A DNA stretch of 64,000 bases from positions 1,364,001-1,428,000 of the forward strand of contig NZ_CP033070.1 of NCBI RefSeq assembly GCF_003669035.1, in the 5' to 3' direction. A program made the translations under genes and the position numbers. The notes below the pieces were generated by a model, which was given only the letters and a program-made list of their open reading frames with translations, did not search any database and was not told the DNA's origin. Shown here piece by piece: positions 1 to 64,000 of this stretch (positions are counted from its first letter, which is position 1; every line of letters begins with the position of its first letter). This stretch comes from Chryseobacterium sp. 3008163 (GTDB taxonomy: Bacteria; Bacteroidota; Bacteroidia; Flavobacteriales; Weeksellaceae).

Positions 1-456
1 CCCTGAGCCATATGTTAAAGGCGCTGAAGCATTAAGAAAAAAACGTCCGAGCCCAGCCCTTCCTTTGGAAGTTACTACTTCACCATGAAACTGACTATAA
101 ATCCTGAGTGTAGCAAAATAAGGTAAATTACCGTTTGTATATAGACCCAAAGTCCTAACCTGAGCTGCATTATTTACTAAATTAGCTTTTATCAAAGCAG
201 TCGGAACATTGAAAACCTGCGGACTGCCTTTACTTATAGTTACCGTTCCGATCTGATTATTATTATTAAATATTCGCACCTGAAAAGGAGTCACTGAATC
301 TGTTGAAAAATAAAGTGCATGAACATAATTTGTAGAAGAACTATCATAATAAGGAGCAAACCAATGATCAGTGTCTCGCTGGGCGTAAAGAAAATTACTA
401 AATAAAAAAATAGGGAGTAAAAAAATAAAAGCTTTTTCATAATTAATCATTTTCAT
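1..456 (-). CDS. Secreted surface protein, N-terminal part (runs off window)
   Basis: The minus strand is open from the ATG at 456 to the window edge, giving 152 residues of a larger protein. It begins with a signal peptide ending FLYAQ and continues with RDTDHWFAPYYDSS, a start typical of large secreted flavobacterial proteins that are exported by type IX secretion (IgGFc-binding-like N-terminus). The C-terminal sorting domain would be outside the window, so the export route is inferred. A second possible start is the ATG at 440: adding one T to the T7 run (419-425 on the plus strand) would give a more typical leader, MKKLLFFLLPIF, and this window has many such run-length errors. No ligand or enzymatic function can be assigned. 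Confidence 0.7.
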   Translation of the reverse strand, partial: MKMINYEKAFIFLLPIFLFSNFLYAQRDTDHWFAPYYDSSSTNYVHALYFSTDSVTPFQVRIFNNNNQIGTVTISKGSPQVFNVPTALIKANLVNNAAQVRTLGLYTNGNLPYFATLRIYSQFHGEVVTSKGRAGLGRFFLNASAPLTYGSG

Positions 457-793
457 TTAACATCAGAGCTATCTCTCGTCTTAAATATACAAATCTCCCT
501 TTTTATTTCCTAAAATAATCATAAAAAATATTAAAATAACATATTCATAATATTAATTCCATTCATTTTTTATCTTATTATCATTCATTAATAATTTATA
601 ATATCAAAAAGTAATTACAGTTATATATAGTAGCAAATTTTCTTTTTACAATAAAAAACTCCTAATAATATATTCTAGACAGCAATATATTTGATAAATG
701 AATGTTTTCATTCATTCTAACAGAAACATTTCTAGTTCAAAATTCACCTTTCGTCCCGAAAAAACTCAATAAAGATTTAAAATCACAATTATC
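457..793. other. AT-rich intergenic region
   Basis: About 340 bases without a credible gene between a secreted protein gene and recX, which are co-oriented. It is very AT-rich. It presumably carries the promoter of the gene at 1-456, but no clear TAnnTTTG element or terminator hairpin stands out. Confidence 0.5.
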
Positions 794-1261
794 TTAATTT
801 TCAGTCAGTTGCAAAATCACCTCATATTCAAAACCCCTGCTTAAAAGGTACTTTATGGTTTTAGATTTCTTCTGATACGCTTGTAATCCTTTCAGTTTTG
901 ATTCGTAATTTTCGTATAATCTTTGTATTGTTTTCACGTAATCACCCTCGTCAATTTCATCAAAGCTTTTGGCAATCAACTTTTCTGTGATCCCTTTTTG
1001 CTTGAGATATATCTTGATTTTGGTTTTGCCCCAACTTTTAATGTAGAATTTTCCTCGAATATAACTTCTTGTAAAACGTTCTTCATTCAGATAATTTTCT
1101 TTCATTAAATATAAAAGAATTTCCTCTTTTGCCTCTGGAATCAACACAAATTCTCTCATCTTCTGCTCCACCTCAGCATGGCAACGATCCTGATACACAC
1201 AATAATTAACTAGCTTTTGTTTAGTTTCTTCAAAGGTGAAAAGTTTTTTTTCCGACTGCAT
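794..1261 (-). CDS. recX: Regulatory protein RecX
   Basis: A 155-residue all-helical protein matching RecX in length and in its tandem three-helix repeats (for example YLNEERFTRSYIRGKF followed by WGKTKIKIYLKQKGI). RecX binds RecA filaments and modulates RecA recombinase and coprotease activity in the cytoplasm. In this family recX often lies beside recA, but here the neighbour is glyA, with about 110 bases and a terminator between them, so it is probably transcribed separately. The ATG start fits the family N-terminus. Confidence 0.9.
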   Translation of the reverse strand: MQSEKKLFTFEETKQKLVNYCVYQDRCHAEVEQKMREFVLIPEAKEEILLYLMKENYLNEERFTRSYIRGKFYIKSWGKTKIKIYLKQKGITEKLIAKSFDEIDEGDYVKTIQRLYENYESKLKGLQAYQKKSKTIKYLLSRGFEYEVILQLTEN

Positions 1262-1298
1262 ATTTAGATTATGAGTAATTAAAAATTACGACTTATTA

Positions 1299-1333
1299 AA
1301 AAGAGGCACAAAATAATTTGCACCTCTTTATAT
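1299..1333 (-). terminator. glyA terminator
   Basis: Inverted repeat AAAGAGG/CCTCTTT with a loop rich in A and T. Read on the minus strand it is followed by a T run, and it lies 40 bases beyond the glyA stop codon. Confidence 0.6.
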
Positions 1334-1370
1334 TATTTGATTTATTTAAAGCTAAAAAGCCAATAGCTGG

Positions 1371-2636
1371 TTAGTAATTGAATAAAGCTTTACCTTCCAT
1401 CAATCCGTTTACTTTTTTTCTAACTTCAGAAATTAATTCTTCGTTTTTGATATTGTCTACTACTTCAGAAATCAATCCTGCAATAGTTTCCATATCATTT
1501 TCTTTAAGACCTCTTGTTGTAATAGCCGCAGTTCCTAATCTGATTCCAGAAGTTGTGAACGGAGATTTATCATCAAAAGGAACCATGTTTTTATTACAAG
1601 TAATATCTGCTTTTACCAAAGCTTTCTCAGTTTCTTTTCCGTTTACACCTTTGTTTCTAAGATCTACCAACATCAAGTGGTTATCTGTACCGCCGCTTAC
1701 AATATCAAAACCTAAATCTACCATTGCCTTTGATAAAGCCTTAGCATTAGACTGTACTTGTTTTGCGTACGTTAAAAACTGATCATCGATTGCTTCAGCA
1801 AATGCAACAGCTTTACCGGCAATTACATGCTCCAATGGACCTCCCTGGATTCCCGGGAAAACAGCTCCATCAAGAACCTGACTCATTTGCTTAATTTCTC
1901 CTTTTGGTGTTTTGTGACCGTAAGTATTTTCAAAATCTTTACCCATCATGATCATTCCACCTCTTGGACCTCTTAGAGTCTTGTGAGTTGTTGTTGTTAC
2001 AACATGGCAATGCTCGAATGGATTATTTAATAAACCTTTTGCAACTAGACCTGCAGGGTGTGCAATATCTGCCCAAAGTGTAGCTCCTATTTCGTCTGCA
2101 ACCTCTCTGAATTTTGTATAATCTAAATCTCTTGAATAAGCTGAAAAACCTGCAATTAACATTTTTGGTCTTTCTCTTAACGCCACTTCTCTCATTTGGT
2201 CATAATCAATCAAACCGGTCTCCTGCTGAACACCGTAGGAAACTACATCGTACTGAATTCCTGAGAAATTCACTGCAGAACCGTGAGTAAGGTGACCTCC
2301 CATAGAAAGATCCATTCCCATGATTTTGTCTCCCGGTTTCAAAACTGCCAAATAAATCGCAGCATTCGCCTGAGAACCAGAATGTGGCTGAACATTTACA
2401 TAATCTACTCCGAAAAGTTCTTTAGCTCTGTTGATTGCCAAAGTCTCAACCTCATCTACTACTTCACAACCACCGTAATATCTTTTTCCGGGATATCCTT
2501 CTGCATATTTGTTTGTAAGTACACTTCCCATTGCTTTCATTACATTTTCAGAAACAAAGTTTTCTGAAGCAATAAGTTCTAATCCGTGGGATTGTCTTTC
2601 TCTTTCTTTTTCGATAAGGTCAAAAATAATGTCCAT
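1371..2636 (-). CDS. glyA: Serine hydroxymethyltransferase
   Basis: A 421-residue protein, normal length for bacterial GlyA. It interconverts serine and glycine while charging tetrahydrofolate with a one-carbon unit, using pyridoxal phosphate. The cofactor lysine lies in [16 protein letters not shown] near residue 220, and the N-terminal SENFVSENV and [15 protein letters not shown] segments are diagnostic. The start [15 protein letters not shown] fits the family. It is transcribed alone: recX downstream is behind a terminator and the upstream gene is divergent. Function is certain from sequence. Confidence 0.98.
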
Positions 2637-2876
2637 TTACTTTTAGATTTTTAGATTTTGAATGCCAAAATTACGGAATTTTAGAGAATTATTTGTTATC
2701 AATCAGTCCATTAATTTACAATTGATTAATCATGCAGCATTTTTATAGAAATTTGTTTAAATTTTCTTTTATTAAAGCTTGATAAAGGAAATTTCATAAA
2801 ATTCGTTAAGATTACATTTTATAGAATTCGAGGAATAAATTTTGACTAATTTTAAAAAAGTTTGTTAAGAAAAATA

Positions 2877-2884
2877 TATATTTG
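2877..2884 (+). promoter_or_regulatory. Bacteroidota -7 element TATATTTG
   Basis: Matches the TAnnTTTG consensus and lies 35 bases before the ATG at 2919, which supports that small gene as real and shows where its transcript starts. I did not find a convincing -33 TTG at the usual spacing. Confidence 0.5.
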
Positions 2885-2918
2885 AACAAATCTTAAAAAG
2901 GAAAAAATAGTCTGAATT

Positions 2919-3211
2919 ATGGGAAAGAAAAATACAAAAAACAATTGCTTACTTCTTTGAAATCTCTTGGTAAATCTGAATATTTAATCCTTAAAAGCAT
3001 GACCAATCTTATGATACAGAGGGAATTGAAGAAAAACAATATCACGTTCAAAGATGGTGACACATTTAGTTTCAAGGATAATATTTTTGATTACAGCGAA
3101 GATAAAAACATAAGAAAATTAGCCAAACTTCGCCGACAAATGTTGAAAACAATGAATAAATTGGTGATAAAAAATAAATTTAAAGATAAAGAAATTAAAT
3201 TTTTAAGTTAA
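2919..3211 (+). CDS. Small hypothetical protein (apparent frameshift)
   Basis: The ATG at 2919 runs only 13 codons before a stop, while the next frame is open from 2897 to 3211. One extra base in GGGAAAG (2921-2926) joins them into MGKEKYKKQLLTSLKSLGK..., about 97 residues, lysine-rich with no cysteine, signal peptide or membrane segment. A TATATTTG promoter precedes it and a strong terminator follows. I do not recognise the family. If the frameshift is real, translation could begin at TTG 2945 or at the ATG near 3000 and give a shorter product. Confidence 0.45.
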
Positions 3212-3273
3212 TTTAACGTCAATTTTTTATTAAAATTTAAATTTAAACCTTTTAGGTTAAAGAATAGTAAAAC

Positions 3274-3303
3274 AAAAAGTCCCGGAAATCCGGGACTTTT
3301 TTA
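3274..3303. terminator. Bidirectional terminator
   Basis: Perfect stem AAAAAGTCCCGG / CCGGGACTTTTT with a four-base loop. A and T runs on both sides let it end the small plus-strand gene and the minus-strand export operon. Confidence 0.85.
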
Positions 3304-3317
3304 TCTATGGCTTGCGA

Positions 3318-4514
3318 TTACTTCTTCGCTTTTTCTTTTAATTCTTCTTTATCTTTATCAGAAGGATTCCAGACTTTTACATTTGCGTTTTTATCAATTC
3401 CTGAAAGAATCTGTACATTGATACCGTCGCTTGCTCCTAATTTCACATACACTTTTTTGAATTTTCCGTCCGGCTGCTTTACTTCAACAAAAGCTTTGTC
3501 TTTACCATTGCTTTTTTCATACTGCACCAAAGATTCATCCAATAACAAAGCATTTTTCTGAGAACTCATAACGATTTCACCATTTGCTGAAAATCCGGCT
3601 CTGATGTATTCGTTATTCGGATTATGAACATCTCCTTCCACAGGGAATTTTATGGTTCCGTTGTTGTCTTTTCCTTTTGGAGCGATCATCGTCAGTCTTC
3701 CCGGGAAAGATTTATTTTGCAAAGCACCGATAACGATGTTCATATCCATTCCTTGCTTCAATTTTCCAGCCTGAGCTTCATCAATTTCACCTTGAAAAAT
3801 CAAAGAATTCAAATCTGCTATCGAACAAATCGTAGTCCCTGCGTTGAAAGAGTTAGCCTCAATTACCTGACTCCCCACTTTTACCGGAACTTCAAGAACA
3901 GTTCCTGAAGCTTTTGAACGGATCTGAGTCGTCGCCAAACCTTGTAATTCAGGAATCGCACCTGTTTTTACAATCTGTAATCTTTTTTGCGCAGTCTGAA
4001 GTTGCTGATTAGCATTTTTCACACTTTGCTGCATTGAATATAATTGTTGCTGAGAATTCAGATATTCTTGTTTTGAAATTACACCCTGGCTGAATAGTTT
4101 TTGCTGCATCGCAAACTGCTTCTGCATATTATCAGCATTCATTTTCGCATTGCTGATCTGAAGTTGAGAATTCATAACTTCCTGTTGCGCATTGTTGACC
4201 TCAGCGATGTTTGGGATGATTTTCACAGTCGCAATCAATTGTCCAGCTTCTACTCTGTCACCTTCATCAACCAAGATTTTATCGATGATTCCGGCAATAT
4301 TCGGTTTAATCTCAATTTCTTCTTTTGGAATAATTTTTCCTGTCGCCATCACTTTGTCATCCATATTCTGAACGGTCGGTTTTCTGGTAAGGAACGCCTC
4401 ACTTTCTTTAGAATTTGATTTTACAAGATAACTGATTCCTGCAAATAATGCCCATGCCAATAAAAGTCCCAAGACGATATAAATTGCTTTTTTCCAGGTG
4501 AACTTCTTTTTCAT
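3318..4514 (-). CDS. Periplasmic adaptor of ABC efflux (HlyD/MacA type)
   Basis: A 398-residue membrane fusion protein. One N-terminal membrane anchor (about residues 9-30, AIYIVLGLLLAWALFAGISYL) is followed by a biotinyl-lipoyl half-motif (IAGIIDKILVDEGDRVEAGQLIATV), a long coiled-coil hairpin rich in Q and N (about 105-185), the second lipoyl half (RSKASGTVLEVPVKVGSQV) and beta-barrel domains. It would bridge inner-membrane permeases to an outer-membrane channel. It is last in a five-gene operon with two MacB-like permeases and an ATPase. No TolC-like gene is present in the window, so the channel must be encoded elsewhere. Substrate unknown. Confidence 0.9.
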   Translation of the reverse strand: MKKKFTWKKAIYIVLGLLLAWALFAGISYLVKSNSKESEAFLTRKPTVQNMDDKVMATGKIIPKEEIEIKPNIAGIIDKILVDEGDRVEAGQLIATVKIIPNIAEVNNAQQEVMNSQLQISNAKMNADNMQKQFAMQQKLFSQGVISKQEYLNSQQQLYSMQQSVKNANQQLQTAQKRLQIVKTGAIPELQGLATTQIRSKASGTVLEVPVKVGSQVIEANSFNAGTTICSIADLNSLIFQGEIDEAQAGKLKQGMDMNIVIGALQNKSFPGRLTMIAPKGKDNNGTIKFPVEGDVHNPNNEYIRAGFSANGEIVMSSQKNALLLDESLVQYEKSNGKDKAFVEVKQPDGKFKKVYVKLGASDGINVQILSGIDKNANVKVWNPSDKDKEELKEKAKK

Positions 4515-4529
4515 ATGTATAGTTTATTT

Positions 4530-5969
4530 TTAATATTGAATACGTTTATTTTTTTCTATTTTCTTGTATTTTGAAAGTTTTTCTATAGCTGCTTTCAAAT
4601 CTTCTTTTTTATTAATGAAAAGCATTACAATCATTCTGTTTTTTGCATCCAGAAAACTAATATTTTGTGTAGACTGATCATAATTAATATTTTTAATTTC
4701 GGGAAAAACTGTTTTTAATTCTTCCAGATATTCTTTCTGCAGTTTATCTAAAATGATTATAAAAGACGAGTTATCTTCTAAAAGTTTCGGACTTTGCGAA
4801 ATATTTTTCATTGGGCTGCTTATGCCGACATTGTTTGCATCAAAATATTCAAAGAAACTGTCGAAAATATAATTCCCATCGATATCATCCGTATAGATAT
4901 TAATGGTATTAAAATTTTGAGCATATTCATAAATGGAATCCGGAAAAGTTTCGCCAAACATTTTTATAGCATGATCTATAAAATCTTTATCAATAGATTT
5001 ATTTTTTTCAAGATATTTTTCCGTCATCGGATAAATAGCTTTTGCGAAGAGATTGATGGTAGGATTATTATACCACTCACCTTTATCTAAAGCTCCCTTC
5101 TTTAGAACTTTCCATGCATAACCATTTCCTAAAGCTGTTGCAACCGCTTCATTAAAATAAGAATAGGCAAGTTTTGAATATTTTGAAGGATTTTCATTAA
5201 AATACTTCTCCTGCTCAACCTGCACTTCACGACTCTGCTCCTGATAAAGTATATGACACATTTCGTGCATCGTTACGCTCAAAGTTCCTTCAATATCATT
5301 TCCATCCGTCAAAGTTCCTATACACAGAGCATTTCCATGAGGTGTAGAAACAGTATTTCCATCTTTTCCAGGAATAGGATATAAAGTTACATAAAATGGT
5401 ATTTGCTGATTCCAGGAAGATTTATAAAATTTATTAAACTTCAAAAACATCTGAGAATTTAAATCCTGATATTTTTTCAACGCTGCAACCTGTTTTTTTA
5501 TCTTTAATTCGCTGTCATTCCAAATACATTTCCGGAAATAAGGTTGCGCATTTTTTAAAACATCAAACATTCTCATCTGTTCATTCACAGGGAGAATTCC
5601 AGTAATTCTTTCATTAAAATCATTTAAATCCTTGGACTTTAAAGATTGAACAATCAATAATGTCAAATAACTTTTTCTGTAATTTCTTCCTTTCGGATAA
5701 TCCTGCCTTACAATTCCGTCATTAAAATCAAGAGATTTAAAATCATTGATAAGCTTTTGGAAATCTTTGTCATTAGATAATTTTGACTCAATATATTGTC
5801 TATAATTCAATGAAGTCCCTTGTTTCTTGGCAGCTGTCTCCATAAAATTGAAGAGACTGTAAACTTCACTTTCCTTGAAAATAAAAAAATCGCTTTTCTG
5901 TGCATTAGCAATACTAAAGCAACAAATAATCAGAATTAAAAAAGCTTTTTTTATCATTCTCTTACTCAC
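4530..5969 (-). CDS. Secreted HExxH zinc metallopeptidase-like protein
   Basis: A 479-residue protein with a signal peptide (MIKKAFLILIICCFSIANAQ). It carries a zinc-peptidase motif HEMCH near residue 235 (VTMHEMCHILYQ) and a glutamate about 38 residues later in FNEAVATALGNGYAW, the usual layout of a gluzincin third ligand. Cleavage is thus likely but the family is not one I can name. The start may be MSKRM or the internal MIKKA. Its first codons overlap the end of the upstream permease gene by 8 bases and the adaptor gene follows after 15 bases, so it is a true operon member rather than a neighbour. This suggests a role linked to export, such as processing a secreted peptide; that is inference. 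Confidence 0.75.
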   Translation of the reverse strand: MSKRMIKKAFLILIICCFSIANAQKSDFFIFKESEVYSLFNFMETAAKKQGTSLNYRQYIESKLSNDKDFQKLINDFKSLDFNDGIVRQDYPKGRNYRKSYLTLLIVQSLKSKDLNDFNERITGILPVNEQMRMFDVLKNAQPYFRKCIWNDSELKIKKQVAALKKYQDLNSQMFLKFNKFYKSSWNQQIPFYVTLYPIPGKDGNTVSTPHGNALCIGTLTDGNDIEGTLSVTMHEMCHILYQEQSREVQVEQEKYFNENPSKYSKLAYSYFNEAVATALGNGYAWKVLKKGALDKGEWYNNPTINLFAKAIYPMTEKYLEKNKSIDKDFIDHAIKMFGETFPDSIYEYAQNFNTINIYTDDIDGNYIFDSFFEYFDANNVGISSPMKNISQSPKLLEDNSSFIIILDKLQKEYLEELKTVFPEIKNINYDQSTQNISFLDAKNRMIVMLFINKKEDLKAAIEKLSKYKKIEKNKRIQY

Positions 5970-7233
5970 TTCTTAATGCCTCAATCGGTCGTATTTTCAC
6001 CGCTCTTTGAGCTGGAATCATTCCGATAATTAAACCTAAAATCACCATCACCGACATTGCCGCAAAAACATTGGTATAATTAACAGTCGGATTATAAAAC
6101 GGAAATTCATCCTGATTCTGAGTCAATGAGTTGAATATCATCAAGACAAAAATCCCGAGAATAAAGCCTAATATACCCGAACTGAGCGTAATGACCACAC
6201 TTTCCAACAAAATCTGGTTTCTTACTTCAGACGGTTTTGCACCTAAAGCTCTTCGAATACCTATTTCCTTAGTTCTTTCTTTTACCGTAATCAATAAGAT
6301 ATTTGAAATCGCAATGACACCTGCCAAAATTGTGAGAGTTCCTACGATTATTGTTAAAAGCTGCATTCCGGTTAAAAATCCTGTGAGTTTTTTAAATTCT
6401 TTACCTAAATTAAAACTTCCAAAAGCATTAGTGTCTTCCGGCGAAACCTGATTTTTGGCTTTTAATTCTGTTTTCACTCTTTCTTCAACGCTATTTACAT
6501 CAACATTGGGCTTGCTCACAATCGCAAACATATCGATTTGCTCTCCTGCATTGTACATTTTGGTATACGTAGAAAGCGGTATAAAAACAGTACGGTCATT
6601 TTCAAAACCACCCCCTTTTCTCACTCTGAAAACTCCGATCACATTAAAGAAAAGTCCTTTCACGTTAATTGATTTCCCTAGCGGATTTTCTTTCTTTTTT
6701 GAATCGAAAAAGTTGTTGTACACTTCTTCCCCGATCACTGCCACACTTTTATTTCCGGAAACATCTGCATCGTTGATATATCTTCCGAAAATCAGTTTCT
6801 TTTCTGAAATTTTATTCCCGATCGGATAATCACCCGTTAAAGAATAGGTTGCATTTTTACCGTTTCTTGACATCGATTCACCGGGCGTTCCTGTGAAACT
6901 TCCTCTTGAGTTCTGTGGCGAAATATAATCGATATCTGATATTTTCCTTTTTAAAACTTCAACATCAGTTAATTTCAGATTCACATCTCTCCCTTTTGGG
7001 AAACCTTCGTAAGGAATCGAAGTATTTTGCGCCCAAAGGAAAATAGAATTGGTAGCAAACCCTGAAAATAATTTATCAAAACCATTCTCCATTCCTTTTG
7101 CGGAACCCAGTAAAACTACATACAAAAACATACCCCAACCCACGCCAATCATGGTAAGGAATGTGCGGAGCTTATTATTCTTTAGTGAATAATAAATTTC
7201 CTGCCAGGTATCTTTTTTAAATAAAATGTTCAC
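5962..7233 (-). CDS. ABC transporter permease (MacB/FtsX type)
   Basis: A 423-residue permease: one N-terminal membrane helix near residues 25-45, a large periplasmic MacB-like domain (about 50-280), then three C-terminal membrane helices of the FtsX fold. TVKERTKEIGIRRALGAKPSEV and the ending PAQRAVKIRPIEALRSE are signature segments of MacB permeases. It differs from full MacB in lacking a fused ATPase, which is the separate gene at 8628. It is paralogous to the next upstream gene, and the two probably form a heterodimer. The stop overlaps the start of the peptidase gene. Confidence 0.93.
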   Translation of the reverse strand: MNILFKKDTWQEIYYSLKNNKLRTFLTMIGVGWGMFLYVVLLGSAKGMENGFDKLFSGFATNSIFLWAQNTSIPYEGFPKGRDVNLKLTDVEVLKRKISDIDYISPQNSRGSFTGTPGESMSRNGKNATYSLTGDYPIGNKISEKKLIFGRYINDADVSGNKSVAVIGEEVYNNFFDSKKKENPLGKSINVKGLFFNVIGVFRVRKGGGFENDRTVFIPLSTYTKMYNAGEQIDMFAIVSKPNVDVNSVEERVKTELKAKNQVSPEDTNAFGSFNLGKEFKKLTGFLTGMQLLTIIVGTLTILAGVIAISNILLITVKERTKEIGIRRALGAKPSEVRNQILLESVVITLSSGILGFILGIFVLMIFNSLTQNQDEFPFYNPTVNYTNVFAAMSVMVILGLIIGMIPAQRAVKIRPIEALRSE

Positions 7234-7317
7234 TTTTATGAGTTATAAGTTATTAATTATGAGCTGTAAGTTGAATTTCATTTTCAAATTATCTCACTAA
7301 CAAATTTTTAAATTAAA

Positions 7318-8547
7318 TTATTCTGTTCTTAACGCTTCGATAGGTTTAATTCTTGAAGCTCTGTAGGCAGGAACAAATCCGGCAATCAAACCTGAAAAAA
7401 CCAATGCTACAAATGCCGCAAAGATAGTTCCCCAGCCCACACTCGGATCTTTAATGAAGTAATCTTCAAGACTGTCACCTATTAAATGTAGTGCTAAAAC
7501 ACCCAAACCAACTCCTACAAACCCCGAAACTACGGTAATCACCACACTTTCCTGAACAATCAAAGCAACAATGCTTCGTGGTTTTGCTCCAATGGCTTTT
7601 CTTACACCGATTTCTTTGGTTCTTTCTTTTACGATATACACCATAATGTTGCTGATCCCGATAATTCCAGCCAATAAAGTTCCTAGCCCAATAAAAGTCA
7701 CAATTCCTGTAAGAACTGCCATAAACATGAAGGTTTCGTTCATATTCTGAGCATTGTTCCAGACACGCACTGCGTTTTCATCATCCGGAGAAACATTTTT
7801 TCTAGATTTAAGCCTTTCTTTAAGCTGGTCACCGTATTTGATAGCCTGTTCCGGCGTCATATTCTCATCATAAGCAATGTAAACTCCGCTCACCGTATCA
7901 GAACCTTTTTTCATTTGCTGCAAAGTAGTAATCGGAACTGTAATATGTCTTTCGTCCCAGTCGCCGCCGTCATCTGAGAAAACTCCGACTACTTTGAACA
8001 TCGTTCCGTTGATATCGAGATCTTTACCTACCGGACTTCCGTTTTTTATTAAATCTCGCTGCACCATTCTTCCTACAACTGCAACATTTTGCTTTCTCTG
8101 TAAATCTCCAGGTGTAAGGTAACGCCCTTCGAGCATTTTTCTGTTTTCGATAAATTTCTCTTCAGGATCTGCACCGTTGATCTGGTAATTTCCGCTTTCT
8201 TTACCGTATTTCACCATCAGATTGGCGGTATACCTAGGAGTAGAATATCCTACTTTTTCTTTATCACTGTCGATTAAGAAATCATAGTCGTCGTTATTCA
8301 TCGTTACGGTTCTATTCGACTGCAAACCTTTATAAGCAACAGTTGTATTTCCCGTAAAAATTGAAATAAGATTTTGAGCATCTCTCGCAAAACCTTGGGT
8401 AAAAGCATTTTTCAGCCCGGTTCCAATTCCGAAAAGAACGATAAATATAAACAGACCCAATGCCACCGTAAAGCCCGAAAGCACCGTCCGCAATACATTA
8501 CTGCGAATAGAACTGAATATTTCTTCCCAACGATCTAGGTCAAACAT
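7318..8547 (-). CDS. ABC transporter permease (MacB/FtsX type)
   Basis: A 409-residue paralogue of the following permease with the same plan: N-terminal helix, periplasmic domain, three C-terminal helices. VYIVKERTKEIGVRKAIGAKP and the terminal YRASRIKPIEALRTE are conserved. It lies between the ATPase gene (80 bases upstream) and the second permease (84 bases downstream). Heterodimeric pairing with the paralogue is inferred from gene order. Confidence 0.93.
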   Translation of the reverse strand: MFDLDRWEEIFSSIRSNVLRTVLSGFTVALGLFIFIVLFGIGTGLKNAFTQGFARDAQNLISIFTGNTTVAYKGLQSNRTVTMNNDDYDFLIDSDKEKVGYSTPRYTANLMVKYGKESGNYQINGADPEEKFIENRKMLEGRYLTPGDLQRKQNVAVVGRMVQRDLIKNGSPVGKDLDINGTMFKVVGVFSDDGGDWDERHITVPITTLQQMKKGSDTVSGVYIAYDENMTPEQAIKYGDQLKERLKSRKNVSPDDENAVRVWNNAQNMNETFMFMAVLTGIVTFIGLGTLLAGIIGISNIMVYIVKERTKEIGVRKAIGAKPRSIVALIVQESVVITVVSGFVGVGLGVLALHLIGDSLEDYFIKDPSVGWGTIFAAFVALVFSGLIAGFVPAYRASRIKPIEALRTE

Positions 8548-8627
8548 TTTTTCTTTATTAAATGATTAAAAAATTTAAAGATTAAAAAATTAATGACTCT
8601 AAATTTTCAGTTGATTTTATTTTAAAA

Positions 8628-9317
8628 TTAAAGCACAATCTGATTGATAAACTCATCACTCTCAATAATTCCGTCTCTGAGGATGACATTTCTTTTAGTT
8701 TGTGCGGCAACATCCGGTTCATGGGTTACCACGATGATCGTTTTACCTTCATTGTTGATATCCTGAAGGAGCTTCATAATATCGTGAGTCGTTTTAGAAT
8801 CTAATGCTCCGGTTGGCTCATCTGCTAGAACTACTTTTGGATTGGTAATTAAAGCTCTGGCAATCGCAACTCTCTGTTTTTGTCCACCCGAAAGCTCATT
8901 CGGAAGATGGGTTGCCCATTGTGCCAAACCTACTTTCTCCAGATACTCCATTGCTTTTTGATTACGCTCTTTTCTCGGAACGTTTTGATAGTATAGAGGA
9001 AGTGCAACATTATCTAAAGCCGTTTTATATCCAATCAAATTAAACGACTGGAAAACGAATCCTAGAAATTTCGAACGATATTCTGCAGCTTTTACCTCAT
9101 TCAGATGTTCAATCGGAATTCCGTCGAGCTCATAAACGCCGCTGTCTTTTTCATCCAAAATTCCGATAATATTCAGTAAAGTTGATTTTCCGGAACCGGA
9201 ACTTCCCATAATAGAGACAAATTCGCCTTCGGCAATATTAAGATTAATACCCTTGAGAACGTGCAGTTTACTCTTGCCTGTGTCGTATGATTTATGTAGA
9301 TCCTGAATTACTAACAT
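8628..9317 (-). CDS. ABC transporter ATP-binding protein (LolD/MacB type)
   Basis: A 229-residue ATPase with Walker A GSSGSGKST, signature LSGGQKQRVAIARAL, Walker B VVLADEPTGALDS and an H-loop VVTHEPDV. The family drives MacB and LolCDE-type mechanotransmission rather than substrate passage through the membrane. It is the first gene of the export operon, so the operon promoter must lie in 9318-9480. Confidence 0.95.
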   Translation of the reverse strand: MLVIQDLHKSYDTGKSKLHVLKGINLNIAEGEFVSIMGSSGSGKSTLLNIIGILDEKDSGVYELDGIPIEHLNEVKAAEYRSKFLGFVFQSFNLIGYKTALDNVALPLYYQNVPRKERNQKAMEYLEKVGLAQWATHLPNELSGGQKQRVAIARALITNPKVVLADEPTGALDSKTTHDIMKLLQDINNEGKTIIVVTHEPDVAAQTKRNVILRDGIIESDEFINQIVL

Positions 9318-9747
9318 TAAGTGATTGCTGTTTTTATTTCCAATAAGTAGTATATATTTTCATTTTGTTACAAGATTAAAAAAATCTTTAAAAAAAATAT
9401 TGTTTAATATATAATCAATTGATATTCAATAAATCAAAACAAAGTGTTTAATTACAAACTTAACATAACTTCGATTTTTAAGACTTAAGTATCTATAAAC
9501 CAATATCAGAGCGAGTTTCATGTAAATGTGGAAAACTTTTAAGGTTAAAACTCAACCAATTACTCTTTACCCCTTTCCAAATCGTTTCTTTTTTTCGAAC
9601 TTTGTGCTTCGCACGGTACGAGAGATGAATGATTACTTCCGTTAATAAGTTTCAAACACAACTTACAACGAATCAGAAAGTTACCCATCTCCCGGGTTTT
9701 ATACACAGTGATCTATTTTTATAATTTTTAAAGACATTACATTCAAT
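9318..9747. other. Divergent intergenic region between export operon and nrdB
   Basis: About 430 bases between divergent genes. It must hold both promoters. The nrdB leader is long and includes a C/T-rich stretch and TTTTTTTCGAACTTTG near 9590, which resembles a -7 element with one mismatch. I looked for paired NrdR-box-like palindromes and for a cobalamin riboswitch and saw neither clearly. An ORF of 124 codons on the minus strand overlapping nrdB is a shadow. Confidence 0.5.
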
Positions 9748-10722
9748 ATGGGAATTTTTGATAAAAGAGTAAGCTACAAGCCATTTGAGTATCCTGAGGT
9801 TCTTCAGTTTACAGAAGCGATCAACAAATCTTTCTGGGTACACTCGGAAGTTGATTTCACGGCAGACGTTCAGGATTTCCAGTCGCAGCTGGAGCCACAC
9901 GAAAAAAATGCTGTAAAAAATGCACTTTTGGCGATTGCCCAGATTGAAGTTTCGGTAAAGTCGTTTTGGGGAAACCTTTACAATCACCTTCCAAAACCTG
10001 AATTGAATGGTTTGGGATCTACATTTGCAGAATGTGAATTCCGTCATTCTGAAGCGTATTCCCGTTTGTTGGAAGTTTTGGGATATAATGAAGAATTTTC
10101 TCAGGTTGTAGAAGTTCCTGCGTTGAAAAAAAGAATTGAATTCTTATCCAACGTGCTGAAACACGCCAATTCTGCAACACCAAAAGAATATGTTTCCTCT
10201 TTGCTTTTATTCAGTATTCTGATTGAGAATGTGTCTTTGTTCTCGCAGTTTGCAATTATTTTATCATTTACAAGATTCAAAGGTTTCCTGAAAAACGTTT
10301 CGAATATTATTGCGTGGACGTCTATTGATGAGCAGATTCACGCCAACGGTGGAATTTATCTTATCAACAAAATCCGTGAAGAGCAGCCGGATCTTTTAAC
10401 TGATTCTGATATTGAAGATATTTACACTTTGGTAGACCAATCTATCGAATTGGAAGGCGAAATTCTTGACTGGATCTTTGAAATGGGCGAACTTGATAAA
10501 TTCTCTAAACAAGATTTGATCAACTTTATGAAATACCGTGTTGACGAAAGTTTAACCAAAATCAACATGGAAAAACGTTACAACACCACTGCAGAACAAT
10601 ACAGCCCGATGAAATGGTTTGAAGAAGAAGTTTTCGCCAATTCTATGGATGATTTCTTCGCAAAAAGACCGGTGGATTACACGAAGCATGATAAGAGTAT
10701 TACGGCGAATGATCTTTTCTAA
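9748..10722 (+). CDS. nrdB: Class I ribonucleotide reductase small subunit NrdB
   Basis: A 324-residue ferritin-like radical-generating subunit. Metal ligand motifs are visible: E-F-R-H in FAECEFRHSEAY and E-Q-I-H in SIDEQIHANGG, with a glutamate in ILIENVSLF between. A tyrosine four residues after the first histidine sits where E. coli has Tyr122. The protein starts MGIFDKRVSYKPFEYPE and has no N-terminal ATP-cone, unlike some flavobacterial NrdBs. Size and partner resemble the minimal class Id enzyme known from Flavobacterium johnsoniae, which uses a dimanganese cofactor; that assignment is by analogy. No nrdI is nearby, which fits. It is separated from nrdA by two small genes. Confidence 0.95.
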   Translation: MGIFDKRVSYKPFEYPEVLQFTEAINKSFWVHSEVDFTADVQDFQSQLEPHEKNAVKNALLAIAQIEVSVKSFWGNLYNHLPKPELNGLGSTFAECEFRHSEAYSRLLEVLGYNEEFSQVVEVPALKKRIEFLSNVLKHANSATPKEYVSSLLLFSILIENVSLFSQFAIILSFTRFKGFLKNVSNIIAWTSIDEQIHANGGIYLINKIREEQPDLLTDSDIEDIYTLVDQSIELEGEILDWIFEMGELDKFSKQDLINFMKYRVDESLTKINMEKRYNTTAEQYSPMKWFEEEVFANSMDDFFAKRPVDYTKHDKSITANDLF

Positions 10723-10727
10723 ATAAA

Positions 10728-11129
10728 ATGAAGTTAAGTAGTAACCAACTCAATCTACTTGAGGAATCTTGTTTGTTAGGTATTAAGCAATATGATTCTG
10801 AAAAAGCAAAGGAAGAAGGGAGGATTATTGTAAATAAAATTGAAAAAAATAATTATGACTTTACCTTCACTCCTAAACAGACTAAATTAATTGGAAGCTT
10901 TTTAGCAAATTGGCATAATCAAAACAAAAAAGATTTAGTTGATTTACAAACCATAATGTATAGTGAAAATTATGAAGCAAATTCACTACTTCATTTACAG
11001 GATAAAATTAAAAGGCAAAACACATTCATTGATTTATTGAAAATATTTAATAGTAATTTTTATAAATCTTTTTTTGAAGGGACTGACGAAAATTACAGAA
11101 AGAAATTGTTAGAAGCTCAAATTAATTAG
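10728..11129 (+). CDS. Hypothetical protein between nrdB and nrdA
   Basis: A 133-residue soluble, mostly helical, lysine- and asparagine-rich protein beginning 5 bases after the nrdB stop, so it is probably translated from the nrdB mRNA. It has no signal peptide, membrane segment or motif that I recognise. Base composition is more AT-rich than nrdB, which may mark a more recent insertion between the two reductase genes. Confidence 0.7.
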   Translation: MKLSSNQLNLLEESCLLGIKQYDSEKAKEEGRIIVNKIEKNNYDFTFTPKQTKLIGSFLANWHNQNKKDLVDLQTIMYSENYEANSLLHLQDKIKRQNTFIDLLKIFNSNFYKSFFEGTDENYRKKLLEAQIN

Positions 11130-11130
11130 T

Positions 11131-11235
11131 TCGCGAGCGAAGCGAGCGTCAAAACAGTTAGTATTAGAGATGTCATGCTGAGCTTGTCGAAGCATCCGCA
11201 TAAAAGATGAGATTACTTCGTTCTTCTCAATGACA
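11131..11235. repeat. Dispersed intergenic repeat, family 1 (copy 1)
   Basis: Starts with the GC-rich palindrome CGCGAGCGAAGCGAGCG and contains ATGTCATGCTGAGCTTGTCG and a closing CAATGACA. It is near-identical to the copy at 11548-11651 on the other side of a small gene, and its TGTCAT...ATGACA ends match more diverged copies further right. Confidence 0.8.
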
Positions 11236-11248
11236 AAAAAAATAAAAT

Positions 11249-11536
11249 ATGATTAATGTAATCGTAAGTTATACCGTAAAACCTGAATTTGTTTCTGAAA
11301 ACAAAAGCAACATTCAAAAGTTTTTAAATGATTTTAAAAATTTGGATCAGACAAAATTTGAATATAAAGTTTTTGTAAAAGAAGATGGTTTTACGTTTGT
11401 GCATTTTTCAAATTATGAAAATGAAGAAGTGCAGAATGAAGTTTTAAACATTCCGTCATTCAAAGAATTTCAGAGATTAAGAGACGAAAGCGGACTTAAT
11501 GATTCTCATAAAGTAGAATTTTTAAAGCCTGTTTGA
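11249..11536 (+). CDS. Small protein resembling antibiotic biosynthesis monooxygenase fold
   Basis: A 95-residue protein with the alternating beta-alpha pattern of dimeric alpha/beta-barrel (ABM-like) proteins: an initial strand MINVIVSYTVKP, a helix, then FEYKVFVKEDGFTFVHFSNYEN and a last helix ending near FQRLRDESG. Members of this fold are small oxygenases or ligand binders; no catalytic residue can be pointed to here. It lies between two copies of the same repeat, inside the nrdB-nrdA interval. Confidence 0.65.
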   Translation: MINVIVSYTVKPEFVSENKSNIQKFLNDFKNLDQTKFEYKVFVKEDGFTFVHFSNYENEEVQNEVLNIPSFKEFQRLRDESGLNDSHKVEFLKPV

Positions 11537-11547
11537 AATAAATAAAG

Positions 11548-11651
11548 GCGCGAGCGAAGCGAGCGTTGAAACAGATAGCATTAGAGATGTCATGCTGAGC
11601 TTGTCGAAGCATCTCAACAATAAAGTAGAGATTCCTTTCCTCGCAATGACA
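11548..11651. repeat. Dispersed intergenic repeat, family 1 (copy 2)
   Basis: Second near-identical copy of the repeat at 11131: same GCGCGAGCGAAGCGAGCG head, same ATGTCATGCTGAGCTTGTCG core, same CAATGACA tail. Both are in the same orientation and bracket the gene at 11249. Confidence 0.8.
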
Positions 11652-11700
11652 AAGCAGTAGCAATGACGTGATTCAGAAGTAAAGAAAACAAACCGTCGTT

Positions 11701-11775
11701 TTAGCCCTGATTGAGCGGTATGTTTGAGCTCTTTTTCTTTGCAAAAGAAAAAAGCGAGTAGCGAAAGCAGGTACA
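11701..11775. repeat. Dispersed intergenic repeat, family 2
   Basis: Shares TTAGCCCTGATTGA...GAGCTCTTTTT...AAAAAAGCG...GCGAAAGCAGG with segments at 24281, 53735 and 60005. It includes a hairpin TTTTTCTTT-GC-AAAAGAAAAA. Minus-strand ORFs here are artefacts of the repeat. Confidence 0.55.
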
Positions 11776-11856
11776 CAAGTGAGAAGAAATACAAAACTTT
11801 CTGCTCCTAAAAAAATTAACAAAACAATGCATAAGTTGCATTTTACAATATAAAAA

Positions 11857-13515
11857 ATGGAAGAACAAAACAACAATATCTGGTGGCTCAACGAAGAATC
11901 TGAGCAAATGCTGAACAGAGGTTACCTTCTGAAAGGCGAAACTGTAGACGGTGCAATCGACAGAATCACCACTGCAGCAGCAAAAAAACTATACAAACCT
12001 GAACTACAGCCGGCTTTTAAGGAGATGATCATGAAAGGATGGATCAGTTTTTCTTCTCCGGTTTGGGCGAATATGGGAACGCAGAGAGGTCTTCCAATCT
12101 CTTGTTTCAACGTGCATATTCCGGACAGCATTGAAGGAATTACCCACAAAATGGGTGAAGTAATTATGCAGACGAAAATCGGGGGCGGAACTTCGGGATA
12201 TTTTGGGGAACTTCGTAACAGAGGAACTGCAGTAACCGATAACGGAAAATCTTCCGGAGCGGTTTCGTTCATGAAATTGTTTGACACTTCTATGGATGTC
12301 GTTTCACAAGGTGGTGTAAGAAGAGGTGCTTTTGCGGCGTATCTTGATGTTGACCACGGCGATATTGAAGAATTTTTATCAATTAAAGACATCGGAAGTC
12401 CGATTCAGAACCTGTTTACAGGAATTTGCGTACCAGATTACTGGATGCAGGATATGATTGACGGTGATGCCGACAAACGTAAAATTTGGGCAAGAGTTTT
12501 GGAAAGCCGTCAGCAAAAAGGTCTTCCTTATATTTTCTTTACAGATAACGTGAACAGAAACAAACCTCAGGTTTATAAAGATCTTGGATTGACGATTAAT
12601 GCGAGTAATCTTTGTTCGGAAATCATGCTTCCGTCAACCAGAGAAGAATCTTTCATCTGCTGTCTGTCGTCTATGAACTTAGAATTATACGACGAGTGGA
12701 AAGATACGAATGCAGTACAATTGGCAATCTATTTCCTTGACGCTGTTTTATCTGAATTTATTGAGAAAACTGAAGGAAATTATTACCTTCAGGGAGCAAG
12801 AGACTTCGCATTGCGTCACAGAGCACTTGGATTAGGTGTTTTGGGTTACCATTCTTATCTTCAGAAAAACATGATTCCTTTTGAGAGTTTTGAGGCTACT
12901 CAATTCAATGCAAGAGCTTTCAAACATATCAGAGCTCAGGCGGATATCGCGTCAAAAGAATTGGCAAACATCTACGGAGAACCGGAAATCTTAAAAGGTT
13001 ACGGAATGAGAAATACAACGGTAATGGCGATTGCTCCTACCACTTCAAGTTCAGCGATTTTAGGTCAAACTTCTCCTGGAATTGAGCCTTTTGCATCAAA
13101 CTACTATAAAGCTGGTTTGGCGAAAGGAAACTTCATGCGTAAGAATAAATACCTTGCTAGATTGTTGGAAGAAAAAGGTCTTGATAATGAAGAAACATGG
13201 AGAACAATTATGTTGAACCACGGTTCTGTTCAGCACTTGAATGAATTGACTGACGAAGAAAAAGCAGTATTCAAAACATTCAAAGAAATTTCTCCGATGG
13301 AAATCATTTCTCAGGCCGCACAAAGACAGCAATACATCGATCAGGCACAATCTTTGAATTTACAGATTCCTTCTACAATGCCTGTAAAAGACGTTAATTA
13401 TCTTTATATTGAGGCTTGGAAGAAAGGTGTGAAAACTTTGTATTACCAAAGAAGTTCATCTGTTTCTAAGGAAATGATGGTGAATTTTGTGAGCTGTTCG
13501 GCTTGTGAAGCGTAA
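11857..13515 (+). CDS. nrdA: Class I ribonucleotide reductase large subunit NrdA (minimal form)
   Basis: A 552-residue catalytic subunit, far shorter than the about 760 residues of E. coli NrdA because it has no N-terminal ATP-cone; the chain begins directly in the barrel region. Active-site motifs are present: the first redox cysteine in LPISCFNVHI, the radical cysteine in ASNLCSEI, and the C-terminal CSACEA that is reduced by thioredoxin. It reduces ribonucleoside diphosphates to deoxy forms with NrdB. The lack of ATP-cones on both subunits means overall activity control must differ from the E. coli pattern. Substrate-specificity control may remain. Architecture matches the F. johnsoniae class Id enzyme. 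Confidence 0.96.
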   Translation: MEEQNNNIWWLNEESEQMLNRGYLLKGETVDGAIDRITTAAAKKLYKPELQPAFKEMIMKGWISFSSPVWANMGTQRGLPISCFNVHIPDSIEGITHKMGEVIMQTKIGGGTSGYFGELRNRGTAVTDNGKSSGAVSFMKLFDTSMDVVSQGGVRRGAFAAYLDVDHGDIEEFLSIKDIGSPIQNLFTGICVPDYWMQDMIDGDADKRKIWARVLESRQQKGLPYIFFTDNVNRNKPQVYKDLGLTINASNLCSEIMLPSTREESFICCLSSMNLELYDEWKDTNAVQLAIYFLDAVLSEFIEKTEGNYYLQGARDFALRHRALGLGVLGYHSYLQKNMIPFESFEATQFNARAFKHIRAQADIASKELANIYGEPEILKGYGMRNTTVMAIAPTTSSSAILGQTSPGIEPFASNYYKAGLAKGNFMRKNKYLARLLEEKGLDNEETWRTIMLNHGSVQHLNELTDEEKAVFKTFKEISPMEIISQAAQRQQYIDQAQSLNLQIPSTMPVKDVNYLYIEAWKKGVKTLYYQRSSSVSKEMMVNFVSCSACEA

Positions 13516-13557
13516 GGTAAAAATTTAAATAGCCAAGTTTTTGGCTTTGAATAATAT

Positions 13558-13590
13558 AAAACCGCAGAAAAATTTCTGCGGTTTTTTTGT
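13558..13590. terminator. nrdA terminator
   Basis: Stem ACCGCAGAAA / TTTCTGCGGT followed by TTTTTTT on the plus strand, 45 bases after the nrdA stop. It also lies just beyond the end of the convergent acetyltransferase gene. Confidence 0.9.
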
Positions 13591-13591
13591 T

Positions 13592-14089
13592 TTAAAACGT
13601 TATCTCCATCAAATAATCATCCATAACAAAGCCATTTCCTATATCAAAAACACCTTCATCATAAACCTTATAACCTTGAGATTTGTAGAATTTCTGCGCT
13701 GAATTGTATTTATTGACATTTAAAATAATTCTGTTATCCCCACTTTCTTTCACCTTTTCATTAAGAAATTCCAATGTTTTTTTGCCTAAACCTTTTCCTT
13801 TACTTTCAGGAACGAGATAAATTCTGTGAAGTTTAGTCGTTTGTTTTTCATAATGATTTTCGTAGCCTAAAAATCCGTCAAAAACATTTAAAATCTCATC
13901 AAAAACAAGGTAATAATGATAGTTTGTATTTTTTAAATGTTCTGTAATTTCAACTCCGGAATACATTGTATTGAGCATAAATTCCATTTGTTCTGTTGTA
14001 AGAATTTCGGCGTAGGCGTTTTCCCATGATCTTTTTGCTAAATCCTGAATCAAGGGTATATCTTTTTCTGTTGCTTTGATTAATTTCAT
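13592..14089 (-). CDS. GNAT family N-acetyltransferase
   Basis: A 165-residue acetyltransferase with the acetyl-CoA motif A in HRIYLVPESKGKGLGKKTLEF (core K-G-K-G-L-G-K) and the following strand NRIILNVNKYNSAQKFYKSQGY, typical of GNAT proteins. The acceptor substrate cannot be read from sequence. It stands alone, convergent with nrdA. Confidence 0.85.
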   Translation of the reverse strand: MKLIKATEKDIPLIQDLAKRSWENAYAEILTTEQMEFMLNTMYSGVEITEHLKNTNYHYYLVFDEILNVFDGFLGYENHYEKQTTKLHRIYLVPESKGKGLGKKTLEFLNEKVKESGDNRIILNVNKYNSAQKFYKSQGYKVYDEGVFDIGNGFVMDDYLMEITF

Positions 14090-14283
14090 ATCTGATTAGT
14101 TATTAGAAAATTTTAGACACATTAGAACACTTAAGTTTTTTAAAGTTTAAATCCTTTGAAAACATTTAGAACATGTAAGAGGAAAATCAAAGATTTTCAA
14201 AAACTATCGTGTTCTTCTAAACATTCGAATCAATCACTTCAAGTAACTTATGTGTTAAAAAAATTGCAGTTAAATTTTTTAGA

Positions 14284-14320
14284 TTAAAAAAGTGAAAAGC
14301 ATCACACCTTTCACTTTTAA
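14284..14320 (-). terminator. dapA terminator
   Basis: Inverted repeat AAAAGTGAAA / TTTCACTTTT with T run on the minus strand, about 30 bases beyond the dapA stop. Confidence 0.65.
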
Positions 14321-14349
14321 TATTTTATAGAACTTGACTTTTAATTTAA

Positions 14350-15222
14350 TTAAATCTTCGCCATTTCAGCTTTAATTTTTGCATAAAGTCCTTCTGATGC
14401 AGGAACTAAAGGAAGTCTTAAATAATTTTTAATCAATCCTTTTTCTGCCAAAATAACTTTAATTCCGCACGGGTTTCCTTCTGCAAAAATCAATCTTGTA
14501 ATTTCAACTAGTTTATTATGAATTTCATAAGCCTCATCCACTTTTTTATCAAAAGCCAATTGAACCATTGTCGAAAATTCCTTTGGATACCCTTGTCCGA
14601 TCACAGAAATTACTCCTGCTCCACCAGCCAAAGTTACTGGAAGTGTGAATTCATCGTCTCCTGAAACTAAATTAAAACCTTCAGGCTTCTTTCTCAAAAT
14701 ATCAAAATACTGAAGAATATTGGGTGCAGCTTCTTTTATTAAGAATAAATTCGGGAATTCTTTTGCCAGACGCAAAGTCGTTTCAGCCTCAACATTTTGT
14801 CCGGTTCTTGAAGGAACGTTGTAAATGATGATGTTTTTTCCTGTAGAAGCCAACATTTTATAATGCTGGTAAAGCCCTTCCTGATTAGGTTTGTTGTAAT
14901 ATGGAGACACCGATAAAACAGCTGTAAAATCAGATAAATCAGCTTCTTCGATCTGCTGTTTGACTTCAAGAGTATTGTTTCCGCCAATTCCTAAAACCAA
15001 AGGAAGACGTTTATTATTAACCTTAATGATGTGCTCAACTACCTGTTTCTTCTCGTCTGAAGAAAGTGTAGCAGCTTCCGCTGTAGTTCCCAATACCACC
15101 AAATAGTTGGTTCCGTTTTCGATGTTGTACTCAATGAGTTTTGTCAAACTTTCGAAATCTACGGATAAATCTTCATTAAAGGGCGTTACCAAAGCAACAC
15201 CTACTCCTTTTAAAATGCTCAT
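14350..15222 (-). CDS. dapA: 4-hydroxy-tetrahydrodipicolinate synthase
   Basis: A 290-residue TIM-barrel aldolase that condenses pyruvate with aspartate semialdehyde in lysine and diaminopimelate synthesis. Key features are LGTTAEAATLSSDEK (the TTAE form of the TT motif), YNVPSRTGQNV with the catalytic tyrosine, and the Schiff-base lysine in LFLIKEAAPN. Length and start MSILKGVGVALVTPFN are standard. Confidence 0.97.
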   Translation of the reverse strand: MSILKGVGVALVTPFNEDLSVDFESLTKLIEYNIENGTNYLVVLGTTAEAATLSSDEKKQVVEHIIKVNNKRLPLVLGIGGNNTLEVKQQIEEADLSDFTAVLSVSPYYNKPNQEGLYQHYKMLASTGKNIIIYNVPSRTGQNVEAETTLRLAKEFPNLFLIKEAAPNILQYFDILRKKPEGFNLVSGDDEFTLPVTLAGGAGVISVIGQGYPKEFSTMVQLAFDKKVDEAYEIHNKLVEITRLIFAEGNPCGIKVILAEKGLIKNYLRLPLVPASEGLYAKIKAEMAKI

Positions 15223-15303
15223 CTGTTCGAATTATTTTCCCCAAATTTAACAATTTCATACAAGAATTTACAATATTTAATCCTATTTTATTATACATAT
15301 AAT

Positions 15304-15311
15304 TATATTTG
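15304..15311 (+). promoter_or_regulatory. -7 element TATATTTG
   Basis: Exact TAnnTTTG match followed by C, 19 bases before the ATG at 15330. It argues that translation starts at 15330 and not at the upstream TTG inside the promoter. Confidence 0.65.
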
Positions 15312-15329
15312 CATTATACTAAAGATATT

Positions 15330-16085
15330 ATGCAAAATAAATTCTTATTACTAGGAATTGCCTTGTTTTCGCTCACAGCCTGTAAAACGACATCGTTGCA
15401 GGTTGCCAATGTGCAGACACAGAAGAACATTTCTATTAATCAAGACCTGAAGGCTAATGAAGATTTTGCAAAATTTATCGAGCCTTACACTGAGAAACTC
15501 AACAAAGAGATGAACCAAAAAATCTCTTACACCCAAGTAGATTTGACGAAAGAAGGCGACAACAGCAATCTGGGAAATCTTTTGGCAGATTATACTTTTG
15601 ACGGAGCGGATGTTTGGGCGAAAGCAAATCTGAATAAAAGTATTGATGCAGCTTTGATTAACATCGGCGGAATTCGTACCACAATTGGGAAAGGCGACAT
15701 TCTTCTGAAAAATGTTTTTGAAGTAATGCCTTTTGAAAACGAAGTGATCATTGTAAAATTCAAAGGTTCAGATTTGCAGGGACTGTTTGATTATTATGCT
15801 AAAAATCAGAAAAACAATCCTGTTTCTCATTTATATATTGAGACTTCAAATGGAACAGTTTCAAAAAGTTTAATCAACGGAAATGCAGTCAACCCAACTC
15901 AGGATTATTATATTGCTACATCTGATTATCTGGCTTTGGGTGGTGATAATATGAAGTTTTTCGCAAAAGGAGAATCAATTCCGACAGGTATCAAATTGAG
16001 AGATTTATTTATTGAATATTTTAAGAAAAATCAGCAGATTAATCCTAAAGAGGAAGTTCGTTTACAATTTATCGGGAAGAAATAA
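15330..16085 (+). CDS. 5'-nucleotidase C-terminal domain lipoprotein
   Basis: About 251 residues beginning MQNKFLLLGIALFSLTAC, a lipoprotein signal with the lipobox cysteine. The rest matches the substrate-binding C-terminal domain of 5'-nucleotidases (NLGNLLADYTFDGADV, INIGGIRTTIGKGDI, VMPFENEVIIVKFKG). The metal-containing catalytic domain is the next gene, overlapping by one base. The two together equal one normal UshA-type 5'-nucleotidase, so they probably act as a two-chain enzyme releasing phosphate from nucleotides in the periplasm. Confidence 0.88.
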   Translation: MQNKFLLLGIALFSLTACKTTSLQVANVQTQKNISINQDLKANEDFAKFIEPYTEKLNKEMNQKISYTQVDLTKEGDNSNLGNLLADYTFDGADVWAKANLNKSIDAALINIGGIRTTIGKGDILLKNVFEVMPFENEVIIVKFKGSDLQGLFDYYAKNQKNNPVSHLYIETSNGTVSKSLINGNAVNPTQDYYIATSDYLALGGDNMKFFAKGESIPTGIKLRDLFIEYFKKNQQINPKEEVRLQFIGKK

Positions 16086-17034
16086 TGAATAGAAAAAGTT
16101 TTTTAAAAACGATAACAGGCGGAACTTTAGCGATGACTTTAGCTCCAAATCTGGTAATGGCAGAGGAATTAAGTTTAAATTCTTTTTCATCAGCCAATAA
16201 ATTGACAATTCTTCATACCAATGACCAGCACAGCAGAATTGAACCATTTGATTCAAGTTACACAAGAAATCCTAACCAGGGTGGTTTTGCAAGAAGAGCG
16301 ACATTAATTCAGAAAATCAGAAGTGAGGAAAGCAATCTTTTGTTGCTTGATTCAGGAGATATTTTTCAGGGAACCCCATATTTCAACTTTTTGGAGGTGA
16401 ATTGGAATTTAAACTGATGTCAATGATGAAGTATGATGCTTCCACAATGGGAAATCATGATTTCGATAATGGTTTAGAGGGATTTTTAAAGGTTCTACCG
16501 AATGCGCAATTTCCTTTTATCTGTTCGAATTATGATTTTAAAAACACCATTTTAGACGGAAGAACTTCGCAGTATAAAATTTTCAATAAAAACGGAATCA
16601 AAGTAGGAATTTTCGGAGTGGGAATCCAGCTGGATGGTTTAGTTGGAAAAAAACAATACGGCGAAACCGTTTGGTCTGACCCCATTGATGTGGCACAACA
16701 TTACTCCAATTTCCTTAAAAATGAAAAGAAATGTGATTTGGTGATTTGTCTTTCGCACATCGGATATGATTACAGTGACGAACCTGAAAAATTAAACGAT
16801 AAAATTTTAGCATCAAAAACAGAAAATATTGACTTAATTTTAGGAGGTCATACGCATACTTTTTTACCGGAACCTCAGACCTTTAAAAACAGACAAGGGA
16901 AGAATGTTTTGGTAAACCAAGTTGGTTGGGCTGGTCTTCTTTTGGGCAGAATAGACTTCTTCTTTGATAAAAATAAAAATGTACAACAGATTTCTTGGAA
17001 CAACCAAGCAATTGACAGCAGTATAACAGCATAA
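16085..17034 (+). CDS. 5'-nucleotidase metallophosphatase domain (apparent frameshift)
   Basis: Two overlapping reading frames, 16085-16417 and one that continues to 17034, together give a normal metallophosphatase of about 316 residues. The break is in TTTTT at 16387-16391: one more T restores GTPYFNFFGGELEFKLMSMM. Catalytic motifs are split across it: LHTNDQH and LLDSGDIFQGTP before, TMGNHDFDNG and LGGHTHTF after. The N-terminus NRKSFLKTITGG resembles a twin-arginine signal with a single arginine. If the frameshift is real the enzyme is dead; I think an assembly error is more likely because many genes here show the same defect. Confidence 0.8.
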
Positions 17035-17035
17035 T

Positions 17036-19279
17036 ATGAAAAAATTCTCTATAATTTCTCTTGGTATTTTGGCAACTTTCCAGATGGTAAAGGCTCAGAA
17101 TATTTCATCAAAAAAATGGGCAGATTTATTTTCTTACAATAATGTCTTGGCATTAAAAGAAGATAACGGAAAAATAGTTGCTGCCACAGAAAATGGAATT
17201 TTTTATTATACTGTTTCTACAGGGGAAATTTCAAAGCTTTCTAAAGCAAACGGACTGCATGAGGTGAAAATATCCGCATTTGATTATAATCCGCAGACAA
17301 AAATTGGTCTTGTTGGGTATCAAAATGGTTCTTTGGATATTATTACGCCTCAAGGAATTACGTATGTTATTGATATTCCTATTGCAACCGGATATAATGG
17401 AAGTAAAAAGATCAATCACATCTCAATCACTGGCGATAGAGCTGTAGTTTCCGTAGGATATGGAGTTTCTATTTTTGATCTGAAAAAGAAAGAATTTGGA
17501 GATTCTGCGTTCTTTGTTACCGGAGGAGTTTATCAGGCAAGTAACGAAGCTACAATTAAAGATAATAAAGTTTTTTCTGTAACCAATACAGGATTAAAGA
17601 CTCACGACCTAAACACAACATTTCCAGTATTCACTACATGGACTACAGAATTGGCTGGAAATTTCACAGATATTGATTCTGAAAATATAGTCGCTTTTTC
17701 ATCTGCTACAGCAACCTACATTTATAACAACGGAGTTTCTACACCACTTGCACAGGCTTTTGGAAATGTGAGCGATGTGGTAGTGAATGCTGATAATATT
17801 ATTATTACAGATGCCAGCAGAATTTACAGCTATAATACGAATGGAACTTTCGCAGGATCGGTAACCGTTGGAGAGAATTGTAATACGGCAACAAAGGTTG
17901 GCTCAAAAATATTTTGCGGAACTATTTTATCTGGTTTAAAGAGTGAAGATAATGTTATCTATAAACCGGATGGACCATATAATAATATTTCTTATAAGAT
18001 ATCTTTGCTAAATGACCAAATCTGGGTTTCTACAGGAGGTAGAGATGCTTACAATCAACCCATCTTCAGAGATCTCGGTTACTATCATTTTGATGGAGGC
18101 AAATGGAATTATCCGGATTATTTTGTAAATAATCCTATAAATTTCAACGTGTTAGATGCAGTAGCAAATCCATCAAATCCAAGCGAAGTATTTTTCGCTA
18201 ATTATTCATTCTCGAATGGCGAGAAAGGGATTTACAAAATGGAGAATAATGTTTTTAAGAAAGTTTACAAAAACAATGATTCCGATCCTGCTTACAATCG
18301 CCCAATAGGTATAACATTTGATGAAAACAATAATTTATTTGTTTCTGCCGGTCTTATAGAAAATGTTTCTGCAAACGCAGGATATTATCTTTATAACAGA
18401 ACTGCAGATGACTTTACTTTGATTCCTATTGTTGGTGCGGTATCTACTCAAAAACCATTTACGAAAGAAGGATACCTATATATACCTTGTCCATATTTTG
18501 ACCCTGGTGGATTAATCATCAAAGAATATGGTAACAATCCATCATCAACAACATCACCATTTAAGATTATACGTAAGGAAAATAACTTGCCTGCTAATGG
18601 AACTATATCAGCAGCAATTGACAAAAATAATGATGTGTGGATTGGTACACGTATAGGCCTCAGAATTCTTTCAAACCCAAAATCAGCGATTACAGAAAAC
18701 AACCCTCAAACTACTCCTATTATCATCGAACAAAATGGTATTGCTGAGGAACTATTCCGTGACAACAGCATTCTTCAAATTGAAGTTGATGGCGGAAACC
18801 AAAAATGGGTTTCAATAGAAGATGGTGGCGTTTATTACTTGTCAGCATCTGGCGAACAGGTTATCAAGAGATTTACAAAAGAAAACTCTCCCCTTCCAAC
18901 CAACAATGTAACTGATATTAAGGTCGATAAGACCAACGGGAAGGTTTACTTTGTGACACTTGATGGCATTGTAACTTACCAAGGAGATGTTGCCGACGTA
19001 ACCTCTGATTTCGGAAACGTTTTAGTATACCCAAATCCTGTGGTTTATGCTCAGTTTAAAGGTAAAGTAACGATTAAAGGATTAGCTGAGAAAACAAATA
19101 TCAGAATCACTGATGCTGCAGGAAACATTGTACATTCTGCCATTGCCAGAACCGGATATTACGAATGGGATCTCAACAATCAGAAGGGGAAAAGAGTAGC
19201 TTCAGGAATCTATTTTGTGCTGATGACCAACGAAGATGCAAGCGATAAAGCAACTGCGAAAATAGCCGTTGTTAATTAA
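17036..19279 (+). CDS. porZ: Type IX secretion system protein PorZ
   Basis: A 747-residue secreted protein: signal peptide ending MVKAQ, then two-component-regulator-type beta-propeller repeats (WADLFSYNNVLALKEDNGKI, DVWIGTRIGLRIL, TDIKVDKTNGKVYF), and a C-terminal type A sorting domain from about residue 665 (VLVYPNPV...GIYFVLM). PorZ is part of the outer-surface attachment complex of type IX secretion and itself carries a sorting signal. The gene begins 1 base after the nucleotidase stop and its last base overlaps recO, so they are co-transcribed. Confidence 0.88.
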   Translation: MKKFSIISLGILATFQMVKAQNISSKKWADLFSYNNVLALKEDNGKIVAATENGIFYYTVSTGEISKLSKANGLHEVKISAFDYNPQTKIGLVGYQNGSLDIITPQGITYVIDIPIATGYNGSKKINHISITGDRAVVSVGYGVSIFDLKKKEFGDSAFFVTGGVYQASNEATIKDNKVFSVTNTGLKTHDLNTTFPVFTTWTTELAGNFTDIDSENIVAFSSATATYIYNNGVSTPLAQAFGNVSDVVVNADNIIITDASRIYSYNTNGTFAGSVTVGENCNTATKVGSKIFCGTILSGLKSEDNVIYKPDGPYNNISYKISLLNDQIWVSTGGRDAYNQPIFRDLGYYHFDGGKWNYPDYFVNNPINFNVLDAVANPSNPSEVFFANYSFSNGEKGIYKMENNVFKKVYKNNDSDPAYNRPIGITFDENNNLFVSAGLIENVSANAGYYLYNRTADDFTLIPIVGAVSTQKPFTKEGYLYIPCPYFDPGGLIIKEYGNNPSSTTSPFKIIRKENNLPANGTISAAIDKNNDVWIGTRIGLRILSNPKSAITENNPQTTPIIIEQNGIAEELFRDNSILQIEVDGGNQKWVSIEDGGVYYLSASGEQVIKRFTKENSPLPTNNVTDIKVDKTNGKVYFVTLDGIVTYQGDVADVTSDFGNVLVYPNPVVYAQFKGKVTIKGLAEKTNIRITDAAGNIVHSAIARTGYYEWDLNNQKGKRVASGIYFVLMTNEDASDKATAKIAVVN

Positions 19280-19967
19280 TGAATTCTCAAAACGGTTTTT
19301 TACTTTCGTTTATAAAATATGGTGAAAACGATGCAATTTTGCATTGTTTTACCGAAGAGGAAGGCTTTCAGACTTATTTTCTAAAAGGTATTTATACCCG
19401 AAAGAATAAGAAGAAAGCCTTTCTTTTGCCTTTAAATAAATTAAATTTTTCGATACGAGTTGGTAGCAGAAGTGGCAGTATGCAGACGATATCTAATCTT
19501 GAAATACTGAATCTACATGACCTATATACAGACATCAAAGCCAATACTGTCGTATTTTTTATTTCAGATTTTTTAAACCAAATTTTAAGAAACGAAAATA
19601 AAAATTCAGCAGTGTTTTATGTCATTGATGAATTTATAGACCAGCTCAACAACAAAAATTATCAGTCACACCTTATTTTTTTAATTAAAATATTAAAAAT
19701 TCAAGGGGTTGCACCACTTTTAGATGAAGGAAATTTTCTTGATCCGGAAACCGGAACTTTTTCTCCTTTTTCTAATCACCTGCTATTTGATGAGGAAATT
19801 TCTTTATTTTGGAAGAGCATTATTTCGTCACAGAATCCTTACGACAATAAAATTCCATCTTCAAAAGAAAAGGATTTTTAGACAGTATTTTGGTTTATTA
19901 TCATTATCACATTTCGGATTTTAAGACTCCGAATTCTTTAGAAATTATTCAGCAGATTTTTGAATAA
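19279..19967 (+). CDS. recO: DNA repair protein RecO (apparent frameshift)
   Basis: The first 200 residues match RecO (MNSQNGFLLSFIKYGENDAILHCF, an OB-fold start). The frame then stops at 19881 because a T run in GATTTTTAGAC (about 19875-19880) is one base short. Adding one T gives DFLDSILVYYHYHISDFKTPNSLEIIQQIFE and a stop at 19967, the normal RecO C-terminus of about 229 residues. RecO loads RecA with RecR. The zinc-finger cysteines of some RecO proteins are absent. The break looks like an assembly error. Confidence 0.85.
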
Positions 19968-19970
19968 AAC

Positions 19971-20780
19971 TTATCCGTTATCCGAAAAACTCTCAAGGCT
20001 GGTCATTCCGCCATCCACAAAAATACTTGCACCGGAAATATAATCTGCCAGATCACTTGCTAAAAATGCCGCCAAATTCCCAATATCTTTCGGCTGACCT
20101 ATTCTGTTATAAGGAATCAGCTCAAGTAACGAATTCAAAGCATCCTTTGTTTCCCAAGCTTCTTTATTAATAGGTGTTTGAATAGCTCCCGGCCCAATAG
20201 AATTCACCCGGATTTTATCTGCACCGTATTCCTGCGCCAAAGTCTGCATCAGCATTTTGATAGCTCCTTTACTTGCGGCATAGTTTGCGTGACCTGCCCA
20301 AGGGATAATTTCGTGTACCGAACTGATATGAATAATTTTTCCACCAGCCACAGAACGGGTAGTATCAATGCCGCGACGTAGAAATTCTTTAATGGCTTCT
20401 CTTGAGCAAAGAAAATGTCCCGTAAGATTTACTCCCATCACTGCATTCCAGTCGTCTAATGTCATTTCGGTAAATTTTGCATCTTTCTGAATTCCGGCAT
20501 TATTGATGAGAATGTCAACCGTTCCGAATTGTGCAATAACATCTTTAAACATTCTAATAACTTCATCCTCCTTTGAGACATCACACTGATAAGTTATTCC
20601 ACTACCTCCTGCATTGGTTATTTCCTTTAAAACTTCCTGAGCGCTATCGTGAGATTTTTCTGAAGAATGATTGATGATAACGGTTGCTCCGGCTTCGGCG
20701 ATAGATTTTGCGATTCCCGTTCCTATACCGCTTGATGCACCTGTGATGATGGCAACCTGATTTTTTAATGATACTTCCAT
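19971..20780 (-). CDS. SDR family oxidoreductase (glucose 1-dehydrogenase-like)
   Basis: A 269-residue classical short-chain dehydrogenase. Nucleotide motif TGASSGIGTGIA, NNAG in LINNAGIQKDA, catalytic Ser-Tyr-Lys in HISSVHEIIPWAGHANYAASKGA, and C-terminal FVDGGMTS. The motif set resembles glucose 1-dehydrogenases, but substrate prediction in this family is weak. It is convergent with recO, 3 bases away. Confidence 0.88.
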   Translation of the reverse strand: MEVSLKNQVAIITGASSGIGTGIAKSIAEAGATVIINHSSEKSHDSAQEVLKEITNAGGSGITYQCDVSKEDEVIRMFKDVIAQFGTVDILINNAGIQKDAKFTEMTLDDWNAVMGVNLTGHFLCSREAIKEFLRRGIDTTRSVAGGKIIHISSVHEIIPWAGHANYAASKGAIKMLMQTLAQEYGADKIRVNSIGPGAIQTPINKEAWETKDALNSLLELIPYNRIGQPKDIGNLAAFLASDLADYISGASIFVDGGMTSLESFSDNG

Positions 20781-20854
20781 AATGAATATTCAAATAGTGT
20801 CTAAACACAATTGAAAGTATCACGCCAAACTAGAAATTTGTTTTCTAAATTATC

Positions 20855-21337
20855 CTAGAGTTTTTTAAACAATAAGAACTGAGGTCCGCTTCTGCCTTCT
20901 CTCGTTTTACCTTCAAATTCATACCCGCTTTTGACATACAATTGAAAAGCTGAGGTATTTTTTTCGTTTACAGCTAAAACAATTTCATTGCAATCTGCAA
21001 AATGCTCTTTTATGAAATAATCGACTTCAATCATTGCTGATTTTCCAATTCCCTTTCCCTGAAAATTTGGGTTTACAGATAATGATCGAAGCAAAACCGA
21101 ATCCGGATTTTCTGTAAGATCAAATTTATCTTCTCCAAAATCAAGCACAAAAAATCCGGCAATCTTTTCATCATAGTAAATGGTAATCGGGTAAGCAAAA
21201 AAATCTCCTTTGTGATTTCTCTCTTCTATTCTTTCTAAAGATTGCTTTGCAGTTGAGGTATACTGCGACTGGATATCATCCAGAACATAATCAAGTTCAG
21301 GAAGGTCTTCAGGTTGATAAAATTTTAATTCAATCAT
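20855..21337 (-). CDS. GNAT family N-acetyltransferase
   Basis: A 160-residue acetyltransferase with motif A in LRSLSVNPNFQGKGIGKSAM and the motif B strand CNEIVLAVNEKNTSAFQLYVKSGYEFEGKTREG. Substrate unknown. It is first in a three-gene run with the next two genes downstream (4-base gaps). Confidence 0.85.
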   Translation of the reverse strand: MIELKFYQPEDLPELDYVLDDIQSQYTSTAKQSLERIEERNHKGDFFAYPITIYYDEKIAGFFVLDFGEDKFDLTENPDSVLLRSLSVNPNFQGKGIGKSAMIEVDYFIKEHFADCNEIVLAVNEKNTSAFQLYVKSGYEFEGKTREGRSGPQFLLFKKL

Positions 21338-21341
21338 ATTT

Positions 21342-21968
21342 TTAATGATGATAAATATCTTCGTACATTACTCCTGCTCGTATTTCTACCGCCAATTTAT
21401 TTTCTTCAGGAACGATCGGGCAATTGTAATCATACGCATTGTAAGCACAGAAAGGCTGATAGGATTGATTAAAATCTAAAACAATCGTATTGCCGCTTGG
21501 AATTTTCAGATCCATATATTTTCCCCCACCATAAGTTTCTTTATTGTTGGTTTCATCATGAAAAGGAAGAAAAAGATGATCTTTATATTTTTCCATTTTC
21601 ATTAAATCTAAACTTTGGTAAATGGTTAAGGTATAAGATTTTCCATCTAATTCAAAGGTTGCTTTCCCAAACTCCTGATACGATTTTGATTTTCCTGATG
21701 ATGTTGGCAAATCAAAAGGTTGAGGATTTTCAGTTTTAATAAATCTTGCAATAACTCTGTATTTTAAATCAATCGGAAAGAAAGGATGTTGTTTAAATTT
21801 CGCAAAATTATCATCCCTAAGTGGTGTTTCTTTTGGATCTAAATATTCTTTATTTAAATCTTGCTGAAATTTCTTGATTTCTTTAATTTCTTTCGATTGC
21901 CGTTTATTATTTTGGGGAAATGCAAATACCGGAAGTATAAAAAATAGAAATAGGATATATTTTTTCAT
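21342..21968 (-). CDS. DUF1684 family secreted protein
   Basis: A 208-residue protein with signal peptide MKKYILFLFFILPVFAFPQ. The body matches DUF1684: FPIDLKYRVIARF, YGGGKYMDLKIPSGNTIVLDFN and the terminal FCAYNAYDYNCPIVPEENKL. Family function is unknown. It lies 4 bases from both flanking genes, which suggests a co-transcribed unit. Confidence 0.85.
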   Translation of the reverse strand: MKKYILFLFFILPVFAFPQNNKRQSKEIKEIKKFQQDLNKEYLDPKETPLRDDNFAKFKQHPFFPIDLKYRVIARFIKTENPQPFDLPTSSGKSKSYQEFGKATFELDGKSYTLTIYQSLDLMKMEKYKDHLFLPFHDETNNKETYGGGKYMDLKIPSGNTIVLDFNQSYQPFCAYNAYDYNCPIVPEENKLAVEIRAGVMYEDIYHH

Positions 21969-21972
21969 TGAA

Positions 21973-22368
21973 TTATTCTGAAATTTTAATTCTATAAATA
22001 TCTGACGAATTTCTTTTAATTGATTTCACAAAAAAACCACCTTCTTCAGGAATGATCTCTTTAAAATCAAAACTTGTACAGTCTTTCGGAAGTCCAGAAA
22101 ACACCAATGTAAACCAAAAATCTCTCATAAAAGGAACTGCTGTCCAATTAGGATAAATCGTAATATTCTCTGCGTGAATCAACTTACTTTTGTGGCTGGA
22201 AGAATTGTCTACCAAGTAAGTCGTATTCCATATTCTGATAAGATTTCCCAAAAACGGTGACGCCGGAAAACAACAATGCACAATCACCTGCTTCTCTTCA
22301 TCAACCTTTGTCTGAAGAGATTCCAGCAATTCTTTTGCGATAATGGGTTTTACAATGACTTCTTCCAT
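21973..22368 (-). CDS. Hypothetical protein
   Basis: A 131-residue soluble protein, start MEEVIVKPIIAKELL. It contains VIVHCCFPASPFLGNLIRIW and NWTAVPFMRDFWFTLVFSGLP, which look like a conserved core with two adjacent cysteines, but I cannot name a family. It is upstream of the DUF1684 gene by 4 bases. Confidence 0.7.
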   Translation of the reverse strand: MEEVIVKPIIAKELLESLQTKVDEEKQVIVHCCFPASPFLGNLIRIWNTTYLVDNSSSHKSKLIHAENITIYPNWTAVPFMRDFWFTLVFSGLPKDCTSFDFKEIIPEEGGFFVKSIKRNSSDIYRIKISE

Positions 22369-22369
22369 G

Positions 22370-22445
22370 GGTTATGGGTAATGCAGAATCGGTAATGGGT
22401 AATATCTAAATTCGGTCAAATTCACATTACTCATTACCCATTATT
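22370..22445. repeat. Short GGTAATGGGTAAT repeat region
   Basis: Several copies of TAATGGGTAAT-like words on one side and ATTACTCATTACCCATTA on the other form an imperfect inverted repeat between two co-oriented genes. It could act as an mqo terminator or be a simple-sequence relic. Confidence 0.45.
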
Positions 22446-22450
22446 TATAT

Positions 22451-23956
22451 TTAATGTTTGAGTTCTAATTTTTCTTTGCTGTAAGCTCTCACTTTCTCTG
22501 TAAGTTCAGGATTGTTGGCTAATTTCTGTCCATAAGACGGAATCATTTCCAATAATTTTTCTTTCCATTCTCCATTGATTTTTTCAGGAAAACATTTTTC
22601 AAGAATATTAACCATTGCAAAAACTGCTGTTGAAGCTCCTGGAGAAGCACCCAATAAAGATGCAATCGTGCCTTGTTGATTAACTACGACCTCGGTTCCG
22701 AATTCAAGTTTTCCGCCTTGTTTACCGTCTTTTTTGATGACCTGAACACGTTGTCCTGCAACTTTCAGTTCCCAATCTTCTTCTTTGGCGTCTTTCACAA
22801 ATTCTCTTAAATGCTGAATTCTCTGAGCTTTGGTCATCGCAACCTGCTGAACCAGATATTTTGTCAGTGGAATATTATGCCACCAAGCCCCGAACAATGA
22901 TTTGATATTCTTTGTGTTGACACTTGCAGGCAAATCAAGATAATTTCCTTCTTTTAAAAATTTAGTGGAAAATCCGGCAAACGGACCAAACAACAAGGCT
23001 TTTTTACCATCAATAATTCTTAAATCTAAATGCGGAACCGACATTGGCGGTGCATCGACAGTTGCCTGAGTGTACACTTTTGCCTGATGTTTTTCTACCA
23101 ACTCAGGATTGTGCGTCACCAACCATTCTCCGGAAACCGGAAAACCGCCGTAGCCTTCGCTTTCTTTAATGTCTGAACTTTCCAATAACGGCAATGCATA
23201 CCCTCCGGCTCCGATGAAAACAAAGTCTGCAACCACTTCCTGCTTATGACTGTGGATTCTGTCTTTGACCTTCATTTCCCACTTTCCATCATCTCTTGGG
23301 TCGATGTCTTTTACTTCATGATACAAGAAAACTTCCACATTGGAGTCTTCAAGCAGATGTCTCCCCATTTTTCGAGTTAAGCTTCCGAAATTAACATCGG
23401 TTCCCAAATCCATTTTTGTGGCTGCCAGAACTTCTGATTCATTTCTTTTGCTCATCACCAAAGGAATCCATTCTCTTAGTTGGTCATGATCAGTTGAAAA
23501 TTCCATTGCTGAAAACAATGGAGAATCTTTCATCGCATCGTGGCGTTTTTTAAGATATTCGGCATCTTTTTCTCCAAATACCAGACTCATGTGTGCACAA
23601 GAATTGATGAAATCTGAAGGAGTAGAAATATATTTTTTGTCAATAAGATAAGACCAAAACTGTTTTGAAATTTCAAATTGTTCGGCAATTTTTTCTGCTT
23701 TTGAAATATCGATTGTTCCGTCTTCATTTTCCGGTGTATAATTCAATTCGCAGAAAGCTGAATGCCCTGTTCCTGCATTATTCCAAGCGGCAGTACTTTC
23801 TTTGGCAAATCTTCCGAGTCTTTCAAAAATTGCTATTTCAAGATTTGGGTCAAATTCGTGAAGTAAAGTTGCTAAAGTGGCACTCATAATTCCGCCTCCG
23901 ATTAAAACAACGTCGTATTTTGGTTTTGGCGTTCTGCTTAAAATTGTATTCGGCAT
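22451..23956 (-). CDS. mqo: Malate:quinone oxidoreductase
   Basis: A 501-residue FAD enzyme. N-terminal dinucleotide motif DVVLIGGGIMSATLATLL, then WNNAGTGHSAFCELNYTP and GAGGYALPLLESS, all standard for Mqo. It oxidises malate to oxaloacetate at the membrane and passes electrons to quinone in the TCA cycle. The length is normal. Confidence 0.97.
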   Translation of the reverse strand: MPNTILSRTPKPKYDVVLIGGGIMSATLATLLHEFDPNLEIAIFERLGRFAKESTAAWNNAGTGHSAFCELNYTPENEDGTIDISKAEKIAEQFEISKQFWSYLIDKKYISTPSDFINSCAHMSLVFGEKDAEYLKKRHDAMKDSPLFSAMEFSTDHDQLREWIPLVMSKRNESEVLAATKMDLGTDVNFGSLTRKMGRHLLEDSNVEVFLYHEVKDIDPRDDGKWEMKVKDRIHSHKQEVVADFVFIGAGGYALPLLESSDIKESEGYGGFPVSGEWLVTHNPELVEKHQAKVYTQATVDAPPMSVPHLDLRIIDGKKALLFGPFAGFSTKFLKEGNYLDLPASVNTKNIKSLFGAWWHNIPLTKYLVQQVAMTKAQRIQHLREFVKDAKEEDWELKVAGQRVQVIKKDGKQGGKLEFGTEVVVNQQGTIASLLGASPGASTAVFAMVNILEKCFPEKINGEWKEKLLEMIPSYGQKLANNPELTEKVRAYSKEKLELKH

Positions 23957-24280
23957 TCCATTAAATTTACTACGAATTTCGGGAAAAGTTTTTTATTAAA
24001 TGCGTGTTTAATGATTTTTAACACGATAATTTTGAATTGGATTTTTCAAATTATTCTCTCGCAGATTGAACGGATTTTGCAGATTTTTTAATTGATATTC
24101 TAAAAATTGAAATCACTAAAACTTTTGCTCAATAGGTGCAAAATGTTTGTAGAAATCAATATCACGGAGGAATTGGGAGCTCCGTAGGAGCAGGATGTTT
24201 GTATTATTCCACTCGTTTTTATCATAATTTACGCCTTGTTCTTTTCGCTTTCTTCTTGGCTCTTAAACATCGAATTGCAG
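23957..24280. other. Intergenic region upstream of mqo
   Basis: About 320 bases leading into the repeat at 24281. It must include the mqo promoter. The 90-codon plus-strand ORF at 24136 overlaps the repeat, has an odd composition and is not a gene. Confidence 0.4.
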
Positions 24281-24362
24281 CAGCCCGACTTGAACGGAGC
24301 TCTTTTTGCAGGAGCAAAGCGGAGGTAAAAAAGCGGGAGTGGAAGGCGGAAATAGCTGCCAT
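24281..24362. repeat. Dispersed intergenic repeat, family 2
   Basis: AGCCCGACTTGAACGGAGC, CTTTTTGCAGGAGC, AAAAAAGCGGGAGTGGAAGG and GGAAATAGCTGCC align in order with the copy at 53735 (AGCCCCGATTGAAACG ... AGTGGAAAGCGGGAAATAGC). Confidence 0.65.
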
Positions 24363-24365
24363 AAA

Positions 24366-24404
24366 AAAACACCAGCAAATGAATGCTGATGTTCTATTTT
24401 TGAT
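24366..24404. terminator. gpsA terminator
   Basis: Stem AACACCAGCA / TGCTGATGTT (one G-T pair) with A run before and T run after. It lies just beyond the gpsA stop on the minus strand. Confidence 0.7.
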
Positions 24405-24420
24405 TTAATTTAAATTATTT

Positions 24421-25461
24421 TTAATTCAATTTTGCAGTCAGTTTCTTGAACTGTTTCTCTGCGTTTTTACCTTCATACAAAATCGCATAAATAGTATCAA
24501 TGATAGGAAGTTCAAGATTTTTCTGTCTTGCCGTTTTATAAATTGAATCAGCAGCATAATATCCTTCAGCAACCATGTTCATCGACTGAATGGCGGATTT
24601 TACGGTATATCCTTTTCCAATGAGGTTTCCTAAGTTTCTGTTTCTTGAGAACAATGAATAAGCCGTCACGAGTAAATCTCCCAAATAAGCGCTCTCGTTG
24701 ACATCTCTAGGTGCTTCATAAATCGCTTCGAGGAAGGTTTCCATCTCACGGATCGCATTGGACACGAAGACTGCTGTAAAGTTATCTCCATAGCCTAAAC
24801 CGCTTGCAATACCCGCTCCGATTGCGAAAATATTTTTAAGAATGGCACTGTACTCATTTCCTAAAATATCTTTGCTAGAATTAACTTTAATAAAATCTGA
24901 ATTAAAAATTCCGACCAATTTATCAGAAGTTTCATCTTCAACGGTAGCAACTGTAAGATAAGACAATCTTTCCATCGCAACTTCTTCTGCGTGACAAGGC
25001 CCAGCAATTACCGCCTGATTTCTGAAACCGATTTGGAATTCTTCCTTTAAATAGTGCGCTACGACATCATTGACTTTAGGAATTATCCCTTTGATTGCCG
25101 ATACAAAAATTTTGTCTTTGTACTCACAGGTCATTTTATCCATCGTGTCTGACAGATAAATGGACGGAGTTGCCAAAACCACCACATCGCAAGCTGTAAC
25201 CAACTCATTGATATCGGTTGTAAGCTTTAAATTTTTAAGATTAAAATTAACTGCCGTAAGATACGTCGGGTTGTGACCACGAAGCTCGATTGCACCTTTT
25301 ACAAATTCACTTCTCACGCACCAATGTACTGTTTTACAGTTTTCAACAAGCATTTTCACAATCGCTGTAGCAAAACTTCCGCTGCCGACAACTCCTACGG
25401 AAATGTCTTTTTTAGGCTTTTTTGAGTTCGCTGATTCTGAAATTGTTTTCTTTTTCGCCAT
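24421..25461 (-). CDS. gpsA: NAD(P)H-dependent glycerol-3-phosphate dehydrogenase
   Basis: About 346 residues with the dinucleotide motif VGVVGSGSFATAIVKML, the AIKG segment in FVSAIKGIIPK, AGPCHAEEVA, and catalytic lysine in EYSAILKNIFAIGAGI. It makes sn-glycerol 3-phosphate for phospholipids. The frame is open back to 25551, but the ATG at 25461 (MAKKKTISESANSKKPKK) is preferred since the upstream extension is hydrophobic and not family-like. The lysine-rich N-terminal tail of about 20 residues is longer than usual. Confidence 0.95.
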   Translation of the reverse strand: MAKKKTISESANSKKPKKDISVGVVGSGSFATAIVKMLVENCKTVHWCVRSEFVKGAIELRGHNPTYLTAVNFNLKNLKLTTDINELVTACDVVVLATPSIYLSDTMDKMTCEYKDKIFVSAIKGIIPKVNDVVAHYLKEEFQIGFRNQAVIAGPCHAEEVAMERLSYLTVATVEDETSDKLVGIFNSDFIKVNSSKDILGNEYSAILKNIFAIGAGIASGLGYGDNFTAVFVSNAIREMETFLEAIYEAPRDVNESAYLGDLLVTAYSLFSRNRNLGNLIGKGYTVKSAIQSMNMVAEGYYAADSIYKTARQKNLELPIIDTIYAILYEGKNAEKQFKKLTAKLN

Positions 25462-25638
25462 AATTAAAGTGTGAACTGCAAATATATTAAAACAAAGAAA
25501 TAACAAGACTTTATAAATCTGATAAACCTCATTTTTTGAAAAATTTAACATTACTATACAATTAAATATCTAAAAATCCGTTAAGTATAGATTATCATAA
25601 ATTTAAATTAAAGATATCGCTCAAATATTATTTTTAAT

Positions 25639-25646
25639 TAAATTTG
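25639..25646 (+). promoter_or_regulatory. -7 element TAAATTTG
   Basis: TAnnTTTG match followed by C, 39 bases before the M23 peptidase ATG at 25685. Confidence 0.6.
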
Positions 25647-25684
25647 CACCCTTAAAACGGTTTTTAAATTCTAAGAAAGAGAAA

Positions 25685-26710
25685 ATGAAGAAATTTTTAA
25701 GAAGCAAAAAGAAGGTAAACATTCTGATTGGAGGACTTTTACTGATAGTTTTTGCACAAAGTATTTTTATCGCCAGCTTATTTTCGAAAAAAGATGATAA
25801 AAATTACGAAGTCAATCTGGTAAAAATAAACACCGAAAAAGACAGTGTAGATTACCTGAAAATGAAGACAGATCTTAATTTAGTAGATCAAACAGTAGGA
25901 CAGCTGAACTCATTTTTAAAATCTAAAGACATCAAGAACGAAAAGCTCATGGTTCTTGATAGTGACAGTATCTCGAACTCTATTTATCTGGCAAAACAAT
26001 CAAACAGATACAGCAAATATCTGATGGATTTGCAGAAAAAACTGATGCAGGTTCCTTTGGGAATGCCGAGTGAAGGTTACATTTCATCTAATTTTGGAAT
26101 CAGAAAAAACCCAATTCCATTCAAAACAGTGTATGCATCTGTAAAATCAACTGCAGAAGCAAAGCCAGCAGTTGTTGCTGTAGCCGCTCCAAAACCTGAA
26201 GTAAAAGCAGAACCTTACGAAAAAATATTAGAAGTTACGGACAGCTACGGAAATAAACGTGAGGTAAAAGTTTGGGTAACGCCAAAAGCTAAAACAGAAG
26301 CCGTTGCCGCTGCTCCAACAGCTTCTTCTACGAAAACTGTTGCTACAAATACATCAAAAGCACCGGAGAAAAATAATCCACCTGCAGAAGCTGACCAAAT
26401 GCAGTTTCATAAAGGTTTAGACATTGCCGTGCCGTTTGGGTCTGATGTAATTGCTACAGCAGCCGGAACAGTTATTTTTTCAGGACAAAAGGGAGGTTAC
26501 GGAAACTGTGTGATTGTTTCCCACGGAAATGGTCTGGCAACACTATACGGACACTTATCACAGTTAGTTGCTAAAGCAAATGACAAAGTAAAAGTAGGAC
26601 AAGTGATTGCAAAATCTGGAAACTCAGGACGTTCTACTGGACCGCACCTTCATTATGAAGTACACAAAAACAATACGCCGGTAAATCCGAAATTGTTTAT
26701 GAATTTATAA
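25685..26710 (+). CDS. M23 family peptidoglycan endopeptidase
   Basis: A 341-residue protein with one N-terminal membrane segment (about residues 13-33), a coiled region, an alanine/proline/lysine-rich linker (about 155-235) and a C-terminal LytM/M23 domain. Zinc and catalytic motifs are visible: HKGLDIAVPFG (H-x3-D) and HLHYEVH (HxH). It would hydrolyse peptide crosslinks in the cell wall while anchored in the inner membrane. The linker appears to be inserted in the domain after NFGIRKNPI, so the domain is interrupted compared with compact M23 proteins. Confidence 0.92.
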   Translation: MKKFLRSKKKVNILIGGLLLIVFAQSIFIASLFSKKDDKNYEVNLVKINTEKDSVDYLKMKTDLNLVDQTVGQLNSFLKSKDIKNEKLMVLDSDSISNSIYLAKQSNRYSKYLMDLQKKLMQVPLGMPSEGYISSNFGIRKNPIPFKTVYASVKSTAEAKPAVVAVAAPKPEVKAEPYEKILEVTDSYGNKREVKVWVTPKAKTEAVAAAPTASSTKTVATNTSKAPEKNNPPAEADQMQFHKGLDIAVPFGSDVIATAAGTVIFSGQKGGYGNCVIVSHGNGLATLYGHLSQLVAKANDKVKVGQVIAKSGNSGRSTGPHLHYEVHKNNTPVNPKLFMNL

Positions 26711-26728
26711 AAGAAAATTGATCTTTAT

Positions 26729-26768
26729 AGAGTTTCGGCGGCACCTTTGGTGCCGCCGAAACTCTTTT
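26729..26768. terminator. Strong bidirectional terminator
   Basis: A perfect 17-bp stem, AGAGTTTCGGCGGCACC and its complement, around a TTT loop and followed by TTTTAT. It ends the M23 gene on the plus strand and also lies beyond the MBL gene on the minus strand. Confidence 0.93.
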
Positions 26769-26792
26769 ATATAAATAATAAATAAGAATGAA

Positions 26793-27968
26793 TTATTTTA
26801 TAATTTTAATCATTCCTTTTGGATGATCTGATGAACCGTCTTTTTTCAAGATATTTGAATAAATAATATTCTTATTATAGTCCTGAACATTTACAACGTT
26901 TACACCAGCTTTAGCTTCGTACCAATAGACCATAAATACATTTTTTGAAACTTCTGTTGCAGTGTATCCAACTGTATCTGCAAGTCCTTTTACTTCACCT
27001 TTTGTTCCGACATAAGACATGGTTTTATTGTCCTTAAAATCTAAAACAAATTGAACAGCCCCAAAGTTCACTTCTACTTTTCGTCCAATCGCAGGATAAG
27101 GTGATCTTAAATCCCAATTCATTTCGCCTAAGAAAACCTTGACTCCCATTGTCAATTCATCTTTTCCGGGAAGATTTGGATATTTATTAACCATAAAATT
27201 AACAATCGCATCTGAAGTTTTATTTTCGGCGACTGCTTTTTTATAATTTTCAAGATAATTTTTTACAAAATCCAACGAGCTTGGAGAAAGAGTCAGTTTT
27301 GCAAAATGGGAAGATACAACCTGTGTAGCATTCAATGCTTTCATAGCATCAATTTGCCCGATCCATTGATCGATAGCTTTTTGATTCTGTGTATCGGCCA
27401 TCCAGAGATGAGAATCTACAGAAACTGAAATTCCTCCAACAACCGTTTTCAATGATGGAATCCAAAGAAAACTATGCGCTGAATCATCAAGGTTTTGTTT
27501 AAGTTCAATTTTATTTCCTTCCAAATCTGGAATTGAATTTACTGCTTCTGGAATAATAATTTCTGAAGGAGCATCCTCTTTCAGTTGAGGTTTCCAAACT
27601 GCAAGTTTATCATCTTTTGAAGCCGAAATAAGATAAGCTGTCTGTGCTGTGGAAATAATTTTCACATTTGGGAAAGCTTTCTTGATGACATCCAATCCAA
27701 AATAAAAATCAGGATCGCTTTGAGAAATAAAAACTGTTTTCAGACTCTTTCCAGTCGCTTTGATTTTCTTGACAAGTTCTTCTGCATATTGCTTTTGAAA
27801 CTGTGCATCGATAAGAATTGCATCTTTATCTCCGTAAATTATTGTTGAGGTAATGGGAAAGATCGCTTTTGAACCCGGATTGTAGACTTTAATCTTTAAA
27901 TTTCCCGCAAATACGATGCTTACAAAACCAAATAAGACTATTAGTGATAATAATTTCTTTCCTAACAT
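26793..27968 (-). CDS. Exported MBL-fold protein with altered metal site
   Basis: A 391-residue protein: signal peptide (KKLLSLIVLFGFVSIVFAG), a metallo-beta-lactamase fold (about 25-240), and a C-terminal domain (about 300-391) of beta strands resembling MoaF-like lipocalin folds. The usual HxHxDH zinc motif appears as FISQSDPDFYFG, so two or three of the standard ligands are replaced. Later DSAHSF and VVSSHFAK histidines remain. Such MBL variants may bind one metal or have another role. Substrate unknown. Confidence 0.8.
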   Translation of the reverse strand: MLGKKLLSLIVLFGFVSIVFAGNLKIKVYNPGSKAIFPITSTIIYGDKDAILIDAQFQKQYAEELVKKIKATGKSLKTVFISQSDPDFYFGLDVIKKAFPNVKIISTAQTAYLISASKDDKLAVWKPQLKEDAPSEIIIPEAVNSIPDLEGNKIELKQNLDDSAHSFLWIPSLKTVVGGISVSVDSHLWMADTQNQKAIDQWIGQIDAMKALNATQVVSSHFAKLTLSPSSLDFVKNYLENYKKAVAENKTSDAIVNFMVNKYPNLPGKDELTMGVKVFLGEMNWDLRSPYPAIGRKVEVNFGAVQFVLDFKDNKTMSYVGTKGEVKGLADTVGYTATEVSKNVFMVYWYEAKAGVNVVNVQDYNKNIIYSNILKKDGSSDHPKGMIKIIK

Positions 27969-28075
27969 TATTGTTTTTTTAATTTTAAATATCCACTTTT
28001 AATACTAACTGCTTTTAACGCAAAGTCCACAAAACCTTCTTCATTATATCAAATTGTGATAATTTATTTTTTTAA

Positions 28076-28729
28076 TTAATAAGCGGCCGTAAAACGTTCA
28101 CGGATGTGGTTATTCTGCTCTAATTCATCAACCAAAGCAACCGCTACATCTTCCACAGACAAAACACTTCTTCCGTTTTCGTCAAATACAGGTGATTCTA
28201 AAGAAGTTCTGTATTTTCCGGTTCTGATTCCTGCAGTTCCTGGGTGCATCTCGATGGCTGGGCTGAAAAACGTCCAGTCTAAGATTTCGTTTTTCTTGAT
28301 TTCATTTAAATAATCTCTTGCAGCCGTGGCTCCCGGTTTGATGTCTGCAGGGAAATCCGGACTGTCAACCAATTGATTCCCGTCGATGAACAAGCTTCCT
28401 GCCCCACCAACAGTAATAAATCTTTTGACACCCGATTTTTCAACTGCTTTTTCGATGTTTTTACTTCCGTTTAGAAAATCATTGTAAAGATTAGGATTTG
28501 TCCAGCCTGCATTGAACGTGTTGATTACTGCATCATTTCCTTTTAAAGCTTCAGCCAAATCATCGATGTTATTGACATCAATACTTTTTGCAACTACATT
28601 TTCTTTCTGCTCCACTTTTGAAGCATCTCTTACAATGGCATCTACAGAATATCCTCTGTTTTCCAATTCTTTTACTACCTGTGTTCCCACAAATCCTGTG
28701 GCTCCGATTACTGCTACTTTTTTGTTCAT
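28076..28729 (-). CDS. NAD(P)H-binding NmrA/YwnB-like protein
   Basis: A 217-residue atypical short-chain dehydrogenase-like protein with an N-terminal Rossmann motif KVAVIGATGFVGTQV and KRFITVGGAGSLF, without the classical YxxxK. Family members bind NAD(P)H and may reduce or sense. The Rrf2-type regulator gene is 60 bases upstream on the same strand; the arrangement equals the ywnA-ywnB pairing of Bacillus subtilis. A TGTAA/TTACA site lies just before its start, so it is a probable target of that regulator. Confidence 0.85.
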   Translation of the reverse strand: MNKKVAVIGATGFVGTQVVKELENRGYSVDAIVRDASKVEQKENVVAKSIDVNNIDDLAEALKGNDAVINTFNAGWTNPNLYNDFLNGSKNIEKAVEKSGVKRFITVGGAGSLFIDGNQLVDSPDFPADIKPGATAARDYLNEIKKNEILDWTFFSPAIEMHPGTAGIRTGKYRTSLESPVFDENGRSVLSVEDVAVALVDELEQNNHIRERFTAAY

Positions 28730-28750
28730 ACTTTTTTATTTATTTTCATT

Positions 28751-28775
28751 AATTGTAATACTATTTGTTACATTT
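28751..28775. promoter_or_regulatory. Putative Rrf2-type operator before NmrA-like gene
   Basis: Inverted repeat TGTAA-N9-TTACA at 28754-28772, centred about 35 bases before the start codon at 28729. The half-site matches the larger palindrome upstream of the regulator gene. Confidence 0.5.
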
Positions 28776-28789
28776 TAAGACAAAAAATT

Positions 28790-29200
28790 TTAATCAAATT
28801 GATTGGTAAATTCTTGCAACGATTTATTTCCCAAAAAACCTTTCACCAAAAGATCTGTCTGCTCAAAAAGCATTGAAAGATGATTGTTAATCTCCTTCCC
28901 TACTGGACATGCAGGATTGGGTTTCTGATTTTTCTTTCCTAAAACTTCGTTGTTTTTTACAGCTGCATAGATTTCAGAAATTTTAATTTCTTCAGCACTT
29001 TTCACTAGCTTGGTTCCTCCTTCTTTTCCCAATCGGCTTGTGATTAATCCTGCTTCACGCAATTCACGCAGTTCTTTACGAACAATTACAGGATTTACAT
29101 TAATGCTTCCAGCAATCCAATCAGAAGTAAGCCACTCCTGAGGAACTTTTGCTAATAAAGTCATGATATGTATTGCCGTAGCAAATCTTGTATTGCTCAT
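28790..29200 (-). CDS. Rrf2 family transcriptional regulator
   Basis: A 136-residue winged-helix protein: NTRFATAIHIMTLLAKVP and ITSRLGKEGGTKLVKSAEEI mark the Rrf2 fold. Only one cysteine is seen in the region where IscR/NsrR keep three (NPACPVGKE), so an Fe-S cluster is unlikely; it resembles YwnA-type members. It is likely autoregulated through the palindrome directly upstream and controls the NmrA-like gene. Confidence 0.9.
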   Translation of the reverse strand: MSNTRFATAIHIMTLLAKVPQEWLTSDWIAGSINVNPVIVRKELRELREAGLITSRLGKEGGTKLVKSAEEIKISEIYAAVKNNEVLGKKNQKPNPACPVGKEINNHLSMLFEQTDLLVKGFLGNKSLQEFTNQFD

Positions 29201-29224
29201 AAATTATGCAACAAAGATACACAA

Positions 29225-29276
29225 TTTTTAATTGTAACAAAACTAATTACAATTAAAAATTTCTAATTGTAATTAA
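29225..29276. promoter_or_regulatory. Putative Rrf2 autoregulatory operator
   Basis: Perfect inverted repeat TTTTTAATTGTAA (29225-29237) / TTACAATTAAAAA (29247-29259) followed by a third half-site TAATTGTAATTAA (29264-29276), ending just upstream of the regulator start at 29200. Confidence 0.6.
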
Positions 29277-29326
29277 TTTTATGAGAAAAAGTGAGCTTTA
29301 GTTTTAAAGTTTATTTATATCATTTG

Positions 29327-29816
29327 CTATTGATGATCATAACTGAGAACATCACTCATCATCCAATTTCCTTCTTTTTTGACCCAGACACTTGTGAATT
29401 TTGCCTGACCACCCAAAATATCTTCCTTATTTTTTTCACGAATAAAAAATTGATGTTCCCCAGTTTGTATTGCTCCATACAAAACACCGTTGTTGTATAA
29501 AGGGAAAACATCCAAGCTGCTTTCAATTACTTTACGAATCGGTTTTTGTTTGGGATTTGAACAGATATTTTCTTTCGTTCTTTGCAGAAACAATTTCTTG
29601 TCCTGAAAGCCTCCTTTGTCGTGATAGAATTTCAAATTATCATCAACTTTTCTTTCTAAAAATGCCATATCACAGCCATTAAATCCTCGTTCGAAAAAGA
29701 TACTGTCTTCTTTTTTAATTCTAAAAATAATGGGGAATTTTTCTCAATTTGTGCTTGTACATTTCCGAAGAAAAGGAAAAGAATAAAAATGCTGATGTTG
29801 AGTTTTTTTGTCATTG
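29327..29816 (-). CDS. Secreted DUF4440/NTF2-like protein (apparent frameshift)
   Basis: An open frame from the ATG at 29816 gives a signal peptide (NISIFILFLFFGNVQAQ) but shifts out of frame in a six-base run at 29711-29716. With one more A on the minus strand it joins into ELKKEDSIFFERGFNGCDMAFLERKVDD and continues to 29327, about 162 residues. FNGCDMAFLE, LRFYHDK-like LKFYHDKGGF and FTSVWVKKEGNWMMSDVLSYDHQ are typical of DUF4440 SnoaL/NTF2-like proteins. Function unknown. The break is of the same kind as others in the window. Confidence 0.75.
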
Positions 29817-29900
29817 AATTATTTTTGACAAAGATTCAGAATAAATTGATTTCAACTCAAAAAATGAACCCGACAAAAACCCGACAATGATGCTCCAAGT

Positions 29901-30472
29901 TTATATAATATTGAAATTCAATTGATAACGAAGTTTTTTTCTCTGGTCAATTTCGTAAGCATTTCTCAGAATAATGTAAACATTTGCCAGTGCTAAGAAA
30001 ACCATCGTCATCATCACAGATTCTGAACCTAATTTTAGAAGGGCAATCAGCATAAAAATAATCGGAGAAATGATGGCTAAAAATATTTGGAGAGAAATGA
30101 TTTGTTTTACGATTTGAGATTTCTCTTTTGTAAAAAGCATAATAAATAACGGTGGCAAAAAATTAGCAATCGGAAACCATGCAAGAGGAAGTGAAGAAAG
30201 GTTAATCATTTTGATTAATGTAGAGTTGAAAACCTCTTCTTTTTCTGTCATCGAAATTAGCTCTTCAACTTTGATTTCTTCGTTTGAAATCTCTGCAATT
30301 AACAAATCTTTTTCTGAAATTTCGAGACTTAAAGCTAATGTCTTCAAAGTATATCCTTTTGGTTCTGTTCCAGCTTCAATCCGTTGAATTGTTCTCACAG
30401 AAAGGCCTGACTTTTCAGCCAATTCTTCCTGAGTTAGATTCTTTTCTTCCCTTATTTTTTTAATTCCGACAT
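29901..30472 (-). CDS. XRE-family regulator with membrane domain (apparent frameshift)
   Basis: The long frame starts at a TTG (30422) within the HTH. The real start is probably the ATG at 30472: MSELKK, then a seven-A run (plus-strand T7 at 30455-30461) one base short, then IREEKNLTQEELAEKSGLSVRTIQRIEAG. That restores a full HTH_3 domain of a protein of about 190 residues, with three or four hydrophobic helices from about residue 85 on. Membrane-bound XRE proteins of this design are common in flavobacteria; the signal sensed is unknown. Confidence 0.75.
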
Positions 30473-30499
30473 TGCAGAAACAAATTTAAAGATTCAAGA

Positions 30500-31455
30500 T
30501 TACAAAATCAATTTATCTAAATCTAAAAGCAAATAATTGATGGTCTGGTTAATCGTTCTCGTTGCCGACTGCATCTGATTGAGCATCGCAGCACGGTTTT
30601 GCAGATCTCCGGCACGATAGAATCCTCCATCGCTGAAAATTACCGATTGATCAGCCGCAGTCTGCTGGTCATCAAACTGATAATGAAGCCATCTTTGTTT
30701 CATATTTTTTACAATCGAATGATCTTGTCTGTTCGAAAACTTCTTTTCAGTATACATATACCAAATAAAAGGCGGGAAATTCGGAGATTCCAGTTTTTCG
30801 TTCCAAACATCTCTCAGCAAGTTTCGTTGATGAATGAACTCTACTTTTTTACCTTTCGGATTTAAAGTTGCCAAACCAAAACCTGCTCCCAAACCACCAC
30901 CAGCAATGTCGATGGCACTGCTCCAACTGTCATTCTTTACGATTCCACCCGCTACGGAAGCGGCTGCACCGGCAACGATTGAATATAAAATCAATCGGTT
31001 GTTTCGTGAGTCATTCAGATTATCAACATAACTTCCGATCTGTGCGACACGCTCACCTTCACAATCAAACTCGGCAGCAACGGCATCTAACTCTGTCAGT
31101 GCAATGGTAATTTTGCTGTTGATTTTCATTTTAAGCTGAAGAACTTTCACCTGTGAACTAAGAGAAGAATCTTTTTTCAGTTCCATAATTTCATTCACCT
31201 CATCAAGGTTGTCTAAAGCGTTTAAAACTAAAATACTTTGGTCAGAAAACACATTTTTCAGCTTTTGATTTGCCAAAAGAATAGAATCTGAATTATAAGA
31301 AGGTAATTTGTTGTTGTAATTATATTGAAAAGGTGCTTTGCAGTAACTGTCTTTCAGAGTCAGGATATTCTGCTTTATCGTTTGATTCTTTTTGGAAACA
31401 CACGAGGTAAGCAAAATTGAAATCACAAAAAACAGAAAAACTTCTTCATTCTCAT
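30500..31455 (-). CDS. Putative lipoprotein, function unknown (apparent frameshift)
   Basis: About 318 residues. The frame computed from 31426 begins at a GTG within a lipoprotein signal. Adding one base to the A6 run (plus strand 31425-31430) connects to ATG 31455 or 31449 and gives MKKFFCFFVISILLTSC, an ideal lipobox. The body has a coiled N-terminal half, a glycine/alanine-rich membrane-like segment (YSIVAGAAASVAGGIV and IAGGGLGAGFGLATL) and a C-terminal half with WYMYTEKKF. I do not recognise the family. Confidence 0.7.
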
Positions 31456-31479
31456 CAGACTTTAAAATACGATGTTCTA

Positions 31480-31513
31480 AAATAAAAAAATTACCCGAAA
31501 AACAGGTAATTTA
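31480..31513. terminator. FKBP gene terminator
   Basis: Stem AAATTACC / GGTAATTT flanked by A and T runs, beyond the FKBP stop on the minus strand and upstream of the lipoprotein gene? The position lies between the two genes, so it ends the FKBP transcript. Confidence 0.55.
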
Positions 31514-31534
31514 ATTTAAATATATGCGTTGAAT

Positions 31535-31969
31535 TTATTTAATATCTAACAATTCAACCTGAAAAACAAGGGTACTGTTTGGGCCGATTTCCTTACTAAT
31601 CTGCTGATCACCGTAAGCCAAATGAGGAGGAATGATCAATCTCCATTTGCTGCCTACAGGCATTAACTGAAGAGCTTCTGTCCAACCTTTGATTACTTTA
31701 TTTAAAGGAAATGATGCCGGAGTTCCTCTTTTTACAGAACTGTCGAAAACTTTCCCACCAATTGTCGTCCCATGGTAATGACATTTTACCATTGATTTCG
31801 GGCCCGGTTTTGGTCCGTCACCTTCAACCATGATCTCGTACTGCAAACCGCTTGGCAATTCTACCACGCTTTCTCTTTTACCGTATTCGATCATATATTC
31901 CTGACCGTCTTTCAGGTTTTTCTCTGCCTGCTCTTTTTTGCGTTTAAATAACATATCTGCTACTCCCAT
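31535..31969 (-). CDS. FKBP-type peptidyl-prolyl cis-trans isomerase
   Basis: About 144 residues from the ATG at 31969 (MGVADMLFKRKKEQAEK); the frame extends to 32017 but the extra residues are not family-like. The FKBP domain is clear: VKCHYHGTTIGGKVFDSSVKRGTPASFPLNKVIKGWTEALQ and LAYGDQQISKEIGPNSTLVFQVELLD. No signal peptide is seen, so it is probably cytoplasmic, where it would assist protein folding. Confidence 0.93.
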   Translation of the reverse strand: MGVADMLFKRKKEQAEKNLKDGQEYMIEYGKRESVVELPSGLQYEIMVEGDGPKPGPKSMVKCHYHGTTIGGKVFDSSVKRGTPASFPLNKVIKGWTEALQLMPVGSKWRLIIPPHLAYGDQQISKEIGPNSTLVFQVELLDIK

Positions 31970-32140
31970 AATTTTTTTACAAAGATAATGTTTTTGCAGC
32001 GGGAAGAAAGGAGTCAAAATCAGGAAGTTTTATAGTTTCAATTTTGTTCTATAATTCTGCATCTCAAAATTCAAACAAGTTTAATATTCTCTTAACCTAG
32101 AATTAGAAACTTGGCGTTATAATTGAGTTTTAAAAACTAT

Positions 32141-33142
32141 ATGCCAAATCCACTAAAATATAATAAGAATTTTGACAAGCTTTCATACGAAGAAAAACAG
32201 CTTCTTGAGGAAAATAAAAAAAGTATTGCAGACTTTGTAGAGCACTCAGCGACTCTCAGCGACGTTAATTATGCAACAAGAAACGCTCATGCAAAAACAT
32301 ACGCAGTTCTGAAAGGAGAATTTATCATTAACCCTGAAATGCGGTCTGATTTACTCTATTTATTTGATAAGGAAAAATACAATATTGTGGTAAGGCTTTC
32401 TAATGCCCATTTAAAGATAAAAAATAATAGAAAAGATATTCCTGCTTATGGTTTTGCAATAAAGATTAAGGATGATGCAGATCGTACGATTGCCAATTAT
32501 CCTTTGGTCAACTTCCCTCTATTTCCTATTAATTCTGTTTCTATTTTTTTAAAATTATTTACCGCAGTCAATCGGTTTTTTATTAAAAAATGGGGGAATA
32601 TTACTCCTCTACTATCGCAGGTTTATCAAGTCACGCCAAGCATTTTCACGGGTTCATTTTTAAAGAAAAGTTTAGAGTTTTTATTTAAAAAGAATGACTT
32701 TATGTTGTCTTTCGATTATCATTCTGTCGGTGTGTACCGCTTAGGAGACCACATGATGAAGATAAAATTGAGCCCGAAAAATCCGCAAAGAAAATTTGGT
32801 AAAGATTTAACTACAAAAAAAGCAATTGAAAATTTTTGTCTTCAGGAAAATTATGATGCTGATGTGATGATTCAGTTCTGCTACGATTTGAAAGATCAAC
32901 CCATCAATACTTTGAATCGTGAATGGAAAAATTCTCCTTTTATTAAAATCGGTGAAGTGAAAATTGAGAAAAATTCTTTTCTTACACCTAATACCTGTGA
33001 TAACGAATTACTGTCTTTCAACCCTTTCGAAAGCGCAGAAATCTTTCAGCCAGTAGGGAAAATTCAGAAATTGAGGGATGAAGCCTATAAGGTTTCGCTG
33101 CAGACGAGAAAGAAAATTAATAAGCTATTGAAATATAAGTAA
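32141..33142 (+). CDS. Catalase-family heme protein
   Basis: About 333 residues from the ATG at 32141 (MPNPLKYNKNFDKLSYEEK); the TTG at 32123 is less likely. It matches the small catalase-like family: RNAHAKTYAVLKGEF holds the distal histidine and RLSNAH, AYGFAIKIKDD and DYHSVGVYRLGDHMMKIKLSP follow the catalase barrel. It is much shorter than true catalases (about 480 or more), and members of this group have peroxidase or lipid-peroxide activity. No signal peptide. Confidence 0.85.
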   Translation: MPNPLKYNKNFDKLSYEEKQLLEENKKSIADFVEHSATLSDVNYATRNAHAKTYAVLKGEFIINPEMRSDLLYLFDKEKYNIVVRLSNAHLKIKNNRKDIPAYGFAIKIKDDADRTIANYPLVNFPLFPINSVSIFLKLFTAVNRFFIKKWGNITPLLSQVYQVTPSIFTGSFLKKSLEFLFKKNDFMLSFDYHSVGVYRLGDHMMKIKLSPKNPQRKFGKDLTTKKAIENFCLQENYDADVMIQFCYDLKDQPINTLNREWKNSPFIKIGEVKIEKNSFLTPNTCDNELLSFNPFESAEIFQPVGKIQKLRDEAYKVSLQTRKKINKLLKYK

Positions 33143-33207
33143 GGTGAATTTTGCTTCGCAAGTGACTGGGTGAATTTATTCTTAAAAAACCTTAGAAAGT
33201 TTAAATA

Positions 33208-33240
33208 AAAAAGGCTCTACAAAATTGTAAAGCCTTTCAA
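33208..33240. terminator. Bidirectional terminator
   Basis: AAAGGCT...TACAA-AA-TTGTA...AGCCTTT stem between the convergent catalase-like gene and the TerC gene, with A and T runs outside. Confidence 0.75.
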
Positions 33241-33246
33241 TATTTA

Positions 33247-34284
33247 TTATTCTATTGTTTCTTTTTCATCTTCCTTTTTATCAGGGAAAATGATGGATAG
33301 CAGAACCGAGATGACCAATACTCCACCTACAATTCCTAATGAAACCGGTGATGAGATATGATACCAAGGCGCAATCAACATTTTAACACCGATAAAGGCT
33401 AAAATAATCGCCAAACCATAAGGTAATTTGCTGAACATGTGAATGAAATTCGCCAGCAAGAAATACAACGATCTCAATCCTAAAATCGCAAAAATATTCG
33501 ATGTATAAAGGATAAAAGGATCATTTGAAATTGCAAAAATTGCCGGGATTGAATCTACCGCAAACAATACGTCGGTAAACTCAATTACTGCCACAACTAC
33601 CAAAAGCGGTGTTGCCATTTTGATTCCGTTTTGTATGGTGAAGAACTTATCGCCATCATAGTTATCGGAAACTTTCCAAAAGCTTTTAATCAATTTTGCG
33701 CCTGCTGTATCGCTGTAATCTTCATCATCGTCATCACCGCCGTCGCCCCAAGATTTGATTCCTGCATAGATCAGGAACAATCCGAAAAGGGTCATTACCA
33801 CGTTGATTCTTACTGCATGACCAAAAACATTCATTTCAGGTAAATAAGTCAGATCAATCAACTCAACTCCTGCAAAAATAAAGATAGCCCTGAAGATCAA
33901 AGCTCCAATAATTCCCCAGAACAAAACTTTGTGGTGAAGAAATTTAGGAACTTTAAAGAACCCAAACACCAAGATAAATACAAATAAATTATCTACAGAA
34001 AGCGCTTTCTCAATCCAGTACGCTGCCTGATATTGTGTAAATTTTTCTACAGCTACCGCATGACTTCCAGCCGTTCCGTCGGTATTGAAAACCCAATATA
34101 CAACTCCAGAAAAAACCATTGAAAGAGAAATCCAAACGACTGACCAAATGGTCGCTTCTTTTGAAGATACCTCGTGACTTTTTTTGTTAAAAACCCCTAA
34201 GTCCAAGAGCAGCATGATAACAACCGTTATCGCAAATCCCCAAACTAAGCCAGGGTGTAAATCTAAAATATTATGTTGTTCCAC
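33247..34284 (-). CDS. terC: TerC family integral membrane protein
   Basis: A 345-residue protein with about nine membrane helices and the TerC signatures FFKVPKFLHHKVLFWGIIGALIF, WIEKALSVDNLFVF and IEFTDVLFAVDSIPAIFA, where acidic residues within helices would bind metal. An acidic loop GDGGDDDDEDYSD lies in the middle. TerC proteins are linked to tellurite resistance and to manganese export or loading of exoenzymes. It is last in the Ter operon, 112 bases after a TerD gene. Confidence 0.93.
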   Translation of the reverse strand: MEQHNILDLHPGLVWGFAITVVIMLLLDLGVFNKKSHEVSSKEATIWSVVWISLSMVFSGVVYWVFNTDGTAGSHAVAVEKFTQYQAAYWIEKALSVDNLFVFILVFGFFKVPKFLHHKVLFWGIIGALIFRAIFIFAGVELIDLTYLPEMNVFGHAVRINVVMTLFGLFLIYAGIKSWGDGGDDDDEDYSDTAGAKLIKSFWKVSDNYDGDKFFTIQNGIKMATPLLVVVAVIEFTDVLFAVDSIPAIFAISNDPFILYTSNIFAILGLRSLYFLLANFIHMFSKLPYGLAIILAFIGVKMLIAPWYHISSPVSLGIVGGVLVISVLLSIIFPDKKEDEKETIE

Positions 34285-34396
34285 TTTAAATTAATATGTG
34301 TTATTATATGATAAAAGCAATAGCTGTAAAGATACAGGTATTGCTTACTATTTATGAGCCTAAAACTATACAATTTCAGACAGATTGTTTACTATT

Positions 34397-35008
34397 TTAC
34401 AAATATTTCTGCTTAACGGTTTCAATCGTCTGCTCCAATTTTCTGTCAGCTGTAGGATCTCCGATAGCATTGAATTTCCATTCGTTGTTTCTCTTGTAGA
34501 AAACTCCCATTACCATTGCTACGTGACCACTGAAAGATTTATCATTGGCAATATCATATTTAGCAAAAACTTCTCTCACGTTCGTAGGAGTTCCTTCATA
34601 GATACGGATTGAAGCAAAAGGAATGGTGCCAAAATCTTGTCCTTTGTAACTGTTCAAAACCAAAGCAACGTGCTCTACTGCTGGATCCAAATTTGCAAAA
34701 TCAACTGTGATCACTTCATTATCCAATCCGTCATCACCGCTAACATCACCTGTCAAATCATCTCCACTATGCTTTACAGAACCGTTTTTAGATTTCAGAT
34801 TACCGAAATAGATTACTTCAGTAGCATTTTTGTTTGTATCATATAAAATACAGCTTCCATCTAAATCTACTGCTTCTTTTGAAACGCCACCAAAGAAACT
34901 TTTCTTCTCAATTGCACCCCAGTTTATTCCGACACAAGCTTGTGTAAGCGCTGTTCCGTTTTCTTTTGTAAGGTTTATTCTCTGACCTTTTTGTAAGTTA
35001 ATAGCCAT
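34397..35008 (-). CDS. TerD family protein
   Basis: A 203-residue TerD-fold protein: GINWGAIEKKSFF, VDLDGSCILYD, HSGDDLTGDVSGDDGLDNEVITVDF. TerD proteins bind calcium through two sites and act in tellurite, phage and stress resistance. The acidic motif here is spaced differently from that of the second TerD in the operon (37189), so the two are diverged paralogues. Confidence 0.92.
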   Translation of the reverse strand: MAINLQKGQRINLTKENGTALTQACVGINWGAIEKKSFFGGVSKEAVDLDGSCILYDTNKNATEVIYFGNLKSKNGSVKHSGDDLTGDVSGDDGLDNEVITVDFANLDPAVEHVALVLNSYKGQDFGTIPFASIRIYEGTPTNVREVFAKYDIANDKSFSGHVAMVMGVFYKRNNEWKFNAIGDPTADRKLEQTIETVKQKYL

Positions 35009-35047
35009 TTTATATTGTTTATTTATTATTTATTATTTAAATTTAGT

Positions 35048-35992
35048 TTAGTTATTTAAGTTTAAATTCAACATTGCCCTAAGAATATTGGTTTCTTCGT
35101 TCACGTCAAATATTTTGCTCATGATATCTACACTTTCGATATTTTTGAGATAATCTTTTAAAACATTGTCAACCCCTTCAGGCAAAATTCTTTTCTTTTC
35201 GTGAATGGTTTCTTCAAGCTCTTCGTTTCTTCTTTTGAGCTGATTCATAACCGAAGCCTGGTTTGATTCATTTTCGGAAGTATCTAAATAAGATAATTCA
35301 TCATCAATCAGGTATAATTTTCTTTCTTCAACATTAAAAATAAAATGCTCATCCGACTGAAAAATCTTAAACAATTCATATTCGTCCCTTCCGATTCTGT
35401 AGCCACACACGAAACGAACTTTAAAATTCTGAATATTGAGCTTACCCAATAATTTTCTTTCTATCAAATAATCCTGATATTGGTAAGACGGAAAGTTGCC
35501 TAATTTCAACTTATTTTCGTCAGCTTCCGTTCTGTAGAATTCTACTGCATATTTTTTGTGAAAATATAAAACGTCATTCCAATTCAGCGTAAATTTATCT
35601 TCGGTAAGATCTTTATACAGTTTTCTTAAATGTTCAGAAAAAACTCCGCTATAGAATTTCCGGTCTGTTTCAAAATTATCTATTTTTTTCTCCTCAAAAG
35701 CATCAATATACTGGTTGTTGATATTGATTTCGTTAATCACTGCCAAAAGATCATTTTCCTTTTTCTTTTTGATCTTCGTGAGCAGTTCTATTAGACTGTC
35801 AGTATATTGCAAATGAAAAAGCTCAAGTTTGTTATAATCTAAAGTCTTGTTTTCTTCGAATAATTTATGAATAATATCTGTTTTTATGTAAACCGATATT
35901 ACGTCAATATTTTCAAAGAAATTAGAGAGAAGTTTAAGCTTTGTTAATCTTCTTCTGCTTTGGGACATTATGTTTACAACCTCATCATTCAC
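35048..35992 (-). CDS. Ter operon protein of unknown function
   Basis: A 314-residue soluble protein with no signal peptide and predicted coiled coil near residues 245-265 (MNQLKRRNEELEETIHEKKR). It follows the TelA gene by 14 bases and precedes TerD by 39, so it is part of the operon. I cannot assign a domain. Its size and place suggest that it works with TelA or TerD; this is inference. Confidence 0.75.
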   Translation of the reverse strand: MNDEVVNIMSQSRRRLTKLKLLSNFFENIDVISVYIKTDIIHKLFEENKTLDYNKLELFHLQYTDSLIELLTKIKKKKENDLLAVINEININNQYIDAFEEKKIDNFETDRKFYSGVFSEHLRKLYKDLTEDKFTLNWNDVLYFHKKYAVEFYRTEADENKLKLGNFPSYQYQDYLIERKLLGKLNIQNFKVRFVCGYRIGRDEYELFKIFQSDEHFIFNVEERKLYLIDDELSYLDTSENESNQASVMNQLKRRNEELEETIHEKKRILPEGVDNVLKDYLKNIESVDIMSKIFDVNEETNILRAMLNLNLNN

Positions 35993-36006
35993 GCTTTCGT
36001 CCTGTT

Positions 36007-37182
36007 TTATCCTCTGATATTTGCTTTCAATTCTGATTCTAAAGTCTGCAGATCTTGATCTAGTTTTCTTCTGCTTTCAGTACCTTGTTTCTGAATTTGT
36101 TTTACTTCGTTCAAGGTATTGATTAACATTGCAGTAGTTTCTTTCAAAGTTTCAGCAGAAACAATTGTCTGCTCGTTGGCTTTTGCTACATTGATTGAAT
36201 TCTGACCCAAACGTTCTGCATTTTTTCTCAGAATTTCTTCTGTTGTAGAAGATACTTTCTGCTGAACTTCAATATTCTGCTGCTGTCTGTGCATCGCAAC
36301 TGCTAATGAAAGCTGATTTTTCCAAACCGGTAAAGTAGTCGTTAAAATCGTTTGTGCTTTTTCAGCAATCGAAACGTTATTATTTTGCACCAACCTGATC
36401 TGCGGAAGTGACTGCATCATGATCAGACGCACCACCTTCAAATCAGCCAATCTTCTGTCTAATCTGTTAATGAAATCTCTTTTGTCAGCAATTTGGTAAT
36501 CAGCAAAATTCTGAACATTGGTTTCCATATTTGCCAATTCTCCAGCTGCTTTTTCCATTCTCAGATTTCCGGCAATAACCAATTCTTCAATCGCTTTGAT
36601 TGAATTGACATTGCTGTCGAAAATCGTCTGCAAAACTGCATTATCTTTCGTAGAAGTAATGATTCCTGCATTTACTTTATGAGAAATCTGGTCGATATTA
36701 CTGGTGATTTTATCATATTTAGCAAAAAGATTATCCACCTGAGTCAACATCTTTTTCATGAAAGGAAGTCTGCTCAGGAAACCTTTTACTCCGCCGTTAT
36801 TGATCTCATCAACGTCTACATAGTTAAGTTCAATCAATAAATTATTGATCAACTCTCCTACTTCACCTGAATTTGATCTTCTTACATTTCCTAAGAAACT
36901 ATCACTCTGATTTGCTAAAGTTTTCTGTAAATCTGAACCAAAATTCACAATAGAACCAGGATTCGATTCATCAATTGCGTTGGCCAATAATTCAAATTTA
37001 TGACGCTCTGCATCCTGAATCTGACTTAAATTCACGTTTCCGTCTCTGTCCACAAGAACTGCCGGAACTGAACTTTGCGCTGGCTGAGCAGGTTGCGCTG
37101 GTGGTATTGGCGTTGGCTCAAACGTCTTCAAAGGCTCGATCGACTGTAGCGGATCTATATTTTGATTTTCTTGATTATCCAT
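36007..37182 (-). CDS. telA: TelA family toxic anion resistance protein
   Basis: A 391-residue helical protein with a proline/alanine-rich N-terminus, FGSDLQKTLANQSDSFL, VDEINNGGVKGFLSRLPFMKKML and a long coiled-coil region (about 150-390) typical of TelA/KlaA proteins. TelA contributes to resistance to tellurite and envelope stress. It lies 6 bases from a TerD gene. Confidence 0.93.
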   Translation of the reverse strand: MDNQENQNIDPLQSIEPLKTFEPTPIPPAQPAQPAQSSVPAVLVDRDGNVNLSQIQDAERHKFELLANAIDESNPGSIVNFGSDLQKTLANQSDSFLGNVRRSNSGEVGELINNLLIELNYVDVDEINNGGVKGFLSRLPFMKKMLTQVDNLFAKYDKITSNIDQISHKVNAGIITSTKDNAVLQTIFDSNVNSIKAIEELVIAGNLRMEKAAGELANMETNVQNFADYQIADKRDFINRLDRRLADLKVVRLIMMQSLPQIRLVQNNNVSIAEKAQTILTTTLPVWKNQLSLAVAMHRQQQNIEVQQKVSSTTEEILRKNAERLGQNSINVAKANEQTIVSAETLKETTAMLINTLNEVKQIQKQGTESRRKLDQDLQTLESELKANIRG

Positions 37183-37188
37183 AATTGA

Positions 37189-37743
37189 TTATTGATACAT
37201 TGATACAAATTTCTCAAGACCGTCTCTCTGACCGCTTCCTACCGCTTCGAATTTCCATTCTCCGTTTCTATTGTAGATTCTTCCAAATTCTACGGCAGTT
37301 TCGATAGAGAAATCTTCGTCTAATTCATATTTTAAAATCTCTTCGTTGGTTTCGGTATTGAAAATTCTGATGAAAGAATTTCTTACCTGTCCGAAGTTCT
37401 GTCTTCTTGCATCAGCATCGTGAATGGTTACTACAACGGTAATTTCTTTTACAGCATCATCAATTTTCGTTAAATCTATTTTGATCTGTTCATCATCACC
37501 ATCGCCGTCACCCGTTAAGTTATCACCAGAGTGAATCACCGCTTTATCCGGAGACTCAAGGTTATTGTAAAAAATAAAATGGTTTTCTGAAACCAGTTTT
37601 TTGCCGTCATTCAACAAAAATAAAGAGGCATCAAGATCAAAAGCACCGCCGGTAGATGTATTATTGATATCCCATCCTAAACCGATCGTGAATTTAGGTG
37701 CGTTTATATTTTCTCTTTGTCCTTTTTGTAAGTTAATAGCCAT
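37189..37743 (-). CDS. terD: TerD family calcium-binding stress protein
   Basis: A 184-residue TerD: GLGWDINNTSTGGAFDLDAS and HSGDNLTGDGDGDDEQIKI contain the calcium-binding acidic clusters, the latter with D-G-D-G-D-D-E. The gene overlaps the end of the phosphoribosyltransferase gene by 11 bases, so they are translationally linked. Confidence 0.95.
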   Translation of the reverse strand: MAINLQKGQRENINAPKFTIGLGWDINNTSTGGAFDLDASLFLLNDGKKLVSENHFIFYNNLESPDKAVIHSGDNLTGDGDGDDEQIKIDLTKIDDAVKEITVVVTIHDADARRQNFGQVRNSFIRIFNTETNEEILKYELDEDFSIETAVEFGRIYNRNGEWKFEAVGSGQRDGLEKFVSMYQ

Positions 37744-38557
37744 AATTAAGTTCTGTTTGTGTTAAAGTGTTTATATTAGTTTCGTATTCTTTTAATAAAT
37801 GATAATTGTTGCTAATTGCCAGCTCGAGAAGGTGATCCATCTGCTCTTTTTTTATTTTAGACGTAAGATAATCAAAATTACTTGATTCTAAGCCCAAAAT
37901 ATATTTTACAATCCTTGTATTAAACTGGAAACTCGGCTTCAGCATTACTTCTGCAACGTGTTCAACGTTTTTCACAGCGTAATAGTTGAAATAGTTTTCA
38001 ATTTTAGGATCTAATTCAAAATTCATTAATTCAGCGTAATACATGAATAGAAAATCTGCCTGCACATTAAATTCATTCAAGATTTTATTCACAGTAAATT
38101 CATGACTTCCAGTAATTTTTATATCGTCTATAAAAATACAAAGTTTTCCTCTAAGAAAATCCTTATCTAGATAATAAGTATCATTAGCAATCAGATTTTT
38201 ACGGTCTTCAAAACTTAAATTTCCGTAATCTGTCGTATAAGTATGATTCCTGTTTATTTTTGATAAAATACTTGACTTTTTTCCTTTTTGGAAAAGATAA
38301 AAATCAAGTTGTTTTTTGAAGTAAAAACATAAAAAATTAGAAGCCGTCGGAATCGCCATGTAAGGGCTTGGCAATATGAGAATTTCTTTATCCGTATTTA
38401 ATATTTCTTCGTGCTGAGCAATAAATCCTTCAAATAATTCTTTCGCAAATTTCTCTGCGTACGACTTATCGCCATACTTGAAATAGCTGTATTCAGCAGG
38501 CGAAAACGTAAATTCGTCCGCCGAATGAATATGGTGCAAGCTATACCTTTTGTTCAT
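37733..38557 (-). CDS. Ter-associated phosphoribosyltransferase
   Basis: A 274-residue protein with a phosphoribosyltransferase PRPP-binding motif FIDDIKITGSHE near residue 140. Ter-linked PRTases occur with HAD phosphatases in many bacteria and were proposed to make a nucleoside-like metabolite in Ter stress systems. The HAD gene is 1 base upstream and TerD overlaps downstream, matching that module. Substrate unknown. Confidence 0.85.
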   Translation of the reverse strand: MNKRYSLHHIHSADEFTFSPAEYSYFKYGDKSYAEKFAKELFEGFIAQHEEILNTDKEILILPSPYMAIPTASNFLCFYFKKQLDFYLFQKGKKSSILSKINRNHTYTTDYGNLSFEDRKNLIANDTYYLDKDFLRGKLCIFIDDIKITGSHEFTVNKILNEFNVQADFLFMYYAELMNFELDPKIENYFNYYAVKNVEHVAEVMLKPSFQFNTRIVKYILGLESSNFDYLTSKIKKEQMDHLLELAISNNYHLLKEYETNINTLTQTELNYGY

Positions 38558-38558
38558 A

Positions 38559-39233
38559 TTATATCGTATGTTTTAGTAAATGTGCGTTGAAACCAAAATC
38601 TTTTGCTCCTTTGTAATCTGCAATCGGATTATCACCAATATGCAAAATCTGGTTCATTTGTAAATCCTGGTTTTTAATTAAATTTTTAACCTCCTGAAAA
38701 ACGAGCGGATTGGGTTTAGAAATCTTCAATTCATCAGAATAAATATGAAAATCTATATACTGATCAAGGTTTTCATCAATCAAAAATTTTCTCATTGTAG
38801 TTCCTTTGATAAAACCAGTATTACTTAGAATATTAATTGTTTTTCCCTGATTTTTAATTTCGTCAAAAAACTGATGCAAATTTTCGAAAATCACAACAGG
38901 TTTGTATTCTAGAAATAAGTCTTCGCTTTTTTGGTAAAACTCGTTTAATTTCTCATTATTTAATTGTTTCAAATCAACTTCTAAAGCATTCAAGATTAAT
39001 AAATAAATCTCGAAAGTATCCACATTCCCGCCAATTATTTCATTGATAGAATTGCAAAGATCATCGTAATATTTTACAACTTTTGCAACTTCATCAATTG
39101 GCTTATTCACTTCAAAAAACGAAGAAAACAACTCAACTCTTTTTGTTTTAAATTCGGGATGAGATTTTATTAAAGTAAGCCACAGATCAAAGGAAAAATG
39201 AGCGTGGTTTTGAATGTCGATATCTGTTTTCAA
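38559..39233 (-). CDS. HAD family hydrolase of the Ter operon
   Basis: A 224-residue HAD hydrolase: motif I FDLWLTL (nucleophile Asp, with Trp instead of the second Asp of phosphatases), motif II NILSNTGFIKGTT, motif III lysine in ISKPNPLVF, motif IV ILHIGDNPIADYKGA. The change in motif I is seen in dehalogenase-type members as well, so the exact reaction is open. It is the first gene of the Ter operon and is presumably linked with the PRTase. Confidence 0.88.
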   Translation of the reverse strand: MKTDIDIQNHAHFSFDLWLTLIKSHPEFKTKRVELFSSFFEVNKPIDEVAKVVKYYDDLCNSINEIIGGNVDTFEIYLLILNALEVDLKQLNNEKLNEFYQKSEDLFLEYKPVVIFENLHQFFDEIKNQGKTINILSNTGFIKGTTMRKFLIDENLDQYIDFHIYSDELKISKPNPLVFQEVKNLIKNQDLQMNQILHIGDNPIADYKGAKDFGFNAHLLKHTI

Positions 39234-39458
39234 AATGTTTTTAAGTTAAATGATTTAGCTTTCTATTGAAAAAGATTTTCAAATGATTCATATCTTTTTT
39301 TTAAATCAATTGTGTTTGAATTTCAATTCTACCCAAAGATAAAATTTTTCTTTTAATCTGTATTTTTTTTAAGATTATTTAAGATATGATGAGCACGATA
39401 AAAATAAGACATTAGAGAAAACTTCCATTATATTTATCAATAACCTATTCGATTATAA

Positions 39459-40996
39459 TTACTTCTCAGGCATTACTTTATACGTTGGATCATCCTGAAT
39501 ATTGACTTCTATCACAGCTTCTGCGTTTTTCAATAATTTTATAGAATCTTCACTTAAATGTTTTAAATGCAGTTTTTTATTTAACTCATTATATTTTTTG
39601 ACAATTTATCCAACGCATCGATAGCACTCATATCGACAACTCTACTTTCTTTAAAATCAATTACAACTTGTTCGGGATCGTTTGCAGGATCAAATTTCTC
39701 TGTAAAATTCATTACAGAACCGAAAAATAATGGACCGAAAATTTCGTAATGTTTAATTCCGTTTTCGTCAATATGCTTTCTTGCACGAATTCTTTTCGCA
39801 TTATCCCAAGCAAAAACCAGCGCTGAAATAATCACTCCCACCAAAACAGCCAAAGCCAAATTATGTAAAACAATGGTAATCAAAGCCACCGTCATTCCGA
39901 CAAAAATATCTGATTTTGGCATTTTGTTGACAATTCTAATCGAAACCCACTGAAAAGTACTGATCGCCACCATCATCATTACTCCAACCAACGCAGCCAT
40001 CGGGATTTTTTCAATAAAAGGAGCTCCGACAAGAATGATAATTAAAATGGTAATTGATGCAATAATTCCTGATAATCTTGCTCTTGAACCCGCATTTAAA
40101 TTAACCAAAGTTTGTGCAACCATCGCACAACCTCCCATCCCCCCGAAAAATCCGTTGGTAATATTGGCAATTCCCTGTGCCACAGATTCTTTGTTGGCAC
40201 TTCCTTTTGAATTCGTGATTTCATCAACCATTGATAATGTCAAAAGAGATTCGATCAAACCAACTCCTGCCATAATCATCGCGTAAGGAAAAATAATTTG
40301 TAAAGTTTCCAAAGAAAATGGAATTTGAGGAATATGAAAATCAGGTAAGCCTCCGCTAATATTCGCAATATCAGCAACAGTTTTTGTATCTATATTAAAT
40401 CCTAAAACAATTCCGAAAACGATTAAAATTGCAACCAAAGAAGCTGGAATAACTTTCGTAATTTTTGGGAAAAAGTAAACAATTGCAATCGTCAAAGCTG
40501 TTAAACCCGACATTATATATAAGGATGTTCCTTGCAGCCAACCAACAATTCCGTTTGCATCTGTAATTTTAAACTGCTCAATTTGCGCCATGAAGATGAT
40601 CACCGCCAAACCATTCAAAAAACCATACATTACAGGTTGCGGAATTAATCTTACGAATTTTCCGAGCTTAAAAATCCCGACCAGCATTTGAAAAATTCCA
40701 GCAAGCACCACAGTTGCAAAGAGATATTCTATACCATGAGTTTTTATTAAAGCGATTAAAACTACAATCGTAGCTCCTGCTCCACCGGAAACCATCCCGG
40801 GACGTCCACCTAAAATGGCAGTGACCAATCCCATCATAAAAGCCGCATACAAACCCGTCAATGGTGATAATCCGGCGAGGATTGCAAAAGAAAGCGACTC
40901 CGGAATCATTGTCATGGCAACTGTAAAACCAGCTAATAATTCATTTTTATAGTTAATTTTTTGTGAAAAATCAAAAAGAGCAGGGGTATTTTTCAT
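39459..40996 (-). CDS. SulP family anion transporter (apparent frameshift)
   Basis: The computed frame of 471 residues ends at 39581 inside the STAS domain (SAIDALDKLSKN). The T6 run at 39594-39599 is one base short; with it restored the frame reads LSKKYNELNKKLHLKHLSEDS and runs to a stop at 39459, about 512 residues, which completes the STAS domain. SulP signatures FAILAGLSPLTGLYAAF and SGGAGATIVVLIAL are clear and ten or more helices are present. Substrate is probably sulfate or bicarbonate. Confidence 0.88.
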
Positions 40997-41754
40997 TTGG
41001 ATAACTTCGCCTTAAGCGGTTATATATCTTACAATAAAAGAGGCGAATATTTATTTAAAATAAAATAATGACTTATTTCAATGATTGAAATGATTTTAAA
41101 ATTAATTAATTCACTAAATCAATTTTATTTTTTACTTTGGCAAAGTTAAATACTATCAACAAACTATACAATCTTTGAAAGGAAAGAATTTTTATCAAGC
41201 AAAGCATCGTATCTTATTGAATAACTTAAAGTAAGCAACAAAATAATTAGAAAATAACAAATATAATTAACCGTATTAACTTTCATTCAACAACATAAAT
41301 TAATTATTATTAACAATTATTAAATGTGATTTTAGTGATTTATTGATTAATTTTTTTAAATTTGGGGTATTGATAAGTTAATTTTTAATCAAATATTGAG
41401 ATAAGATTTAAATCCCCTTAATCAAAACATCGATGCAATTATTCATCGTTACGGGAAAATTTAAAGAAAAACTAATATTAACGAGCCTTAATTTGTCATC
41501 GCTAATCAAAAAACTCCCTTTGACTTTGAATAGTTTTATTAATATTTAAAAAATGTATAAAATTTAAATTTGATTGCTCACAATTAACTGACTACAAATT
41601 AGTTAAATCAATAAAAATTTTGAAAACATACCACATCTTCAATCTACAGATTATAGATTCCACAAAAAGCTATTAAAAAGCTTAAATAAAAAACACAAAT
41701 GCTTATCAGTTACTGATTAATGGAAAATATTTAAAAATAAATCATTATTTATAA
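40997..41754. other. AT-rich intergenic region
   Basis: About 760 bases between divergent genes with no credible ORF. It is strongly AT-rich, with the promoter of the transporter at one end and of the HTH pair at the other. No RNA structure or repeat family shared with the rest of the window was noticed. Confidence 0.5.
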
Positions 41755-42174
41755 ATGTTATACAAAGTAATACATATAGGCCAATCAATCAAAGAACTTG
41801 TAGACCAGAAAGGGATTACAATAGAGAGAATTTGTAATTTCCTGAATAAAGATGAAGAGTTTGTAAAGACTGTTTACGAGAGCAATTCTATCGATACAGA
41901 AGTCCTTTTGAGATGGTCTAAACTGCTGGAGTATGACTTTTTCAGACTTTACAGTTCCCATTTGATTTTGTATGCACCGCCATCAGCAGTAAACAAAAGC
42001 AAGGAAAAATCTGACAAGGCACCACAATTCAGAAAAAATATTTACACTCAGGAAATTAAGGATTTTATTCTTAAACAAATTATTTCCGGAGAAATGACAC
42101 AGGCAGACGTAATCAAAGATTACTCAATACCAAAGAGTACACTTCACAGATGGCTGCAAAAAAACCAACCATAA
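41755..42174 (+). CDS. Helix-turn-helix protein (transposase-like DNA-binding domain)
   Basis: A 139-residue protein: an N-terminal half SIKELVDQKGITIERICNFLNKDEEF with LLRWSKLLEYDFFRLYSSHL, and a C-terminal HTH (MTQADVIKDYSIPKSTLHRWLQ) of the kind in IS3/Tn3-type OrfA proteins. No transposase catalytic domain is present in the neighbourhood. It forms a pair with the next gene, 19 bases away. Confidence 0.75.
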   Translation: MLYKVIHIGQSIKELVDQKGITIERICNFLNKDEEFVKTVYESNSIDTEVLLRWSKLLEYDFFRLYSSHLILYAPPSAVNKSKEKSDKAPQFRKNIYTQEIKDFILKQIISGEMTQADVIKDYSIPKSTLHRWLQKNQP

Positions 42175-42193
42175 ATCACCAAATTTATTTATT

Positions 42194-42526
42194 ATGAAAA
42201 TGAGACCTAATTACAGCAAGATTTATCACGATCTTCTTCTTGCAGAACATCCCGAGAAATTGAAAGACGTAAAAGTTACGGAGCTTCTTCAGAATCTTAA
42301 CACCAGCGACGAGGTGATTAAGTTTAATGAAAAACTTTTCAAGCAATCGAAAGAAAGTTTAGAAAACAACCAGAAGCTGAGAACGTACGACAGAGAAACG
42401 ATGCTGAAGATATTAACTTATCAAAAACAACACGGATTCTCGAGCAATTATATTTCGAAAAAATATAAAATCAGCAGAACGACCATTGCAAAATGGAAAA
42501 AAATCTGCGAAGATGATATTCAATAA
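42194..42526 (+). CDS. Helix-turn-helix protein, partner of upstream HTH gene
   Basis: A 110-residue protein with a C-terminal HTH (YQKQHGFSSNYISKKYKISRTTIAKWKKI) and an N-terminal segment PNYSKIYHDLLLAEHPEKL. Its C-terminal domain resembles that of the preceding protein, suggesting an old duplication. Such pairs seem to be domesticated transposon-like regulators in Chryseobacterium; their function is unknown. Confidence 0.7.
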   Translation: MKMRPNYSKIYHDLLLAEHPEKLKDVKVTELLQNLNTSDEVIKFNEKLFKQSKESLENNQKLRTYDRETMLKILTYQKQHGFSSNYISKKYKISRTTIAKWKKICEDDIQ

Positions 42527-42537
42527 TTAAAACAAGA

Positions 42538-42566
42538 AATGCTGCGATTACCGCAGCATTTTTTTT
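42538..42566. terminator. HTH pair / ATPase terminator
   Basis: Stem AATGCTGCG / CGCAGCATT followed by TTTTTTTT on the plus strand, located 12 bases after the HTH stop. Confidence 0.88.
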
Positions 42567-42580
42567 GCGAAATTTCGAAG

Positions 42581-45500
42581 TTAATCTTTCTTCAAAACAT
42601 CCTTAATTCCATCTAAACCTTCACTGAACTGCGCCAGCAAAGCCACAATCTGCGTCATTCTATCATTTTCTCCCAAACCTTTGATCATTTTATTTTTGAC
42701 AAACGTTTTCTTAATATCTTCCCAACGACTTTTTTCATCATCGGAAATCAGATTCATCAGCTCCTTCAATTTCAGCATATTCGATTCCGCTCCCGTAGTC
42801 AGCGTCTGAGATTCATTTTGGTAATGATTCAAAACAATCTGCGTAACTTCTTCAACTTTTAAAATTGGCTGAATCTGCGAAATCAGCTTATTCATGTTTC
42901 GATAAGAACCCTGAAGTTTGAAAGACGGTTCGTTTCTGTAATCATCAGACATTGCTGCGGAAGCAATGTACTGCTTGTTGACTTTTAAAACAACATCTCT
43001 GACTTTCAAAGTATTCTCTAAAACTTTTCTGAAATCTGAAATTTCATTTGAACTGAAGTTTCCTGCCAGATCTACATTCGGAGAATTGGTTTGAATACTA
43101 TTGTATAAACTGTACAGATTTTCCATTCCCTGATTAGTTAATCTTGTAAGATAATCGTTTGACATCAGCGCATTTTCAATTAAACTCAAATCAAACAGTT
43201 CCGTTTTGCTTCCTGAAATTTCACCTAAATTATAGGTATCGGAACGGTTCGCCAGCATATCCGGAATTTTAAATTTCTCACCACTTTCCGTGTATGGATT
43301 TCCAGCCATGACGAGACAGAAACGTTTTGATCTTAAATCATACGTTTTACTTTCACCATTATAAATTCCTTCAATTCTTCTTTGCCCATCGGCCAGAGAG
43401 ATGAATTTCTGCAAAAATTCAGGGTTGCAATGCTGTATGTCATCGAGATATAACATCACATTATCACCCATTTCTAAAGCTAAATTCAACTTTTCAAGTT
43501 CCTGTTTTGCGCCGGCATTTTTAGCTTCATTCGGATCTGTGGAAACAATATCATGACCGATTGACGGACCGTTGATTTTCATAAAAACCAATCCCATTCG
43601 GTCTGCCATGTATTCCATCAAGGTGGTTTTTCCATAACCCGGAGGCGAAACGAGCAACAACATCCCCATTTTGTCGGTGCGTTTGTCGTTTCCGATGGTT
43701 CCTAATTGTTTGGCCAAATTTGCTCCGATTAAAGGAAAATAAACATCACTGATCAATTTATTCCTTACAAACGAACTCAAAACCTGAGATTTGAACGTAT
43801 CGATTTTCAGACTTTTCTTTTTATCATTCACCCATTTTGCTTTCAACTCCCGCAACTGCTTGTATTTCAGAACAATCACTTCATTGAAATTGGATAAACG
43901 GGAATTGAATTCATAATAATTCAAATGATAATCAAGGTCTTTTTCTAATGATTTTAAACCTTTCAAAACTGCTTCATAAGTGACATACAGAATATTTTCA
44001 GCATTGAATTGTTGGGTCACAAAAAACACAGCACTTTCTTTTTTAATATCATCCTCAAAATTCAATTCTGAATTAAATAAGAATGCATTCAAAGCACTTT
44101 CCGCAATCGAAAAGCATGCTGAAGGATAATTTTTCAACGCATTCAGCTGATCAATGAACTCAAGGTTTTTTCCTTTTTCCTTTAAATTTTTTAAAAATGA
44201 ATCATACAGCAAAGCCGCCTTCTCAGAAACCACAAATGCTGATTTATTTTCTCTTTTCAGATAAATCGCAGCATTAAAATCATTGACCTCAGCAAAAAGA
44301 TGATTGTTTTGAGCAAAAGATTTTATTTCATCCGACAATTCTTTATTGAGATATTGAAAACCTTTATCGGTTACAAATGATTTCAAAATTAAATTTGCCG
44401 CTTCAAACTGTTTCTGATAATATTCTTTTCTTTCTTCATTCAAAAAATACCAGAATAACTGCGCCAACGCTCTTTCAGACGGTGTAAACTGCATCAGTCC
44501 CAATTCGTTGTGCATTTGCTGCAGTTTTGAAACAATCATCAACGCATCTTCGTCGTGAATTCCTTTCACCAAGCCTTCACCAAAGTGATCAGTCATAAAC
44601 TGCTGAATCGAATTTCGGTTTTGCTGTTCAGTATTGATATTTCTATTTTGTGAAAAAATATTCCATGCTAAATATTCAAAACGTTTTACAATTTGATTTT
44701 CAGAAATATATTCCTGATTCCAGACCTCTTTGTAATCTGCAATTGCTTCAAAATTCAGAGGTTCATAGAATCCGGTTCCTGTTAAATGATAATAATATTG
44801 AGCATTTCGAAGCACCAAAGTCATATCTAATTTCTGACGATTCACGGCAAATTTATAATCACCCAAAGCAATCAGATTATCTCCGTCCGCATAAATTTCT
44901 TTTTTATCCTTGAGCTTTCTGACCGCTTCCTGCTGAGAAGTTTTCAGCAAGGTATGAATTTCTTCAGCCTTGGCAGAATCTTCCATTTCCATCAACTGTC
45001 GGGAAATATCACGAACTTTTTCAACCATTAAATCAGTCGCAAAATAGCCGTTGATTTCGTTTTCAGCATCGAAAGATTCGGTTTTTGTTTTGACAGACTG
45101 TAAAATCCTTTTTGCAGAATCATACAAATTCTGCGTTCTTTTATTGCGGGATTCCGTAAGCTGAACTCTTTTGTTTTGAAAATGACCGTATACTTCTTCT
45201 CTTTTTTCGCCAATTTTTTGGATAAATTCGTCAAAATCAATGAATTTTGTTTCCATTTCTTCCAAATGAATAGAAAGCTTGGTCAGATATTCATCACATT
45301 TTTCCGGAGTTTGGGACAGTTCTAGAAAATTAATCACCGATTGATCAAACAAAGTCATCTGGGCCTGAAAATCAGCTGACAATTCTTTTCCGGAAATCTC
45401 TCTTTTCCTTTTTGATAATTCTAAACGCTCCTGATTTAACCTTGCAAAAATCACCGAAATATTCTCAATGATTTGCGTTGACTGCGAAGTATCTTCAATT

Positions 45501-47392
45501 TTCAAATTATTGACAATATCCACCAAAAGCTCCAATTGCCCAGACAAATTATTGATATCTTCTTCAATAGTTTTAGCATCAATCGCTTTCTGCAAATTGA
45601 TGATATTTTCAGAAATTGATTGCGCTCGGGTTTCGTAAGGCGACAGAGAATTTTCCTGAAGCAGGAAATTTACACAGGCATTGGAAAGCTCTCCAGATCT
45701 TGCAGACAGTGACTCATCTAAGGTGTCGAGAATTTTCGCATCGACATATTTTAAATCTCTTGCTCCGATAATTTCACCACGCAAAGCTCTAATCTGCGAA
45801 AGCATATCAATATATTCTGTCAATTGAGAATAATTGATTCTTTTAGTATCATCTAAAATTTTTCCGCAAGAAACTTTGATTTTTTCAACCGCTTCACCCG
45901 TGCTTTTTTTCTGCTCAATTACTTTTTCGTATTCATTAATGGCAGAATGAGCTATTTTCCGGATTTCTTTTAAAGGTTTATCTAAATTTTGAACCTCATC
46001 ATCACCCAGAAAATAATATGCATCTAAAATCGTGGTTGAAAGCTTGACAATATCATCATACAAACCGCTGTAAGAATCTTCCTTATTCAGTAAAGTAATC
46101 AGCTCCTGACTTTCTGCCATCACCCTCACAATATCTTTATTTCCAATTTTATAAAGAAGCGTATCCGATTTTTCTGTATTTGGCTGTAATTCTCTGAAAT
46201 ACGGAGTCTGCCAGATTTGAGCCAAGTGATGTTTCGTTGTTTCTACACTCTCTCTTAAATAAATAAGTTTCCCATCATTCAAAATAGAATAGCCACTGCA
46301 ACGAATCGGTGTTTCAATGGATTGCGTGATGATATTGTATGAAATTAGCTGATAATTATTCGTTTTATCGTCATAGAAAACATATATGAAGTTTTCACCG
46401 TTTGGTTCAGAGATCGTCTTCAGATAGTGAAGCCTATTCTGATCCTGAGAAATCACCTTTAAACCTCCCGTCTGCAAAGCATAACCATTCGAGAACAAAA
46501 CGCCCTGATTTTCCGGAAGTAAAACCGCTGAATGCTTCAAAGTATCAACACGAGAAACTATTTTTTCTTTATGATTGTAAATGAAATATCTTTCAGATTC
46601 CTGATAGGGTTTGATTTTAAATAAAACCAAGTTATCAAGGTCACAGAAGTGAATTTCAGCATCATCGAGATTCTGATCTTGATGAATGACATCTTCAGAA
46701 TAAATTCCTTTTCCGGTGTCGGTATTGTCTTCGATTTTAATGGTAATATCGCCGCCAATCGACTCCACAAAAACTTTATCAGCCAAAGAAACGTGCGGAA
46801 ATTTTCCGCTGCGCTGCATATCTCTTGTCGCTTTCGTCCATGTAAAACCATGTTGCGGAGGGTAAGTAACCTCTGAAGCACTTCTGGAATCAACATAAAC
46901 AAGCTGATCTTCTTTGATCAACCATTTGAAAGCCTTGATATCAGATGTACTTTCAGATAATTGGAAAACCATGTACAGATAGTTTTCGGTAAAATGAAAG
47001 CGTGCGAAAAAAGTATTCCTGTAATATTTATATAAATTTTTGAACTCTTCAATGAAAATTTCATCTTCAATCAAAGAAGCATCTTGAGGCTCAAAACGCT
47101 TGCTATTTATTTTATAAACCGAAAAAACATCGGTAATATTAATCTCTGTCTGTAAGCCCAAATGAGCATTTGAACCAAATATTAATGTGTTTTTTAACGA
47201 AAAAATATCTTTAGCAATACAATTATGTTCTGTAGAAATTCTTTCGTTGGCAATGAGAGAAAAATCTACGCCGCCGAAAATTTCTTTACGGTTTACGTTC
47301 AGCTTCTGAAGCCTTTGAATGAGGTCATTTTTCTGCTCATTCAGACGGCTCTGAATTATTTCGTATGTCCCTGAATTTAATTTTTCTGACAT
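42581..47392 (-). CDS. Very large AAA+ ATPase (DUF3686, 'DNA repair ATPase')
   Basis: A 1603-residue cytoplasmic protein. The N-terminal part (about 1-430) is beta-rich and matches the DUF3686 start (SLKNTLIFGSNAHLGLQTEI, YPPQHGFTWTKATRDMQRSGKFPH), the middle (about 430-830) is long coiled coil, and an AAA+ domain lies near 1230-1480 with Walker A PPGYGKTTLMEYMADRMG and Walker B LYLDDIQHCNPEF. The family name suggests DNA repair but the activity is unproven. It follows the flotillin gene and is separated from it by 285 bases. This ATPase, flotillin and NfeD-like genes often appear near Ter and RNA-repair genes, so it may remodel a membrane-linked complex. Confidence 0.88.
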   Translation of the reverse strand: MSEKLNSGTYEIIQSRLNEQKNDLIQRLQKLNVNRKEIFGGVDFSLIANERISTEHNCIAKDIFSLKNTLIFGSNAHLGLQTEINITDVFSVYKINSKRFEPQDASLIEDEIFIEEFKNLYKYYRNTFFARFHFTENYLYMVFQLSESTSDIKAFKWLIKEDQLVYVDSRSASEVTYPPQHGFTWTKATRDMQRSGKFPHVSLADKVFVESIGGDITIKIEDNTDTGKGIYSEDVIHQDQNLDDAEIHFCDLDNLVLFKIKPYQESERYFIYNHKEKIVSRVDTLKHSAVLLPENQGVLFSNGYALQTGGLKVISQDQNRLHYLKTISEPNGENFIYVFYDDKTNNYQLISYNIITQSIETPIRCSGYSILNDGKLIYLRESVETTKHHLAQIWQTPYFRELQPNTEKSDTLLYKIGNKDIVRVMAESQELITLLNKEDSYSGLYDDIVKLSTTILDAYYFLGDDEVQNLDKPLKEIRKIAHSAINEYEKVIEQKKSTGEAVEKIKVSCGKILDDTKRINYSQLTEYIDMLSQIRALRGEIIGARDLKYVDAKILDTLDESLSARSGELSNACVNFLLQENSLSPYETRAQSISENIINLQKAIDAKTIEEDINNLSGQLELLVDIVNNLKIEDTSQSTQIIENISVIFARLNQERLELSKRKREISGKELSADFQAQMTLFDQSVINFLELSQTPEKCDEYLTKLSIHLEEMETKFIDFDEFIQKIGEKREEVYGHFQNKRVQLTESRNKRTQNLYDSAKRILQSVKTKTESFDAENEINGYFATDLMVEKVRDISRQLMEMEDSAKAEEIHTLLKTSQQEAVRKLKDKKEIYADGDNLIALGDYKFAVNRQKLDMTLVLRNAQYYYHLTGTGFYEPLNFEAIADYKEVWNQEYISENQIVKRFEYLAWNIFSQNRNINTEQQNRNSIQQFMTDHFGEGLVKGIHDEDALMIVSKLQQMHNELGLMQFTPSERALAQLFWYFLNEERKEYYQKQFEAANLILKSFVTDKGFQYLNKELSDEIKSFAQNNHLFAEVNDFNAAIYLKRENKSAFVVSEKAALLYDSFLKNLKEKGKNLEFIDQLNALKNYPSACFSIAESALNAFLFNSELNFEDDIKKESAVFFVTQQFNAENILYVTYEAVLKGLKSLEKDLDYHLNYYEFNSRLSNFNEVIVLKYKQLRELKAKWVNDKKKSLKIDTFKSQVLSSFVRNKLISDVYFPLIGANLAKQLGTIGNDKRTDKMGMLLLVSPPGYGKTTLMEYMADRMGLVFMKINGPSIGHDIVSTDPNEAKNAGAKQELEKLNLALEMGDNVMLYLDDIQHCNPEFLQKFISLADGQRRIEGIYNGESKTYDLRSKRFCLVMAGNPYTESGEKFKIPDMLANRSDTYNLGEISGSKTELFDLSLIENALMSNDYLTRLTNQGMENLYSLYNSIQTNSPNVDLAGNFSSNEISDFRKVLENTLKVRDVVLKVNKQYIASAAMSDDYRNEPSFKLQGSYRNMNKLISQIQPILKVEEVTQIVLNHYQNESQTLTTGAESNMLKLKELMNLISDDEKSRWEDIKKTFVKNKMIKGLGENDRMTQIVALLAQFSEGLDGIKDVLKKD

Positions 47393-47614
47393 ATTTTTGG
47401 GATATTAGATTTTAGATGCTAGATTTTAGACTATCATCATTCTGTTTAAAAATGCTTTTAAGAAAGCAATGTTTTTCAACATTAAGAAGTTTAAAAATTA
47501 TTCGATAAAAAGGTTAGTTAAGAAAATTGACAAAGTCAAATTTTAAGCAGAACGCTTACAAATATCTTCGATATTTCCTTAATCATTCTTAATATTTTAA
47601 ATTTCTTAATGTTT

Positions 47615-47660
47615 TAAAAACCCTCAAAGTATAATTGAATAATCATACAATGAGAGTTTT
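47615..47660 (-). terminator. Possible flotillin gene terminator
   Basis: Imperfect stem AAAACCCTCA / TGAGAGTTTT about 20 bases beyond the flotillin stop, in a 285-base gap before the ATPase gene. There is only a short T run, so termination may be partial and some transcription could continue into the ATPase gene. Confidence 0.4.
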
Positions 47661-47677
47661 ACAATATAGTTAGTGTT

Positions 47678-49687
47678 TTATTTGATTGGTTTTTGGTCAA
47701 CACCTAAATGTTTCGCCATATCCATTGCTCTGGATAGAAGACCTTTTTCCTGCTGATCAGCAACTCCGTTTAGTTTGAAAATCAGGCTTGCGATGCTCAT
47801 GTTTTTGATGTCTTCGGAAGAAATATTGTATTTATCAACCATTCCCATTACTTTTCCGATGATGTTTTCGCCGTCACCCAAAAGATTTTCTTTGACCAAT
47901 GTTGCATTTTCGCTGTGGCTGATGAATTTATCTAAACCTTTACCAGCAGAGACCTGACGAACGACATTATCAAAGAATGTATTATCTCCGCCAACGATAT
48001 CAATTTTTGCGGATTTGAACGCTTCTGCCAGAACTCCGGCCTGAGCCTGTGCGATGTCTTTTTGAATTGAGATTTGAGCCAATTCCACTTCTTTTTCTTT
48101 TGCTAAAGTCAACCTGAACTCTTCGTGATCTTTTCCTGCATCGTTCAGTTTTTTCATTGCTTCTGCCTTTTCTGTAATTCCGGCTGCTTCTGCGAAAGCT
48201 TTCTCCTTGATAACTTCGGCTTGTGCAATACCTTCTTTTCTTTCAGCTTCTGCTTTTTTCTCGATAACAATTGACTCTACAATTCCCTGTCTTTCTGCTG
48301 CATCCGCTTTTGCGTGGAGAACCTGAGCTTCAGATAAACCTACTGTTGCTTCTTCTTTCGCTTTTGCATCAGCGATAATTTTACGGGCTTCTGCTTCTTT
48401 TTCAGCTCCATCTCTTTTTGCCTGAGCTTCAATCACATATTTCTGAGCATCTTTTTCTGCAGCTAGTTTTCTGGATTCCGCTGCTCTTGTTTCCTGAATT
48501 AATTTCTTTTCAGCTTCCTGAGTTGCCAAGGTAATTTCCACTTGCTTGTTTCTGTCGGCTGTTTTGAAAGCTTCAAGATCTTTAATTCCCTGCTGCTCTT
48601 CCACCACCGTTTTTTCCATTGTCAATCTCTCACGAATTGCATCCTGAATATTTTTCTTTTCTAATTCGATTGCTTTTTCCTTTTCAATCTGAGCCAAAGA
48701 AACAATTCTTTCTCTTTCTGTTGCTTCCAACATTTGATCTTTCTGTACCCTTTCGGTTTCCACCAAATCGGCACGTTCTTTATTTTTGGCAGCAATAACC
48801 ACTTGTCTTTGCTTATTTTCTTCTGCAATCTGAAGTTTTTCTTCTGTAGCAATACGAACGGTTTCATATTTCAATCTCTCTTCTTCATCCACTTTCAAAA
48901 TTTCAGCATTTTCACGCGCTTTAATATTAGCAACCTCTCTTTTTTGCGATTCTTCTTTTTCAGCCAATTGTTTTTCGAGTTCTAAGATCGCTTCACGGGC
49001 TTCAACATTCTGTTTTGTGATTGTTTTTTCCTCGTCTCTACGAACCTGATTGGCTTTAATATTTTGATTAGCCGTCAGTTCAGTAATTTTCTTAATACCT
49101 TCTGAATCTAAAATATTGTCTTTATCTAAATTTTCAATTTTGGTTTGTTCTAAGAAATCAATCGCACAGTCATCCAAAACATAGCCGTTTAAATCAGTTC
49201 CGATAATATCTAAAATTTCCTGACGGAATTCACTTCTCGCTTCGTAAAGTTCAATGAACTCAAACTTTTTACCTACTGTTTTCAAAGCTTCTGAAAATTT
49301 AGCTTCAAATAACTCTCTCAACGTATTGATATCGGAAGCTCTTTGACAGCCAATCGTTTGACCGACATTCACAATATCGTCGGCTGATTTATTCACTCTG
49401 ATAAAGAAAGCTACCTGAATATCGGCTCTCATATTATCTTTACAGATTAGCCCTGCTTTTCCTTCCCTTGCAATTTCCAGTTTTTTAACAGAAATATCCA
49501 TAGATTCCATTCTGTGTATAACAGGAATAACGATTCCCGCATTGAAGAAAACCTTAGTTCCTCCGTAACCAGTTCTTAACATAACGATTCCCTGAACGGT
49601 TTTTTTATACATTGATAAAATCCAGAAAATCAATCCGAGAGATGCTACCACTGTGACAACAATCCCAACAATCAAAGGTGTATTCAT
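47678..49687 (-). CDS. Flotillin/YqiK-type SPFH protein
   Basis: A 669-residue protein with an N-terminal membrane helix (about 4-27), an SPFH domain (about 30-215; MRADIQVAFFIRVNKSADDI) and a very long E/A/K-rich coiled coil (about 215-540), the flotillin signature. It would form oligomeric scaffolds in membrane microdomains. The next upstream gene encodes an NfeD/YqiJ-like protein, the usual partner. Both are likely co-expressed though 270 bases separate them. Confidence 0.92.
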   Translation of the reverse strand: MNTPLIVGIVVTVVASLGLIFWILSMYKKTVQGIVMLRTGYGGTKVFFNAGIVIPVIHRMESMDISVKKLEIAREGKAGLICKDNMRADIQVAFFIRVNKSADDIVNVGQTIGCQRASDINTLRELFEAKFSEALKTVGKKFEFIELYEARSEFRQEILDIIGTDLNGYVLDDCAIDFLEQTKIENLDKDNILDSEGIKKITELTANQNIKANQVRRDEEKTITKQNVEAREAILELEKQLAEKEESQKREVANIKARENAEILKVDEEERLKYETVRIATEEKLQIAEENKQRQVVIAAKNKERADLVETERVQKDQMLEATERERIVSLAQIEKEKAIELEKKNIQDAIRERLTMEKTVVEEQQGIKDLEAFKTADRNKQVEITLATQEAEKKLIQETRAAESRKLAAEKDAQKYVIEAQAKRDGAEKEAEARKIIADAKAKEEATVGLSEAQVLHAKADAAERQGIVESIVIEKKAEAERKEGIAQAEVIKEKAFAEAAGITEKAEAMKKLNDAGKDHEEFRLTLAKEKEVELAQISIQKDIAQAQAGVLAEAFKSAKIDIVGGDNTFFDNVVRQVSAGKGLDKFISHSENATLVKENLLGDGENIIGKVMGMVDKYNISSEDIKNMSIASLIFKLNGVADQQEKGLLSRAMDMAKHLGVDQKPIK

Positions 49688-49956
49688 ATTTTTATAGTTT
49701 ATTTATTTTAATGTGTTTTTTAGTTTGATTTAAATTATTTCTTGCAAGTGTGTATTATTAATTGTAACACAAGTGCACAGAGTTTTTTTAACTACTACCT
49801 GTTTTTTAAGTATCACAAAGCCGTTTGACTTCGTCGAATCTTCGATTTCACTTATAAAAGTTCACTAAGTTATTTCAGTTTTCAAACGATTTTTAACGAA
49901 AGAAGTAATTCTAAAATATAAGTGAGGAGTATCATAAAGTGGTCATCATATCATTT

Positions 49957-50592
49957 TTAAAATCTAATTTCTTCAGCGACGTAATAAATTCTTTTTTCAC
50001 GATCTTCATCTACAATATAAACCGTCTTTCCGTGGTCGATCACTTCGCCATCTTTGCTTCTAACCATGAGAATCATAGGATCTTTCCCGACGAAAACTTC
50101 CAACATTCCGGTTTTGGCTCCGTGGATTGTTGATTTCATTCTTCCCTGTCGGCCTAGAAAATCATGTGATACTTCGCCTTTATGATTGATTTCTCTGAAG
50201 AATGGATTTAATGGCTTTAAAATTAATTTTGTCAATAAAATACTGATGAAAAACACAGGCAAGACTAACAAAGCCGAAACCCAAATCTCGAAAGAAAAAA
50301 AAGATTCGAGATAAAATGAACCCAGCCAGGTCAACAAAAGCGAGAGCGTGAGAAAATATGTAATTGGTACAATATCGAGATTTAGAAATTTCAAAAACTG
50401 AAGCCATCCTGACGCATCATCCGGAACATGAACATGACCATCCGGACTGTTGATACCAGCATCCAATCCGACATCAATATCCAATCCTGTAATGATGGTG
50501 AAAAGCCAATAAATGACTGACAAAATCAGCAACACTGTCAAAACCGTGTTGACCGGAGAAAAAGCAATGTTTAAAAATTCCTGATCAATCAT
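49957..50592 (-). CDS. YqiJ/NfeD-like membrane protein with OB fold
   Basis: A 211-residue protein with three membrane segments (about 13-35, 73-92, 98-122) and a C-terminal OB-like domain (LGRQGRMKSTIHGAKTGMLEVFVGKDPMILMVRSKDGEVIDHG). This is the plan of NfeD/YqiJ proteins, which work with SPFH proteins such as flotillins. Residues near DIDVGLDAGI are acidic. The XRE gene is divergent and shares its 200-base upstream region. Confidence 0.85.
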   Translation of the reverse strand: MIDQEFLNIAFSPVNTVLTVLLILSVIYWLFTIITGLDIDVGLDAGINSPDGHVHVPDDASGWLQFLKFLNLDIVPITYFLTLSLLLTWLGSFYLESFFSFEIWVSALLVLPVFFISILLTKLILKPLNPFFREINHKGEVSHDFLGRQGRMKSTIHGAKTGMLEVFVGKDPMILMVRSKDGEVIDHGKTVYIVDEDREKRIYYVAEEIRF

Positions 50593-50767
50593 AATTCGTT
50601 TTTAATAGATTATTCTTTTTATAATAAATATTTAATTTTGTTTAAATATTTAAAACAAACTGACCTTAAAACCTCATCCACACACTCCATTTAGATCGGT
50701 TGTTCACAAATATAATAAAAATATCTCAAATTGCAAATAATATTAGCAATTTAATTAAATTTAATCT

Positions 50768-50775
50768 TACATTTG
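50768..50775 (+). promoter_or_regulatory. -7 element TACATTTG
   Basis: TAnnTTTG match followed by C, 19 bases before the ATG at 50794. Directly upstream, TTGCAAATAATATTAGCAA (50730-50748) is a palindrome that could be an operator for this regulator or the divergent membrane gene. Confidence 0.55.
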
Positions 50776-50793
50776 CAAAAAAGATTAGGAATC

Positions 50794-51456
50794 ATGAGTT
50801 TTTTTGGAGCTAATATTAAGACAGTGAGACATGCAAAAGGTTTAAGCCAGCAAGCATTCGCAGATTTATTTGATTTAAACAGAGGCGTGATCGGTGCTTA
50901 TGAAGAAGGGCGCTCCGAACCTAAAATCGCAACATTACTCACTGTAGTTCATTACTTTAATCTCGATTTGGATCAATTCCTAACTGTTCCATTAACGATT
51001 GATGATCTCAACAAGCCCGAAAATTTCGAAAAGTTTCAATTGTCATTTAATTCAGATTTACCGTATAAGGAAAACAATATTGAAAATAACCATCAATATA
51101 ATTCACTGCAAAAAGCATTAGCAAATATCGATTTAATCTATGAATTCACAGAAAATACATCGGTTTTGTCAAATTACAAAATTGGTGACTTTTTGTTTTT
51201 AATGAAGTCAAATATGATGGAAGAAAATCCTGAAACTTTATTATATGTTGAAAAAGGAAATCTGCAGTATCTAAGTTCAGCTTCAGAGCAAAACCAATCT
51301 GAAAAAGAGGTGTACAAAATCGCAGGCTATTTATCTTCTGAGCAAAAAAATATCCTATCCGAAATTTTGGAAAGGATAGCAATTTTAGAAAAAAATAAAG
51401 GTAAAATCAAGAAAAGAAAGCGGGGCATTGTCTTTAGCCGGAGTCGAACCGGATAA
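50794..51456 (+). CDS. XRE family transcriptional regulator
   Basis: About 220 residues from the ATG at 50794 (MSFFGANIKTVRHAKG); the upstream TTG lies in the promoter. An HTH_3 domain fills residues 5-60 (LSQQAFADLFDLNRGVIGAYEEGRSEPK). The middle is of unknown fold, and the C-terminal end is basic (KGKIKKRKRG). The last 60 bases, including the RSRTG end and stop, overlap on the other strand with Y RNA 1 at 51395-51530, so the gene and RNA array are convergent and overlap. It may regulate itself or the island; not shown. Confidence 0.85.
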   Translation: MSFFGANIKTVRHAKGLSQQAFADLFDLNRGVIGAYEEGRSEPKIATLLTVVHYFNLDLDQFLTVPLTIDDLNKPENFEKFQLSFNSDLPYKENNIENNHQYNSLQKALANIDLIYEFTENTSVLSNYKIGDFLFLMKSNMMEENPETLLYVEKGNLQYLSSASEQNQSEKEVYKIAGYLSSEQKNILSEILERIAILEKNKGKIKKRKRGIVFSRSRTG

Positions 51457-51530
51457 TCTTGCAGATATTATCTACTTCACTATTCCTCCCCAATCTGGTG
51501 ACGAAGTACCTTTTCTCTACGACACTTTAT
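51395..51530 (-). ncRNA. Y-like RNA 1 (last of array)
   Basis: Terminal helix AUAAAG (51530-51525) / CUUUAU (51400-51395), then unpaired U, G-C and U-A pairs (GU...AC), unpaired C, the same plan as the others. The inner GUACUUCG is present. The inner part includes CCGG-UUCGACU-CCGG (T-arm-like) and a hairpin GAUAAU/AUUAUC with a nine-base loop. GGGG/CCCC could close a normal-order tRNA-like domain. A T7 run follows the final helix and probably terminates the array. The 3' part is antisense to the end of the XRE gene. Confidence 0.65.
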
Positions 51531-51535
51531 ATATT

Positions 51536-51686
51536 AAAACAAGGCAACAGGCAAAAAGAGTAATCGTGCTCTAACCATCTGAGCTACTCTCCCAATATAC
51601 ATTGTGTTTTTTGTGGAAGAGACGGGACTTGAACCCGCGACCCCGTCGTCCTAAGCGAAGTAACACTATTCTACGGCACTTGTTTT
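51536..51686 (-). ncRNA. Y-like RNA 2 with permuted tRNA-like domain
   Basis: Terminal helix AAAACAAG / CUUGUUUU, 8 bp, then the conserved element with GC paired to GC (a covariant C-G pair where others have U-A). Within it, in order: GUAG...UUACUUCG, T arm GCGGG-UUCAAGU-CCCGU, acceptor 3' strand CUCUUCC, a 21-base loop, acceptor 5' strand GGGAGAG (7 bp with one G-U), D arm UAGCUCAGAUGGUUAGAGCA. That is a tRNA with the halves in reversed order and no anticodon arm, as in YrlA-type Y RNAs. It is the most tRNA-like member. Confidence 0.85.
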
Positions 51687-51702
51687 TATTTTATTAATTA
51701 AA

Positions 51703-51809
51703 AAAGAGGCAAAAGGCAAGAAAACCACGAATAAGTTTTAACACTTATTTTCTGGATTTGAACCAATATCATAAGATTTACCGAAGTAAGTTTCTTTACG
51801 GCACTCTTT
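51703..51809 (-). ncRNA. Y-like RNA 3
   Basis: Terminal helix AAAGAG / CUCUUU with UGCC matched by UGCC on the 3' side (C-G form of the covarying pair). T arm UUGG-UUCAAAU-CCAG is present, followed by an AAUAAG/CUUAUU acceptor-like hairpin. No D arm is visible, so the tRNA-like domain is reduced. T6 after the final helix. Confidence 0.75.
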
Positions 51810-51825
51810 ATTTAAACTGAATTAA

Positions 51826-51927
51826 AAAGAGGTAACTCATTGAAAGACTTCCCAATCTTTTTCAAGATCGTTTGGACTCGAACCAAAATTATACCAAGAA
51901 GTAAGTCTTTTCTACGACACTCTTTAT
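51826..51927 (-). ncRNA. Y-like RNA 4
   Basis: Terminal helix AAAGAG / CUCUUU with UGUC matched by UACC (U-A form). T arm UUUGG-UUCGAGU-CCAAA (5 bp) and acceptor-like hairpin CGAUCUU-GAAA-AAGAUUG (7 bp). The D arm is missing; instead an inner helix GAAAAGACUU / AAGUCUUUC extends the stem. It begins 5 bases after Y RNA 5 ends. Confidence 0.78.
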
Positions 51928-51931
51928 TGTT

Positions 51932-52122
51932 AAATCAAGGTAAAAAATTATAGAATCTTCTGTGCATTTGCTCTACCCGCTGAGCTACTTTTCCTTTTGG
52001 GAAAAGGCAGGATTGTTCATAAATATTTTATTGTTTTTTATGAATTCACGAATACTTCGTATTTTGAACCTGCGTCCCAATGATTAATAACCGAAGTATG
52101 ATTCTAAAACGACACTTGATAT
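51932..52122 (-). ncRNA. Y-like RNA 5 with insertion in the T loop
   Basis: Terminal helix AUCAAG / CUUGAU with UGUC matched by UACC. The T stem GCAGG/CCUGC encloses about 45 extra bases, which themselves form a hairpin UUCAUAAA/UUUAUGAA. The acceptor hairpin CUUUUCC-CAAAA-GGAAAAG (7 bp) and D arm UAGCUCAGCGGGUAGAGCA are intact, so the insertion is recent or tolerated. Confidence 0.75.
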
Positions 52123-52128
52123 TATTTT

Positions 52129-52322
52129 AAAAATTACAAGGCAAATATTGATAAAAGCTGTCTTAAAACTTGTCTAGCCACTCGACCACACCTTTCGGCG
52201 AAAGGATTGACTCTGTCGAATCTTCGATTTCGAACCTTTGTAAAAAATCGAGTAATTAATAAAAAGAGTTTTTAGTTCAATGAAAGTCGAAGGAACTCTT
52301 TTTTACGACATCGATTATTTTT
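52129..52322 (-). ncRNA. Y-like RNA 6 with insertion in the T loop
   Basis: The conserved UGUCGUAAAAAAG...UUCCUUCGAC element is present, with GCC on the 3' side (U-G in place of U-A). The terminal helix is weaker than in the others. T stem AAAGG/CCUUU encloses about 22 extra bases that match a sequence at 49826-49850 (TCGAATCTTCGATTTC). A short acceptor CGCC-GAAA-GGUG and a tRNA-Ser/Leu-like D arm GGUCGAGUGGCUAGAC follow. Confidence 0.65.
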
Positions 52323-52458
52323 AAAGTAAGGTAAAAATCAAATAAAGACTTCATCGCGACGTGATAACCAATTACACCATCCTGAATTTTCAGGAGCAGG
52401 ATTCGAACCTGCAAAACCGCAATTTAACGAAGAAATTCTGTTTTACGACACTTACTTT
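52323..52458 (-). ncRNA. Y-like RNA 7, clearest permuted tRNA-like domain
   Basis: Terminal helix AAAGUAAG (52458-52451) / CUUACUUU (52330-52323), 8 perfect bp, then UGUC with UACC, then GUAAAA/UUUUAC. The inner domain reads T arm GCAGG-UUCGAAU-CCUGC, acceptor strand UCCUGAA, two-base loop AA, acceptor strand UUCAGGA (7 perfect bp), D arm GGUGUAAUUGGUUAUCAC. So the tRNA-like part is circularly permuted and closed at its acceptor end. The 5' end overlaps the last codons of the small gene at 52452. Confidence 0.85.
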
Positions 52459-52678
52459 TTATTTTTCCATTGGGTTTTTCTGTATTTTTTCCAATTTCTT
52501 TGAAACTTAATTTCTTTTGAATTAATCGTTTCATAGCCATGTGGAAAACACCGAGAACATCCCATTTCATCTCCATATAAAATTCTGGAAATTTGTACGT
52601 TTGAAATTTTCTTCGGGAAATCGATTAATCTATATTCGTTGATTCCAAAAGATTTCTTTAATGCTTTAAATTTTTCAT
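52452..52678 (-). CDS. Small basic protein with CxxC (apparent frameshift)
   Basis: From ATG 52678 the frame is broken after three codons by a five-base T run (52671-52675). With one base more it encodes about 75 residues: MKKFKALKKSFGINEYRL, then ISRILYGDEMGCSRCFPHGYE and a basic tail QRNWKKYRKTQWKNKK. C-S-R-C plus a histidine could bind metal, and the tail could bind RNA. I do not know the family. It lies between promoter element P3 and the Y RNA array and would be carried on the same transcript. Confidence 0.55.
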
Positions 52679-52697
52679 TAGTATTGAGTATTTAACC

Positions 52698-52739
52698 TCA
52701 ATACAGTGCTCCTTTAAGAAATTGTTTATAATATTTCAT
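52698..52739 (-). CDS. Possible 13-residue leader peptide
   Basis: ATG at 52739, MKYYKQFLKGALY then TGA. Its upstream leader shares ACAAAAAACA and TAACCATGAAAT with the leader of the Ro60 gene at 55388. A hairpin GTATTGAG/CTCAATAC lies between it and the next start at 52678. It could be a translated leader controlling the small gene or a relic; I have no proof of translation. Confidence 0.3.
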   Translation of the reverse strand: MKYYKQFLKGALY

Positions 52740-52759
52740 GGTTATTGTTTTTTGTTGTA

Positions 52760-52796
52760 GCAAAATTATTGCTTTAGTACGCATTCTTTTTACGCA
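52760..52796 (-). promoter_or_regulatory. Island promoter element P3
   Basis: On the minus strand TGCGTA, 7 bases, TGCGTA, 13 bases, TTTGC, with TAATTTTG as a full -7 match. The same layout occurs at 55446, 58509 and 60061. It should drive the small gene and Y RNAs 7 to 1. Confidence 0.75.
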
Positions 52797-52813
52797 GTTA
52801 AAATTTAAATTAA

Positions 52814-52902
52814 AAAACCAAGTAACAAGTTATAAGAGTTTTTTGAATGTTGTTCAAATTTTAAGTTTGACGATGGAACTCTTATTTTACGACATTGGTT
52901 AG
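52814..52902 (-). ncRNA. Y-like RNA 8, no tRNA-like domain
   Basis: Terminal helix AACCAA (52900-52895) / UUGGUU (52821-52816), then U, G-C and U-A pairs, unpaired C, and GUAA/UUAC, followed by a 9-bp inner helix AUAAGAGUU / AACUCUUAU. The motif CGUAAAAU...CCAUCG is a variant of the array consensus. The loop shows no T or D arm. Confidence 0.75.
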
Positions 52903-52904
52903 TT

Positions 52905-52980
52905 TAAACCGAGCGATATAGCGAAAAGACTCTATATCAATTGGAAGTCGAAGGATTTCTTTTCTTACGGCATCGGTTAT
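52905..52980 (-). ncRNA. Y-like RNA 9, short form
   Basis: Terminal helix AACCGA (52978-52973) / UCGGUU (52912-52907) with UGCC matched by GC (C-G form). It has GUAAG...UCCUUCGAC, and a hairpin GAUAUAG/CUAUAUC replaces the tRNA-like domain. It ends 3 bases before Y RNA 8. Confidence 0.7.
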
Positions 52981-52987
52981 TTTTTCT

Positions 52988-53026
52988 TGTCATTGCAAGG
53001 AGCGAAGCGATGAAACAGTCTCAAAT
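52988..53026. repeat. Family 1 repeat fragment
   Basis: TGTCATTGCAAGGAGCGAAG followed by CGATGAAACAGTCTCAA, a partial copy of the TGTCATT/AATGACA palindromic family. Confidence 0.5.
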
Positions 53027-53047
53027 TTCTTATTTATGATTAATGCT

Positions 53048-53702
53048 TTATTTCTTAGATCTTTTCTTAATATCTTTCTTCATAAAACTTATTATAGAAT
53101 AAATTATCTTAGTTGTTAATCTTGTAAATTCAGTTGTAATCTCCTTTAAATCAATAGTTAATTGATATATTTTGTCATTATCAATTTCAGTAATAAAAGT
53201 ATGTAATTCTAGAGCATCTGTACTTTTGTGTGCAATAGTTTTATTTCTAATAACCCGTAAATATTGTTCATTATCTGTTTTATATTTTGCAAATTTTTTA
53301 GAAATACTTCTTAATGGTTGAATGTGAGAATTTAAATTTGCTTGAGCTAATTGATTACTTAAATCTCTTCCTAATAAAGGGTTTATATCATCTAAAAATT
53401 CGATAATTGTTAAAGCTAATATTCTGCAAAAAGTTTTTTTTCATATTCTCTTTTTGCCAAAACATATTTTTCTGACAAAATGGAAACATCCATATCAAAA
53501 ATTGAAGTATAGATTGATACATTATATAGACTATTAAAAAAATCTGTCTTGTACTTTTCATTTTGAAGCATTAAATTTTTAATATTCTCAATATCGGCCT
53601 CAGCAATTTTTATATTTTCATCAATTGCTTTAGAAACTTCTTCTCTTTTTTAATAAGAAAATCATCATCTGTATTCTTACTTTTTTGTAAAAATTTGAAC
53701 AT
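53048..53702 (-). CDS. HEPN-like protein beside Ro60 gene (two apparent frameshifts)
   Basis: From ATG 53702 three frames join into about 218 residues if one base is added in each of two short runs (53646-53651 and about 53427-53431). The protein is helical and charged; near residue 155 it has LRVIRNKTIAHKS, an R-N-x4-H motif as in HEPN ribonuclease domains of AbiU2-like proteins, and a basic C-terminus KKDIKKRSKK. If so it may be an RNA-cleaving effector associated with the island. It lies between the Ro60 gene and Y RNA 9, all on the same strand. The HEPN call rests on one motif and is tentative. If the frameshifts are real it is a pseudogene. Confidence 0.5.
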
Positions 53703-53734
53703 ATTTACTATTATTAATTATTACATTTTATTCC

Positions 53735-53828
53735 TAGCCCCGATTGAAACGACATCCTTTTTCTGAAATGGCTTTAAAAAAAAGCGTTGGCGAAAAAGAT
53801 ATAGTGGAAAGCGGGAAATAGCTCCTAA
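53735..53828. repeat. Dispersed intergenic repeat, family 2 (longest copy)
   Basis: AGCCCCGATTGAAACGACATC, a middle with AAAAAAAAGCG, then AGTGGAAAGCGGGAAATAGC and TCCTAA. Related segments lie at 11701, 24281 and 60005. Confidence 0.65.
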
Positions 53829-53870
53829 AAAAAATTGGTAATTCGTTTTTATTTTTAAAAGCAGTGCCTT

Positions 53871-55388
53871 TTACAGCACTACTTTCTTGATCATTTCTAC
53901 CGCTGACTTTCGGTCTTCCAAAGCATTCAATACATCGAAAATTTTGTCGGACCAACCAGCGATAAGATATACATCATTTTTTCTGACATCCAACGGTGGT
54001 TTTCCGTAACCTGCCAAATCAAATATATACAATTTTGCGTTTGGATTGATCTTTTTGTATCGGCTCCATGAGTTTCCGAAAGCGTTTGTAAATCCACCGG
54101 TATCCCACATTTGGGTGTCGGTAAACAACATGATTTTGTCAACAAGTTCTCGCTTGTTGATCAAGTCTTCAAGCACCAGATGACCGTTTGTGGCGTAACC
54201 CACTTCACCTTCCCGCTTGTAAAATGCATCTACATTTCTCAGGATACCGTTTTTAGGCATCGGAACTCTTTTCCAACAGCCACCAAACATACCTGAAATC
54301 ACATTTTTGCACTGTGACTGCAACATCATCGACATCAACAGACCGATATCATACAACAAAACCTTAGATTTCGGAGAAACCGGCTGTTGCATCGAACCCG
54401 AAACGTCTGCCGCAATCACCACCGAAGTATCGAAACCAAAACCTTTGATGTTCTTTGCACTCACCATCACGGCATCTTCCAATGCTTCTAAGATTGATGA
54501 CAAGTAAGGTGAATCGATCGTTTTCAATTCTCTATACGCCGCCAAAAATCTGAATGGCAATTGCTTAGAATTTCTCACCGCTCTTTCATCCGACAAATAG
54601 TTGCACACTTTGTACATCGCATCTGAAGAAACTTTGGCTTCTAAGATGTTTCGCAAGTTTCTCAACGTTGCCATATAACCAAGTTTGTTGCTGAAAATCA
54701 ATTCTTCCCATTTGTTTTTGAAAGCTGATTTTCTTTCTGCTTCATCCGCAAATTTTGTCTGACCCAAAACCGAAAGTTCAACTTCCCAAGTGTATGGAGT
54801 TTCCAACGCATCGTTGACTATTTTATTGAAAATTGCCTGTTGATTTTCGTCTTTTGCTTTCGGGTGAACCAAAAACAAAGCGTCTTTTAAAGTAACTTCC
54901 GCTTTTCTGTTGTATTTTGCGAATTGGTATTCATCAAATTTATTGAAAGATTTCACCAAACCTTTTTGAATTTGTTTTGAAAGTTTGTTCAGCTTTTTTG
55001 TTTCTGTTCTTTCGTTGGCTAATTGGTAATATGCCAACAATTCCGTGATTTCGTCTGCTCTTTGAATCACTCCGTCAACGGTTTTGCTTACCAAGTCTGT
55101 ACCTGAAGTTTGTTTTGCCAATTCGGTCGTCAAAACCAACGGAATCGAACGCAAATACATATCTTTTCTTGCATACACCGACAATTTTGCAACGAACTCA
55201 GGATCATTCTTTGTAATCAAAGATTGAATTCTCGTCAATCTGTCATTTCCTTTTTCATAGGTCGTGTTTGATAATCCTGTTGTAACAACAGCACTATATA
55301 GTTCTTCTGCAGGTGTCATTGTATAAGCTTTTGCACCTTCGTAGTTGGTCATTACTTTATTTTCTTTTCTCAAAAAATTAAATTTCAT
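53871..55388 (-). CDS. rsr: Ro60/Rsr homologue (TROVE and vWA domains)
   Basis: A 505-residue protein. A TROVE HEAT-like ring fills about 30-310 (GNDRLTRIQSLITKNDPEFV, YARKDMYLRSIPLVL, RNLRNILEAKVS), and a vWA domain follows with the MIDAS motif ADVSGSMQQ near residue 330, a threonine and the FTDTQMWDTG aspartate. Ro60 proteins bind Y RNAs on the outer ring surface and misfolded RNA ends in the central hole, and in bacteria they partner with exonucleases. Promoter element P1 lies 58 bases upstream. Nine Y-like RNAs follow on the same strand, which fits this function well. Confidence 0.95.
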   Translation of the reverse strand: MKFNFLRKENKVMTNYEGAKAYTMTPAEELYSAVVTTGLSNTTYEKGNDRLTRIQSLITKNDPEFVAKLSVYARKDMYLRSIPLVLTTELAKQTSGTDLVSKTVDGVIQRADEITELLAYYQLANERTETKKLNKLSKQIQKGLVKSFNKFDEYQFAKYNRKAEVTLKDALFLVHPKAKDENQQAIFNKIVNDALETPYTWEVELSVLGQTKFADEAERKSAFKNKWEELIFSNKLGYMATLRNLRNILEAKVSSDAMYKVCNYLSDERAVRNSKQLPFRFLAAYRELKTIDSPYLSSILEALEDAVMVSAKNIKGFGFDTSVVIAADVSGSMQQPVSPKSKVLLYDIGLLMSMMLQSQCKNVISGMFGGCWKRVPMPKNGILRNVDAFYKREGEVGYATNGHLVLEDLINKRELVDKIMLFTDTQMWDTGGFTNAFGNSWSRYKKINPNAKLYIFDLAGYGKPPLDVRKNDVYLIAGWSDKIFDVLNALEDRKSAVEMIKKVVL

Positions 55389-55445
55389 GGTTACTGTTTT
55401 TTGTTAAACATTTGGAGGATTATCACTTCCTCTCTGATTTCTTAT

Positions 55446-55482
55446 GCAAAGCAAGCATGATATTGCGCAGTGTTTTTGCGTA
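55446..55482 (-). promoter_or_regulatory. Island promoter element P1 (Ro60 gene)
   Basis: Minus strand TACGCA, 7 bases, TGCGCA, 13 bases, TTTGC. The 24 bases from TACGCA on are almost the same as in P2 at 58509. The -7 box TTGCTTTG has one mismatch to TAnnTTTG, so an activator may be needed. Confidence 0.75.
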
Positions 55483-55648
55483 GTAAGTATTTTTGTGAAA
55501 AAGTTTTTATTTTGGTTAATCGAAAAGGCGCAATTTTTTCTTCCTTGAATTTTTTAAAGGCGCAAAGATTTTATCTTCGATAAAATTGATTGTTTTATAA
55601 ATTAGTGTGAGGAGCGTAAGGAGGAAGCAATCTCTTAAACATAATATT

Positions 55649-55724
55649 TGTCATTCCGTAGGAATCTAAGCAAACTTTTAATTGTTGAGATTCCACGCTC
55701 CACTTCGTTTCGCTCTGAATGACA
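55649..55724. repeat. Family 1 palindromic repeat
   Basis: TGTCATTC...GGAATCT on the left pairs with AGATTCC...GAATGACA on the right, leaving an inner loop. Similar copies are at 60750 and 61857. Confidence 0.75.
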
Positions 55725-55848
55725 AACTTACCGTTGAATCTTTTCGCTTTTGAATTAATTAAAACAACTATCAGCCAAAATAAAATCTATCTATGATTCA
55801 TTTCATATAAAGGAATCAATAGTTTAAAGTTTTTGAAAAACCGTTGTC

Positions 55849-55856
55849 TAGCTTTG
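55849..55856 (+). promoter_or_regulatory. -7 element TAGCTTTG
   Basis: TAnnTTTG match 20 bases before the start of the VOC gene at 55877. Confidence 0.5.
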
Positions 55857-55876
55857 TGTACATTAAAATTTAAGCT

Positions 55877-56323
55877 ATGATAAAAGGATTATATGAAACT
55901 CATGTCCAAGTAAGCAATTTAGAAAACTCAATACAATTTTATACTGAAGTTTTAGGATTGGAGTTTGCTCATCATGACGAAAATCGCGCGATTGCATTTT
56001 TATGGATTGGAAAAAATAAAGAAGCCATGTTGGGTTTGTGGGAGCAAAACGAAAATTTACAGACAAGACATTTTGCTTTTTCTGCCGATAAAGAAGATAT
56101 TCTGAATTATTCCGTTGAGTTTTTGAAAAACAAAAATTTAAAGCCTTACAATTTCTTAAAAGACGGAATTGATGAACCAATGGTTTTCGCCTGGATGCCT
56201 GCTTTGGCGATTTATTTTAATGATCCGGATGGAAATCAATTGGAATTTATTTCTATTTTGGAAGGTGATGGAAAACCGGAATTGGGAGTTATTTCTTATG
56301 AGGAATGGTTAGAGAAAAAATAA
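55877..56323 (+). CDS. VOC family (glyoxalase-like) protein
   Basis: A 148-residue vicinal oxygen chelate protein: GLYETHVQVSNLENSIQFYTEVLGLEF at the start and YFNDPDGNQLEFIS near the end with the usual metal-binding His and Glu positions (H in ETHVQV, E in QLEFI). Substrates range from methylglyoxal adducts to antibiotics. It is the only plus-strand gene between the XRE gene and the right end, and seems an unrelated insertion in the island. Confidence 0.88.
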   Translation: MIKGLYETHVQVSNLENSIQFYTEVLGLEFAHHDENRAIAFLWIGKNKEAMLGLWEQNENLQTRHFAFSADKEDILNYSVEFLKNKNLKPYNFLKDGIDEPMVFAWMPALAIYFNDPDGNQLEFISILEGDGKPELGVISYEEWLEKK

Positions 56324-56324
56324 A

Positions 56325-56358
56325 AAGACAAACCTAAATTTTAGATTTGTCGATTTTT
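56325..56358. terminator. VOC gene terminator
   Basis: Stem GACAAACCTAAA / TTTAGATTTGTC followed by GATTTTTTG on the plus strand directly after the VOC stop. Confidence 0.75.
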
Positions 56359-56359
56359 T

Positions 56360-56552
56360 GTAACCTTGATGAGATTCGAACTCACATTCCCTATTGGCAT
56401 TGCGGCTGTAAATACGCTTCCCTACTTCTCCTAAGATTTTCGGTGCTTCTGTAAACTCTACCCATTAGTCCGCACAGGTCTAACCGGAATATCCGCAAAC
56501 TCTACGGTAAGCAATATTTTGCCGTAGGCTTTTCCTTTTAAGCTACAAGGTT
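56360..56552 (-). ncRNA. tRNA-like RNA with large structured variable region
   Basis: In normal order: acceptor strand AACCUUG (56552-56546), UA, D arm GCUU-AAAAGGAA-AAGC, an anticodon-arm-like hairpin CUACGG/CCGUAG with a 14-base loop, about 110 bases closed by UUGCGG/CCGCAA, then T arm GUGAG-UUCGAAU-CUCAU and acceptor strand CAAGGUU (56368-56362) followed by A. All arms pair well, so this is not a random match. It is too short for tmRNA and has no tag frame. It follows the slipin gene by about 55 bases and may be on its transcript. A GGCTTC/GAAGCC hairpin at 56565-56583 lies between. Confidence 0.7.
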
Positions 56553-56609
56553 GTTTGTAAAGCAGGCTTCTTTTACAGAAGCCCACTTCTATAGTAATGA
56601 TTATTAGTT

Positions 56610-57707
56610 TTATTTTGCAAAGATCTCTTTCAGCTGAGAAAGAATATTGCTATTCCCGGAAACGGTGATATCTCCAATTTTGTCGGCGATTTTCTCCATA
56701 TATTCCATTTCTTTCAGCTTCCACAAGACTTCGTTTTCTTCCATCAGTTTTGCGGTGTTGAGCAAACTTCTTGTGGAAGCTGTTTCTTCACGGCGCATGA
56801 TGCTGTTTGCCTGAGCTTTTTTCTCGGCGATCAAAACCTGATTCATGATTTCTTTCATTTCTCCGGTCAAGATTACGTCACGAATTCCGGCATCAGAAGC
56901 TCTCAGACCAAGATCTTCGGCTTTGTTACCAAGATTTTCAAGGATCTCTTTTCCTACGGAATCTTTTTTCACCAGCAATTCATCTAACGTCAAAGCTCCA
57001 ACGAACTCACGCAAAGCCAATTGCATCAAAATATATAATTGTTTATCATATTCTTTATTTTCCATCAACGCTTTTTCAATATTTTCTACCTGAAAACGCA
57101 CATAAAAATTGATACGAAGCATTGCTTTATCTTTCGTCAACAGTTCCTGACCGGCAATTTCCATTTGCTGCATACGTGTATCGATGGCTTTTACTTCAAC
57201 AGAAACTTCGTTGTTCCAGAAGTAATACGTTCCGGCTTCCAGAATTTTGGTTAATTTTCCGTCAATTAACAATAATCCTTTATATTGATTCGTCACAACA
57301 AACTTTCTTGTGAAGTTTTTCAACTTCATATTTTCAAGGATTGTTTTAGAGATTTTCTCTGTGATTTCCACTTTCGTTAAGTCAACTTTTTGAAATTCTC
57401 TGTTTAAAACATCTTTCCAAAAAGCATATTGACCAACGTTCAACACTTCTTTGAAGATTCCGTTTTCCTTTACTAAAACAATTTCACCGTCCTTTACTTC
57501 AATAACTTCAAGTAAGTTTTTGAGGTTTTCATTTTTCATCAAAAGATTAAGATCATTTCCGGTTTTAAACTGATCTTTTGTTTCAAAAATTTCTACAGAT
57601 TTATTACCGAAAAGCCAGTAATTTCCTTCTTTTAAGATCTCAATTAAGTTTCGGTTTTTGAAAACCAAACCAATCTGATATGCTTTAATTTGTACATTCT
57701 TTATCAT
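56610..57707 (-). CDS. Slipin/stomatin-like SPFH protein
   Basis: A 365-residue protein of SPFH type: AYQIGLVFKNRNLIEILKEGNYW, a Band 7 core with MLRINFYVRFQVENIEKAL and a helical end AEKKAQANSIMRREETASTR. No obvious N-terminal membrane helix, so binding to membranes may be peripheral. Slipins appear in bacterial RNA-repair neighbourhoods together with TROVE proteins, which agrees with its place here between two tRNA-like RNAs. Confidence 0.88.
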   Translation of the reverse strand: MIKNVQIKAYQIGLVFKNRNLIEILKEGNYWLFGNKSVEIFETKDQFKTGNDLNLLMKNENLKNLLEVIEVKDGEIVLVKENGIFKEVLNVGQYAFWKDVLNREFQKVDLTKVEITEKISKTILENMKLKNFTRKFVVTNQYKGLLLIDGKLTKILEAGTYYFWNNEVSVEVKAIDTRMQQMEIAGQELLTKDKAMLRINFYVRFQVENIEKALMENKEYDKQLYILMQLALREFVGALTLDELLVKKDSVGKEILENLGNKAEDLGLRASDAGIRDVILTGEMKEIMNQVLIAEKKAQANSIMRREETASTRSLLNTAKLMEENEVLWKLKEMEYMEKIADKIGDITVSGNSNILSQLKEIFAK

Positions 57708-57839
57708 CGTTTTTATATTTTAAAGGTTATTAATTTTAATTAAAAAAGGAAAAACTGAGATTTTCTCTTCCAAAAATGGCGGAAGGAAAGTTTTTCACAA
57801 AATTCCATTCATTTCAGAATAGCATTTTTAAACTTATTT

Positions 57840-57985
57840 TCTAATGAATCAGATCTTGGGCGTGTCCCTTGCCATTGCTGAAAGCAACAACTCGGGTCGC
57901 TACGTTCACTTCTACTCCTCGTTCATTGCCTTTCGGCTCTTCACTCCGGGGTATCCGTTACCATCGCTCACGCGGAAAATCGTCC
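57840..57985. repeat. GC-rich element, probable dispersed repeat
   Basis: TCTTGGGCGTGTCCCTTGCC, then GGTCGCTACGTTCACTTC and ATCGCTCACGCGG, distinctly more GC-rich than its surroundings. I recall such GGGCGTGTCCCTT elements as multi-copy intergenic repeats in flavobacteria, but only one copy is in this window. Overlapping ORFs are not genes. Confidence 0.4.
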
Positions 57986-58142
57986 TTCTTAGAAAACTCA
58001 GTCCAATTATTGACTATTCATCACCTGAATTTTATTTTCAGAAAAAATCTTTTCTTACAAGCTTTTTCAAAATGTTGATTCAACAACTGAAAAAAACTCA
58101 AATTTTCCCATGGTGAATATTTTTAACGAGATATTCCAACTC

Positions 58143-58500
58143 TAATAAAAAATAGATTTTGAGCCTATTTTCAACCTACATTAATAGTGTAGTGCTCTAA
58201 CCAACTGAGCTACCTCATTCGAAGTGAGGGAGGGAGTCGAACCCTCGCATCCAAAAAAGCTATTACTCTAACCGAACTGAGTTATATTCCCTTACGGAAA
58301 TAGAAGGATTCGAACCTTCGACCCATAGCGCATGGTAGAAGTTTTTTGGAAAACTCCTGAAACCTTCAAGTCAAGTTGAACAGAAAAGAATAATGTTTCT
58401 CAACAAATTCTCCTGCAATGGTGCTATACAGAAACACTCAACAAGACTTGCTTGATATTTTGACTAAAATCTGTTTTCAAAATTTTAGTATTGTTTTGTT
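58143..58500 (-). ncRNA. Structured RNA with two permuted tRNA-like modules
   Basis: Expected to start about 8 bases after P2. The 5' part forms a long hairpin, CAAGUC-UU-GUUGA...UCAAC-UU-GACUUG with inner UGUUUCU/AGAAACA. Then module a (58259-58329): GCUAU, T arm GAAGG-UUCGAAU-CCUUC, acceptor UAUUUCC/GGGAAUA, D arm CUC-AGUUCGGUUA-GAG, AUAGC. Module b (58176-58248): T arm GAGGG-UUCGACU-CCCUC, acceptor CCUCA/UGAGG, D arm UAGCUCAGUUGGUUAGAGCA, then a perfect anticodon-type arm CUACA-CUAUUAA-UGUAG. A hairpin AAAAUAG/CUAUUUU with T run ends it at 58149. It lacks the array's UGYCGUAR motif. Confidence 0.65.
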
Positions 58501-58508
58501 TTGATGAT

Positions 58509-58545
58509 GCAAAGTAAGGGTGTTGTTGCGCAGTGTTTTTGCGTA
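58509..58545 (-). promoter_or_regulatory. Island promoter element P2
   Basis: Minus strand TACGCA, 7 bases, TGCGCA, 13 bases, TTTGC; CTACGCAAAAACACTGCGCA is identical to P1. It directs transcription into the structured RNA at 58143-58500. Confidence 0.75.
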
Positions 58546-58780
58546 GAAAATTTTAATGTGTTTTTTTTAAATTTTCTTTTGTCTTAAAACAAAAGAAACA
58601 AAAGTTCAAGACTTGGAAACTTTCGCTAAAAATTAAAATTTAATCCTAAAATTCCCAAAACTCGCGCGAATTGAATATTATTTCTTCGGTTCAAAATTGA
58701 TGTCGCGCTTCAAACAGTGGAAATTTTTTAACGGATTATATTTTAATTTTCTTAACGCTCCATTTTCCTATGTCAATAAA
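58546..58780. other. Intergenic region with palindromic segment
   Basis: No gene. A perfect 10-bp inverted repeat TTTCTTTTGT (58573-58582) / ACAAAAGAAA (58589-58598) begins a segment (ACAAAAGTTCAAGACTTGG and on) that looks like another flavobacterial intergenic repeat. Confidence 0.4.
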
Positions 58781-58812
58781 AAAGCTCCCTATAAAAGGAA
58801 GCCATTTCTACA
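58780..58812 (-). terminator. Exonuclease pair terminator
   Basis: GGCTTCC...GGGAGC-type imperfect stem followed by TTTTTT on the minus strand, 20 bases beyond the stop at 58832. Confidence 0.55.
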
Positions 58813-58831
58813 TTGCTAAATTGTTACATTA

Positions 58832-59380
58832 CTATTGTTGCAAACACCAATACAAAATTTTCGCAATATTCTTCGCATCATCCACACCTCTGTGATGAGT
58901 GCCTTCAAGCTTAAAATCCAACTCGCCTAAAGCTCTTGCCATTCCGACACTTTTTCTGACGGTCGGATGCGTTTGTCCGAATAATGTTTTTACATTAATA
59001 TGATCATCACTCAAAGGATAATCGACATTGAATCTTCTTGCCTGATTTTGAAGCATATTCAAATCATAGTTTCCATAACTTGCCCAAGTCAGGTCTTCAG
59101 AATCGTATTCTGCTCGTAGAATATCTAAGGCATCTTCGAGTAACACACCTTCATCATCAAGCATTTTTTGAGTAATGGAAGTAAGCTCCATACAAAACGG
59201 ACTTACTTTTGAGTATTGAGGTTTCACTAAGATTCCTTCATTTTGCGAAATCTTACCGGTTTTTGCATCCATAATACAAACGCCAATTTCTATGATTTCA
59301 CTTTCCTGACCTCTCGGTGGGCGGTCATTCCAACATGTGGCTTCGAGGTCTATAATTAATATATTGTCTGTTGTTTTCAC
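58832..59380 (-). CDS. ERI-1/KapD-like 3'-5' exonuclease 1
   Basis: A 182-residue DEDDh exonuclease: IIDLEATCWNDRP (motif I, D and E), SYGNYDLNMLQ (motif II, D) and THHRGVDDAKNIAKIL (motif III, H and D). The LEATCW form is that of the ERI-1/3'hExo group, which trims structured RNA 3' ends. It follows a paralogue by 27 bases. In bacteria Ro60 helps exonucleases degrade or mature RNA, so a functional link is plausible. Confidence 0.9.
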   Translation of the reverse strand: MKTTDNILIIDLEATCWNDRPPRGQESEIIEIGVCIMDAKTGKISQNEGILVKPQYSKVSPFCMELTSITQKMLDDEGVLLEDALDILRAEYDSEDLTWASYGNYDLNMLQNQARRFNVDYPLSDDHINVKTLFGQTHPTVRKSVGMARALGELDFKLEGTHHRGVDDAKNIAKILYWCLQQ

Positions 59381-59407
59381 TTTTTTAAATTGTTTATTGT
59401 TAAAAAT

Positions 59408-59953
59408 TTACTGCAAAATCTCTCTCAAAATTTTGGCAGCATTGTAAGCATCGTCTGCTCCACTGTGATGATTTCCTTCAAAATCCATATTCATAGCTTT
59501 AAGAGCTCTTTTTAAACCCATCATTTTATGAAGTCCGTGATAATTTTTGAATTGATACATCACATTCAGATAATTTTCTGAAAAAGGATTTTCGATACCG
59601 AGATAATCACACTGTTCCATGATTTGCTCTTTATCAAAATTTCCAAAACCTGCCCAGGTAAGCGAAGTTGAATCATATTCATCCCTGATTTTCTCACAGG
59701 CTTCTTCGAAATGAATTCCTTTTTCTTCAATTAATTGCGGAGTAATTCCTGTAAGATCTGTACAAAATTTATTGATTTTAGACCTTTCCGGAATGACGTA
59801 AATGCTTTGTTTCTTGGAAATTGCTTTTGTTGTTCTGTTTAATTCGCAAATTCCTATTTCTATAATATCGACTTTTTGCCCTGCAGGAATTCTGTCGTTT
59901 TCCCAACAAGTAGCTTCTAAGTCGACGATTAATATTTGATTTGTTGTTTTCAT
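59408..59953 (-). CDS. ERI-1/KapD-like 3'-5' exonuclease 2
   Basis: A 181-residue paralogue of the next gene with all DEDDh residues: IVDLEATCWENDR, GFGNFDKEQIM, NHHSGADDAYNAAKIL. The two differ widely outside the motifs, so the duplication is old or the genes were acquired together. Promoter element P4 is 108 bases upstream and should drive both. Confidence 0.9.
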   Translation of the reverse strand: MKTTNQILIVDLEATCWENDRIPAGQKVDIIEIGICELNRTTKAISKKQSIYVIPERSKINKFCTDLTGITPQLIEEKGIHFEEACEKIRDEYDSTSLTWAGFGNFDKEQIMEQCDYLGIENPFSENYLNVMYQFKNYHGLHKMMGLKRALKAMNMDFEGNHHSGADDAYNAAKILREILQ

Positions 59954-60004
59954 TTTAATTATTTTATTCTACATATTTTTCATTCATCTACATTCGATTT
60001 TAAA

Positions 60005-60040
60005 GGTTGGAGGAGAAAGCGGGAAGAAAGCCCCTAAAGA
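60005..60040. repeat. Family 2 repeat fragment
   Basis: GGTTGGAGGAGAAAGCGGG then AAGAAAGCCCCTAAA resembles the 3' end of the family 2 copies. Confidence 0.4.
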
Positions 60041-60060
60041 AGAATTGCTGCTAAAGCTCT

Positions 60061-60098
60061 GCAAAGATAAAACCACCAGTACGCATTCTATTTACGTA
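60061..60098 (-). promoter_or_regulatory. Island promoter element P4 (exonuclease pair)
   Basis: Minus strand TACGTA, 7 bases, TGCGTA, 14 bases, TTTGC; TATCTTTG fully matches the -7 consensus. Confidence 0.72.
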
Positions 60099-60114
60099 GT
60101 GGAAAAATAATTTC

Positions 60115-60137
60115 AAAAAAGCTCCCCTAAGGGAGCA
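60115..60137 (-). terminator. Metallophosphoesterase gene terminator
   Basis: GCTCCC-TTAG-GGGAGC followed by TTTTTT on the minus strand, 5 bases beyond the stop codon. It isolates the phosphoesterase gene from P4. Confidence 0.88.
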
Positions 60138-60141
60138 ATTT

Positions 60142-60705
60142 CTAATTTCTCGGAGCAAACGGTGGCGTCCATTTTTTCTTTTTCATAATTTCTTTGACTT
60201 CTTCGTAAGAAACCGGATAAAAATTATGACAATCGACTCCAACATCAATGCTTAAAGCATTTTCATCATCAGATAAAGTTCCGTGTGAGTGACCGTAGAG
60301 CTGCCAAACTCCGTGATGTGACGCATTCCAAGTACGCATTGCGTAATGAAAAAGAATAATTTTCTGCTTACCATGAGTTACTTTTTCATCTTCAATGGAA
60401 AGTTCGTGATAATCTTTAATCCATTCGAATCTATCCGAAACCCGAAGTGCAGAATATTCGTGATTGCCTTTTATCAAATGGATTTTACCATTCAATCGAT
60501 CTAAAATATCCTTTGTAACATCCGGTTTTCCTAAACTCACATCGCCTAAATGGTAAACAATATCATTTTCTCCGATTTTCTCATTCCATCTTTTGATGAG
60601 TTCTTCATTCATGTGTTCCAAAGACTCAAAAGGTCTTTCGGAAAATTTTATAATATTTTCGTGACCAAAATGATGGTCTGCTGTGAAAAATATATTTGGT
60701 TTCAT
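60142..60705 (-). CDS. Calcineurin-like metallophosphoesterase
   Basis: About 187 residues from the ATG at 60705 (MKPNIFFTADHHFGHENII). The frame extends to 60801 but that part lies in a palindromic repeat. All metal motifs are present: FTADHHFGH, YHLGDVS, IKGNHE, LFHYAM and YGHSHG. Such enzymes cleave phosphodiesters, and in RNA repair neighbourhoods could remove cyclic or terminal phosphates; that role is inferred from context. Confidence 0.88.
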   Translation of the reverse strand: MKPNIFFTADHHFGHENIIKFSERPFESLEHMNEELIKRWNEKIGENDIVYHLGDVSLGKPDVTKDILDRLNGKIHLIKGNHEYSALRVSDRFEWIKDYHELSIEDEKVTHGKQKIILFHYAMRTWNASHHGVWQLYGHSHGTLSDDENALSIDVGVDCHNFYPVSYEEVKEIMKKKKWTPPFAPRN

Positions 60706-60749
60706 TTTTTTGATTGTTATTTTAACTACAAAAAGATCAACGTTCTCAC

Positions 60750-60827
60750 TGTCATTCTGACGAAGGAAGAATCTCAATATTATTTTTTGTAGATTCTTCA
60801 CTTCACTTTGTTACGTTCAGAATGACA
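60750..60827. repeat. Family 1 palindromic repeat
   Basis: TGTCATTCTGA...AGAATCT (left) and AGATTCTTC...TCAGAATGACA (right) pair over most of their length. Confidence 0.75.
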
Positions 60828-60873
60828 ATTCGATGTCCTGTTTTTATAGTTTTAGTTTAATAAATATTTTTAA

Positions 60874-61818
60874 TTAATTTCCTTGAAACGCTTTATAAAA
60901 AGCAGTTTCAATTTCCAGTTGATCGCTTTCCACATATCTTCTTGAAAAGTGAATTGGGATTGCTTCTTTCACTCCACATTCATTCATTATTTTTCCTGAT
61001 GCAGAAGCGAAACTGTGATAATTGATGTTTGCAAATTCCTGATCTTCATCTTTGTAAAATGTTTCGATGTACACCATATCTGCTCCGTTGAAAACAGCTT
61101 TTATCTTTTCATAATTGTCTTCACAAACGGCATGATCCATAATTACACCTAATTTGTAACCTTCATTCTTCGTCAAGAAGTGAAACAAATCAGAAGCTTT
61201 GTAAACTGTATTTTCGATCTCAATTTCTTTATCTGAATCGTTCTTTTCAAAAGCCGATTTCAATTCGCTGATCCATTTTCCTTTTTTGAATTCGGAAGCA
61301 TTTTCATTAAAAGTGATTGAATCTTTTTCTTTGAACAGATAAGCGATTGAATCTGTTTTGTGATCAAGAATTGCGAAATCGACGTTCACATTTTCATCTT
61401 CAAAAAGGAAATTTTGAGTTGTTATCAATTCAAGATTCCAGTGTGGTGGTCGAATTTTATATACATTGATTTCTTCTTTTGAAACGATCTCTCTTATTTC
61501 ATATTCAATTGCATTTTCATCAATTAAATTCCAAGTGTATGATTTTAATCTGGCTTCAATTTGATGATGAATATTTTTCGGTCCGCAAATCACGATTTTT
61601 TCTCCGCTTCCAATTTGATGTCTGAAAATTCCATCAAAATTTGAAAAGTGATCAATATGAGTATGACTAATGAATATCGCTGAAATCGACTGCACTTCTT
61701 TTACCGTCAGTAAACTTGCTTCACCGCAATCACATAGATAATGCTTTCCGGAATTGGGGATTTTTATTAATATACTGATGTCTTCTTTTAAAAGACTTTT
61801 TATTTCTGCATGTAACAT
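60874..61818 (-). CDS. RNase Z-like MBL-fold hydrolase
   Basis: A 314-residue MBL protein with the full zinc motif ISHTHIDHFSN, a second metal aspartate in VIMDHAVCED and the C-terminal IPIHFSRRY, which follows the H-x-S-x-R-Y pattern of tRNase Z. RNase Z cleaves tRNA precursors at the 3' side of the acceptor stem. The exosite arm is not obvious. Since tRNA-like RNAs lie nearby, a role in their maturation or repair is attractive but unproven. Confidence 0.85.
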   Translation of the reverse strand: MLHAEIKSLLKEDISILIKIPNSGKHYLCDCGEASLLTVKEVQSISAIFISHTHIDHFSNFDGIFRHQIGSGEKIVICGPKNIHHQIEARLKSYTWNLIDENAIEYEIREIVSKEEINVYKIRPPHWNLELITTQNFLFEDENVNVDFAILDHKTDSIAYLFKEKDSITFNENASEFKKGKWISELKSAFEKNDSDKEIEIENTVYKASDLFHFLTKNEGYKLGVIMDHAVCEDNYEKIKAVFNGADMVYIETFYKDEDQEFANINYHSFASASGKIMNECGVKEAIPIHFSRRYVESDQLEIETAFYKAFQGN

Positions 61819-61856
61819 TTTTTAATTTTTTAATCACAAAAATTCTGCTCTCTATT

Positions 61857-61939
61857 TGTCATTCTGGAAGAATCTAAGCTCGTATTTTTTTAATCATTAT
61901 TTCTTCTACAAGCATTGCTTAGATCCCTTCGGGAAGACA
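61857..61939. repeat. Family 1 palindromic repeat (diverged)
   Basis: TGTCATTCTGGAAGAATCTA on the left and TTAGATCCCTTCGGGAAGACA on the right form an imperfect palindrome. Confidence 0.6.
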
Positions 61940-61991
61940 AAGTGAGCGTTTAATAAATAAACTTTTTGCGATTTTTATTGTTCAATTAAAC

Positions 61992-62034
61992 TTATAAAAA
62001 AGTTTCGATAATAAATTACCGAAACTATACTTTT
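61992..62034 (-). terminator. RNA ligase operon terminator
   Basis: AGTTTCG / CGAAACT with a 14-base loop, followed by a T run on the minus strand at the end of the ligase gene. Confidence 0.75.
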
Positions 62035-63037
62035 AGAGTCATCAACTCTTCTTTTACAACGTCAATGACTAAAGAATTCAACTTTTTGTTGATCCTTTTC
62101 TGTTCTTCTTTTTCTATGGTTGTGAAAACTTTCGGGAAATCTTTTTCAAAATCCTCCAAAATATCTTGTGAAAAAAGACCGATGGCTTTCCCAATCATTT
62201 TGGGTTCGAATTCACCAATTTTGCTCACAACATTATTCAACCTGTTTACAGTTGCATACTTTTGGATTTCATCCCAAATATTTTTGGCATTTTCACTGAA
62301 ATGAACTTCTTTTTGAGCAGGTCTGTCTTTTCTAACCATTTTAGATTTCTCAGTCCACTTTTCATTTTTATTTTTCAAAATGACTCTTGAGCCGTTTCCA
62401 AAATATTTGGTTTTCAAAGTTTTTACAATCGTTCCTTCACACATATTATTTTCAATTTCCGGTAATCCCAACCAAGCCGGAATTTTAGAATCGAAAACAT
62501 TCGGAAACTTCAAAGCTTCATCCAAAGTACCTTGAAATAAGATCTTTGCATAGAAAAATCCGGTTTCCTCGAAAATTTGGTTGACCAAACCTGTATCCAA
62601 ATAAGTAGTGCCGTTCAACTTAATGTCGAATCCATAAAATTCGTTGTGAGGTGCATATTCAACACCTTTTTGAACTTTTATCGCATTTTTTACAGGCTCT
62701 ACTTCTTTATGTTTGTAACCGCCACCGAATAATTCACCATAGATCACTACAGTTTCCAAATCCGGATGGATTGTTTTCACTTTTCGAACAAATCAATTAC
62801 GTTTTTTCTGTAACGCTCCAACATTTGATGGGCATTATAGAATTTCTCATCCTTCTCGACGAAAGCGGTTCTTTTTGCGATTTTAATCTCCTTTCCGTGG
62901 GTAAAGAAAGAGAAATTAGCACCGTGAACCTTTTCCTGTACAATGAAAACCTCATCCCCAAAACCCTGCAACCTGATCTGATCGATCACGCGGGCTTGGT
63001 AAGCATTTTCTATAGAGTTATATGTTTTGAAAATCAT
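62025..63037 (-). CDS. Rnl2-type RNA ligase (apparent frameshift)
   Basis: Two frames, 62777-63037 and 62025-62780, are the N- and C-terminal parts of one RNA ligase. One extra base in the T4 run at 62781-62784 joins them (DLFEKVKTIHPDLE) into 337 residues, close to T4 Rnl2 (334). Motif I is EKVHGANFS with nucleophile lysine 36, motif IIIa FYGFDIK, motif IV EGTIVKTL and motif V VILKNKNEKW. Rnl2 enzymes seal nicks in double-stranded RNA. It lies in an operon with a cyclic-phosphate processing receiver and an ATP-grasp protein. If the shift is real the nucleotidyltransferase domain is split into two proteins. Confidence 0.88.
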
Positions 63038-63049
63038 TTCTTTAATTTT

Positions 63050-63421
63050 TTAATAGTTTTTGAAATTTTTTAAAAGGCTTTCAATGTTTTCCTTTCCAAC
63101 CGGATTCATTGAGTGACAGTAGAATTTTGGTAAATCTAAATAGTTATCCATACAATATTCTACCAGCCATTTTGCACAATCGTAACCTGTTTTTTCAACA
63201 AATTCCTGAGAATCTGGGTTTAAATAATGTTCATCGGCAAGGTCGTGGTCAAAAGAGATCATTTCCGGAAGTCCTTTTTCCAAAATCCTGCTGACAAACT
63301 GCTCGTAATTTCGAACGATATGCCAATCTTTTCTAAGGAAAATATCCTGTTTAGTATAATGGTGTGCTTCAATCGGATATCTTATCTCATCTAGAAACAA
63401 TAATCTTTTTGTTAGTTCCAT
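63050..63421 (-). CDS. Cyclic-phosphate-processing receiver-like protein (cREC)
   Basis: About 123 residues from ATG 63421 (MELTKRLLFLDEIRYP). It matches the cREC family: LFLDEIRYP, VRNYEQFV, ISFDHDLADEHY, EKTGYDCAKWLVEYC, FYCHSMNPVGKENI. This receiver-fold family was proposed to act on 2',3'-cyclic phosphates in RNA repair. The longer frame to 63514 adds non-family residues overlapping the upstream gene. It lies 12 bases upstream of the ligase. Confidence 0.85.
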   Translation of the reverse strand: MELTKRLLFLDEIRYPIEAHHYTKQDIFLRKDWHIVRNYEQFVSRILEKGLPEMISFDHDLADEHYLNPDSQEFVEKTGYDCAKWLVEYCMDNYLDLPKFYCHSMNPVGKENIESLLKNFKNY

Positions 63422-63432
63422 TGCTTTATTTT

Positions 63433-64000
63433 TTAATTGGAAAAGTAAATATTCAATGCTTTGATAATACTTTTCACGTTGGTGTTTGGATAAAATCCAG
63501 AGCTGTTGATACAATTTATTTCAACAATTTTCCAGCCTTCATCCGTTAAACAAATATCCATTACAAAAGCTTCTTCAAGATTAAAAAGTTGGATCATTTC
63601 ATTGGCGAAAATCAATCCGCCTTCTGGCACGTTTTCTTCGAAAGGCGCATTATCATTAAATTTATAATATCCTCCATCGATAATCTGTCCGCCAACAATC
63701 CAAAGTCTAGCTTCTTTTATCGTTCGTTTTGCTTCAGAAATCTGAATCAAAGAATCTTCTGTAATTCTGTTTAATTGATTTTTTAATGATTCAAAAACGA
63801 AGTCTTCCCATTCTGTTTCGTTGAAAACTTTTCCAGTGAAAAATTTTAGCTTCATTATAAGGTTTAATGAATTTAATTTCATCCTTTTTCCAAATCAATT
63901 CTTCTGAAATTTTGTGAACGGAAACTTTATGATTTAAAAGGTTTTCACCATAATATTTAGAATACACTTCATACAGGTGATTTCCTCCGTAAAAAGAACC
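63433..64000 (-). CDS. ATP-grasp domain protein, C-terminal part (apparent frameshift, runs off window)
   Basis: The frame from the window edge reads GSFYGGNHLYEVYSKYYGE to FIKPYNEAK, then shifts near 63839-63847. Removing one base from AAAATTTTT joins it to FFTGKVFNETEWED, continuing to 63433. The C-terminal half shows ATP-grasp metal residues in FVMDICLTDEGW and VEINCINSSGFY. It resembles DUF4343 (R2K-type) ATP-grasp enzymes, which form amide or ester bonds with ATP. The gene is 11 bases upstream of the cREC gene, so it belongs to the RNA ligase operon. The N-terminus is beyond the window. Confidence 0.75.

Follow-up and report, generated by a model that had tools for sequence, protein, structure and literature searches.

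A row of predicted Y RNA units beside a Ro60-like gene in a putative RNA-repair island of Chryseobacterium

What would a bacterium do with a whole row of Y RNA-like units beside a single gene for a Ro60-like protein? Work on bacterial Y RNAs is known from few species, each with one or two of the genes, and loci elsewhere generally hold one or two. The window, a stretch of 64,000 nucleotides from Chryseobacterium sp. 3008163, carries nine complete head-to-tail Y RNA-like units and one truncated tenth on its minus strand at 51395-52978. The initial annotation had described nine minus-strand units with differing terminal helices, and all nine were recovered by their terminal signature; seven lie at 51395-52458, as it had placed them, and the other two at 52816-52978 rather than 52814-52980. 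It had overlooked the truncated unit, the tRNA-like modules within the units and the repair-island setting.

Terminal helices and covariation

Each of the nine units is closed by a terminal helix of 6-11 positions whose sequence differs from unit to unit. The 5' side carries UGYCG and the 3' side U-R-C (C-G-C in U9), and Y and R are matched in every unit, six times as U-A and three times as C-G; for U3 and U4 the second-listed register of the helix was taken. The units thus have the end-pairing stem with an adjacent unpaired C by which a bacterial Y RNA is recognized, and the vertebrate Ro60 site, in a passage of PMC4726728, includes a 7-bp helix with a bulged C next to it. Covariation of the Y-R pair, proposed in the initial annotation, stands for all nine units, although the U-G pair given there for unit 6 does not: U6 (52242..52320, 79 nt, type 1) closes at 52242 with AAUCGA/UCGAUU, so that its pair is U-A. 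The other type 1 units are U8 (52816..52900, 85 nt) and U9 (52907..52978, 72 nt), the latter without a tRNA-like module and closed by the helix AACCGA/UCGGUU with UGCC...CGC. A second motif, GUAR...UUACUUCG, had been ascribed to all units and has to be withdrawn as a common feature, with U5 reading GUUUUAG, U8 CCAUCG, U9 UCCUUCG and U4 UUACUUCUU.

The signature was found 432 times on the TROVE strand of 80 related loci, as against 14 times on the opposite strand and 20 times after one local base shuffle, a frequency that exceeds chance. For 29 short units (31 were picked for alignment A1 and two with T-arm-like inserts left out) the covariation score was 0.549 versus 0.203 when shuffled; none of 500 shuffles reached it and sliding the structure gave at most 0.165, though the structure counted was drawn from the same 29 sequences, and kinship alone can lift related sequences above shuffles without any structure. 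In these units the terminal helix is 99.1% paired and the Y-R pair is never broken (16 C-G, 13 U-A); of five covariation measures one, further pair types, did not rise above the shuffles (96/500). The long unit types show the same pairs, a check that inherits unit ends chosen with a preference for a matching R. For the same reason the census of 246 C-G and 229 U-A among 501 units is inflated; without that preference, 607 sites, spurious ones included, gave 237 C-G, 222 U-A, 37 U-G, 29 C-A and 82 others.

Permuted tRNA modules inside the units

The inner parts differ from unit to unit. U2 (51533..51689, 157 nt, type 0) and U7 (52323..52458, 136 nt, type 3) each contain a full circularly permuted tRNA module, the hallmark of YrlA, by a strict test that U1, U3, U4, U6, U8 and U9 fail. 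U5 (51934..52120, 187 nt) also fails it, and by eye holds a tRNA-like permuted module whose T loop is enlarged by about 50 inserted nt. U1 (51395..51530, 136 nt, type 4) has a T-arm hairpin inside a different, non-permuted module, and of the two type 2 units, U3 (51700..51812, 113 nt) and U4 (51826..51925, 100 nt), U4 has a T-arm-like hairpin. The spacing of 1-20 bases reported for the units breaks down between units 6 and 5, since the 121 bases there (52121..52241) are not part of unit 6; sequence comparison by eye suggests the 3' part of a type 8 unit whose 5' part is missing, with a permuted tRNA-like module likewise seen by eye only. Complete type 8 counterparts occur in loci L002, L011, L014, L015, L024 and L064. 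Among the units of related loci the strict module was present in 130/144 of type 0 and 24/56 of type 3, and in none of 501 shuffled units.

YrlA, which according to part of PMC8394870 consists of a Y stem and a tRNA-like domain, is the closest known RNA. Its family (RF02553) shares with the array the paired ends that form a protein-binding stem, the permuted module of T arm, acceptor and D arm, and a position adjoining a Ro60-type gene; it differs in that the array loci have 2-12 units, some without any module, and score below the Rfam cut-off. Against the gathering score of 69, U2 reached 32.1 bits and no other unit of the window matched at E up to 10; in L014 the best score was 42.2 bits, none of the loci of six relatives exceeded the cut-off either, and below-cut-off matches appeared also in 7/14 control genomes.

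I considered whether every unit is the mimic of a specific host tRNA, and rejected this because the best matches of type 0 units (n=142) are spread over several isoacceptors (Pro 49, Met 30, Gly 16, Lys 13, then Ile and others); only type 3 units lean to a single one, Tyr (26/45, with a T-arm match). A 20-nt type 0 match to the rRNA operon is not a match to rRNA, as it sits in the operon's internal tRNA gene. True 23S rRNA sequence is embedded in a unit in 14/81 loci, and type 5 units of relatives share with the 23S rRNA of the window's own genome stretches of up to 33 identical nt.

The TROVE gene, its relatives and the island

The neighbouring gene (53871..55388, minus strand) encodes a TROVE protein of 505 aa (PF05731, E 3.5e-28) that matches the PDB TROVE chains 9l5y/9kop at E 1.7e-27. 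Residues D328-V329-S330-G331-S332, which I take to be the vWA DxSGS motif, are invariant in 12/12 aligned proteins, so that the two marks of a Ro60/Rsr protein, TROVE domain and vWA motif, occur together. It scored 22.9 bits on the NCBIfam Rsr equivalog (cut-off 900), and a protein search gave close homologues only among the best 120 of 4838 matches.

Similar rows of units lie beside a TROVE-type gene in 78/80 related loci, the position expected of bacterial Y RNA genes. Across 79 loci the number of units ranges from 2 to 12, with 5-8 in 56 loci; two loci, L004 and L041, whose contigs stop about 0.2 and 1.7 kb past TROVE, do not enter the unit counts. Nine or more units occur in 10 of the 79, so nine is a high count and not the exceptional one that had been supposed.

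A covariance model, the kind of check that had been proposed, was built from the 29 short units, with U6, U8 and U9 in its training set, and run on other genomes, where its matches co-occur with TROVE genes. Among the matches listed, it had matches in 100/107 TROVE-positive and 0/41 TROVE-negative genomes of the genus, and in 7/24 TROVE-positive and 0/272 TROVE-negative genomes of a phylum sample, the negative sets here and for the ligase below being the total minus the positives among the matches listed, with the searches taken to have drawn the same genomes. The genome search gave no match in 7/107 TROVE-positive genomes of the genus; in one of these, G210, a unit was found when its locus (L188) was searched alone. 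Within the window the model detects U3 (35.3 bits) and U4 (47.6 bits), both outside the training set, misses U1, U5 and U7, and finds U2 under default filters only (36.5 bits; 4.9 bits with filters off), so the case for these four comes from their ends, their modules and related units that are conserved. Covariation, co-occurrence with TROVE and the YrlA-type permuted modules of U2 and U7 make the predicted identity of the units as Y RNAs well supported at the level of sequence.

By homology, the array sits in a predicted RNA-repair island with an RNA ligase, an R2K ATP-grasp, an RNase Z-like gene and exonucleases, those of the RNase_T family among them. The ligase gene (62025..62780, minus strand; PF18043, E 1.4e-22) is of the Rnl2 type. 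Among the matches listed, such a ligase at E <1e-100 occurs in 93/107 TROVE-positive and 6/41 TROVE-negative genomes of the genus (one weak match, E 3.5e-30, left out), and within 23 kb of TROVE in all 85 same-contig cases; an RNA ligase is therefore linked to a Ro60-type gene, as in an RNA repair operon. Neither RtcB nor RtcA was found in the 17 proteins searched with Pfam. Near the array are 15 divergent tRNA genes, with the tRNA cluster about 12 kb away. Genes for AAA, SPFH and HTH proteins adjoin the array; they were considered as core partners and are probably not core, because only 4-7/72 loci have them within the 8 kb flank. PADLOC, tried on ten proteins, found no defence system, only a generic DEDDh model.

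Between the two blocks of units lies a conserved spacer (52460..52815, minus strand) with whole or partial blastn matches in 60/80 loci and a small ORF, whose protein is found in 35/72 loci; relatives encode about 72 aa with CxxCFPHG. Inside the spacer, at 52778-52796, is a copy of an island element, TRCGYAAAWANANTGCGYA, of which another lies upstream of TROVE (55464..55482, minus strand). Five copies occur genome-wide, all on the minus strand and in or near the island; the pattern was written from these five sites, so this count shows absence elsewhere and is not an independent prediction. A looser form gave 199 forward and 103 reverse matches in relatives, its half-site being palindromic. 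The element is a candidate regulatory element, from which the array may be transcribed. A sigma-70 scan found nothing above chance (14 sites versus 12.3 expected).

A probable role: one ring and many adaptors

The explanation I consider probable is that the units are Y RNAs whose inner parts serve as adaptors for the neighbouring TROVE protein in the sorting of damaged tRNA and rRNA. The array transcript would be processed into single RNAs, each bound to the protein by its terminal helix and unpaired C. Some units carry a T-arm hairpin inside, some a circularly permuted tRNA and some neither, and through these differences one and the same TROVE protein would likely gain different partners or substrates. 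A Ro60-like ring that takes up interchangeable Y RNAs as adaptors would then likely sort damaged tRNA and rRNA, a role suggested by the position of the TROVE gene inside the predicted repair island, and may either pass RNA on to the exonucleases or ligases of the island or keep it away from them.

Two known systems resemble this arrangement. In the Rsr/Y RNA/PNPase complex of Deinococcus radiodurans (RYPER), as parts of PMC8394870 and PMC4726728 present it, one TROVE protein works with a Y RNA that is the likely tether of a nuclease; here, by contrast, there are many different predicted Y RNAs, exonuclease genes of the RNase_T family lie in the same island, and the TROVE protein lies far below the NCBIfam Rsr cut-off. 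The Salmonella rsr-yrlBA-rtcBA RNA repair operon, in the account excerpted from PMC7790460, also links Ro60 and Y RNAs to RNA-repair genes, whereas the Chryseobacterium island has the Rnl2-type ligase and the R2K ATP-grasp.

A bolder version, which I regard as unlikely, takes the array as a swappable library of mimics of translation RNAs on one Ro60-like ring, sensing or absorbing attacks while the damaged originals go to the ligases. Some of these Y RNAs would present a permuted tRNA and others a tRNA elbow, those of relatives also the H69-H71 piece of 23S rRNA, and the spare tRNA set would replace lost tRNAs.

It is also unlikely that the tRNA-like units are mainly decoys, bait for or competitive inhibitors of RNases that attack tRNA (and rRNA in relatives), with TROVE merely stabilizing them. 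Part of PMC7790460 proposes that YrlA competitively inhibits an anticodon nuclease through its tRNA-like domain, and both the 23S identity of type 5 units and the divergent second tRNA set would suit such a role; however, a permuted module lacks its own anticodon loop, where such RNases usually strike, U6, U8 and U9 carry no mimic, and type 0 units favour no consistent isoacceptor, type 3 leaning to Tyr.

I think it improbable that the array belongs to the TROVE mRNA as a structured 3' region with a role in autoregulation or message stability, rather than forming separate Y RNAs. It does share the strand of TROVE and lie downstream of it, and a terminator scan found none on the minus strand between the two, but such a region needs no individually closed helices of differing sequence with tRNA-like inserts, and the array itself contains one copy of the island element, while relatives have looser copies at 99 sites on the array side. 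A decaying tRNA cluster or repeat family without RNA-level function, to which the nearby tRNA cluster, the truncated unit and the unit with an insert might point, is very improbable given the strong covariation with compensatory stem changes in the 29 short units, the conservation in 78/80 loci and the strict co-occurrence with TROVE.

If the units are Y RNA adaptors, these loci, with 2-12 units each, offer natural variants with and without modules in which the functions of stem and module could be separated genetically. This variation spans the genus and its relatives, some species having a 23S rRNA segment, and in one locus a Ro60-type protein, predicted RNA-repair enzymes and a redundant tRNA set are brought together. 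Searches of the open-licence literature turned up no account of arrays of bacterial Y RNAs, which is weak evidence as the key papers of the field lie outside that scope. Burroughs and Aravind are said to have described, in 2016, TROVE/Band-7 repair systems with TROVE, Band-7, ligases, Y RNAs and tRNA-like RNA, as here; array size, a second tRNA set and an rRNA-like unit are not known to figure in the abstract. A further permuted tRNA-like RNA region, containing a strict module, lies upstream of the Band_7 gene of the window (58100..58440, minus strand); it has matches in 15/80 related loci and scores 37.2 bits with the Rfam tRNA model at 58143-58219.

Unit structure and covariation

The minus strand between 51395 and 52978 reads as nine complete head-to-tail units (U1 at the 51395 end, U9 at the 52978 end), as the initial annotation claimed, together with one remnant. 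On its 5' side every unit has a strand of 6-11 nt followed by UGYCG, and on its 3' side U-R-C (C-G-C in U9) and then the complementary strand. The Y is matched by R in 9/9 units, being U-A in U1, U4, U5, U6, U7 and U8 and C-G in U2, U3 and U9, with the second-listed register taken for U3 and U4. The proposed Y-R covariation stands, but the pair in U6 is U-A, not U-G. The first outline of U6 also extended too far. The unit closes at 52242; bases 52121-52241 form the 3' portion of a different unit type, an intact version of which is present in six relatives. Within the array, a conserved small protein gene (52460-52815, minus strand) encodes CxxCFPHG and occurs in 35 of 72 loci; its product has no Pfam match, and compared with relatives its reading frame in the window is shifted close to the start.

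Significant covariation is present in homologues. I aligned 29 of 31 picked short units, 3 from the window and 26 from relatives, in which 92.1% of cells in the named structure are paired vs 73.9% when shuffled. Double changes occur in 12 of 16 pairs vs 8.9 shuffled (1/500), and the covariation score is 0.549 vs 0.203 shuffled (0/500), falling to at most 0.165 when the structure is slid; further pair types in these 29 units (26 vs 23.9 shuffled) are not above chance (96/500). Their Y-R pair is C-G in 16, U-A in 13 and broken in none. For the long unit types the alignment was sequence-based, though it kept the ends picked beforehand in unit calling; the pair is 29 U-A, 27 C-G and 4 U-G in type 0 (60 of 144 units), 46 C-G, 9 U-A and 5 U-G in type 2 (60 of 63), 35 U-A, 14 C-G and 1 C-A in type 3 (50 of 56), 37 U-A, 3 C-G, 1 U-G and 1 U-U in type 4 (42 of 45), and weaker in type 5, where 10 of 14 are paired.

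Distribution of units and association with TROVE

Searching 84,980 species genomes for the TROVE protein yielded 228 confirmed places, the best 80 of which were used: 68 from Chryseobacterium, Epilithonimonas or genera close to them, and 12 from Flavobacterium and a near relative. At the closest loci, in two Chryseobacterium species, TROVE is 96% identical. Across the 80 loci the unit signature has 432 occurrences on the TROVE strand, mostly directly downstream of TROVE, against 14 on the opposite strand and 20 following a single local shuffle. Units per locus, counted in 78 relatives and the window (L004 and L041, cut short, were omitted), range from 2 to 12, with 2-4 in 13 loci, 5-8 in 56 and at least nine in 10. 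Nine units, previously called exceptional, falls towards the top of the usual range.

The covariance-model check proposed for the array bears out its tie to TROVE. R1, the model built from the 29 short units, was trained on units drawn from TROVE loci, and the genus and phylum searches spanned whole genomes. Among 148 genus genomes it matched 100, all of them among the 107 with TROVE, and 0 of the 41 without (Fisher 1.2e-29). Of 296 genomes sampled from the phylum, 24 have TROVE and 7 an R1 match, all seven being TROVE-positive. Within the window R1 recovered U3 and U4, both outside its training, with filters on and off, scored U2 at 36.5 bits with default filters and 4.9 with filters off, and missed U1, U5 and U7. 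It also matches units adjoining TROVE in other orders. At L175, a locus from another family of the same class, there are seven candidate units by signature, of which R1 lists one.

tRNA-like and rRNA-like modules

Circularly permuted tRNAs were sought with a strict test: a T stem at least 4/5 paired with a TTCRA loop, an acceptor stem of 6 or 7 pairs with no more than one lacking, and a paired D stem with GG in its loop. It was passed by 130 of 144 type 0 units and 24 of 56 type 3 units, by none of the other types and by 0 of 501 shuffled units. In the window U2 (type 0) and U7 (type 3) pass, and U5, which has a T-loop insert, and the remnant resemble permuted tRNA by eye only. U3 and U4 (type 2) retain a T-arm-like hairpin, the T-arm hairpin of U1 (type 4) belongs to a different module, and U6, U8 and U9 (type 1) are without a module. 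The permuted-tRNA units have the same plan as YrlA (PMC8394870), yet the window reaches only 32.1 bits against the 69 required by the Rfam YrlA model (RF02553). At L014, the locus of a relative, that model gives 42.2 bits at best.

Type 5 units, about 224 nt long, carry 23S rRNA sequence around what I take to be helices H69-H71; they occur in 14 of 81 loci (80 relatives and the window) and are absent from the window itself. Compared with the rRNA operon of the window's genome they have up to 33 identical nt and a median exact run of 20, the unit at L014:11612 matching 23S rRNA at 33/33 nt, vs at most 14 in shuffled units and 16 in type 1 units.

The predicted RNA-repair island and a proposed role

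Upstream of TROVE (53871..55388, minus strand) and the array, the same strand carries genes for a Band_7 protein, two RNase_T-family exonucleases, an RNase Z-like protein (its 218.7 bits fall short of the NCBIfam cut-off, 315), an Rnl2-type RNA ligase, a cyclic-phosphate receiver and an R2K ATP-grasp protein. The ligase is found in 93 of 107 TROVE-positive vs 6 of 41 TROVE-negative genus genomes, a tally that omits one weak match (G316). Among 90 genomes with both places, ligase and TROVE share a contig, at most 23 kb apart, in 85 and are on different contigs in 5.

The pattern TRCGYAAAWANANTGCGYA consists of two palindromic hexamers spaced by 13 bp. Its five copies in the 4.56 Mb genome are all on the array/TROVE (minus) strand: inside the array (52778-52796), before TROVE (55464-55482), at 58527-58545, at 60080-60098, and 13.5 kb beyond the window end. 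Just past that end ARAGORN finds 15 tRNA genes (L091:999-3114 = G000:C1:1428999-1431114), which duplicate 14 anticodons with other genes elsewhere in the genome, to which they are 54-76% identical; a long variable arm is missing from the Leu copy and present in the Cys copy. Within the flank examined, 14 of 80 loci show tRNA clusters upstream of TROVE.

The vertebrate Ro60 site is described as a 7-bp helix with a bulged C and a three-base bulge opposite (PMC4726728). On this precedent, the TROVE protein would be bound by the terminal stem of each putative Y RNA, and the inner part would decide what reaches the protein: nothing, or a tRNA-like surface read as tRNA by other proteins. The gene content of the island suggests that the clients are damaged tRNA and rRNA. 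I infer this step as a whole, stem binding, inner-part choice and clients alike. Already known are Ro60 orthologs with a neighbouring Y RNA, tRNA mimicry of the YrlA type and the RNA-repair link; as far as searches of the openly licensed literature go, arrays this large with mixed modules, the rRNA-like unit in relatives and a shared element accompanied by a second tRNA set appear to be new.

Three further features lie nearby. A 1603 aa DUF3686 AAA ATPase (42581-47392, minus strand; PF12458, E 4.2e-171) lies near the array; among 72 loci of relatives only 4 show it, at the limit of the flank examined. Beside the Band_7 gene, 56370-56560 (minus strand) resembles by eye a tRNA-like RNA with a 7-bp acceptor, a T arm and a very long D-to-T arm region, present in 7 of 80 loci. 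On the strand opposite to TROVE, a Flavo-1 RNA (53732-53822, plus strand; RF01705, 63.2 bits) lies directly beyond the 3' end of that gene.
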